A stretch of DNA of 64,000 nucleotides from Ptiloglossa arizonensis (Eukaryota; Arthropoda; Insecta; Hymenoptera; Colletidae). Below, one piece after another: positions 1 through 64,000 of this stretch. A program made the position numbers and the translations under genes. The notes beneath the pieces were generated by a model. That model was not told where the DNA came from, ran no database searches, and was given only the letters and a program-made list of their open reading frames with translations. The first letter of the stretch is position 1, and each line of letters begins with the position of its first letter. The stretch lies in contig NW_027478886.1 in assembly GCF_051014685.1 (NCBI RefSeq), positions 310,001 through 374,000 on the forward strand, in the 5' to 3' direction.

Positions 1-543
1 ACGTTATACCTTATACGTTATACGTTATACGTTATACGTTATACGTTATACGTTAAACGTTATACGTTATACGTTACACGTTATACGTTATACGTTACAC
101 GTTATACGTTATACGTTATACGTTATACGTTATACGTTATACGTTATACGTTATACGTTATACGTTATACGTGATACGTTATACGTTATACGTTATACGT
201 TACACGTTATACGTTATACCTTATACGTTATACGTTATACGTTATACGTTATACGTTAAACGTTATACGTTATACGTTACACGTTATACGTTATACGTTA
301 CACGTTATACGCTATACGTTATACGTTATACGTTATACGTTATACGTTATACGTTATACGTTATACGTTATACGTTACACGTTATACGTTATACCTTATA
401 CGTTATACGTTAAACGTTATACGGTATACGTTAAACGTTATACGTTATACGTTATACGTTAAACGTTATACGTTATACGTTACACGTTATACGTTATACG
501 TTACACGTTATACGTTATACGTTATACGTTATACGTTATACGT

Positions 544-563
544 CATAGCTTACACGATACACG
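544..563 (+). repeat. D box: CATAGCTTACACGATACACG
   Basis: Heptads AGCTTAC and ACGATAC within an otherwise regular array, nearly always followed by TTATACGTCATACG. I counted about 50 copies, including 544, 6103, 6467, 6782, 7202, 17362, 18300, 20302, 21142, 23725, 27046, 29034, 30077, 31134, 37175, 39119, 43087, 44130, 46419, 49464, 52040, 53762, 56044, 57626, 60228, 61439 and 63259. A variant with CACAGC occurs at 41358, 48198, 54717 and 55113, and CATAGCATAC at 46594. None lies between 7202 and 17362. Confidence 0.85.
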
Positions 564-954
564 TTATACGTCATACGTTATACGTTACACGTTATACGTC
601 ACACGTTATACGTTATACGTTACACGTTATACGTTATACCTTATACGTTATACGTTATACGTTATACGTTATACGTTAAACGTTATACGTTATACGTTAC
701 ACGTTATACGTTATACGTTACACGTTATACGTTATACGTTATACGTTATACGTTATACGTTATACGTTATACGTTATACGTTATACGTTATACGTTATAC
801 GTTATACGTTATACGTTATACGTTATACGTTATACGTTACACGTTAAACGTTACACGTTATACGTTACACGTTATACGTTACACGTTATACGTTACACGT
901 TATACGTTACACGTTACACGTTACACGTTATACGTTATATGTTATACGTTATAC

Positions 955-1032
955 GTAATATGTAATACGTTATACCATTTACGTTATTCGTTATACGTTC
1001 TTCGTTATGCGTTGTACGTTATACGTTGTGCG
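955..1032 (+). repeat. Type A 78-bp box (reference copy for the domain)
   Basis: Eleven consecutive variant heptads in register, from GTAATATG to GTTGTGCG, including CATTTACG, TTATTCG, GTTCTTCG, TTATGCG and TTGTACG. Full copies start at 955, 1431, 2759, 4409, 4885, 7613, 8089, 10723, 11199, 14695, 15171, 19530, 19943, 21441, 23562, 24164, 24430, 25317, 25723, 26533, 28052, 31685, 34793, 58478, 58884, 59561, 61871, 62340 and 63715. Many come as pairs 476-477 bp apart. Private variants: 1431 reads AACATTTACG, 24164 CATTCACG, 25317 begins CTAATATG, 34793 GATTTACG, 61871 begins GCAATATG, and 61871 and 63715 share ATTCTTCG. A partial copy with only the second half lies at about 34463-34506. Confidence 0.9.
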
Positions 1033-1820
1033 TTATACGTTATACGTTATACGTGATACGTTACACGTTATACGTTACACGTTATACGTTACACGTTATA
1101 CGTTACACGTTATACGTTACACGTTATACGTTACACGTTATACGTTATACGTTATACGTTATACGTTATACGTTATTCGTTATACGTTATACGTTATACG
1201 TTATACGTTATACGGAATACGTTATACGTTATACGTTATACGTCATACGTTATACGTTATACGTTACACGTTATACGTTATATGTTATACGTTATACGTT
1301 ATACGTTATACGTTATACGTTAAACGTTATACGTTATACGTTATAAGTTATACGTTACACGTTATACGTTACATGTTATTCGTTACACGTTATACGTTAC
1401 ACGTTATACGTTATATGTTATACGTTATACGTAATATGTAATACGTTATAACATTTACGTTATTCGTTATACGTTCTTCGTTATGCGTTGTACGTTATAC
1501 GTTGTGCGTTATACGTTATACGTTACACGTTATACGTTACACGTTACACGTTATACGTCACACGTTATACGTTATACGTTAGACGTTATACGTTATACGT
1601 TATACGTTATACGTTATACGTTATACGCTATACGTTATACGTTATACGTTATACGTTATACGTTATACGTTATACGTTAAACGTTATACGTTATACGTTA
1701 TACGTTATACGTTATACGTTATACGTTATACGTTATACGTTATACGTTATACGTTATACGTTATACGTTATACGTTATACGTTATACGTTATACGTTATA
1801 CGTTATACGTTATACGTTAT

Positions 1821-1831
1821 ATAATACTTTA
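1821..1831 (+). repeat. C joint: out-of-register ATAATACTTTA
   Basis: A pure heptamer tract ends in ATAATAC followed by the 5-base remnant TTTAT, after which the array resumes, so the 7-bp register is shifted. Copies start at 1821, 3184, 5289, 9498, 11575, 13470, 15547, 24785, 26190 and 59218, all in type A territory and each at the right end of a tract of mostly pure ACGTTAT. One shared indel therefore marks all copies as descendants of a single event. Confidence 0.85.
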
Positions 1832-4800
1832 TACGTTATACGTTACACGTTACACGTTATACGTTATACGTCACACGTAATACGTTATACGTTACACGTT
1901 ATACGTTATACGTTATACGTTATACGTTATACTTTATACGTCATACGTTATACGTTACACGTTATACGTCACACGTTATACGTTATACGTTACACGTTAT
2001 ACGTTATACGTTATACGTTATACGTTATACGTTATACGTTATAGGTTAAACGTTATACGTTATACGTTATTAGTTATACGTTATACGTTATACGTTATAT
2101 GTTACACGTTATACGTTATACGTTATACGTTATACGATATACGTTATACGTTACACGTTATACGTTATTCGTTATACGTTATACGTTATACGTTATACGT
2201 TATACGGAATACGTTATACGTTATACGTTATACGTTATACGTTATACGTAATACGTTATACGTTATACGTTATACGTTATACGTTATACGTTATACGTTT
2301 TACGTTATACGTTATACGTTATACGATATACGTTACACGTTATACGTTACACGTTACACGTTATACGTTATACGTTATACGTGATACGTTACACGTTATA
2401 CGTTACACGTTATACGTTACACGTTATACGTTACACGTTATACGTTACACGTTATACGTTACACGTTATACGTTATACGTTATACGTTATACGTTATACG
2501 TTATTCGTTATACGTTATACGTTATACGTTATACGTTATACGGAATACGTTATACGTTATACGTTATACGTCATACGTTATACGTTATACGTTACACGTT
2601 ATACGTTATATGTTATACGTTATACGTTATACGTTATACGTTATACGTTAAACGTTATACGTTATACGTTATAAGTTATACGTTACACGTTATACGTTAC
2701 ATGTTATTCGTTACACGTTATACGTTACACGTTATACGTTATATGTTATACGTTATACGTAATATGTAATACGTTATACCATTTACGTTATTCGTTATAC
2801 GTTCTTCGTTATGCGTTGTACGTTATACGTTGTGCGTTATACGTTATACGTTACACGTTATACGTTACACGTTACACGTTATACGTCACACGTTATACGT
2901 TATACGTTAGACGTTATACGTTATACGTTATACGTTATACGTTATACGTTATACGCTATACGTTATACGTTATACGTTATACGTTATACGTTATACGTTA
3001 TACGTTATACGTTATACGTTATACGTTATACGTTATACGTTATACGTTATACGTTATACGTTATACGTTATACGTTATACGTTATACGTTATACGTTATA
3101 CGTTATACGTTATACGTTATACGTTATACGTTATACGTTATACGTTATACGTTATACGTTATACGTTATACGTTATACGTTATATAATACTTTATACGTT
3201 ATACGTTACACGTTACACGTTATACGTTATACGTCACACGTAATACGTTATACGTTACACGTTATACGTTATACGTTATACGTTATACGTTATACTTTAT
3301 ACGTCATACGTTATACGTTACACGTTATACGTCACACGTTATACGTTATACGTTACACGTTATACGTTATACGTTATACGTTATACGTTATACGTTATAC
3401 GTTATAGGTTAAACGTTATACGTTATACGTTATACGTTATACGTTATACGTTATACGTTATACGTTATACGTTATACGTTATACGTTATACGTTATACGA
3501 TATACGTTATACGTTACACGTTATACGTTATTCGTTATACGTTATACGTTATACGTTATACGTTATACGGAATACGTTATACGTTATACGTTATACGTTA
3601 TACGTTATACGTAATACGTTATACGTTATACGTTATACGTTATACGTTATACGTTATACGTTTTACGTTATACGTTATACGTTATACGATATACGTTACA
3701 CGTTATACGTTACACGTTACACGTTATACGTCACACGTTATACGTTATACGTTAGACGTTATACGTTATACGTTATACGTTATACGTTATACGTTATACG
3801 ATATACGTTATACGTTATACGTTATACGTTATACGATATACGTTATACGTTATACGTTATACGTTATACGTTATACGTTATACGTTATACGTTACACGTT
3901 ACACGTTATACGTCACACGTTATACGTTATACGTTAGACGTTATACGTTATACGTTATACGTTATACGTTATTCGTTATACGTTATACGTTATACGTTAT
4001 ACGTTATACGTTATACGTAATACGTTATACGTTATACGTTATACGTTATACGTTATACGTTACACGTTATACGTTATACGTCACACGTTATACGTTACAC
4101 GTTATACGTTATACCTTATACGTTATACGTTATACGTTAAACGTTATACGTTATACGTTAAACGTTATACGTTATACGTTACACGTTATACGTTATACGT
4201 TACACGTTATACGTTATACGTTATACGTTATACGTTATACGTTACACGTTATACGTTATAAGTTATACGTTATACGTTACACCTTATACGTTACACGTTA
4301 AACGTTACACGTTATACGTTACACGTTATACGTTACACGTTATACGTTACACGTTATACGTTACACGTTACACGTTACACGTTATACGTTATATGTTATA
4401 CGTTATACGTAATATGTAATACGTTATACCATTTACGTTATTCGTTATACGTTCTTCGTTATGCGTTGTACGTTATACGTTGTGCGTTATACGTTATACG
4501 TTATACGTGATACGTTACACGTTATACGTTACACGTTATACGTTACACGTTATACGTTACACGTTATACGTTACACGTTATACGTTACACGTTATACGTT
4601 ATACGTTATACGTTATACGTTATACGTTATTCGTTATACGTTATACGTTATACGTTATACGTTATACGGAATACGTTATACGTTATACGTTATACGTCAT
4701 ACGTTATACGTTATACGTTACACGTTATACGTTATATGTTATACGTTATACGTTATACGTTATACGTTATACGTTAAACGTTATACGTTATACGTTATAA

Positions 4801-7800
4801 GTTATACGTTACACGTTATACGTTACATGTTATTCGTTACACGTTATACGTTACACGTTATACGTTATATGTTATACGTTATACGTAATATGTAATACGT
4901 TATACCATTTACGTTATTCGTTATACGTTCTTCGTTATGCGTTGTACGTTATACGTTGTGCGTTATACGTTATACGTTACACGTTATACGTTACACGTTA
5001 CACGTTATACGTCACACGTTATACGTTATACGTTAGACGTTATACGTTATACGTTATACGTTATACGTTATACGTTATACGCTATACGTTATACGTTATA
5101 CGTTATACGTTATACGTTATACGTTATACGTTATACGTTATACGTTATACGTTATACGTTATACGTTATACGTTATACGTTATACGTTATACGTTATACG
5201 TTATACGTTATACGTTATACGTTATACGTTATACGTTATACGTTATACGTTATACGTTATACGTTATACGTTATACGTTATACGTTATATAATACTTTAT
5301 ACGTTATACGTTCCACGTTACACGTTATACGTTATACGTCACACGTAATACGTTATACGTTACACGTTATACGTTATACGTTATACGTTATACGTTATAC
5401 TTTATACGTCATACGTTATACGTTACACGTTATACGTCACACGTTATACGTTATACGTTACACGTTATACGTTATACGTTATACGTTATACGTTATACGT
5501 TATACGTTATACGTTAAACGTTATACGTTATACGTTATTAGTTATACGTTATACGTTATACGTTATATGTTATACGTTAGACGTTATACGTTATACGTTA
5601 CACGTTATACGTTCTTCGTTACACGTTGTACGTTATACGTTATGCGTTATACGTTAAACGTTATACGTTATACGTTATAAGTTATAAGTTATACGTTATA
5701 CGTTATACGCTATACGTTATACGTTATACGTTATACGTTATACGTTATACGTTACACGTTATACGTTATACGTCACGCGTTATACGTTATACGTCATACG
5801 TTGTACGTAATACGTTATACGTTATACGTTATACGTTATACGTAATACGTTATACATTATACGTTACACGTTATACGTTATACGTCACACGTTATACGTC
5901 ACACGTTATACGTTATACGTTACACGTTATACGTTGTACGTTATACGTTATACGTTATACGTTATACGTTATACGTTATACGTTATACGTTATACGTTAT
6001 ACGTTATACGTTATACGTTATACGTTATACGTTATACGTTACACGTTATACGTTATACGTTACACGTTATAAGTTATACGTTATACGTTATACGTTATAC
6101 GTCATAGCTTACACGATACACGTTATACGTCATACGTTATACGTTACACGTTATACGTCACACGTTATACGTTATACGTTACACGTTACACGTTATACGT
6201 TATACGTTATACCTTATACGTTATACGTTATACGTTATACGTTATACGTTATACGTTAAACGTTATACGTTATACGTTACACGTTATACGTTATACGTTA
6301 CACGTTATACGTTATACGTTATACGTTATACGTTATACGTTATACGTTATACGTTATACGTTATACGTTATACGTGATACGTTATACGTTATACGTTATA
6401 CGTTACACGTTATACGTTATACGTTACACGTTATAAGTTATACGTTATACGTTATACGTTATACGTCATAGCTTACACGATACACGTTATACGTTATACG
6501 TTATACGTTATACGTTATACGTTATACGTTATACGTTATACGTTATACGTTATACGTGATACGTTATACGTTATACGTTATACGTTATACGTTAAACGTT
6601 ATACGTTATACGTTACACGTTATACGTTATACGTTACACGTTATACGTTATACGTTATACGTTATACGTTATACGTTATACGTTATACGTTATACGTTAT
6701 ACGTTATACGTGATACGTTATACGTTATACGTTATACGTTACACGTTATACGTTATACGTTATACGTTATACGTTATACGTCATAGCTTACACGATACAC
6801 GTTATACGTCATACGTTATACGTTACACGTTATACGTCACACGTTATACGTTATACGTTACACGTTATACGTTATACCTTATACGTTATACGTTATACGT
6901 TATACGTTATACGTTAAACGTTATACGTTATACGTTACACGTTATACGTTATACGTTACACGTTATACGCTATACGTTATACGTTATACGTTATACGTTA
7001 TACGTTATACGTTATACGTTATACGTTATACGTTACACGTTATACGTTATACCTTATACGTTATACGTTAAACGTTATACGGTATACGTTAAACGTTATA
7101 CGTTATACGTTATACGTTAAACGTTATACGTTATACGTTACACGTTATACGTTATACGTTACACGTTATACGTTATACGTTATACGTTATACGTTATACG
7201 TCATAGCTTACACGATACACGTTATACGTCATACGTTATACGTTACACGTTATACGTCACACGTTATACGTTATACGTTACACGTTATACGTTATACCTT
7301 ATACGTTATACGTTATACGTTATACGTTATACGTTAAACGTTATACGTTATACGTTACACGTTATACGTTATACGTTACACGTTATACGTTATACGTTAT
7401 ACGTTATACGTTATACGTTATACGTTATACGTTATACGTTATACGTTATACGTTATACGTTATACGTTATACGTTATACGTTATACGTTATACGTTACAC
7501 GTTAAACGTTACACGTTATACGTTACACGTTATACGTTACACGTTATACGTTACACGTTATACGTTACACGTTACACGTTACACGTTATACGTTATATGT
7601 TATACGTTATACGTAATATGTAATACGTTATACCATTTACGTTATTCGTTATACGTTCTTCGTTATGCGTTGTACGTTATACGTTGTGCGTTATACGTTA
7701 TACGTTATACGTGATACGTTACACGTTATACGTTACACGTTATACGTTACACGTTATACGTTACACGTTATACGTTACACGTTATACGTTACACGTTATA

Positions 7801-8197
7801 CGTTATACGTTATACGTTATACGTTATACGTTATTCGTTATACGTTATACGTTATACGTTATACGTTATACGGAATACGTTATACGTTATACGTTATACG
7901 TCATACGTTATACGTTATACGTTACACGTTATACGTTATATGTTATACGTTATACGTTATACGTTATACGTTATACGTTAAACGTTATACGTTATACGTT
8001 ATAAGTTATACGTTACACGTTATACGTTACATGTTATTCGTTACACGTTATACGTTACACGTTATACGTTATATGTTATACGTTATACGTAATATGTAAT
8101 ACGTTATACCATTTACGTTATTCGTTATACGTTCTTCGTTATGCGTTGTACGTTATACGTTGTGCGTTATACGTTATACGTTACACGTTATACGTTA

Positions 8198-8203
8198 CAC
8201 GTT
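8198..8203. other. Target-site duplication, left copy
   Basis: CACGTT directly left of the element, repeated at 9217-9222. Removing the element and one copy restores the heptad register and gives exactly the sequence found after the A box in uninterrupted copies such as the one starting at 2759. Two of the six bases are shared with the LTR margin, so 4 or 5 bp are also possible. Confidence 0.85.
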
Positions 8204-8264
8204 TGGCGGCGCTAAATTAAAGTATGTGAGGAAGGAGCGAACGGAAATATAAGGAAGTGGGGAT

Positions 8265-8335
8265 AAGCGTTTCATCCCGGGCCTGCTAGTGGACTCGTCA
8301 GTAAGGCATCCTAGCAGGCCCTGCCTTATACGCCG
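8265..8335 (-). ncRNA. Hammerhead ribozyme, type III, in 3' LTR
   Basis: Read on the minus strand. Stem III is GGCGU (8334-8330) with ACGCU (8270-8266), the last pair being G-U. The cleavage triplet is GUA, cutting after A8329. Stem I is UAAGGC (8328-8323) with GCCUUA (8307-8302), six perfect pairs and a 15-nt loop. Core strand one is CUGACGA (8301-8295). Stem II is GUCC (8294-8291) with GGAU (8277-8274), with a G-U closing pair and a 13-nt loop. Core strand two is GAAA (8273-8270). All invariant core bases of the hammerhead family are present. The open helix is stem III, the topology of plant retrozymes and viroid-like RNAs. The G-U at the core end of stem II is less usual and might slow cleavage. 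Confidence 0.86.
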
Positions 8336-8362
8336 GGACATTGGGAGATCGGTAAGAGGTCG

Positions 8363-8370
8363 TATATATA
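8363..8370 (-). promoter_or_regulatory. TATA-like motif in 3' LTR
   Basis: TATATATA, read CTATATATACG on the minus strand, lies about 28-35 bases upstream of the 5' edge of the hammerhead. That is the usual distance from a polymerase II TATA box to its start site, so transcription would begin at or just before the ribozyme. The spacing is seen; promoter function is inferred. Confidence 0.5.
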
Positions 8371-8457
8371 GCGATCGGAGCAGGTACGGGAACTTGCGGG
8401 AAACGGTTGATGGTGAGTTTCCCTCTGGTGGCAAGCGTGGGTAGTGCCGCCACATAA

Positions 8458-8467
8458 CCCCCTTGCC
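8458..8467 (-). other. Polypurine tract
   Basis: Minus-strand GGCAAGGGGG stands at the 3' end of the interior, three bases (TTA) before the 3' LTR. Its position and G-rich composition fit the plus-strand primer of LTR elements. One C interrupts the purines, so the effective tract may be AAGGGGG only. Confidence 0.65.
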
Positions 8468-8929
8468 AGTGGTAAACGATACTTTGAAGTTCCGTCCTGA
8501 TGTCCCAGTGGCGTAGGTATTTGTTCCGTAGTTCGGTTTGGCACAACAGGCACAGGAGGAGGTTGTCCAGAGCGGTGGAAGAGGAGAATGCTTCTTTTTC
8601 GTAGTAAGGCCCAGCTGCTGTCGATTGCGGAATACACGTGGCGAGCATCGTTTGCTCAAGCCGCGTTTTCGCTTGTTGTCCGACGTTGATGCGTGCGCGT
8701 ACCAGTATTTATGAAACGCATCGGTGTGGTCGGTGAATAATGTCGACAAGCTGCCTGCTGTCCTCCTGGGGTTGATCCTGATGGTTAGCCGGGAGTATAG
8801 CGTTCGTGTCGTCGCTGGCAGGTCGAGGAGTCAACCCTCGGAGAGGGGGATTTACGAAAAATCGGCCTTTACGTTGCGCGTTCCTTCCATCGTCTTGTGC
8901 TGCACCTCTACTGCTGCTGTGCTGTTGTC

Positions 8930-8945
8930 CAGAAGGTTGCGTGTT
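8930..8945 (-). other. Second tRNA-Trp complementary segment (extended PBS)
   Basis: The + strand CAGAAGGTTGCGTGTT equals the 3' anticodon stem, variable loop and 5' T-arm of eukaryotic tRNA-Trp, 16 of 16 bases. The minus-strand RNA would therefore pair with the primer tRNA a second time, six bases after the 11-base PBS. The intervening T-loop and 3' T-stem part of the tRNA (about 10 bases) is not matched. Ty1 and Ty3 have comparable extra contacts with tRNA-iMet; whether this one works that way is inference. Confidence 0.75.
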
Positions 8946-8951
8946 GCTAGA

Positions 8952-8962
8952 CGGGGTCACCA
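8952..8962 (-). other. Primer-binding site for tRNA-Trp
   Basis: Minus-strand TGGTGACCCCG begins three bases (AAG) after the 5' LTR. It is complementary to the 3' end CGGGGTCA plus CCA of animal tRNA-Trp, the primer used by avian retroviruses (PBS TGGTGACCCCGACGTG). The match is 11 contiguous bases, then breaks. Plant tRNA-Trp as I recall it ends CGGGTTCA and would give one mismatch. tRNA identity is from memory of the family. Confidence 0.8.
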
Positions 8963-9026
8963 CTTTGGCGGCGCTAAATTAAAGTATGTGAGGAAGGAGC
9001 GAACGGAAATATAAGGAAGTGGGGAT

Positions 9027-9097
9027 AAGCGTTTCATCCCGGGCCTGCTAGTGGACTCGTCAGTAAGGCATCCTAGCAGGCCCTGCCTTATACGCCG
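9027..9097 (-). ncRNA. Hammerhead ribozyme, type III, in 5' LTR
   Basis: Exact copy of the motif at 8265-8335, shifted by 762 bp. The predicted cut is between A9091 and U9090. In a transcript starting at the nearby TATA-like motif, this ribozyme would trim the 5' end a few bases after the start and leave the 5'-hydroxyl needed for circularisation with the cut end made in the 3' LTR. Confidence 0.85.
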
Positions 9098-9124
9098 GGA
9101 CATTGGGAGATCGGTAAGAGGTCG

Positions 9125-9132
9125 TATATATA
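9125..9132 (-). promoter_or_regulatory. TATA-like motif in 5' LTR
   Basis: The 5' LTR counterpart of the motif at 8363-8370 (762 bp away). This is the copy that would drive the full-length element transcript toward lower coordinates. Confidence 0.5.
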
Positions 9133-9216
9133 GCGATCGGAGCAGGTACGGGAACTTGCGGGAAACGGTTGATGGTGAGTTTCCCTCTGGTGGCAAGCGT
9201 GGGTAGTGCCGCCACA

Positions 9217-9222
9217 CACGTT
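9217..9222. other. Target-site duplication, right copy
   Basis: CACGTT directly right of the element, matching 8198-8203. The satellite then continues ACACGTTATACG as in the empty sites. Confidence 0.85.
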
Positions 9223-9301
9223 ACACGTTATACGTCACACGTTATACGTTATACGTTAGACGTTATACGTTATACGTTATACGTTATACGTTATACGTTA
9301 T

Positions 9302-12300
9302 ACGCTATACGTTATACGTTATACGTTATACGTTATACGTTATACGTTATACGTTATACGTTATACGTTATACGTTATACGTTATACGTTATACGTTATA
9401 CGTTATACGTTATACGTTATACGTTATACGTTATACGTTATACGTTATACGTTATACGTTATACGTTATACGTTATACGTTATACGTTATACGTTATATA
9501 ATACTTTATACGTTATACGTTACACGTTACACGTTATACGTTATACGTCACACGTAATACGTTATACGTTACACGTTATACGTTATACGTTATACGTTAT
9601 ACGTTATACTTTATACGTCATACGTTATACGTTACACGTTATACGTCACACGTTATACGTTATACGTTACACGTTATACGTTATACGTTATACGTTATAC
9701 GTTATACGTTATACGTTATAGGTTAAACGTTATACGTTATACGTTATTAGTTATACGTTATACGTTATACGTTATATGTTACACGTTATACGTTATACGT
9801 TATACGTTATACGATATACGTTATACGTTACACGTTATACGTTATTCGTTATACGTTATACGTTATACGTTATACGTTATACGGAATACGTTATACGTTA
9901 TACGTTATACGTTATACGTTATACGTAATACGTTATACGTTATACGTTATACGTTATACGTTATACGTTATACGTTTTACGTTATACGTTATACGTTATA
10001 CGATATACGTTACACGTTATACGTTACACGTTACACGTTATACGTCACACGTTATACGTTATACGTTAGACGTTATACGTTATACGTTATACGTTATACG
10101 TTATACGTTATACGATATACGTTATACGTTATACGTTATACGTTATACGATATACGTTATACGTTATACGTTATACGTTATACGTTATACGTTATACGTT
10201 ATACGTTACACGTTACACGTTATACGTCACACGTTATACGTTATACGTTAGACGTTATACGTTATACGTTATACGTTATACGTTATTCGTTATACGTTAT
10301 ACGTTATACGTTATACGTTATACGTTATACGTAATACGTTATACGTTATACGTTATACGTTATACGTTATACGTTACACGTTATACGTTATACGTCACAC
10401 GTTATACGTTACACGTTATACGTTATACCTTATACGTTATACGTTATACGTTAAACGTTATACGTTATACGTTAAACGTTATACGTTATACGTTACACGT
10501 TATACGTTATACGTTACACGTTATACGTTATACGTTATACGTTATACGTTATACGTTACACGTTATACGTTATAAGTTATACGTTATACGTTACACCTTA
10601 TACGTTACACGTTAAACGTTACACGTTATACGTTACACGTTATACGTTACACGTTATACGTTACACGTTATACGTTACACGTTACACGTTACACGTTATA
10701 CGTTATATGTTATACGTTATACGTAATATGTAATACGTTATACCATTTACGTTATTCGTTATACGTTCTTCGTTATGCGTTGTACGTTATACGTTGTGCG
10801 TTATACGTTATACGTTATACGTGATACGTTACACGTTATACGTTACACGTTATACGTTACACGTTATACGTTACACGTTATACGTTACACGTTATACGTT
10901 ACACGTTATACGTTATACGTTATACGTTATACGTTATACGTTATTCGTTATACGTTATACGTTATACGTTATACGTTATACGGAATACGTTATACGTTAT
11001 ACGTTATACGTCATACGTTATACGTTATACGTTACACGTTATACGTTATATGTTATACGTTATACGTTATACGTTATACGTTATACGTTAAACGTTATAC
11101 GTTATACGTTATAAGTTATACGTTACACGTTATACGTTACATGTTATTCGTTACACGTTATACGTTACACGTTATACGTTATATGTTATACGTTATACGT
11201 AATATGTAATACGTTATACCATTTACGTTATTCGTTATACGTTCTTCGTTATGCGTTGTACGTTATACGTTGTGCGTTATACGTTATACGTTACACGTTA
11301 TACGTTACACGTTACACGTTATACGTCACACGTTATACGTTATACGTTAGACGTTATACGTTATACGTTATACGTTATACGTTATACGTTATACGCTATA
11401 CGTTATACGTTATACGTTATACGTTATACGTTATACGTTATACGTTATACGATATACGTTATACGTTATACGTTATACGTTATACGTTATACGTTATACG
11501 TTATACGTTATACGTTATACGTTATACGTTATACGTTATACGTTATACGTTATACGTTATACGTTATACGTTATATAATACTTTATACGTTATACGTTAC
11601 ACGTTACACGTTATACGTTATACGTCACACGTAATACGTTATACGTTACACGTTATACGTTATACGTTATACGTTATACGTTATACTTTATACGTCATAC
11701 GTTATACGTTACACGTTATACGTCACACGTTATACGTTATACGTTACACGTTATACGTTATACGTTATACGTTATACGTTATACGTTATACGTTATACGT
11801 TAAACGTTATACGTTATACGTTATTAGTTATACGTTATACGTTATACGTTATATGTTACACGTTATACGTTATACGTTATACGTTATACGATATACGTTA
11901 TACGTTACACGTTATACGTTATTCGTTATACGTTATACGTTATACGTTATACGTTATACGGAATACGTTATACGTTATACGTTATACGTCATACGTTATA
12001 CGTTACACGTTATACGTCACACGTTATACGTTATACGTTACACGTTATACGTTATATGTTATACGTTATACGTTATACGTTATACGTTAAACGTTATACG
12101 TTATACGTTATAAGTTATACGTTATACGTTATACGTTATACGTTACACGTTATACGTTATACTTTATACGTTATACGTTATACGTTATACGTTATACGTT
12201 ATACGTTATACGTTATACGTAATACGTTATACGTTATACGTTATACGTTATACGTTATACGTTATACGTTTTACGTTATACGTTATACGTTATACGATAT

Positions 12301-13273
12301 ACGTTACACGTTATACGTTACACGTTACACGTTATACGTCACACGTTATACGTTATACGTTATACGTTATACGTTATACGTTACACGTTATACGTTATAC
12401 GTCACACGTTATACGTTACACGTTATACGTTATACCTTATACGTTATACGTTATACGTTAAACGTTATACGTTATACGTTAAACGTTATACGTTATACGT
12501 TACACGTTATACGTTATACGTTACACGTTATACGTTATACGTTATACGTTATACGTTATACGTTACACGTTATACGTTATAAGTTATACGTTATACGTTA
12601 CACCTTATACGTTATACGTTATACGTTATACGTTATACGTTACACGTTATACGTTATACGTCACACGTTATACGTTACACGTTATACGTTATACCTTATA
12701 CGTTATACGTTATACGTTATACGTTATACGTTATACGTTAAACGTTATACGTTATACGTTACACGTTATACGTTATACGTCACACGTTATACGTTATACG
12801 TTATACGTTATACGTTATACGTTATACGTTATACGTTATACATTATACGTTATACGTTATACGTTATACGTTATACGTTATACGTTACACGTTATACGTT
12901 ACACGTTATACGTTACACGTTATACGTTATACCTTATACGTTATACGTTATACGTTATACGTTATACGTTATACGTTATACGTTAAACGTTATACGTTAT
13001 ACGTTACACGTTATACGTTATACGTTACACGTTATACGTTACACGTTATACGTCACACGTTATACGTTATACGTCATACGTTGTACGTAATACGTTATAC
13101 GTTATACGTTATACGTAATACGTTATACGTTATACGTTACACGTTATACGTTATACGTCACACGTTATACGTCACACGTTATACGTTATACGTTACACGT
13201 TATACGTTATACGTTATACGTTATACGTTACACGTTATACGTTATACGTTATACGTTATACGTTATACGTTAT
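9302..13273. repeat. 3972-bp tandem segmental duplication, unit 1
   Basis: The block matches 13274-17245 at a constant offset of 3972. Landmarks agree: ACGCTAT at 9302/13274, C joints 9498/13470 and 11575/15547, A boxes 10723/14695 and 11199/15171. The conceptual forward translations from 10775 to 13090 and 14747 to 17062 are identical. 3972 is not a multiple of 7, reflecting the internal register breaks. The transposon sits 85 bp left of this unit and is not duplicated. Confidence 0.85.
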
Positions 13274-16200
13274 ACGCTATACGTTATACGTTATACGTTA
13301 TACGTTATACGTTATACGTTATACGTTATACGTTATACGTTATACGTTATACGTTATACGTTATACGTTATACGTTATACGTTATACGTTATACGTTATA
13401 CGTTATACGTTATACGTTATACGTTATACGTTATACGTTATACGTTATACGTTATACGTTATACGTTATATAATACTTTATACGTTATACGTTACACGTT
13501 ACACGTTATACGTTATACGTCACACGTAATACGTTATACGTTACACGTTATACGTTATACGTTATACGTTATACGTTATACTTTATACGTCATACGTTAT
13601 ACGTTACACGTTATACGTCACACGTTATACGTTATACGTTACACGTTATACGTTATACGTTATACGTTATACGTTATACGTTATACGTTATAGGTTAAAC
13701 GTTATACGTTATACGTTATTAGTTATACGTTATACGTTATACGTTATATGTTACACGTTATACGTTATACGTTATACGTTATACGATATACGTTATACGT
13801 TACACGTTATACGTTATTCGTTATACGTTATACGTTATACGTTATACGTTATACGGAATACGTTATACGTTATACGTTATACGTTATACGTTATACGTAA
13901 TACGTTATACGTTATACGTTATACGTTATACGTTATACGTTATACGTTTTACGTTATACGTTATACGTTATACGATATACGTTACACGTTATACGTTACA
14001 CGTTACACGTTATACGTCACACGTTATACGTTATACGTTAGACGTTATACGTTATACGTTATACGTTATACGTTATACGTTATACGATATACGTTATACG
14101 TTATACGTTATACGTTATACGATATACGTTATACGTTATACGTTATACGTTATACGTTATACGTTATACGTTATACGTTACACGTTACACGTTATACGTC
14201 ACACGTTATACGTTATACGTTAGACGTTATACGTTATACGTTATACGTTATACGTTATTCGTTATACGTTATACGTTATACGTTATACGTTATACGTTAT
14301 ACGTAATACGTTATACGTTATACGTTATACGTTATACGTTATACGTTACACGTTATACGTTATACGTCACACGTTATACGTTACACGTTATACGTTATAC
14401 CTTATACGTTATACGTTATACGTTAAACGTTATACGTTATACGTTAAACGTTATACGTTATACGTTACACGTTATACGTTATACGTTACACGTTATACGT
14501 TATACGTTATACGTTATACGTTATACGTTACACGTTATACGTTATAAGTTATACGTTATACGTTACACCTTATACGTTACACGTTAAACGTTACACGTTA
14601 TACGTTACACGTTATACGTTACACGTTATACGTTACACGTTATACGTTACACGTTACACGTTACACGTTATACGTTATATGTTATACGTTATACGTAATA
14701 TGTAATACGTTATACCATTTACGTTATTCGTTATACGTTCTTCGTTATGCGTTGTACGTTATACGTTGTGCGTTATACGTTATACGTTATACGTGATACG
14801 TTACACGTTATACGTTACACGTTATACGTTACACGTTATACGTTACACGTTATACGTTACACGTTATACGTTACACGTTATACGTTATACGTTATACGTT
14901 ATACGTTATACGTTATTCGTTATACGTTATACGTTATACGTTATACGTTATACGGAATACGTTATACGTTATACGTTATACGTCATACGTTATACGTTAT
15001 ACGTTACACGTTATACGTTATATGTTATACGTTATACGTTATACGTTATACGTTATACGTTAAACGTTATACGTTATACGTTATAAGTTATACGTTACAC
15101 GTTATACGTTACATGTTATTCGTTACACGTTATACGTTACACGTTATACGTTATATGTTATACGTTATACGTAATATGTAATACGTTATACCATTTACGT
15201 TATTCGTTATACGTTCTTCGTTATGCGTTGTACGTTATACGTTGTGCGTTATACGTTATACGTTACACGTTATACGTTACACGTTACACGTTATACGTCA
15301 CACGTTATACGTTATACGTTAGACGTTATACGTTATACGTTATACGTTATACGTTATACGTTATACGCTATACGTTATACGTTATACGTTATACGTTATA
15401 CGTTATACGTTATACGTTATACGATATACGTTATACGTTATACGTTATACGTTATACGTTATACGTTATACGTTATACGTTATACGTTATACGTTATACG
15501 TTATACGTTATACGTTATACGTTATACGTTATACGTTATACGTTATATAATACTTTATACGTTATACGTTACACGTTACACGTTATACGTTATACGTCAC
15601 ACGTAATACGTTATACGTTACACGTTATACGTTATACGTTATACGTTATACGTTATACTTTATACGTCATACGTTATACGTTACACGTTATACGTCACAC
15701 GTTATACGTTATACGTTACACGTTATACGTTATACGTTATACGTTATACGTTATACGTTATACGTTATACGTTAAACGTTATACGTTATACGTTATTAGT
15801 TATACGTTATACGTTATACGTTATATGTTACACGTTATACGTTATACGTTATACGTTATACGATATACGTTATACGTTACACGTTATACGTTATTCGTTA
15901 TACGTTATACGTTATACGTTATACGTTATACGGAATACGTTATACGTTATACGTTATACGTCATACGTTATACGTTACACGTTATACGTCACACGTTATA
16001 CGTTATACGTTACACGTTATACGTTATATGTTATACGTTATACGTTATACGTTATACGTTAAACGTTATACGTTATACGTTATAAGTTATACGTTATACG
16101 TTATACGTTATACGTTACACGTTATACGTTATACTTTATACGTTATACGTTATACGTTATACGTTATACGTTATACGTTATACGTTATACGTAATACGTT

Positions 16201-17245
16201 ATACGTTATACGTTATACGTTATACGTTATACGTTATACGTTTTACGTTATACGTTATACGTTATACGATATACGTTACACGTTATACGTTACACGTTAC
16301 ACGTTATACGTCACACGTTATACGTTATACGTTATACGTTATACGTTATACGTTACACGTTATACGTTATACGTCACACGTTATACGTTACACGTTATAC
16401 GTTATACCTTATACGTTATACGTTATACGTTAAACGTTATACGTTATACGTTAAACGTTATACGTTATACGTTACACGTTATACGTTATACGTTACACGT
16501 TATACGTTATACGTTATACGTTATACGTTATACGTTACACGTTATACGTTATAAGTTATACGTTATACGTTACACCTTATACGTTATACGTTATACGTTA
16601 TACGTTATACGTTACACGTTATACGTTATACGTCACACGTTATACGTTACACGTTATACGTTATACCTTATACGTTATACGTTATACGTTATACGTTATA
16701 CGTTATACGTTAAACGTTATACGTTATACGTTACACGTTATACGTTATACGTCACACGTTATACGTTATACGTTATACGTTATACGTTATACGTTATACG
16801 TTATACGTTATACATTATACGTTATACGTTATACGTTATACGTTATACGTTATACGTTACACGTTATACGTTACACGTTATACGTTACACGTTATACGTT
16901 ATACCTTATACGTTATACGTTATACGTTATACGTTATACGTTATACGTTATACGTTAAACGTTATACGTTATACGTTACACGTTATACGTTATACGTTAC
17001 ACGTTATACGTTACACGTTATACGTCACACGTTATACGTTATACGTCATACGTTGTACGTAATACGTTATACGTTATACGTTATACGTAATACGTTATAC
17101 GTTATACGTTACACGTTATACGTTATACGTCACACGTTATACGTCACACGTTATACGTTATACGTTACACGTTATACGTTATACGTTATACGTTATACGT
17201 TACACGTTATACGTTATACGTTATACGTTATACGTTATACGTTAT
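13274..17245. repeat. 3972-bp tandem segmental duplication, unit 2
   Basis: Second unit, directly abutting the first. The copies diverge right after, where 13274 reads ACGCTAT but 17246 reads ACGTTAT. Near identity indicates a recent unequal exchange or replication-based duplication. Confidence 0.85.
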
Positions 17246-20200
17246 ACGTTATACGTTATACGTTATACGTTATACGTTATACGTTATACGTTACACGTTA
17301 TACGTTATACGTTACACGTTATACGTTATACGTTATACGTTATACGTTATACGTTATACGTCATAGCTTACACGATACACGTTATACGTCATACGTTATA
17401 CGTTACACGTTATACGTCACACGATATACGTTATACGTTACACGTTATACGTTATACGTTATACCTTATACGTTATACGTTATACGTTATACGTTATACG
17501 TTATACGTTAAACGTTATACGTTATACGTTACACGTTATACGTTATACGTTACACGTTATACGTTATACGTTATACGTTATACGTTATACGTTATACGTT
17601 ATAAGTTATACGTTATACGTTATACGTTATACGTTACACGTTATACGTTATACTTTATACGTTATACGTTATACGTTATACGTTATACGTTATACGTTAT
17701 ACGTTATACGTAATACGTTGTACGTAATACGTTATACGTTATACGTTATACGTAATACGTTATACGTTATACGTTATACGTTATACGTTATACGTTATAC
17801 GTTATACGTTATACGTTATACGTTATACGTTATACGTTACACGTTATACGTTACACGTTATACGTTACACGTTATAAGTTATACGTTATACGTTATACGT
17901 TATACGTTATACGTTATACGTTATACGTTATACGTTATACGTTACACGTTATACGTTATACGTCACACGTTATACGTTATACGTCATACGTTGTACGTAA
18001 TACGTTATACGTTATACGTTATACGTAATACGTTATACGTTATACGTTACACGTTATACGTTATACGTCACACGTTATACGTCACACGTTATACGTTATA
18101 CGTTACACGTTATACGTTATACGTTATACGTTATACGTTACACGTTATACGTTATACGTTATACGTTATACGTTATACGTTATACGTTATACGTTATACG
18201 TTATACGTTATACGTTATACGTTATACGTTACACGTTATACGTTATACGTTACACGTTATACGTTATACGTTATACGTTATACGTTATACGTTATACGTC
18301 ATAGCTTACACGATACACGTTATACGTCATACGTTATACGTTACACGTTATACGTCACACGATATACGTTATACGTTACACGTTATACGTTATACGTTAT
18401 ACCTTATACGTTATACGTTATACGTTATACGTTATACGTTATACGTTAAACGTTATACGTTATACGTTACACGTTATACGTTATACGTTACACGTTATAC
18501 GTTATACGTTATACGTTATACGTTATACGTTATACGTTATACGTTATACATTATACGTTATACGTTATACGTTATACGTTATACGTTATACGTTACACGT
18601 TATACGTTACACGTTATACGTTACACGTTATACGTTATACCTTATACGTTATACGTTATACGTTATACGTTATACGTTATACGTTATACGTTAAACGTTA
18701 TACGTTATACGTTACACGTTATACGTTATACGTTACACGTTATACGTTACACGTTATACGTTATACGTTATACGTTATACGTTATACGTTATACGTTATA
18801 CGTTACACGTTATACGTTATACCTTATACGTTATACGTTATACGTTATACGTTATACGTTAAACGTTATACGTTATACGTTATACGTTAAACGTTATACG
18901 TTATACGTTACACGTTATACGTTATACGTTACACGTTATACGTTATACGATATACGTTATACGTTATACGTTAAACGTTATACGTTATACGTTATACGTT
19001 AAACGTTATACGTTATACGTTACACGTTATACGTTATACGTTACACGTTCTACGTTATACGTTATACGTTATACGTTATACGTTATACGTCATAGCTTAC
19101 ACGATACACGTTATGCGTCATACGTTATACGTTACACGTTATACGTCACACGTTATACGTTATACGTTACACGTTATACGTTATACCTTATACGTTATAC
19201 GTTATACGTTATACGTTATACGTTAAACGTTATACGTTATACGTCACACGTTATACGTTATACGTTACACGTTATACGTTATACGTTATACGTTATAAGT
19301 TATACGTTATACGTTATACGTTATACGTTATACGTTATACGTTATACGTTATACGTTATACGTTATACGTTACACGTTATACGTTACACGTTATACGTTA
19401 CACGTTATACGTTACACGTTATACGTTACACGTTATACGTTACACGTTATACGTTACACGTTATACGTTACACGTTATACGTTACACGTTATACGTTACA
19501 CGTTATACGTTATACGTTATACGTTATACGTAATATGTAATACGTTATACCATTTACGTTATTCGTTATACGTTCTTCGTTATGCGTTGCACGTTATACG
19601 TTGTGCGTTATACGTTATACGTTATACGTGATACGTTACACGTTATACGTTACACGTTATACGTTACACGTTATACGTTACACGTTATACGCTACACGTT
19701 ATACGTTACACGTTATACGTTATACGTTATACGTTATACGCTATACGTTATACGTTATTCGTTATACGTTATACGTTATACGTTATACGTTATACGTTAT
19801 ACGGAATACGTTATACGTTATACGTTACACGTTATACGTTATACGTTATACGTTATACGTTATACGTTACACGTTATACGTTACACGTTATACGTTACAC
19901 GTTATACGTTACACGTTATACGTTATATGTTATACGTTATACGTAATATGTAATACGTTATACCATTTACGTTATTCGTTATACGTTCTTCGTTATGCGT
20001 TGCACGTTATACGTTATGCGTTATACGTTATACGTTACACGTTATACGTTACACGTTACACGTTATACGTCACACGTTATACGTTATACGTTAGACGTTA
20101 TACGTTATACGTTATACGTTATACGTTATACGTTATACGTTATACGTTATACGTTATACGTTATACGTTATACGTTATACGTTATACGTTATACGTTATA

Positions 20201-23200
20201 CGTTATACGTTATACGTTATACGTTATACGTTATACGTTATACGTTATACGTTATACGTTATACGTTATACGTTATACGTTATACGTTATACGTTATGCG
20301 TCATAGCTTACACGATACACGTTATGCGTCATACGTTATACGTTACACGTTATACGTCACACGTTATACGTTATACGTTACACGTTATATGTTATACCTT
20401 ATACGTTATACGTTATACGTTATACGTTATACGTTAAACGTTATACGTTATACGTCACACGTTATACGTTATACGTTACACGTTATACGTTATACGTTAT
20501 ACGTTATAAGTTATACGTTATACGTTATACGTTATACGTTATACGTTATACGTTATACGTTATACGTTATACGTTATACGTTATACGTTATACGTTATAC
20601 GTTACACGTTATACGTTATACGTTACACGTTATACGTTATACGTTATACGTTATACGTTATACGTCATAGCTTACACGATACACGTTATACGTCATACGT
20701 TATACGTTACACGTTGTTCGTCACACGTTATACGTTATACGTTACACGTTACACGTTATACGTTATACGTTATACCTTATACGTTATACGTTATACGTTA
20801 TACGTTATACGTTATACGTTAAACGTTATACGTTATACGTTACACGTTATACGTTATACGTTACACGTTATACGTTATACGTTATACGTTATACGTTATA
20901 CGTTATACGTTATACGTTATACGTTAAACGTTATACGTTATACGTTATACGTTATACGTTATACGTTATACGTAACACGTTATACGTTACACGTTATACG
21001 TTACACGTTATACGTTATACCTTATACGTTATACGTTATACGTTATACGTTATACGTTAAACGTTATACGTTATACGTTACACGTTATACGTTATACGTT
21101 ACACGTTATACGTTATACGTTATACGTTATACGTTATACGTCATAGCTTACACGATACACGTTATACGTCATACGTTATACGTTACACGTTATACGTCAC
21201 ACGTTATACGTTATACGTTACACGTTATACGTTATACGTTATTCGTTATACGTTATACGTTATACGTTATACGTTACACGTTATACGTTATATGTTATAC
21301 GTTATACGTTATACGTTATACGTTATACGTTAAACGTTATACGTTATACGTTATAAGTTATACGTTACACGTTATACGTTACATGTTATTCGTTACACGT
21401 TATACGTTACACGTTATACGTTATATGTTATACGTTATACGTAATATGTAATACGTTATACCATTTACGTTATTCGTTATACGTTCTTCGTTATGCGTTG
21501 TACGTTATACGTTGTGCGTTATACGTTATACGTTACACGTTATACGTTACACGTTACACGTTATACGTCACACGTTATACGTTATACGTTAGACGTTATA
21601 CGTTATACGTTATACGTTATACGTTATACGTTATACGCTATACGTTATACGTTATACGTTATACGTTATATGTTATACGTTATACGTTATACGTTATACG
21701 TTAAACGTTATACGTTATACGTTATAAGTTATACGTTATACGTTATACGTTATACGTCACACATTATACGTTATACGTTAGACGTTATACGTTATACGTT
21801 ATACGTTATACGTTATTCGTTATACGTTATACGTTATACGTTATACGTTATACGTTATACGTAATACGTTATACGTTATACGTTATACGTTATACGTTAT
21901 ACGTTACACGTTATACGTTATACGTCACACGTTATACGTTACACGTTATACGTTATACCTTATACGTTATACGTTATACGTTAAACGTTATACGTTATAC
22001 GTTAAACGTTATACGTTATACGTTACACGTTATACGTTATACGTTACACGTTATACGTTATACGTTATACGTTATACGTTATACGTTACACGTTATACGT
22101 TATAAGTTATACGTTATACGTTACACCTTATACGTTATACGTTATACGTTATACGTTATACGTTACACGTTATACGTTATACGTCACACGTTATACGTTA
22201 CACGTTATACGTTATACCTTATACGTTATACGTTATACGTTATACGTTATACGTTATACGTTATACGTTAAACGTTATACGTTATACGTTACACGTTATA
22301 CGTTATACGTCACACGTTATACGTTATACGTCATACGTTGTACGTAATACGTTATACGTTATACGTTATACGTAATACGTTATACGTTATACGTTATACG
22401 TTATACGTTATACGTTATACGTTATACGTTATACGTTATACGTTATACGTTATACGTTATACGTTATACGTTACACGTTATACGTTACACGTTATACGTT
22501 ACACGTTATAAGTTATACGTTATACGTTATACGTTATACGTTATACGTTATACGTTATACGTTATACGTTACACGTTATACGTTATACGTCACACGTTAT
22601 ACGTTATACGTCATACGTTGTACGTAATACGTTATACGTTATACGTTATACGTAATACGTTATACGTTATACGTTACACGTTATACGTTATACGTCACAC
22701 GTTATACGTCACACGTTATACGTTATACGTTACACGTTATACGTTATACGTTATACGTTATACGTTACACGTTATACGTTATACGTTATACGTTATACGT
22801 TATACGTTATACGTTATACGTTATACGTTATACGTTATACGTTATACGTTATACGTTACACGTTATACGTTATACGTTACACGTTATACGTTATACGTTA
22901 TACGTTAAACGTTATACGTTATACGTTACACGTTATACGTTATACGTTACACGTTATACGTTATACGTTATACGTTATACGTTATACGTTAAACGTTATA
23001 CGTTATACGTTATACGTTAAACGTTATACGTTATACGTTACACGTTATACGTTATACGTTACACGTTATACGTTATACGTTATACGTTATACGTTATACG
23101 TTATACGTCATAGCTTACACGATACACGTTATGCGTCATACGTTATACGTTACACGTTATACGTCACACGTTATACGTTATACGTTACACGTTATACGTT

Positions 23201-25874
23201 ATACCTTATACGTTATACGTTATACGTTATACGTTATACGTTAAACGTTATACGTTATACGTCACACGTTATACGTTATACGTTACACGTTATACGTTAT
23301 ACGTTATACGTTATAAGTTATACGTTATACGTTATACGTTATACGTTATACGTTATACGTTATACGTTATACGTTACACGTTATACGTTACACGTTATAC
23401 GTTACACGTTATACGTTACACGTTATACGTTACACGTTATACGTTACACGTTATACGTTACACGTTATACGTTACACGTTATACGTTACACGTTATACGT
23501 TACACGTTATACGTTACACGTTATACGTTACACGTTATACGTTATACGTTATACGTTATACGTAATATGTAATACGTTATACCATTTACGTTATTCGTTA
23601 TACGTTCTTCGTTATGCGTTGTACGTTATACGTTGTGCGTTATACGTTATACGTTATACGTGATACGTTACACGTTATACGTTACACGTTATACGTTATA
23701 CGTTATACGTTATACGTTATACGTCATAGCTTACACGATACACGTTATACGTCATACGTTATACGTTACACGTTATACGTCACACGTTATACGTTATACG
23801 TTACACGTTATACGTTATACCTTATACGTTATACGTTATACGTTATACGTTATACGTTAAACGTTATACGTTATACGTTACACGTTATACGTTATACGTT
23901 ACACGTTATACGTTATACGTTATACGTTATACGTTATACGTTATACGTCATACGTTATACGTTATACGTTATACGTTATACGTTATACGTTATACGTTAT
24001 ACGTTATACGTTATACGTTACACGTTATACGTTACACCTTATACGTTACACGTTAAACGTTACACGTTATACGTTACACGTTATACGTTACACGTTATAC
24101 GTTACACGTTATACGTCACACGTTACACGTTACACGTTATACGTTATATGTTATACGTTATACGTAATATGTAATACGTTATACCATTCACGTTATTCGT
24201 TATACGTTCTTCGTTATGCGTTGTACGTTATACGTTGTGCGTTATACGTTATACGTTATACGTGATACGTTACACGTTATACGTTACACGTTATACGTTA
24301 CACGTTATACGTTACACGTTATACGTTACACGTTATACGTTATACGTTATACGTTATACGTTATACGTTATACGTTATACGTTACACGTTATACGTTACA
24401 CGTTATACGTTATATGTTATACGTTATACGTAATATGTAATACGTTATACCATTTACGTTATTCGTTATACGTTCTTCGTTATGCGTTGTACGTTATACG
24501 TTGTGCGTTATACGTTATACGTTACACGTTATACGTTACACGTTACACGTTATACGTCACACGTTATACGTTATACGTTAGACGTTATACGTTATACGTT
24601 ATACGTTATACGTTATACGTTATACGTTATACGCTATACGTTATACGTTATACGTTATACGTTATACGTTATACGTTATACGTTATACGTTATACGTTAT
24701 ACGTTATACGTTATACGTTATACGTTATACGTTATACGTTATACGTTATACGTTATACGTTATACGTTATACGTTATACGTTATATAATACTTTATACGT
24801 TATACGTTACACGTTACACGATATACGTTATACGTCACACGTAATACGTTATACGTTACACGTTAAACGTTATACGTTATACGTTATACGTTATACGTTA
24901 TACGTTATACGTCATACGTTATACGTTACACGTTATACGTCACACGTTATACGTTATACGTTACACGTTATACGTTATACGTTATACGTTATACGTTATA
25001 CGTTATACGTTATACGTTAAACGTTATACGTTATACGTTATTAGTTATACGTTATACGTTATACGTTATATGTTACACGTTATACGTTATACGTTATACG
25101 TTATACGTTATACGTTATACGTTACACGTTATACGTTATACCTTATACGTTATACGTTATACGTTATACGTTACACGTTATACGTTACACGTTATACGTT
25201 ACACGTTATACGTTACACGTTATACGTTACACGTTATACGTTACACGTTATACGTTACACGTTATACGTTACACGTTATACGTTACACGTTATACGTTAT
25301 ACGTTATACGTTATACCTAATATGTAATACGTTATACCATTTACGTTATTCGTTATACGTTCTTCGTTATGCGTTGTACGTCATACGTTGTGCGTTATAC
25401 GTTATACGTTATACGTGATACGTTACACGTTATACGTTACACGTTATACGTTACACGTTATACGTTACACGTTATACGTTACACGTTATACGTTACACGT
25501 TATACGTTATACGTTATACGTTATACGCTATACGTTATACGTTATTCGTTATACGTTATACGTTATACGTTATACGTTATACGGAATACGTTATACGTTA
25601 TACGTTACACGTTATACGTTATACGTTATACGTTATACGTTATACGTTACACGTTATACGTTACACGTTATACGTTACACGTTATACGTTACACGTTATA
25701 CGTTATATGTTATACGTTATACGTAATATGTAATACGTTATACCATTTACGTTATTCGTTATACGTTCTTCGTTACGCGTTGCACGTTATACGTTGTGCG
25801 TTATACGTTATACGTTACACGTTATACGTTACACGTTACACGTTATACGTCACACGTTATACGTTATACGTTAG

Positions 25875-26189
25875 ACGTTATACGTTATACGTTATACGTT
25901 ATACGTTATACGTTATACGTTATACGTTATACGTTATACGTTATACGTTATACGTTATACGTTATACGTTATACGTTATACGTTATACGTTATACGTTAT
26001 ACGTTATACGTTATACGTTATACGTTATACGTTATACGTTATACGTTATACGTTATACGTTATACGTTATACGTTATACGTTATACGTTATACGTTATAC
26101 GTTATACGTTATACGTTATACGTTATACGTTATACGTTATACGTTATACGTTATACGTTATACGTTATACGTTATACGTTATACGTTAT
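25875..26189 (+). repeat. Longest homogeneous ACGTTAT tract, 45 units
   Basis: 315 bp of perfect heptamer between a GTTAGACG heptad and the C joint at 26190. Homologous tracts before other C joints are shorter: 32 units at 2960-3183, 29 at 5086-5288, and 27 at 9309-9497 and 13281-13469. Confidence 0.88.
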
Positions 26190-26252
26190 ATAATACTTTA
26201 TACGTTATACGTTACACGTTACACGTTATACGTTATACGTCACACGTAATAC

Positions 26253-27771
26253 GTTATACGTTATTCGTTATACGTTATACGTTATACGTTATACGTTATA
26301 CGGAATACGTTATACGTTATACGTTATACGTTATACGTCATACGTTATACGTTATACGTTACACGTTATACGTTATATGTTATACGTTATACGTTATACG
26401 TTATACGCTAAACGTTATACGTTATACGTTATAAGTTATACGTTACATGTTATAGGTTACACGTTATACGTTACACGTTATACGTTACACGTTATACGTT
26501 ACACGTTATACGTTATATGTTATACGTTATACGTAATATGTAATACGTTATACCATTTACGTTATTCGTTATACGTTCTTCGTTATGCGTTGTACGTTAT
26601 ACGTTGTGCGTTATACGTTATACGTTACACGTTATACGTTACACGTTACACGTTATACGTCACACGTTATACGTTATACGTTAGACGTTATACGTTATAC
26701 GTTACACGTTATACGTTCTTCGTTACACGTTGTACGTTATACGTTATGCGTTATACGTTAAACGTTATACGTTATACGTTATACGTAATACGTTATACAT
26801 TATACGTTACACGTTATACGTTATACGTCACACGTTATACGTCACACGTTATACGTTATACGTTACACGTTATACGTTGTACGTTATACGCTATACGTTA
26901 TACGTTATACGTTATACGTTATACGTTATACGTTATACGTTATACGTTATACGTTATACGTTATACGTTATACGTTATACGTTACACGTTATACGTTATA
27001 CGTTACACGTTATAAGTTATACGTTATACGTTATACGTTATACGTCATAGCTTACACGATACACGTTATACGTCATACGTTATACGTTACACGTTATACG
27101 TCACACGTTATACGTTATACGTTACACGTTACACGTTATACGTTATACGTTATACCTTATACGTTATACGTTATACGTTATACGTTATACGTTATACGTT
27201 AAACGTTATACGTTATACGTTACACGTTATACGTTATACGTTACACGTTATACGTTATACGTTATACGTTATACGTTATACGTTATACGATATACGTTAT
27301 ACGTTATACGTTATACGTGATACGTTATACGTTATACGTTATACGTTATACGTTACACGTTATACGTTACACGTTATACGTTATACGTTATACGTTAAAC
27401 GTTATACGTTATACGTTATACGTTAAGCGTTATACGTTATACGTTACACGTTATACGTTATACGTTACACGTTATACGTTATACGTTATACGTTATACGT
27501 TATACGTTATACGTTATGCGTCATAGCTTACACGATACACGTTATGCGTCATACGTTATACGTTACACGTTATACGTCACACGTTATACGTTATACGTTA
27601 CACGTTATATGTTATACCTTATACGTTATACGTTATACGTTATACGTTATACGTTAAACGTTATACGTTATACGTCACACGTTATACGTTATACGTTACA
27701 CGTTATACGTTATACGTTATACGTTATAAGTTATACGTTATACGTTACACGTTATACGTTATACGTCACAC
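26253..27771. repeat. 1519-bp duplication, unit 1
   Basis: Matches the following segment at an offset of 1519 bp, exactly 217 heptads. A boxes 26533/28052 and D boxes 27046/28565 coincide. One seen difference: ACATG at about 26447 against ACACG in the copy. A partial third copy follows at about 1491 bp (213 heptads), seen at 28836/30327. Ends are approximate because they lie in plain repeat. Confidence 0.75.
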
Positions 27772-29290
27772 GTAATACGTTATACGTTATTCGTTATACG
27801 TTATACGTTATACGTTATACGTTATACGGAATACGTTATACGTTATACGTTATACGTCATACGTTATACGTTATACGTTACACGTTATACGTTATATGTT
27901 ATACGTTATACGTTATACGTTATACGCTAAACGTTATACGTTATACGTTATAAGTTATACGTTACACGTTATAGGTTACACGTTATACGTTACACGTTAT
28001 ACGTTACACGTTATACGTTACACGTTATACGTTATATGTTATACGTTATACGTAATATGTAATACGTTATACCATTTACGTTATTCGTTATACGTTCTTC
28101 GTTATGCGTTGTACGTTATACGTTGTGCGTTATACGTTATACGTTACACGTTATACGTTACACGTTACACGTTATACGTCACACGTTATACGTTATACGT
28201 TAGACGTTATACGTTATACGTTACACGTTATACGTTCTTCGTTACACGTTGTACGTTATACGTTATGCGTTATACGTTAAACGTTATACGTTATACGTTA
28301 TACGTAATACGTTATACATTATACGTTACACGTTATACGTTATACGTCACACGTTATACGTCACACGTTATACGTTATACGTTACACGTTATACGTTGTA
28401 CGTTATACGCTATACGTTATACGTTATACGTTATACGTTATACGTTATACGTTATACGTTATACGTTATACGTTATACGTTATACGTTATACGTTATACG
28501 TTACACGTTATACGTTATACGTTACACGTTATAAGTTATACGTTATACGTTATACGTTATACGTCATAGCTTACACGATACACGTTATACGTCATACGTT
28601 ATACGTTACACGTTATACGTCACACGTTATACGTTATACGTTACACGTTACACGTTATACGTTATACGTTATACCTTATACGTTATACGTTATACGTTAT
28701 ACGTTATACGTTATACGTTAAACGTTATACGTTATACGTTACACGTTATACGTTATACGTTACACGTTATACGTTATACGTTATACGTTATACGTTATAC
28801 GTTATACGATATACGTTATACGTTATACGTTATACGTGATACGTTATACGTTATACGTTATACGTTATACGTTACACGTTATACGTTACACGTTATACGT
28901 TATACGTTATACGTTAAACGTTATACGTTATACGTTATACGTTAAGCGTTATACGTTATACGTTACACGTTATACGTTATACGTTACACGTTATACGTTA
29001 TACGTTATACGTTATACGTTATACGTTATGCGTCATAGCTTACACGATACACGTTATGCGTCATACGTTATACGTTACACGTTATACGTCACACGTTATA
29101 CGTTATACGTTACACGTTATATGTTATACCTTATACGTTATACGTTATACGTTATACGTTATACGTTAAACGTTATACGTTATACGTCACACGTTATACG
29201 TTATACGTTACACGTTATACGTTATACGTTATACGTTATAAGTTATACGTTATACGTTATACGTTATACGTTATACGTTATACGTTATAC
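27772..29290. repeat. 1519-bp duplication, unit 2
   Basis: Second copy of the unit above. Slightly shorter in its right half: the D box pair 27522/29034 is 1512 bp apart, a one-heptad loss. Confidence 0.72.
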
Positions 29291-32200
29291 GTTATACGTT
29301 ATACGTTATACGTTATACGTTATACGTTACACGTTATACGTTATACGTTACACGTTATACGTTATACGTTATACGTTATACGTTATACGTCATAGCTTAC
29401 ACGATACACGTTATACGTCATACGTTATACGTTACACGTTGTACGTCACACGTTATACGTTATACGTTACACGTTACACGTTATACGTTATACGTTATAC
29501 CTTATACGTTATACGTTATACGTTATACGTTATACGTTATACGTTAAACGTTATACGTTATACGTTACACGTTATACGTTATACGATACACGTTATACGT
29601 TATACGTTATACGTTATACGTTATACGTTATACGTTATACGTTATACGTTATACGTTATACGTTATACGTTATACGTTATACGTTATACGTTATACGTTA
29701 TACGTTACACGTTATACGTTACACGTTATACGTTACACGTTACACGTTATACCTTATACGTTATACGTTATACGTTATACGTTATACGTTAAACGTTATA
29801 CGTTATACGTTACACGTTATACGTTATACGTTACACGTTATACGCTATACGTTATACGTTATACGTTATACGTTATACGTTATACGTTATACGTTATACG
29901 TTATACGTTACACGTTATACGTTATACCTTATACGTTATACGTTATACGTTATACGTTATACGTTAAACGTTATACGTTATACGTTATACGTTAAACGTT
30001 ATACGTTATACGTTACACGTTATACGTTATACGTTACACGTTATACGTTATACGTTATACGTTATACGTGATACGTCATAGCTTACACGATACACGTTAT
30101 ACGTCATACGTTATACGTTACACGTTATACGTCACACGTTATACGTTATACGTTACACGTTATATGTTATACCTTATACGTTATACGTTATACGTTATAC
30201 GTTATACGTTAAACGTTATACGTTATACGTCACACGTTATACGTTATACGTTACACGTTATACGTTATACGTTATACGTTATACGTTATACGTTATACGA
30301 TATACGTTATACGTTATACGTTATACGTGATACGTTATACGTTATACGTTATACGTTATACGTTACACGTTATACGTTACACGTTATACGTTATACGTTA
30401 TACGTTAAACGTTATACGTTATACGTTATACGTTAAGCGTTATACGTTATACGTTACACGTTATACGTTATACGTTACACGTTATACGTTATACGTTATA
30501 CGTTATACGTTATACGTTATGCGTCATAGCTTACACGATACACGTTATGCGTCATACGTTATACGTTACACGTTATACGTCACACGTTATACGTTATACG
30601 TTACACGTTATATGTTATACCTTATACGTTATACGTTATACGTTATACGTTATACGTTAAACGTTATACGTTATACGTTACACGTTATACGTTATACGTT
30701 ACACGTTATACGTTATACGTTACACGTTATACGTTATACGTTACACGTTATACGTTATACGTTATACGTTATACGTGATACGTCATAGCTTACACGATAC
30801 ACGTTATACGTCATACGTTATACGTTACACGTTATACGTCACACGTTATACGTTATACGTTACACGTTACACGTTATATGTTATACGTTACACGTTATAC
30901 GCTATACGTTATACGTTATACGTTATACGTTATACGTTATACGTTATACGTTATACGTTACACGTTATACGTTATACCTTATACGTTATACGTTAAACGT
31001 TATACGTTATACGTTAAACGTTATACGTTATACGTTATACGTTAAACGTTATACGTTATACGTTACACGTTATACGTTATACGTTACACGTTATACGTTA
31101 TACGTTATACGTTATACGTTATACGTTATACGTCATAGCTTACACGATACACGTTATACGTCATACGTTATACGTTACACGTTATACGTCACACGTTATA
31201 CGTTATACGTTACACGTTATACGTTATACCTTATACGTTATACGTTATACGTTATACGTTATACGTTAAACGTTATACGTTATACGTTACACGTTATACG
31301 TTATACGTTACACGTTATACGTTATACGTTATACGTTATACGTTATACGTTATACGTTATACGTTATACGTTATACGTTATACGTTATACGTTATACGTC
31401 ACACGTAATACGTTATACGTTATTCGTTATACGTTATACGTTATACGTTATACGTTATACGGAATACGTTATACGTTATACGTTATACGTCATACGTTAT
31501 ACGTTATACGTTACACGTTATACGTTATATGTTATACGTTATACGTTATACGTTATACGCTAAACGTTATACGTTATACGTTATAAGTTATACGTTACAC
31601 GTTATACGTTACACGTTATACGTTACACGTTATACGTTACACGTTATACGTTACACGTTATACGTTATATGTTATACGTTATACGTAATATGTAATACGT
31701 TATACCATTTACGTTATTCGTTATACGTTCTTCGTTATGCGTTGTACGTTATACGTTGTGCGTTATACGTTATACGTTACACGTTATACGTTACACGTTA
31801 CACGTTATACGTCACACGTTATACGTTATACGTTAGACGTTATACGTTATACGTTACACGTTATACGTTCTTCGTTACACGTTGTACGTTATACGTTATG
31901 CGTTATACGTTAAACGTTATACGTTATACGCTATAAGTTATAAGTTATACGTTATACGTTATACGTTATACGTTATACGTTATACGTTATACGTTATACG
32001 TTATACGTTACACGTTATACGTTATACGTCACACGTTATACGTTATACGTCATACGTTGTACGTAATACGTTATACGTTATACGTTATACGTAATACGTT
32101 ATACATTATACGTTACACGTTATACGTTATACGTCACACGTTATACGTCACACGTTATACGTTATACGTTACACGTTATACGTTGTACGTTATACGTTAT

Positions 32201-35200
32201 ACGTTATACGTTATACGTTATACGTTATACGTTATACGTTATACGTTATACGTTATACGTTATACGTTATACGTTATACGTTATACGTTACACGTTATAC
32301 GTTATACGTTACACGTTATAAGTTATACGTTACACGTTATACGTTATACGTTACACGTTATACGCTATACGTTATACGTTATACGTTATACGCTATACGT
32401 TAAACGTTATACGTTATACGTTATACTTTATACGTTACACGTTATACGTTATACGTCACACGTTATACGTTATACGTTACACGTTATACGTTACACGTTA
32501 TACGTTACACGTTATACGTTACACGTTACACGTTATACGTCACACGTTATACGTTATACGTTATACGTTATACGTTATACGTTATACGTTATACGTTATA
32601 CGTTATACGTTATACGTTATACGTTATACGTTATACGTTATACGTTATACGTTATACGTTATACGTTATACGTTATACGTTATACGTTATACGTTATACG
32701 TTATACGTTATACGTTATACGTTATACGTTATACGTTATACGTTATACGTTATACGTTATACGTTATACGTTATACGTTATACGTTATACGTTATACGTT
32801 ACACGTTATACGTTACACGTTATACGTTATACGTTATACGTTATACGTTATACGTTATACGTTATACGTTATACGTTATACGTTATACGTTATACGTTAT
32901 ACGTTATACGTTATACGTTATACGTTACACGTTATACGTTATACGTCACACGTTATACGTTATACGTTACACGTTATACGTTATACGATATACGTTATAC
33001 GTTATACGTTATACGTTATACGTTATACGTTATACGTTATACGTTACACGTTATACGTTATACGTCACACGTGATACGATATACGTTACACGTTATACGT
33101 TATACGTCACACGTTATACGTTATACGTTAGACGTTATACGTTATACGTTATACGTTATACGTTATACGTTATACGTTATACGTTATACGTTATACGTTA
33201 TACGTTATACGTTATACGTTATACGTTATACGTTATACGTTACACGTTATACGATATACGTCACACGTTATACGTTATACGTTAGACGTTATACGTTATA
33301 CGTTACACGTTACACGTTATACGTTATACGTTATACGTTATACGTTATACGTTATACGTTATACGTTATACGTTATACGTTATACGTTATACGTTATACG
33401 TTATACGTTATACGTTATACGTTATACGTTATACGTTATACGTTATACGTTATACGTTATACGTTATACGTTATACGTTATACGTTATACGTTATACGTT
33501 ACACGTTATACGTCATACGTCACACGTTATACGTTATACGTCACACGTTATACGTTATACGTTATACGTTATACGTTATACGTTATACGTTATACGTTAC
33601 ACGTTATACGTTATACGTTATACGTTATACGTTATACGTTATACTTTATACGTTATACGTTATATGTTATACGTTATACGTTATACGTCATACGTTATAC
33701 GTTACACGTTATACGTTATACGTTATACGTTATACGTTATACGTTATACGTCACACGTTATACGTTATACGTTAGACGTTGTACGTTATACGTTATACGT
33801 TATACGTTATACGTTATACGTTATACGTTATACGTTATACGTTATACGTTATACGTTATACGTTACACGTTGTACGATATACGTCACACGTTATACGTTA
33901 TACGTTAGACGTTATACGTTATACGTTATACGTTATACGTTATACGTTATACGTTATACGTTATACGTTATACGTTATACGTTATACGTTATACGTTATA
34001 CGTTATACGTTATACGTTATACGTTATACGTTACACGTTATACGTTATACGTTATACGTTATACGTTATACGTTATACGTCATACGTTATACGTTATACG
34101 TTATACGTTATACGTTATACGTTATACGTTATACGTCACACGTTATACGTTATACGTTACACGTTATACGTTATACGTTATACGTTATACGTTATACGTT
34201 ATACGTTATACGTTATACGTTATACGTTATACGTTATACGTTATACGTTATACGTTATACGTTATACGTTATACGTTATACGTTATACGTTATACTTTAT
34301 ACGTTATACGTTATATGTTATACGTTATACGTTATACGTTATACGTCATACGTTATACGTTATACGTTATACGTTATACGTTATACTTTATACGTTATAC
34401 GTTATATGTTATACGTTATACGTTATACGTTATACGTTACACGTCATACGTTATACGTTACACGTTATACGTTCTTCGTTATGCGTTGTACGTTATACGT
34501 TGTGCGTTATACGTTACACGTTATATGTTATTCGTTATACGTTATACGTTATACGTTATACGTTACACGTTATACGTTATACGTCACACGTTATACGTTA
34601 TACGTTATTCGTTATACGTTATACGTTATACGTTATACGTTATACGTTATACGTTATACGTCACACGTTATACGTTATACGTTATTCGTTACACGTTATA
34701 CGTTATACGTTATACGTTATACGGAATACGTTATACGTTATACGTTATACGTCATACGTTATACGTTATACGTTATATGTTATACGTTATACGTAATATG
34801 TAATACGTTATACGATTTACGTTATTCGTTATACGTTCTTCGTTATGCGTTGTACGTTATTCGTTGTGCGTTATACGTTATACGTTATACGTGATACGTT
34901 ATACGTTATACGTTATACGTTATACGTTATACGATATACGTTATACGTTATACGTTATACGCTATACGTTAAACGTTATACGTTATACGTTATACTTTAT
35001 ACGTTACACGTTATACGTTATACGTCACACGTTATACGTTATACGTTACACGTTATACGTTACACGTTATACGTTACACGTTATACGTTATACGTTACAC
35101 GTTATACGTTACACGTTATACGTTACACGTTACACGTTATACGTCACACGTTATACGTTATACGTTATACGTTATACGTTATACGTTATACGTTATACGT

Positions 35201-35385
35201 TATACGTTATACGTTATACGTTATACGTTATACGTTATACGTTATACGTTATACGTTATACGTTATACGTTATACGTTATACGTTATACGTTATACGTTA
35301 TACGTTATACGTTATACGTTATACGTTATACGTTATACGTTATACGTTATACGTTATACGTTATACGTTATACGTTATACGTTAT

Positions 35386-37329
35386 ACGTTACACGTTATA
35401 CGTTACACGTTATACGTTATACGTTATACGTTATACGTTATACGTTATACGTTATACGTTATACGTTATACGTTATACGTTATACGATATACGTTATACG
35501 TTATACGTTATACGTTATACGTTATACGTTATACGTTATACGTTACACGTTATACGTTATACGTCACACGTTATACGTTATACGTTACACGTTATACGTT
35601 ATACGATATACGTTATACGTTATACGTTATACGTTATACGTTATACGTTATACGTTATACGTTACACGTTATACGTTATACGTCACACGTGATACGATAT
35701 ACGTTACACGTTATACGTTATACGTCACACGTTATACGTTATACGTTAGACGTTATACGTTATACGTTATACGTTATACGTTATACGTTATACGTTATAC
35801 GTTATACGTTATACGTTATACGTTATACGTTATACGTTATACGTTATACGTTATACGTTATACGTTACACGTTATACGATATACGTCACACGTTATACGT
35901 TATACGTTAGACGTTATACGTTATACGTTACACGTTACACGTTATACGTTATACGTTATACGTTATACGTTATACGTTATACGTTATACGTTATACGTTA
36001 TACGTTATACGTTATACGTTATACGTTATACGTTATACGTTATACGTTATACGTTATACGTTATACGTTATACGTTATACGTTATACGTTATACGTTATA
36101 CGTTATACGTTATACGTTATACGTTATACGTTATACGTTACACGTTATACGTCATACGTCACACGTTATACGTTATACGTCACACGTTATACGTTATACG
36201 TTATACGTTATACGTTATACGTTATACGTTATACGTTACACGTTATACGTTATACGTTATACGTTATACGTTATACGTTATACTTTATACGTTATACGTT
36301 ATATGTTATACGTTATACGTTATACGTCATACGTTATACGTTACACGTTATACGTTCTTCGTTATACTTTATACGTTATACGTTATATGTTATACGTCAC
36401 ACGTTATACGTTATACGTTATACGTTATACGTCATACGTTATACGTTACACGCTATACGTCACACGTTATACGTTATACTTTACACGTTGTACGTTTTAC
36501 GTTATTCGTTATACGTTACACGTTATACGTTATTCGTTATACGTTATACGTTATACGTTATACGTTATACGTTATACGTTATACGTTATACGTTATACGT
36601 TACACGTTATACGTTATACGTCACACGTTATACGTTATACGTCATACGTTGTACGTAATACGTTATACGTTATACGTTATACGTAATACGTTATACGTTA
36701 TACGTTACACGTTATACGTTATACGTCACACGTTATACGTCACACGTTATACGTTATACGTTACACGTTATACGTTATACGTTATACGTTATACGTTACA
36801 CGTTATACGTTATACGTTATACGTTACACGTTATACGTTATACGTCACACGTTATACGTTATACGTCATACGTTGTACGTAATACGTTATACGTTATACG
36901 TTATACGTAATACGTTATACGTTATACGTTACACGTTATACGTTATACGTCACACGTTATACGTCACACGTTATACGTTATACGTTGCACGTTATACGTT
37001 ATACGTTATACGTTATACGTTACACGTTATACTTTATACGTTATACGTTATACGTTATACGTTATACGTTATACGTTATACGTTATACGTTATACGTTAT
37101 ACGTTATACGTTACACGTTATACGTTATACGTTACACGTTATACGTTATACGTTATACGTTATACGTTATACGTCATAGCTTACACGATACACGTTATAC
37201 GTTTACGTTATACGTTACACGTTATACGTCACACGTTATACGTTATACGTTACACGTTATACGTTATACGTTATACGTTATACGTTATACGTCATAGCTT
37301 ACACGATACACGTTATACGTTTACGTTAT
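35386..37329. repeat. 1944-bp tandem duplication, unit 1
   Basis: Matches 37330 onward at a constant offset of 1944. Shared rare landmarks include GTGATACGATATACG, TTCTTCGTTATACTTTA (36354/38298), TTGCACG and the register break next to the D box (37175/39119). Translations of the two copies agree over hundreds of residues. Boundaries are approximate. Confidence 0.8.
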
Positions 37330-39222
37330 ACGTTACACGTTATACGTTACACGTTATACGTTATACGTTATACGTTATACGTTATACGTTATACGTTATA
37401 CGTTATACGTTATACGTTATACGTTATACGATATACGTTATACGTTATACGTTATACGTTATACGTTATACGTTATACGTTATACGTTACACGTTATACG
37501 TTATACGTCACACGTTATACGTTATACGTTACACGTTATACGTTATACGATATACGTTATACGTTATACGTTATACGTTATACGTTATACGTTATACGTT
37601 ATACGTTACACGTTATACGTTATACGTCACACGTGATACGATATACGTTACACGTTATACGTTATACGTCACACGTTATACGTTATACGTTAGACGTTAT
37701 ACGTTATACGTTATACGTTATACGTTATACGTTATACGTTATACGTTATACGTTATACGTTATACGTTATACGTTATACGTTATACGTTATACGTTATAC
37801 GTTATACGTTACACGTTATACGATATACGTCACACGTTATACGTTATACGTTAGACGTTATACGTTATACGTTACACGTTACACGTTATACGTTATACGT
37901 TATACGTTATACGTTATACGTTATACGTTATACGTTATACGTTATACGTTATACGTTATACGTTATACGTTATACGTTATACGTTATACGTTATACGTTA
38001 TACGTTATACGTTATACGTTATACGTTATACGTTATACGTTATACGTTATACGTTATACGTTATACGTTATACGTTATACGTTACACGTTATACGTCATA
38101 CGTCACACGTTATACGTTATACGTCACACGTTATACGTTATACGTTATACGTTATACGTTATACGTTATACGTTATACGTTACACGTTATACGTTATACG
38201 TTATACGTTATACGTTATACGTTATACTTTATACGTTATACGTTATATGTTATACGTTATACGTTATACGTCATACGTTATACGTTACACGTTATACGTT
38301 CTTCGTTATACTTTATACGTTATACGTTATATGTTATACGTCACACGTTATACGTTATACGTTATACGTTATACGTCATACGTTATACGTTACACGCTAT
38401 ACGTCACACGTTATACGTTATACTTTACACGTTGTACGTTTTACGTTATTCGTTATACGTTACACGTTATACGTTATTCGTTATACGTTATACGTTATAC
38501 GTTATACGTTATACGTTATACGTTATACGTTATACGTTATACGTTACACGTTATACGTTATACGTCACACGTTATACGTTATACGTCATACGTTGTACGT
38601 AATACGTTATACGTTATACGTTATACGTAATACGTTATACGTTATACGTTACACGTTATACGTTATACGTCACACGTTATACGTCACACGTTATACGTTA
38701 TACGTTACACGTTATACGTTATACGTTATACGTTATACGTTACACGTTATACGTTATACGTTATACGTTACACGTTATACGTTATACGTCACACGTTATA
38801 CGTTATACGTCATACGTTGTACGTAATACGTTATACGTTATACGTTATACGTAATACGTTATACGTTATACGTTACACGTTATACGTTATACGTCACACG
38901 TTATACGTCACACGTTATACGTTATACGTTGCACGTTATACGTTATACGTTATACGTTATACGTTACACGTTATACTTTATACGTTATACGTTATACGTT
39001 ATACGTTATACGTTATACGTTATACGTTATACGTTATACGTTATACGTTATACGTTACACGTTATACGTTATACGTTACACGTTATACGTTATACGTTAT
39101 ACGTTATACGTTATACGTCATAGCTTACACGATACACGTTATACGTTTACGTTATACGTTACACGTTATACGTCACACGTTATACGTTATACGTTACACG
39201 TTATACGTTATACGTTATACCT
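37330..39222. repeat. 1944-bp tandem duplication, unit 2
   Basis: Second unit; similarity fades after about 39222, where the copy reads TTATACCTTATACG while unit 1 stays plain repeat up to another D box at 37293. Confidence 0.78.
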
Positions 39223-40481
39223 TATACGTTATACGTTATACGTTATACGTTATACGTTATACGTTATACGTTACACGTTATACGTTATACGTCACACGTT
39301 ATACGTTATACGTTATACGTTATACGTTATACGTTATACGTTATACGTTATACGTTACACGTTATACGTCACACGTTATACGTTATACGTTATACGTTAC
39401 ACGTTATAAGTTATACGTCACACGTAATACGTTATACGTTATACGTTATACGTTATACGTAATACGTTATACGTTATACGTTATACGTTATACGTTACAC
39501 GTTATACGTCACACGTTATACGTTATACGTTATACGTTACACGTTATAAGTTATACGTCACACGTAATACGTTATACGTTACACGTTATACGTTATACGT
39601 TATACGTTATACGTTAAACGTTATACGTTATACGTTATACGTTATACGTTATACGTTATACGTTATACGTTATACGTTATACGTTATACGTTATACGTTA
39701 CACGTTATACGTTACACGTTATACGTTATACGTCACACGTTATACGTTATACGTTATACGTTATACGTTATACGTTATACGTTATACGTTATACGTTACA
39801 CGTTATACGTCACACGTTATACGTTATACGTTATACGTTATACGTTATACGTTATACGTTATACGTTATACGTTATACGTTATACGTTACACGTTATACG
39901 TTACACGTTATACGTTATACGTTATACGTTATACGTTATACGTTATACGTTATACGTTATACGTTATACGTTATACGTTATACGATATACGTTATACGTT
40001 ATACGTTATACGTTATACGTTATACGTTATACGTTATACGTTACACGTTATACGTTATACGTCACACGTTATACGTTATACGTTACACGTTATACGTTAT
40101 ACGATATACGTTATACGTTATACGTTATACGTTATACGTTATACGTTATACGTTATACGTTACACGTTATACGTTATACGTCACACGTGATACGATATAC
40201 GTTACACGTTATACGTTATACGTCACACGTTATACGTTATACGTTAGACGTTATACGTTATACGTTATACGTTATACGTTATACGTTATACGTTATACGT
40301 TACACGTTATACGATATACGTCACACGTTATACGTTATACGTTAGACGTTATACGTTATACGTTACACGTTACACGTTATACGTTATACGTTATACGTTA
40401 CACGTTATACGTTATTCGTTATACGTTATACGTTATACGTTATACGTTATACGTTATACGTTACACGTTATACGTTACACG

Positions 40482-42100
40482 TTGTACGTTACACGTTATA
40501 AGTTATACGTTATACGTTATACGTTATATGTTACACGTTATACGTCACACGTTATACGTTATACGTTACACGTTATACGTTATACGTTATACGTTATACG
40601 TTATACGTTATACGTTATACGTTATACGTTATACGTTATACGTTATACGTTATACGTTACACGTTATACGTTATACGTCACACGTTATACGTTATACGTT
40701 ATACGTTATACGTTATACGTTATACGTTATACGTTATACGTTACACGTTATACGTCACACGTTATACGTTATACGTTATACGTTACACGTTATAAGTTAT
40801 ACGTCACACGTAATACGTTATACGTTACACGTTATACGTTATACGTTATACGTTATACGTTAAACGTTATACGTTATACGTTATACGTTATACGTTATAC
40901 GTTATACGTTATACGTTATACGTTATACGTTACACGTTATACGTTACACGTTGTACGTTACACGTTATAAGTTATACGTTATACGTTATACGTTATACGT
41001 TACACGTTATACGTCACACGTTATACGTTATACGTTACACTTTATACGTTATACGTTATACGTTATACGTTATACGTTATACGTTATACGTTATACGTTA
41101 TACGTTATACGTTATACGTTACACGTTATACGTCACACGTTATACGGTATACGTTATACGTTACACGTTATAAGTTATACGTCACACGTAATACGTTATA
41201 CGTTACACGTTATACGTTATACGTTATACGTTATACGTTATACGTTAAACGTTATACGTTATACGTTATACGTTATACGTTATACGTTATACGTTATACG
41301 TTATACGTTATACGTTATACGTTATACGTTATACGTAATACGTTACACGTTATACGTCACAGCTTACACGATACACGTCATACGTCATACGTTATTCGTT
41401 ACACGTTATACGTCACACGTTATACGTTATACGTTATACGTTATACGTTATACGTCATACGTTATACGTTACACGTTATACGTCACACGTTATACTTTAT
41501 ACGTTACACGTTATACGTTATATGTTATACGTTATACGTTATACGTTATACGTTAAACGTTATACGTTATACGTCATAAGTTATACGTTATACGTTATAC
41601 GTTATACGTTATACGTTATACGTTACACGTTATACGTTATACGTCACACGTAATACGTTATACGTTACACGTTATACGTTATACGTTATACGTTATACGT
41701 TACACGTTATACGTCACACGTTATACGTTATACGTTACACGTTGTACGTTATACGTTATTCGTTATACGTTACACGTTATACGTTATTCGTTATACGTTA
41801 TACGTTATACGTTATACGTTATACGTTATACGTTATACGATATACGTTATACGTTATACGTTACACGTTATACGTTATACGTCACACGTTATACGTTATA
41901 CGTTATACGTTATACGTTATACGTTATACGTTATACGTCACACGTTATACGTTATACGTTACACGTTGTACGTTATACGTTATTCGTTATACGTTACACG
42001 TTATACGTCACACGTTATACGTTATACGTTACACGTTGTACGTTATACGTTATTCGTTATACGTTACACGTTATACGTTATTCGTTATACGTTATACGTT
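40482..42100. repeat. Dispersed segmental repeat, copy 1 of 2
   Basis: Matches about 47328-48930 at offsets drifting from 6846 to 6832 bp in whole or near-whole heptads. The variant D boxes CACAGCTTACACG at 41358 and 48198 are partners. A third, partial relative starts near 54314. Confidence 0.72.
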
Positions 42101-42999
42101 TTACGTTATACGTTATACGTTATACGTTATACGTTATACGTTATACGTTATACGTTACACGTTATACGTTATACGTCACACGTTATACGTTATACGTTAC
42201 ACGTTATACGTTATACGTTATACGTTATACGTTATACGTTATACGTTATACGTTATACGTTACACGTTATACGTTATAAGTTATACGTTATACGTTATAC
42301 GTTATACGTTATACGTTATACGTTATACGTTATGCGTTACACGTTATACATTATACGTCACACGTTATACGTTACACGTTATACGTTATACCTTATACGT
42401 TATACGTTATACGTTATACGTTATACGTTATACGTTAAACGTTATACGTTATACGTTACACGTTATACGTTATACGTCACACGTTATACGTTATACGTCA
42501 TACGTTGTACGTAATACGTTATACGTTATACGTTATACGTAATACGTTATACGTTATACGTTATACGTTATACGTTATACGTTATACGTTATACGTTATA
42601 CGTTATACGTTATACGTTATACGTTATACGTTACACGTTATACGTTACACGTTATACGTTACACGTTATAAGTTATACGTTATACGTTATACGTTATACG
42701 TTATACGTTATACGTTATACGTTATACGTTATACGTTACACGTTATACGTTATACGTCGCACGTTATACGTTATACGTCATACGTTGTACGTAATACGTT
42801 ATACGTTATACGTTCTACGTAATACGTTATACGTTATACGTTACACGTTATACGTTAAACGTCACACGTTATACGTCACACGTTATACGTTATACGTTAC
42901 ACGTTATACGTTATACGTTATACGTTATACGTTACACGTTATACGTTATACGTTATACGTTATACGTTATACGTTATACGTTATACGTTATACGTTATA

Positions 43000-44950
43000 C
43001 GTTATACGTTATACGTTATACGTTACACGTTATACGTTATACGTTACACGTTATACGTTATACGTTATACGTTATACGTTATACGTCATAGCTTACACGA
43101 TACACGTTATACGTCATACGTTATACGTTACACGTTATACGTCACACGATATACGTTATACGTTACACGTTATACGTTATACGTTATACCTTATACGTTA
43201 TACGTTATACGTTACACGTTATACGTTATACGATATATGTTATACGTTATACGTAATATGTAATACGTTATTCGTTTTACGTTATTCGTTATACGTTCTT
43301 CGTTACACGTTGTACGTTATACGTTATGCGTTATACGTTAAACGTTATACGTTATACGTTAAAAGTTATACGTTATACGTTATACGTTATACGTTATACG
43401 TTATACGTTATACGTTATACGTTACACGTTATACGTTATACGTTATACGTTACACGTTATACGTTATACGTCACACGTTATACGTTATACGTCATACGTT
43501 ACACGTTATACGTTATACGTCACACGTTATACGTTATACGTCATACGTTGTACGTAATACGTTATACGTTATACGTTATACGTAATACGTTATACGTTAT
43601 ACGTTATACGTTATACGTTATACGTTATACGTTATACGTTATACGTTATACGTTATACGTTATACGTTATACGTTACACGTTATACGTTACACGTTATAC
43701 GTTACACGTTATAAGTTATACGTTATACGTTATACGTTATACGTTATACGTTATACGTTATACGTTATACGTTATACGTTATACGTTACACGTTATACGT
43801 TATACGTCACACGTTATACGTTATACGTCATACGTTGTACGTAATACGTTATACGTTATACGTTATACGTAATACGTTATACGTTATACGTTACACGTTA
43901 TACGTTATACGTCACACGTTATACGTCACACGTTATACGTTATACGTTACACGTTATACGTTATACGTTATACGTTATACGTTACACGTTATACGTTATA
44001 CGTTATACGTTATACGTTATACGTTATACGATATACGTTATACGTTATACGTTATACGTTATACGTTACACGTTATACGTTATACGTTACACGTTATACG
44101 TTATAAGTTATACGTTATACGTTATACGTCATAGCTTACACGATACACGTTATACGTCATACGTTATACGTTACACGTTATACGTCACACGTTATACGTT
44201 ATACGTTACACGTTATACGTTATACGTTATACCTTATACGTTATACGTTATACGTTATACGTTATACGTTAAACGTTATACGTTATACGTTATACGTTAT
44301 ACGTCATAGCTTACACGATACACGTTATACGTCATACGTTATACGTTACACGTTATACGTCACACGTTATACGTTATACGTTACACGTTATACGTTATAC
44401 GTTATACGTTATACGTTATACGTTATACGTTATACGTTATACGTTATACGTTATACGTTATACGTTACACGTTATACGTTACACGTTATACGTTACACGT
44501 TATAAGTTATACGTTATACGTTATACGTTATACGTTATACGTTATACGTTATACGTTATACGTTATACGTTACACGTTATACGTTATACGTCACACGTTA
44601 TACGTTATACGTCATACGTTGTACGTAATACGTTATACGTTATACGTTATACGTAATACGTTATACGTTATACCTTACACGTTATACGTTATACGTCACA
44701 CGTTATACGTCACACGTTATACGTTATACGTTACACGTTATACGTTATACGTTATACGTTATACGTTACACGTTATACGTTATACGTTATACGTTATACG
44801 TTATACGTCATAGCTTACACGATACACGTTATACGTCATACGTTATACGTTACACGTTATACGTCACACGTTATACGTTATACGTTACACGTTATACGTT
44901 ATACGTTATACCTTATACGCTATACGTTATACGTTATACGTTATACGTTA
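43000..44950. repeat. Dispersed segmental repeat in type B domain, copy 1 of 3
   Basis: Copies lie here, at about 45.3-47.2 kb (offset about 2290) and at about 51.95-53.9 kb (offset 8953, 1279 heptads). Landmarks: box B 43253/45549/52206, D boxes 43087/45383/52040 and 44130/46419/53083. Single-heptad slips occur between copies: the D box at 44305 is 8960 bp from its partner at 53265 while its neighbours are 8953 bp apart. Confidence 0.75.
43253..43330 (+). repeat. Type B 78-bp box (reference copy for the domain)
   Basis: The same eleven-heptad box with fixed differences from type A: ATTCGTTTTACG in the centre, TTACACG for TTATGCG, and TTATGCG at the end. Copies start at 43253, 45549, 49126, 50883, 52206, 55223, 55433 and 56210. 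The copy at 55223 lacks the final TTATGCG and passes into TTATACGTCACACG. Hybrids exist: half-box TTCTTCGTTACACG strings also occur within type A territory near 5611, 26717, 28236, 31868 and 59744. Confidence 0.88.
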
Positions 44951-47900
44951 AACGTTCTACGTTATACGTTATACGTTATACGTCATACGTTATACGTTAT
45001 ACGTTATACGTTATACGTTATACGTTACACGTTATACGTTATACGTCGCACGTTATACGTTATACGTCATACGTTGTACGTAATACGTTATACGTTATAC
45101 GTTCTACGTAATACGTTATACGTTATACGTTACACGTTATACGTTAAACGTCACACGTTATACGTCACACGTTATACGTTATACGTTACACGTTATACGT
45201 TATACGTTATACGTTATACGTTACACGTTATACGTTATACGTTATACGTTATACGTTATACGTTATACGTTATACGTTATACGTTATACGTTATACGTTA
45301 TACGTTATACGTTATACGTTACACGTTATACGTTATACGTTACACGTTATACGTTATACGTTATACGTTATACGTTATACGTCATAGCTTACACGATACA
45401 CGTTATACGTCATACGTTATACGTTACACGTTATACGTCACACGATATACGTTATACGTTACACGTTATACGTTATACGTTATACCTTATACGTTATACG
45501 TTATACGTTACACGTTATACGTTATACGATATATGTTATACGTTATACGTAATATGTAATACGTTATTCGTTTTACGTTATTCGTTATACGTTCTTCGTT
45601 ACACGTTGTACGTTATACGTTATGCGTTATACGTTAAACGTTATACGTTATACGTTAAAAGTTATACGTTATACGTTATTCGTTATACGTTATACGTTAT
45701 ACGTTATACGTTATACGTTACACGTTATACGTTATACGTTATACGTTACACGTTATACGTTATACGTCACACGTTATACGTTATACGTCATACGTTACAC
45801 GTTATACGTTATACGTCACACGTTATACGTTATACGTCATACGTTGTACGTAATACGTTATACGTTATACGTTATACGTAATACGTTATACGTTATACGT
45901 TATACGTTATACGTTATACGTTATACGTTATACGTTATACGTTATACGTTATACGTTATACGTTATACGTTACACGTTATACGTTACACGTTATACGTTA
46001 CACGTTATAAGTTATACGTTATACGTTATACGTTATACGTTATACGTTATACGTTATACGTTATACGTTATACGTTACACGTTATACGTTATACGTCACA
46101 CGTTATACGTTATACGTCATACGTTGTACGTAATACGTTATACGTTATACGTTATACGTAATACGTTATACGTTATACGTTACACGTTATACGTTATACG
46201 TCACACGTTATACGTCACACGTTATACGTTATACGTTACACGTTATACGTTATACGTTATACGTTATACGTTACACGTTATACGTTATACGTTATACGTT
46301 ATACGTTATACGTTATACGATATACGTTATACGTTATACGTTATACGTTATACGTTACACGTTATACGTTATACGTTACACGTTATACGTTATAAGTTAT
46401 ACGTTATACGTTATACGTCATAGCTTACACGATACACGTTATACGTCATACGTTATACGTTACACGTTATACGTCACACGTTATACGTTATACGTTACAC
46501 GTTATACGTTATACGTTATACCTTATACGTTATACGTTATACGTTATACGTTATACGTTAAACGTTATACGTTATACGTTATACGTTATACGTCATAGCA
46601 TACACGATACACGTTATACGTCATACGTTATACGTTACACGTTATACGTCACACGTTATACGTTATACGTTACACGTTATACGTTATACGTTATACGTTA
46701 TACGTTATACGTTATACGTTATACGTTATACGTTATACGTTATACGTTATACGTTACACGTTATACGTTACACGTTATACGTTACACGTTATAAGTTATA
46801 CGTTATACGTTATACGTTATACGTTATACGTTATACGTTATACGTTATACGTTATACGTTACACGTTATACGTTATACGTCACACGTTATACGTTATACG
46901 TCATACGTTGTACGTAATACGTTATACGTTATACGTTATACGTAATACGTTATACGTTATACGTTACACGTTATACGTTATACGTCACACGTTATACGTC
47001 ACACGTTATACGTTATACGTTACACGTTATACGTTATACGTTATACGTTATACGTTACACGTTATACGTTATACGTTATACGTTATACGTTATACGTCAT
47101 AGCTTACACGATACACGTTATACGTCATACGTTATACGTTACACGTTATACGTCACACGTTATACGTTATACGTTACACGTTATACGTTATACGTTATAC
47201 GTTATACGTTACACGTTGTACGTTATACGTTATTCGTTATACGTTACACGTTATACGTTATTCGTTATACGTTATACGTTATACGTTATACGTTATACGT
47301 TATACGTTACACGTTATACGTTACACGTTGTACGTTACACGTTATAAGTTATACGTTATACGTTATACGTTATATGTTACACGTTATACGTCACACGTTA
47401 TACGTTATACGTTACACGTTATACGTTATACGTTATACGTTATACGTTATACGTTATACGTTATACGTTATACGTTATACGTTATACGTTATACGTTATA
47501 CGTTACACGTTATACGTTATACGTCACACGTTATACGTTATACGTTATACGTTATACGTTATACGTTATACGTTATACGTTATACGTTACACGTTATACG
47601 TCACACGTTATACGTTATACGTTATACGTTACACGTTATAAGTTATACGTCACACGTAATACGTTATACGTTACACGTTATACCTTATACGTTATACGTT
47701 ATACGTTAAACGTTATACGTTATACGTTATACGTTATACGTTATACGTTATACGTTATACGTTATACGTTATACGTTACACGTTATACGTTACACGTTGT
47801 ACGTTACACGTTATAAGTTATACGTTATACGTTATACGTTATACGTTACACGTTATACGTCACACGTTATACGTTATACGTTACACGTTATACGTTATAC

Positions 47901-48261
47901 GTTATACGTTATACGTTATACGTTATACGTTATACGTTATACGTTATACGTTATACGTTACACGTTATACGTCACACGTTATACGGTATACGTTATACGT
48001 TACACGTTATAAGTTATACGTCACACGTAATACGTTATACGTTACACGTTATACGTTATACGTTATACGTTATACGTTAAACGTTATACGTTATACGTTA
48101 TACGTTATACGTTATACGTTATACGTTATACGTTATACGTTATACGTTATACGTTATACGTTATACGTTATACGTAATACGTTACACGTTATACGTCACA
48201 GCTTACACGATACACGTCATACGTCATACGTTATTCGTTACACGTTATATGTCACACGTTA

Positions 48262-50018
48262 TACGTTATACGTTATACGTTATACGTCATACGTTATACG
48301 TTACACGTTATACGTCACACGTTATACTTTATACGTTACACGTTATACGTTATATGTTATACGTTATACGTTATACGTTATACGTTAAACGTTATACGTT
48401 ATACGTCATAAGTTATACGTTATACGTTATACGTTATACGTTATACGTTATACGTTACACGTTATACGTTATACGTCACACGTAATACGTTATACGTTAC
48501 ACGTTATACGTTATACGTTATACGTTATACGTTACACGTTATACGTCACACGTTATACGTTATACGTTACACGTTGTACGTTATACGTTATTCGTTATAC
48601 GTTACACGTTATACGTTATTCGTTATACGTTATACGTTATACGTTATACGTTATACGTTATACGATATACGTTATACGTTATACGTTACACGTTATACGT
48701 TATACGTCACACGTTATACGTTATACGTTATACGTTATACGTTATACGTTATACGTTATACGTCACACGTTATACGTTATACGTTACACGTTGTACGTTA
48801 TACGTTATTCGTTATACGTTACACGTTATACGTCACACGTTATACGTTATACGTTACACGTTGTACGTTATACGTTATTCGTTATACGTTACACGTTATA
48901 CGTTATTCGTTATACGTTATACGTTTTACGTTATACGTTATACGTTATACGTTATACGTTATACGTTATACGTTATACGTTACACGTTATACGTTATACG
49001 TCACACGTTATACGTTATACGTTACACGTTATACGTTATACGTTATACGTTATACGTTATACGTTATACGTTATACGTTATACGTTACACGTTATACGTT
49101 ATACGATATATGTTATACGTTATACGTAATATGTAATACGTTATTCGTTTTACGTTATTCGTTATACGTTCTTCGTTACACGTTGTACGTTATACGTTAT
49201 GCGTTATACGTTAAACGTTATACGTTATACGTTATAAGTTATACGTTATACGTTATACGTTATACGTTATACGTTATACGTTATACGTTATACGTTACAC
49301 GTTATACGTTATACGTCACACGTTATACGTTATACGTCATACGTTGTACGTAATACGTTATACGTTATACGTTATACGTAATACGTTATACGTTATACGT
49401 TACACGTTATACGTTATACGTTACACGTTATACGTTATACGTTATACGTTATACGTTATACGTCATAGCTTACACGATACACGTTATACGTCATACGTTA
49501 TACGTTACACGTTATACGTCACACGTTATACGTTATACGTTATACGTTAAACGTTATACGTTATACGTTAAACGTTATACGTTATACGTTACACGTTATA
49601 CGTTATACGTTACACGTTATACGTTATAAGTTATACGTTATACGTTATACGTTATACGTTATACGTTATACGTTATACGTTATACGTTACACGTTATACG
49701 TTATATGTCACACGTTATACGTTACACGTTATACGTTATACCTTATACGTTATACGTTATACGTTAAACGTTAAACGTTAAACGTTATACGTTATACGTT
49801 AAACGTTATACGTTATACGTCTCACGTTATACGTTATACGTTACACGTTATACGTTATACGTTATACGTTATACGTTATACGTTACACGTTATACGTTAT
49901 AAGTTATACGTTATACGTTATACGTTATACGTTATACGTTATACGTTATACGTTATACGTTACACGTTATACGTTATACGTCACACGTTATACGTTACAC
50001 GTTATACGTTATACCTTA
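48262..50018. repeat. 1757-bp tandem duplication, unit 1
   Basis: Matches the next segment at a constant offset of 1757 bp (251 heptads). Rare landmarks recur at that spacing: box B 49126/50883, D box 49474/51231 region, TATATGTCACACG 49704/51461, a triple AAACGTT run near 49764/51521, and GTCTCACG near 49819/51576. No difference was noticed in the landmarks. Confidence 0.8.
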
Positions 50019-51775
50019 TACGTTATACGTTATACGTTATACGTCATACGTTATACGTTACACGTTATACGTCACACGTTATACTTTATACGTTACACGT
50101 TATACGTTATATGTTATACGTTATACGTTATACGTTATACGTTAAACGTTATACGTTATACGTCATAAGTTATACGTTATACGTTATACGTTATACGTTA
50201 TACGTTATACGTTACACGTTATACGTTATACGTCACACGTAATACGTTATACGTTACACGTTATACGTTATACGTTATACGTTATACGTTACACGTTATA
50301 CGTCACACGTTATACGTTATACGTTACACGTTGTACGTTATACGTTATTCGTTATACGTTACACGTTATACGTTATTCGTTATACGTTATACGTTATACG
50401 TTATACGTTATACGTTATACGATATACGTTATACGTTATACGTTACACGTTATACGTTATACGTCACACGTTATACGTTATACGTTATACGTTATACGTT
50501 ATACGTTATACGTTATACGTCACACGTTATACGTTATACGTTACACGTTGTACGTTATACGTTATTCGTTATACGTTACACGTTATACGTCACACGTTAT
50601 ACGTTATACGTTACACGTTGTACGTTATACGTTATTCGTTATACGTTACACGTTATACGTTATTCGTTATACGTTATACGTTTTACGTTATACGTTATAC
50701 GTTATACGTTATACGTTATACGTTATACGTTATACGTTACACGTTATACGTTATACGTCACACGTTATACGTTATACGTTACACGTTATACGTTATACGT
50801 TATACGTTATACGTTATACGTTATACGTTATACGTTATACGTTACACGTTATACGTTATACGATATATGTTATACGTTATACGTAATATGTAATACGTTA
50901 TTCGTTTTACGTTATTCGTTATACGTTCTTCGTTACACGTTGTACGTTATACGTTATGCGTTATACGTTAAACGTTATACGTTATACGTTATAAGTTATA
51001 CGTTATACGTTATACGTTATACGTTATACGTTATACGTTATACGTTATACGTTACACGTTATACGTTATACGTCACACGTTATACGTTATACGTCATACG
51101 TTGTACGTAATACGTTATACGTTATACGTTATACGTAATACGTTATACGTTATACGTTACACGTTATACGTTATACGTTACACGTTATACGTTATACGTT
51201 ATACGTTATACGTTATACGTCATAGCTTACACGATACACGTTATACGTCATACGTTATACGTTACACGTTATACGTCACACGTTATACGTTATACGTTAT
51301 ACGTTAAACGTTATACGTTATACGTTAAACGTTATACGTTATACGTTACACGTTATACGTTATACGTTACACGTTATACGTTATAAGTTATACGTTATAC
51401 GTTATACGTTATACGTTATACGTTATACGTTATACGTTATACGTTACACGTTATACGTTATATGTCACACGTTATACGTTACACGTTATACGTTATACCT
51501 TATACGTTATACGTTATACGTTAAACGTTAAACGTTAAACGTTATACGTTATACGTTAAACGTTATACGTTATACGTCTCACGTTATACGTTATACGTTA
51601 CACGTTATACGTTATACGTTATACGTTATACGTTATACGTTACACGTTATACGTTATAAGTTATACGTTATACGTTATACGTTATACGTTATACGTTATA
51701 CGTTATACGTTATACGTTACACGTTATACGTTATACGTCACACGTTATACGTTACACGTTATACGTTATACCTTA
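50019..51775. repeat. 1757-bp tandem duplication, unit 2
   Basis: Second unit of the pair, ending near 51.78 kb, where the sequence passes into a different context (TTACACATTATACG near 51838). Confidence 0.78.
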
Positions 51776-54700
51776 TACGTTATACGTTATACGTTATACG
51801 TTATACGTTATACGTTAAACGTTATACGTTATACGTTACACATTATACGTTATACGTCACACGTTATACGTTATACGTCATACGTTGTACGTAATACGTT
51901 ATACGTTATACGTTATACGTAATACGTTATACGTTATACGTTATACGTTATACGTTATACGTTATACGTTATACGTTACACGTTATACGTTATACGTTAC
52001 ACGTTATACGTTATACGTTATACGTTATACGTTATACGTCATAGCTTACACGATACACGTTATACGTCATACGTTATACGTTACACGTTATACGTCACAC
52101 GATATACGTTATACGTTACACGTTATACGTTATACGTTATACCTTATACGTTATACGTTATACGTTACACGTTATACGTTATACGATATATGTTATACGT
52201 TATACGTAATATGTAATACGTTATTCGTTTTACGTTATTCGTTATACGTTCTTCGTTACACGTTGTACGTTATACGTTATGCGTTATACGTTAAACGTTA
52301 TACGTTATACGTTAAAAGTTATACGTTATACGTTATACGTTATACGTTATACGTTATACGTTATACGTTATACGTTACACGTTATACGTTATACGTTATA
52401 CGTTACACGTTATACGTTATACGTCACACGTTATACGTTATACGTCATACGTTACACGTTATACGTTATACGTCACACGTTATACGTTATACGTCATACG
52501 TTGTACGTAATACGTTATACGTTATACGTTATACGTAATACGTTATACGTTATACGTTATACGTTATACGTTATACGTTATACGTTATACGTTATACGTT
52601 ATACGTTATACGTTATACGTTATACGTTACACGTTATACGTTACACGTTATACGTTACACGTTATAAGTTATACGTTATACGTTATACGTTATACGTTAT
52701 ACGTTATACGTTATACGTTATACGTTATACGTTATACGTTACACGTTATACGTTATACGTCACACGTTATACGTTATACGTCATACGTTGTACGTAATAC
52801 GTTATACGTTATACGTTATACGTAATACGTTATACGTTATACGTTACACGTTATACGTTATACGTCACACGTTATACGTCACACGTTATACGTTATACGT
52901 TACACGTTATACGTTATACGTTATACGTTATACGTTACACGTTATACGTTATACGTTATACGTTATGCGTTATACGTTATACGATATACGTTATACGTTA
53001 TACGTTATACGTTATACGTTACACGTTATACGTTATACGTTACACGTTATACGTTATAAGTTATACGTTATACGTTATACGTCATAGCTTACACGATACA
53101 CGTTATACGTCATACGTTATACGTTACACGTTATACGTCACACGTTATACGTTATACGTTACACGTTATACGTTATACGTTATACCTTATACGTTATACG
53201 TTATACGTTATACGTTATACGTTATACGTTAAACGTTATACGTTATACGTTATACGTTATACGTCATAGCTTACACGATACACGTTATACGTCATACGTT
53301 ATACGTTACACGTTATACGTCACACGTTATACGTTATACGTTACACGTTATACGTTATACGTTATACGTTATACGTTATACGTTATACGTTATACGTTAT
53401 ACGTTATACGTTATACGTTATACGTTACACGTTATACGTTACACGTTATACGTTACACGTTATAAGTTATACGTTATACGTTATACGTTATACGTTATAC
53501 GTTATACGTTATACGTTATACGTTACACGTTATACGTTATACGTCACACGTTATACGTTATACGTCATACGTTGTACGTAATACGTTATACGTTATACGT
53601 TATACGTAATACGTTATACGTTATACGTTACACGTTATACGTTATACGTCACACGTTATACGTCACACGTTATACGTTATACGTTACACGTTATACGTCA
53701 TACGTTATACGTTATACGTTACACGTTATACGTTATACGTTATACGTTATACGTTATACGTCATAGCTTACACGATACACGTTATACGTCATACGTTATA
53801 CGTTACACGTTATACGTCACACGTTATACGTTATACGTTACACGTTATACGTTATACGTTATACCTTATACGCTATACGTTATACGTTATACGTTATACG
53901 TTAAACGTTATACGTTATACGTTATACGTTATACGTCATAGCTTACACGATACACGTTATACGTCATACGTTATACGTTACACGTTATACGTCACACGTT
54001 ATACGTTATACGTTACACGTTATACGTTATACGTTATACGTTATACATTATACGTTATACGTTATACGTTATACGTTATACGTTATACGTTATACTTTAC
54101 ACGTTATACGTCACACGTTATACGTTATACGTTATACGTTACACGTTATAAGTTATACGTCACACGTAATACGTTATACGTTACACGTTATACGTTATAC
54201 GTTATACGTTATACGTTAAACGTTATACGTTATACGTTATACGTTATACGTTATACGTTATACGTTATACGTTATACGTTATACGTTATACGTTACACGT
54301 TATACGTTACACGTTGTACGTTACACGTTATAAGTTATACGTTATACGTTATACGTTATACGTTACACGTTATACGTCACACGTTATACGTTATACGTTA
54401 CACGTTATACGTTATACGTTATACGTTATACGTTATACGTTATACGTTATACGTTATACGTTATACGTTACACGTTATACGTTATACGTTACACGTTATA
54501 CGTCACACGTTATACGTTATACGTTATACGTTACACGTTATAAGTTATACGTCACACGTAATACGTTATACGTTACACGTTATACGTTATACGTTATACG
54601 TTATACGTTAAACGTTATACGTTATACGTTATACGTTATACGTTATACGTTATACGTTATACGTTATACGTTATACGTTATACGTAATACGTTACACGTT

Positions 54701-57700
54701 ATACGTCACAGCTTACACGATACACGTCATACGTCATACGTTATTCTTTACACGTTATACGTCACACGTTATACGTTATACGTTATACGTTATACGTCAT
54801 ACGTTATACGTTACACGTTATACGTCACACGTTATACTTTATACGTTACACGTTATACGTTATATGTTATACGTTATACGTTATACGTTATACGTCATAA
54901 GTTATACGTTATACGTTATACGTTATACGTTATACGTTATACGTTACACGTTATACGTTATACGTCACACGTAATACGTTATACGTTACACGTTATACGT
55001 TATACGTTATACGTTATACGTTAAACGTTATACGTTATACGTTATACGTTATACGTTATACGTTATACGTTATACGTTATACGTTATACGTAATACGTTA
55101 CACGTTATACGTCACAGCTTACACGATACACGTCATACGTCATACGTTATTCGTTACACGTTATACGTTATACGTTATACGTTACACGTTATACGTTATA
55201 CGATATATGTTATACGTTATACGTAATATGTAATACGTTATTCGTTTTACGTTATTCGTTATACGTTCTTCGTTACACGTTGTACGTTATACGTTATACG
55301 TCACACGTTATACGTTATACGTTACACGTTATACGTTATACGTTATACGTTATACGTTATACGTTATACGTTATACGTTATACGTTATACGTTACACGTT
55401 ATACGTTATACGATATATGTTATACGTTATACGTAATATGTAATACGTTATTCGTTTTACGTTATTCGTTATACGTTCTTCGTTACACGTTGTACGTTAT
55501 ACGTTATGCGTTATACGTTAAACGTTATACGTTATACGTTATAAGTTATACGTTATACGTTATACGTTATACGTTATACGTTATACGTTATACGTTATAC
55601 GTTATACGTTATACGATACACGTTATACGTTATACGTCACACGTTATACGTTATACGTCATACGTTGTACGTAATACGTTATACGTTATACGTTATACGT
55701 TGTACGTAATACGTTATACGTTATACGTTATACGTAATACGTTATACGTTATACGTTACACGTTATACGTTATACGTTACACGTTATACGTTATACGTTA
55801 TACGTTATACGTTATACGTTATACGTCATAGCTTACACGATACACGTTATACGTCATACGTTATACGTTACACGTTATACGTCACACGTTATACGTTATA
55901 CGTTATACGTTAAACGTTATACGTTATACGTTAAACGTTATACGTTATACGTTACACGTTATACGTTATACGTTACACGTTATACGTTATAAGTTATACG
56001 TTATACGTTATACGTTATACGTTATACGTTATACGTTATACGTCATAGCTTACACGATACACGTTATACGTCATACGTTATACGTTACACGTTATACGTC
56101 ACACGATATACGTTATACGTTACACGTTATACGTTATACGTTATACCTTATACGTTATACGTTATACGTTACACGTTATACGTTATACGATATATGTTAT
56201 ACGTTATACGTAATATGTAATACGTTATTCGTTTTACGTTATTCGTTATACGTTCTTCGTTACACGTTGTACGTTATACGTTATGCGTTATACGTTAAAC
56301 GTTATACGTTATACGTTAAAAGTTATACGTTATACGTTATACGTTATACGTTATACGTTATACGTTATACGTTATACGTTACACGTTATACGTTATACGT
56401 CACACGTTATACGTTATACGTCATACGTTGTACGTAATACGTTATACGTTATACGTTATACGTACTACGTTATACGTTATACGTTATACGTTATACGTTA
56501 TACGTTATACGTTATACGTTATACGTTATACGTTATACGTTATACGTTACACGTTATACGTTACACGTTATACGTTACACGTTATAAGTTATACGTTATA
56601 CGTTATACGTTATACGTTATACGTTATACGTTATACGTTATACGTTATACGTTACACGTTATACGTTATACGTCACACGTTATACGTTATACGTCATACG
56701 TTGTACGTAATACGTTATACGTTATACGTTATACGTTATACGTTATACGTTATACGTTATACGTTATACGTTATACGTTATACGTTATACGTTATACGTT
56801 ACACGTTATACGTTACACGTTATACGTTACACGTTATAAGTTATACGTTATACGTTATACGTTATACGTTATACGTTATACGTTATACGTTATACGTTAC
56901 ACGTTATACGTTATACGTCACACGTTATACGTTATACGTCATACGTTGTACGTAATACGTTATACGTTATACGTTATACGTAATACGTTATACGTTATAC
57001 GTTACACGTTATACGTTATACGTCACACGTTATACGTCACACGTTATACGTTATACGTTACACGTTATACGTTATACGTTATACGTTATACGTTACACGT
57101 TATACGTTATACGTTATACGTTATACGTTATACGTTATACGTCATAGCTTACACGATACACGTTATACGTCATACGTTATACGTTACACGTTATACGTCA
57201 CACGTTATACGTTATACGTTACACGTTATACGTTATACGTTATACGTTATACGTTATACGTTATACGTTATACGTTATACGTTATACGTTATACGTTATA
57301 CGTCACACGTTATACGTTATACGTCATACGTTGTACGTAATACGTTATACGTTATACGTTATACGTAATACGTTATACGTTATACGTTACACGTTATACG
57401 TTATACGTCACACGTTATACGTCACACGTTATACGTTATACGTTATACGTTATACGTAATACGTTATACGTTATACGTTACACGTTATACGTTATACGTC
57501 ACACGTTATACGTCACACGTTATACGTTATACGTTACACGTTATACGTTATACGTTATACGTTATACGTTACACGTTATACGTTATACGTTATACGTTAT
57601 ACGTTATACGTTATACGTTATACGTCATAGCTTACACGATACACGTTATACGTCATACGTTATACGTTACACGTTATACGTCACACGATATACGTTATAC

Positions 57701-57900
57701 GTTACACGTTATACGTTATACGTTATACCTTATACGTTATACGTTATACGTTATACGTTATACGTTAAACGTTATACGTTATACGTTACACGTTACACGT
57801 TATACGTTACACGTTATACGTTATACGTTATACGTTATACGTTATACGTTATACGTTATACGTTATACGCTATACGTTATACGTTATACGTTATACGTTA

Positions 57901-60900
57901 TACGTTATACGTTACACGTTATACGTTACACGTTATACGTTACACGTTATACGTTATACCTTATACGTTATACGTTATACGTTATACGTTATACGTTATA
58001 CGTTAAACGTTATACGTTATACGTTACACGTTACACGTTATACGTTATACCTTATACGTTATACGTTATACGTTATACGTTATACGTTAAACGTTATACG
58101 TTATACGTCACACGTTATACGTTATACGTTACACGTTATACGTTATACGTTATACGTTATAAGTTATACGTTATACGTTATACGTTATACGTTATACGTT
58201 ATACGTTATACGTTATACGTTACACGTTATACGTTACACGTTATACGTTACACGTTATACGTTACACGTTATACGTTACACGTTATACGTTACACGTTAT
58301 ACGTTACACGTTATACGTTACACGTTATACGTTACACGTTATACGTTACACGTTATACGTTACACGTTATACGTTACACGTTATACGTTACACGTTATAC
58401 GTTACACGTTATACGTTACACGTTATACGTTACACGTTATACGTTACACGTTATACGTTATATGTTATACGTTATACGTAATATGTAATACGTTATACCA
58501 TTTACGTTATTCGTTATACGTTCTTCGTTATGCGTTGTACGTTATACGTTGTGCGTTATACGTTATACGTTATACGTGATACGTTACACGTTATACGTTA
58601 CACGTTATACGCTACACGTTATACGTTACACGTTATACGTTACACGTTATACGTTACACGTTATACGTTATACGTTATACGTTATACGTTATACGTTATA
58701 CGTTATTCGTTATACGTTATACGTTATACGTTATACGTTATACGGAATACGTTATACGTTATACGTTACACGTTATACGTTATACGTTATACGTTATACG
58801 TTATACGTTACACGTTATACGTTACACGTTATACGTTACACGTTATACGTTACACGTTATACGTTATATGTTATACGTTATACGTAATATGTAATACGTT
58901 ATACCATTTACGTTATTCGTTATACGTTCTTCGTTATGCGTTGCACGTTATACGTTGTGCGTTATACGTTATACGTTACACGTTATACGTTACACGTTAC
59001 ACGTTATACGTCACACGTTATACGTTATACGTTAGACGTTATACGTTATACGTTATACGTTATACGTTATACGTTATACGTTATACGTTATACGTTATAC
59101 GTTATACGTTATACGTTATACGTTATACGTTATACGTTATACGTTATACGTTATACGTTATACGTTATACGTTATACGTTATACGTTACACGTTATACGT
59201 TATACGTTATACGTTATATAATACTTTATACGTTATACGTTACACGTTACACGTTACACGTTATACGTTATACGTCACACGTAATAAGTTATACGTTATT
59301 CGTTATACGTTATACGTTATACGTTATACGTTATACGGAATACGTTATACGTTATACGTTATACGTCATACGTTATACGTTATACGTTACACGTTATACG
59401 TTATATGTTATACGTTATACGTTATACGTTATACGCTAAACGTTATACGTTATACGTTATAAGTTATACGTTACACGTTATACGTTACACGTTATACGTT
59501 ACACTTTATACGTTACACGTTATACGTTACACGTTATACGTTATATGTTATACGTTATACGTAATATGTAATACGTAATACCATTTACGTTATTCGTTAT
59601 ACGTTCTTCGTTATGCGTTGTACGTTATACGTTGTGCGTTATACGTTATACATTACACGTTATACGTTACACGTTACACGTTATACGTCACACGTTATAC
59701 GTTATACGTTAGACGTTATACGTTATACGTTACACGTTATACGTTCTTCGTTACACGTTGTACGTTATACGTTATGCGTTATACGTTAAACGTTATACGT
59801 TATACGTTATAAGTTATAAGTTATACGTTATACGTTATACGTTATACGTTATACGTTATACGTTATACGTTATACGTTACACGTTATACGTTATACGTCA
59901 CACGTTATACGTTATACGTCATACGTTGTACGTAATACGTTATACGTTATACGTTATACGTAATACGTTATACGTTATACGTTACACGTTATACGTTATA
60001 CGTCACACGTTATACGTCACACGTTATACGTTATACGTTACACGTTATACGTTGTACGTTATACGTTATACGTTATACGTTATACGTTATACGTTATACG
60101 TTATACGTTATACGTTATACGTTATACGTTATACGTTATACGTTATACGTTATACGTTATACGTTACACGTTATACGTTATACGTTACATGTTATACGTT
60201 ATACGTTATACGTTATACGTTATACGTCATAGCTTACACAATACACTTTATACGTCATACGTTATACGTTACACGTTATACGTCACACGTTATACGTTAT
60301 ACGTTACACGTTACACGTCATACGTTATACGTTATAACTTATACGTTATACGTTATACGTTATACGTTATACGTTATACGTTAAACGTTATACGTTATAC
60401 GTTACACGTTATACGTTATACGTTACACGTTATACGTTATACGTTATACGTTATACGTTATACGTTATACGTTATACGTTATACGTTATACGTTATACGT
60501 TATACGTTATACGTTATACGTTGTACGTTATACGTTATACGTTACACGTTATACGTTACACGTTATACGTTACACGTTATACGTTATACCTTATACGTTA
60601 CACGTTATACGTTATACGTTATACGTTAAACGTTATACGTTATACGTTACACGTTATACGTTATACGTTACACGTTATACGCTATACGTTATACGTTATA
60701 CGTTATACGTTATACGTTATACGTTATACGTTATACGTTACACGTTATACGTTATACCTTATACGTTATACGTTATACGTTATACGTTATACGTTAAACG
60801 TTATACGTTATACGTTATACGTTAAACGTTATACGTTATACGTTACACGTTATACGTTATACGTTACACGTTATACGTTATACGTTATACGTTATACGTT

Positions 60901-63900
60901 ATACGTCATAGCTTACACGATACACGTTATACGTCATACGTTATACGTTACACGATATACGTCACACGTTATACGTTATACGTTACACGTTATACGTTAT
61001 ACCTTATACGTTATACGTTATACGTTATACGTTATACGTTAAACGTTATACGTTATACGTTACACGTTATACGTTATACGTTACACGTTATACGCTATAC
61101 GTTATACGTTATACGTTATACGTTATGCGTTATACGTTATACGTCATAGCTTACACGATACACGTTATACGTCATACGTTATACGTTACACGTTATACGT
61201 CACACGTTATACGTTATACGTTACACGTTATACGTTATACCTTATACGTTATACGTTATACGTTACACGTTATACGTTATACCTCATACGTTATACGTTA
61301 AACGTTATACGTTATACGTTAAACGTTATACGTTATACGTTATACGTTAAACGTTACACGTTATACGTTACACGTTATACGTTATACGTTACACGTTATA
61401 CGTTATACGTTATACGTTATACGTTATACGTTATACGTCATAGCTTACACGATACACGTTATACGTCATACGTTATACGTTACACGTTATACGTCACACG
61501 TTATACGTTATACGTTACACGTTATACGTTATACCTTATACGTTATACGTTATACGTTATACGTTATACGTTAAACGTTATACGTTATACGTTACACGTT
61601 ATACGTTATACGTTACACGTTATACGTTATACGTTATACGTTATACGTTATACGTTATACGTTATACGTTATACGTTATACGTTATACGTTATACGTTAT
61701 ACGTTATACGTTATACGTTATACGTTATACGTTACACGTTATACGTTACACCTTATACGTTACACGTTATACGTTACACGTTATACGTTACACGTTATAC
61801 GTTACACGTTATACGTTACACGTTATACGTTACACGTTACACGTTATACGTTATATGTTATACGTTATACGCAATATGTAATACGTTATACCATTTACGT
61901 TATTCGTTATACATTCTTCGTTATGCGTTGTACGTTATACGTTGTGCGTTATACGTTATACGTTATACGTGATACGTTACACGTTATACGTTACACGTTA
62001 TGCGTTACACGTTATACGTTACACGTTATACGTTACACGTTATACGTTACACGTTATACGTTATACGTTATACGTTATACGTTATTCGTTATACGTTATA
62101 CGTTATACGTTATACGTTATACGGAATACGTTATACGTTATACGTTATACGTCATACGTTATACGTTATACGTTACACGTTATACGTTATATGTTATACG
62201 TTATACGTTATACGTTATACGTTATACGTTAAACGTTATACGTTATACGTTATAAGTTATACGTTACACGTTATACGTTACATGTTATACGTTACACGTT
62301 ATACGTTACACGTTATACGTTATATGTTATACGTTATACGTAATATGTAATACGTTATACCATTTACGTTATTCGTTATACGATCTTCGTTATGCGTTGT
62401 ACGTTATACGTTGTGCGTTATACGTTATACGTTACACGTTATACGTTACACGTTACACGTTATACGTCACACGTTATACGTTATACGTTAGACGTTATAC
62501 GTTATACGTTATTCGTTATACGTTATACGTTATACGTTATACGTTATACGTTATACGTTATACGTTATACGTTATACGTTATACGTTAAACGTTATACGT
62601 TATACGTTATACGTTAAACGTTATACGTTATACGTTATACGTTAAACGTTACACGTTATACGTTACACGTTATACGTTATACGTCACACGTTATACGTTA
62701 TACGTTAGACGTTATACGTTATACGTTATTCGTTATACGTCATAGCTTACACGATACACGTTATACGTCATACGTTATACGTTACACGTTATACGTCACA
62801 CGTTATACGTTATACGTTACACGTTATACGTTATACCTTATACGTTATACGTTATACGTTATACGTTATACGTTAAACGTTATACGTTATACGTTACACG
62901 TTATACGTTATACGTTACACGTTATACGTTATACGTTATACGTTATACGTTATACGTTATACGTTATACGTTATACGTTATACGTTATACGTTATACGTT
63001 ATACGTTATACGTTATACGTTATACGTTATACGTTATACGTTACACGTTATACGTTATACCTTATACGTTATACGTTATACGTTACACGTTATACGTTAT
63101 ACCTTATACGTTGTACGTTAAACGTTATACGTTATACGTTAAACGTTATACGTTATACGTTATACGTTAAACGTTACACGTTATACGTTACACGTTATAC
63201 GTTATACGTTACACGTTATACGTTATACGTTATACGTTATACGTTATACGTTATACGTCATAGCTTACACGATACACGTTATACGTCATACGTTATACGT
63301 TACACGTTATACGTCACACGTTATACGTTATACGTTACACGTTATACGTTATACCTTATACGTTATACGTTATACGTTATACGTTATACGTTAAACGTTA
63401 TACGTTATACGTTACACGTTATACGTTATACGTTACACGTTATACGTTATACGTTATATGTTATACGTTATACGTTATACGTTATACGTTATACGTTATA
63501 CGTTATACGTTATACGTTATACGTTATACGTTATACGTTATACGTTATACGTTATACGTTATACGTTACACGTTATACGTTACACCTTATACGTTACACG
63601 TTATACGTTACACGTTATACGTTACACGTTATACGTTACACGTTATACGTTACACGTTATACGTTACACGTTACACGTTATACGTTATATGTTATACGTT
63701 ATACGTAATATGTAATACGTTATACCATTTACGTTATTCGTTATACATTCTTCGTTATGCGTTGTACGTTATACGTTGTGCGTTATACGTTATACGTTAT
63801 ACGTGATACGTTACACGTTATACGTTACACGTTATGCGTTACACGTTATACGTTACACGTTATACGTTACACGTTATACGTTACACGTTATACGTTATAC

Positions 63901-64000
63901 GTTATACGTTATACGTTATTCGTTATACGTTATACGTTATACGTTATACGTTATACGGAATACGTTATACGTTATACGTTATACGTTATACGTCATACGT
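57901..64000. repeat. ACGTTAT heptamer satellite, right block (type A domain again)
   Basis: The array continues to the window edge with six type A boxes (58478, 58884, 59561, 61871, 62340, 63715), one C joint at 59218 and D boxes at 60228, 60907, 61145, 61439, 62741 and 63259. The return of type A after the type B domain shows that the subtypes form blocks rather than a gradient. It contains the longest perfect 14-bp dimer tract seen. There is no gene. Confidence 0.95.
58217..58454 (+). repeat. 14-bp dimer tract, 17 perfect copies
   Basis: Strict alternation of ACGTTAC and ACGTTAT over 238 bp. Similar tracts at 19367-19506 (10 copies), 23371-23538 (12) and 25168-25293 (9) stand shortly before an A box, and shorter ones precede most other A boxes. 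The copy-number series suggests slippage of the 14-bp unit. Confidence 0.88.

Follow-up and report, generated by a model that had tools for sequence, protein, structure and literature searches.

Results

A short LTR element interrupts a heptamer satellite

The window, by which we mean the whole analysed stretch of 64 kb from the bee Ptiloglossa arizonensis, is an ACGTTAT heptamer satellite throughout, as the preliminary description had it, and the only interruption found is a small LTR element of the retrozyme type (Table 1). The longest exact direct repeat of the element region measured 253 bp (8202-8454 and 8964-9216), in agreement with the two identical LTRs proposed earlier. Read in sense orientation, the 5' LTR is followed by a G and then by the primer binding site (PBS) TGGTGACCCCG, and the expected polypurine tract (PPT) was present as AAGGGGG ahead of the 3' LTR.

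Table 1 Features of the element and of its insertion site in the window.
Feature	Position	Strand	Basis or remark
LTR retrozyme, 1015 bp	8202..9216	minus (sense)	repeat, empty sites, 40-copy comparison
5' LTR, 253 bp, TGTGGCGG...GCCGCCAAA	8964..9216	minus	exact repeat; ends set by 40 copies
3' LTR, identical to 5' LTR	8202..8454	minus	exact repeat
Target site duplication CACG, 5' side of sense strand	9217..9220		copies and empty sites
Target site duplication CACG, 3' side of sense strand	8198..8201		copies and empty sites
Primer binding site TGGTGACCCCG	8952..8962	minus	pairs with host tRNA-Trp over 11 nt; match of 18 nt in older copies
Polypurine tract AAGGGGG, then TTA, then 3' LTR	8458..8464	minus	sequence and copies
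Type III hammerhead, 5' LTR; predicted cleavage 9091/9090	9026..9098	minus	Rfam (below threshold) and descriptor
Type III hammerhead, 3' LTR; predicted cleavage 8329/8328	8264..8336	minus	Rfam (below threshold) and descriptor
Loop I stretch GGGCCTGCTAG, perfect complement of loop II stretch	9073..9083 (3' LTR copy 8311-8321)	minus	descriptor, loop comparison
Loop II stretch CTAGCAGGCCC	9041..9051 (3' LTR copy 8279-8289)	minus	descriptor, loop comparison
Candidate TATA box TATATATA	9125..9132 (3' LTR copy 8363-8370)	minus	ends 34 nt before predicted cleavage site
Predicted self-cleaved, circularised RNA, 762 nt	8329..9090	minus	predicted cleavage sites
Internal region, 509 bp, no recognised protein in frames tested	8455..8963	minus	Pfam search

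The ends of the element were set by comparison of 40 copies, taken from 36 stretches fetched from the host genome plus the window and representing 36 distinct flank pairs; one copy (L255.0), whose near flanks recur in two others, is a probable duplicate. In all 40 copies, that of the window included, the sequence ...GCCGCCA was trailed by AA. With the LTR taken as TG...AA and 253 bp, an exact 4-bp duplication flanked 37 of the 40 copies; two more (L260 and L274) can be fitted with a duplication of 5 bp or with an LTR extended by one base, and the duplication of the last (L253), which sits in satellite, is ambiguous. The duplication of the window copy is therefore CACG. The LTR element and the presence of a target duplication thus stood as first described, and the start at 8204 with a CA end was corrected to 8202 and TG...AA; the 6-bp duplication that the 8204 start implied was replaced by one of 4 bp.

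The earlier view that the element lacks coding capacity agreed with a Pfam search, in which none of the four largest minus-strand frames of the element matched a family. A 211-aa stop-to-stop frame (window 8195-8830, minus strand) had been considered as a possible protein-coding internal region and was set aside, being one of the frames with no Pfam family; it runs through the internal region and the 3' LTR and is probably due to chance. The candidate TATA box TATATATA was invariant across 81 LTRs; a promoter role is inferred for it, which would put the start of the transcript close to the ribozyme.

With 8202-9216 taken out, the window displayed degenerate higher-order repeats, in which a marker spacing of 476 was seen four times. 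Queries for the empty site were made by joining the flanks after removal of the element and one duplication. A 300-nt joined flank matched 300/300 at two sites in the same window, and a 120-nt joined flank reached at least 118/120 at 15 other places in the window, seven of them exact (a 16th match being the joined site itself). We read these matches as paralogous empty sites within the higher-order repeats of the satellite. The heptamer satellite hosts 14 of the 36 distinct flank pairs of the young copies examined, which may reflect a target preference or simply a large satellite.

Each LTR carries an unusual type III hammerhead motif

A hammerhead in each LTR had been proposed by eye. A strict type III descriptor (CTGANGA, GAAA, UH and three stems) matched both LTRs and no further place on the two strands of the window, and it matched none of 4000 dinucleotide shuffles of the 760-nt unit, both strands being searched. 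At the gathering score, the Rfam search of the window gave no hammerhead, no tRNA and no other family; below that score, Hammerhead_3 was the top match, at full length in both LTRs, scoring 22.8 bits where the cut-off is 48.5 (with laxer filters, E 0.041 across 4227 families). The covariance check thus did give a hammerhead match, one below the gathering score. A search of the host genome with RF00008 returned no match, its controls being equally silent.

In both LTRs the motif has a stem I of 7 bp, a stem II of 4 bp and a stem III of 4 bp plus an A-U closing pair. Loops I and II have 13 nt each and hold GGGCCTGCTAG and CTAGCAGGCCC, respectively, which form a perfect 11-nt complement. The comparators were 85 hits of the type III descriptor in viral and prokaryotic loci (L001-L240), as listed from two stem II-pattern scans; their longest contiguous Watson-Crick run between terminal loops was 3, a measure that is blind to contacts with internal loops or tails. 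Loop-loop pseudoknots occur in hammerheads of all three types, with examples of 4 to 6 bp in the parts of the sources cited here (PMC3088659, PMC7936874). The bee motif is, to judge from its loops, an unusual hammerhead and distinct from those of plant retrozymes.

The lowest-energy fold of the 73-nt stretch (-30.3 kcal/mol) exhibited stem III and the 11-bp helix, with stems I and II absent; the three hammerhead stems alone gave -12.2 kcal/mol and the loop-loop duplex -22.3 kcal/mol. This predicted fold and the proposed active fold share stem III and the 11-bp helix. We had at one stage taken the 11-bp hairpin for a competitor of the ribozyme, a view that was softened, the helix nested with stem III being the loop-loop pairing itself.

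Among LTRs read with no filter on the core, the hammerhead was identical in 76 of 82 and its catalytic core unchanged in all 82. Variable columns numbered 2 of 71 in the hammerhead against 39 of 62 in the 3' part of the LTR (p 7e-15); against the 5' part (11 of 118) the difference was not significant (p 0.14). An overall conservation of the hammerhead (p 1.5e-6) was accordingly cut down once the LTR had been split into these parts. The family is too uniform for covariation to be counted.

The element belongs to a young family in the bee genome

The host assembly comprises 998,670,959 bases in 2016 contigs. At least 42 near-full-length matches of 96-100% were found in it, 40 of 898 candidates having been scored, and the 40 copies read have the same LTR-PBS-PPT layout, so that the further copies anticipated by the preliminary description do exist. 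The two LTRs differed at no position in 14 of the 40 copies. A hammerhead pattern in which both loops and most of the stems were left free had 700 genomic matches, compared to 3 for the reversed control; the first 100 matches listed, one of them evidently due to chance, comprised 29 pairs spaced 759-773 nt and 42 single motifs. In the same way, LTR-PBS junctions numbered 274 in the genome and none in the control. The exact LTR-end/PBS pattern had no match in viral contigs.

Multimers were also present. Two copies (L253 and L279) have the order LTR-internal-LTR-internal-LTR with a period of about 760 nt, and among 100 LTR-PBS junctions listed we found six tandem arrays with a spacing of 758-768 nt, one of them with three junctions. 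Unequal crossing-over could also produce such multimers.

The identity of the host was examined with its mitochondrial genes. On contig C969, COX1 forms a 514-aa frame that is open when TGA is read as Trp, and its top-ranked relatives (best 120 of 7998 scored) were Colletes gigas (83%), Andrena (81%) and Hylaeus (79-80%). The best solved structures for COX1 are, as we take the entry codes to indicate, mammalian ahead of yeast, and the best structure match of ND2, 8b9z, is presumably that of Drosophila. The COX1 of the host is thus that of a bee, one perhaps close to Colletidae, and the statement made earlier on condition of an animal host, namely that a plant-like LTR retrozyme would then exist in a metazoan, applies. 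The host taxonomy likewise did not lead to a known plant retrozyme family, the host being no plant. The PBS had been offered as a sign of an animal host; a PBS alone cannot separate an animal from other eukaryotes, which the mitochondrial protein does.

The same contig contains five COX1 copies 22-27 kb apart, possibly a mitochondrial concatemer of varying length. Other contigs contain at least 83 more COX1 matches of nearly full length (88 of 631 candidates scored), every one interrupted by one or two TAA stops, and we read these scattered matches as an exceptional load of nuclear mitochondrial copies.

As regards the primer, a pattern search of the host genome found one tRNA-Trp(CCA) gene, which predicts the PBS TGGTGACCCCGACGTGATT. 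The match to it extends over 18 nt in an older retrozyme (L295) and in a copy of the partner family described below (L291), and over 11 contiguous nt in the window copy, in keeping with the tRNA-Trp primer site originally proposed.

A Ty3/gypsy family shares the tRNA-Trp primer site

The 18-nt PBS with its AA lead had 46 matches in the genome and none in the control. Among other sequences, the search yielded diverged retrozymes (L292, L295 and L296) and a coding family (L291, L293, L297, L298 and L303), whose gag is a DUF7041 match in L291. The LTR stretches of this coding family contained no CTGANGA core with a following GAAA (for L297 the stretch is just the 38 nt before the PBS), and among the stretches read there was no autonomous gypsy element with hammerhead LTRs at both ends. 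Much of the output of this search belongs to a second tRNA-Trp-primed LTR family (L300, L301, L305-L318 and L320; LTR end ...ACCCACAT, PBS AATTGGTGACCCCGACGTGA), and L302/L304 and L299 point to more families.

Across the box that spans the PPT and the LTR start, partner and retrozyme agreed at 23 of 26 positions, a comparison that covered this one gypsy family. At the LTR-end/PBS box, the partner and the older retrozyme L295 agreed at 22 of 23 positions, mostly those of the 18-nt tRNA complement, which is to be expected in any element primed by tRNA-Trp and is also present in the second family; the LTR ends as such are different.

A retrozyme-gypsy chimera

A retrozyme-type LTR joined to a gypsy internal region was found at two places in the genome (C86 and C7), of which one, C86, was followed to its far end. 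The C86 element (L319 and the adjoining L321) consists of retrozyme LTR, internal region (97%) and LTR, then PBS-gag-pro-pol-PPT and a gypsy 3' LTR of 560 bp that contains no CTGANGA core. Over 1506 nt, its gag stretch has 99.8% identity with L298 and L303. Its frames gave DUF7041, a Ty3 capsid match under the cut-off, RVT_1, RNase H, an integrase zinc finger and an integrase core that matched weakly and was split between two pieces; this domain order is that of Ty3/gypsy. These polymerase domains were read in the chimera alone, the stand-alone partner copies being covered to 1.5 kb past the PBS.

The tetranucleotide CTTC stands at both ends of the chimera, in register with the surrounding tandem repeat, and the joined flanks, with the left one shortened by 3 nt, matched neighbouring repeat units at 89-90% in the alignments shown. 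Its two retrozyme LTRs differ at 6 of 272 aligned columns (PBS included), all within the last 45, the first 227 nt, hammerhead included, being identical. Differences confined to the neighbourhood of the PBS are as a template switch would leave them, and the chimera looks like a product of co-packaging and template switching.

At the second place (L294, region of C7:3248716; L294:1268-2793) a retrozyme-type LTR, its hammerhead damaged by an inserted base beside GAAA, stands ahead of a gag fragment, and an inverted retrozyme LTR follows about 1 kb into the gag region. This is possibly an aberrant cDNA or a product of self-integration.

Discussion

Proposed life cycle

The assembled sequences themselves attest to target-duplicating insertion, to the copy number, to a PPT/LTR-start box common to retrozyme and partner, and to the chimera of the two. 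On this basis we propose that transcription starts from an LTR promoter and reads the window's minus strand, and that the type III hammerheads of both LTRs would cut the transcript to an RNA of 762 nt, which a host ligase would close to a circle. The circle predicted in the preliminary description (9090 down to 8329) follows from the predicted cleavage site, and the 762-nt unit has a compact predicted fold (z -3.46, 20 shuffles). The Ty3/gypsy family would then package the RNA, prime with tRNA-Trp at the PBS and copy it, at times for more than one round, and the gypsy integrase would insert the cDNA with a 4-bp target duplication. Self-cleavage, circularisation and the use of the circle as template of reverse transcription are those steps that we infer.

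For the chimera, minus-strand synthesis on gypsy RNA may have reached the PBS and switched to retrozyme RNA in the LTR end/PBS; the reverse transcriptase would then have run round at least one whole retrozyme unit, and the gypsy integrase would have inserted the product. A full 5' LTR needs U3, which a linear RNA starting inside the LTR would lack and a circle would supply. Because this one insertion looks like a product of co-packaging and template switching, the identified Ty3/gypsy family is the probable mobiliser of the retrozyme.

Taken jointly, the reading that the window element belongs to a young LTR retrozyme family with many copies in the bee, cut by its hammerheads, mobilised by the gypsy family and inserted with 4-bp target duplications, has in our estimate a probability of about 0.82; the value takes account of the polymerase domains, which were found only in the chimera, and by the LTR-end/PBS box, which is mostly tRNA complement. 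A further-reaching version, to which we give slightly less than an even chance, holds that the RNA circle is the template of the identified gypsy reverse transcriptase and that the hammerhead is a new variant, locked by a one-turn loop-loop helix of 11 bp that would arise jointly with stem III and so serve as a co-transcriptional switch.

Alternative explanations

The sequence could also be an ordinary TRIM that moves on the gypsy partner, with an LTR hairpin serving dimerisation, packaging or RNA stability and a hammerhead that is inactive or fortuitous. The dominance of the 11-bp helix in the predicted fold, the conservation of the 5' part of the LTR, about like that of the hammerhead, and the Rfam score below threshold are all compatible with this, and in the sections of the source cited here tRNA-Trp is the primer of some Helenus TRIMs in Hymenoptera, and Helenus elements of animals have 4-bp duplications and a tRNA-like LTR with no ribozyme (PMC10886601). 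However, each LTR has all three stems along with the core nucleotides and the cleavage triplet, a combination that occurred in none of the 4000 shuffles, the core is unchanged in the 82 LTRs read with no core filter, and the 11-nt complements lie exactly in loops I and II, the site of hammerhead tertiary contact; an ordinary TRIM is thus improbable. It is less far-fetched, if still unlikely, that the identity as a retrozyme is right and that multimers and chimera arose by genomic recombination, the usual template being a linear RNA: unequal crossing-over between LTRs yields LTR-internal-LTR-internal-LTR arrays, the circle is predicted from sequence and, of the two chimeric places, C86 is the one read through to its other end. 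The chimera has a single matching 4-bp duplication, with one and the same tandem repeat in register on either side, an outcome hardly to be looked for from recombination between two separate loci; the identity of its retrozyme LTRs over 227 nt also speaks against such an origin.

Two other explanations have almost no probability left. Known animal retrozymes are of the non-LTR kind (PMC7229834, PMC7761336, as far as the text available of each goes), which would suggest a non-LTR retrozyme or a Penelope-like element; this is refuted by the anatomy, that is by LTRs, PBS, PPT and 4-bp duplications together with a hammerhead of type III, not type I. Contamination of the assembly by plant DNA might be suspected, LTR retrozymes having been described from plants, but the copies are spread across many contigs, up to 36 Mb long, which refutes it; moreover, the PBS matches the assembly's own tRNA-Trp and the COX1 is a bee's.

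Relation to known retrozymes, hammerheads and TRIMs

The comparisons that follow hold for those portions of the cited papers that were at hand. LTR retrozymes have been described from plants, and animal retrozymes as LTR-free with type I hammerheads (PMC4918200, PMC7229834, PMC7761336, PMC11722881); the preliminary description had drawn the same line. An animal LTR retrozyme was not found in the open-licence literature of PubMed Central, as far as its texts were accessible, preprints being outside this scope.

The bee element resembles plant LTR retrozymes in being non-coding, with a type III hammerhead per LTR, a PBS, a PPT and 4-bp duplications, and also in its unit between cleavage sites (about 700 nt in plants), its solo LTRs, its tandem copies and its Ty3/gypsy end boxes (PMC4918200); plant retrozymes have end boxes in common with Ty3/gypsy elements (Cervera, Urbina and de la Pena 2016, PMC4918200). 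It differs in its bee host, in the use of tRNA-Trp instead of tRNA-Met and in an LTR of 253 bp compared to about 350 bp, and a retrozyme-gypsy chimera was found for the bee family, unlike for those of plants (PMC4918200). The hammerhead loops of plant retrozymes are short (PMC7936874), whereas those of the bee element have 13 nt and include a perfect complement of 11 nt. RNA circles have been observed for plant retrozymes (PMC4918200), whereas that of the bee is predicted from sequence.

With the metazoan non-LTR retrozymes (Cervera and de la Pena 2020, PMC7229834) the element shares an animal host and a small ribozyme-delimited RNA that is expected to be circular; those elements, in contrast, have type I hammerheads, units of 170-400 nt and neither LTR, PBS nor PPT (PMC7229834). 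For Diptera and termites, pseudoknotted hammerheads of type III have been reported, the fly study being announced as in preparation (PMC7936874). The bee motif resembles the type III hammerheads of flies, termites and HDV-like RNAs in its Watson-Crick contacts between loops 1 and 2 and, like the fly and termite ones, in being from an insect; their contacts are of about 4 bp with longer helices, against 11 nt in the bee (PMC7936874). The termite genomic hammerheads are isolated motifs, and the portions available describe no surrounding retroelement for the insect cases (PMC7936874).

The Helenus TRIMs of Hymenoptera (Kojima 2024, PMC10886601) are likewise miniature LTR elements, some with a tRNA-Trp PBS, with 4-bp duplications and presumably moved by Gypsy elements, but their LTRs carry a tRNA-like sequence instead of a ribozyme (PMC10886601). 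No tRNA appeared in the E<=10 Rfam list for 8180-9240, Rfam being the one means by which a tRNA-like sequence, degenerate promoters included, was sought.

Significance

As far as its sequence can tell, this is a real LTR retrozyme family in an animal, in agreement with plant LTR retrozymes in every structural feature tested. If this holds, the 11-nt loop-loop complement is a new test object for the tertiary structure of hammerheads, and the type III hammerheads of insects would gain a biological context; because the Rfam type III model scores the bee motif below its cut-off, more such hammerheads may hide in insect genomes. Through the gypsy partner and the chimera, one can test by which enzyme retrozymes are moved and whether reverse transcription uses the RNA circle as its template. 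LTR retrozymes would extend from plants to animals, and the divide between LTR retrozymes in plants and non-LTR retrozymes in animals would not be strict.
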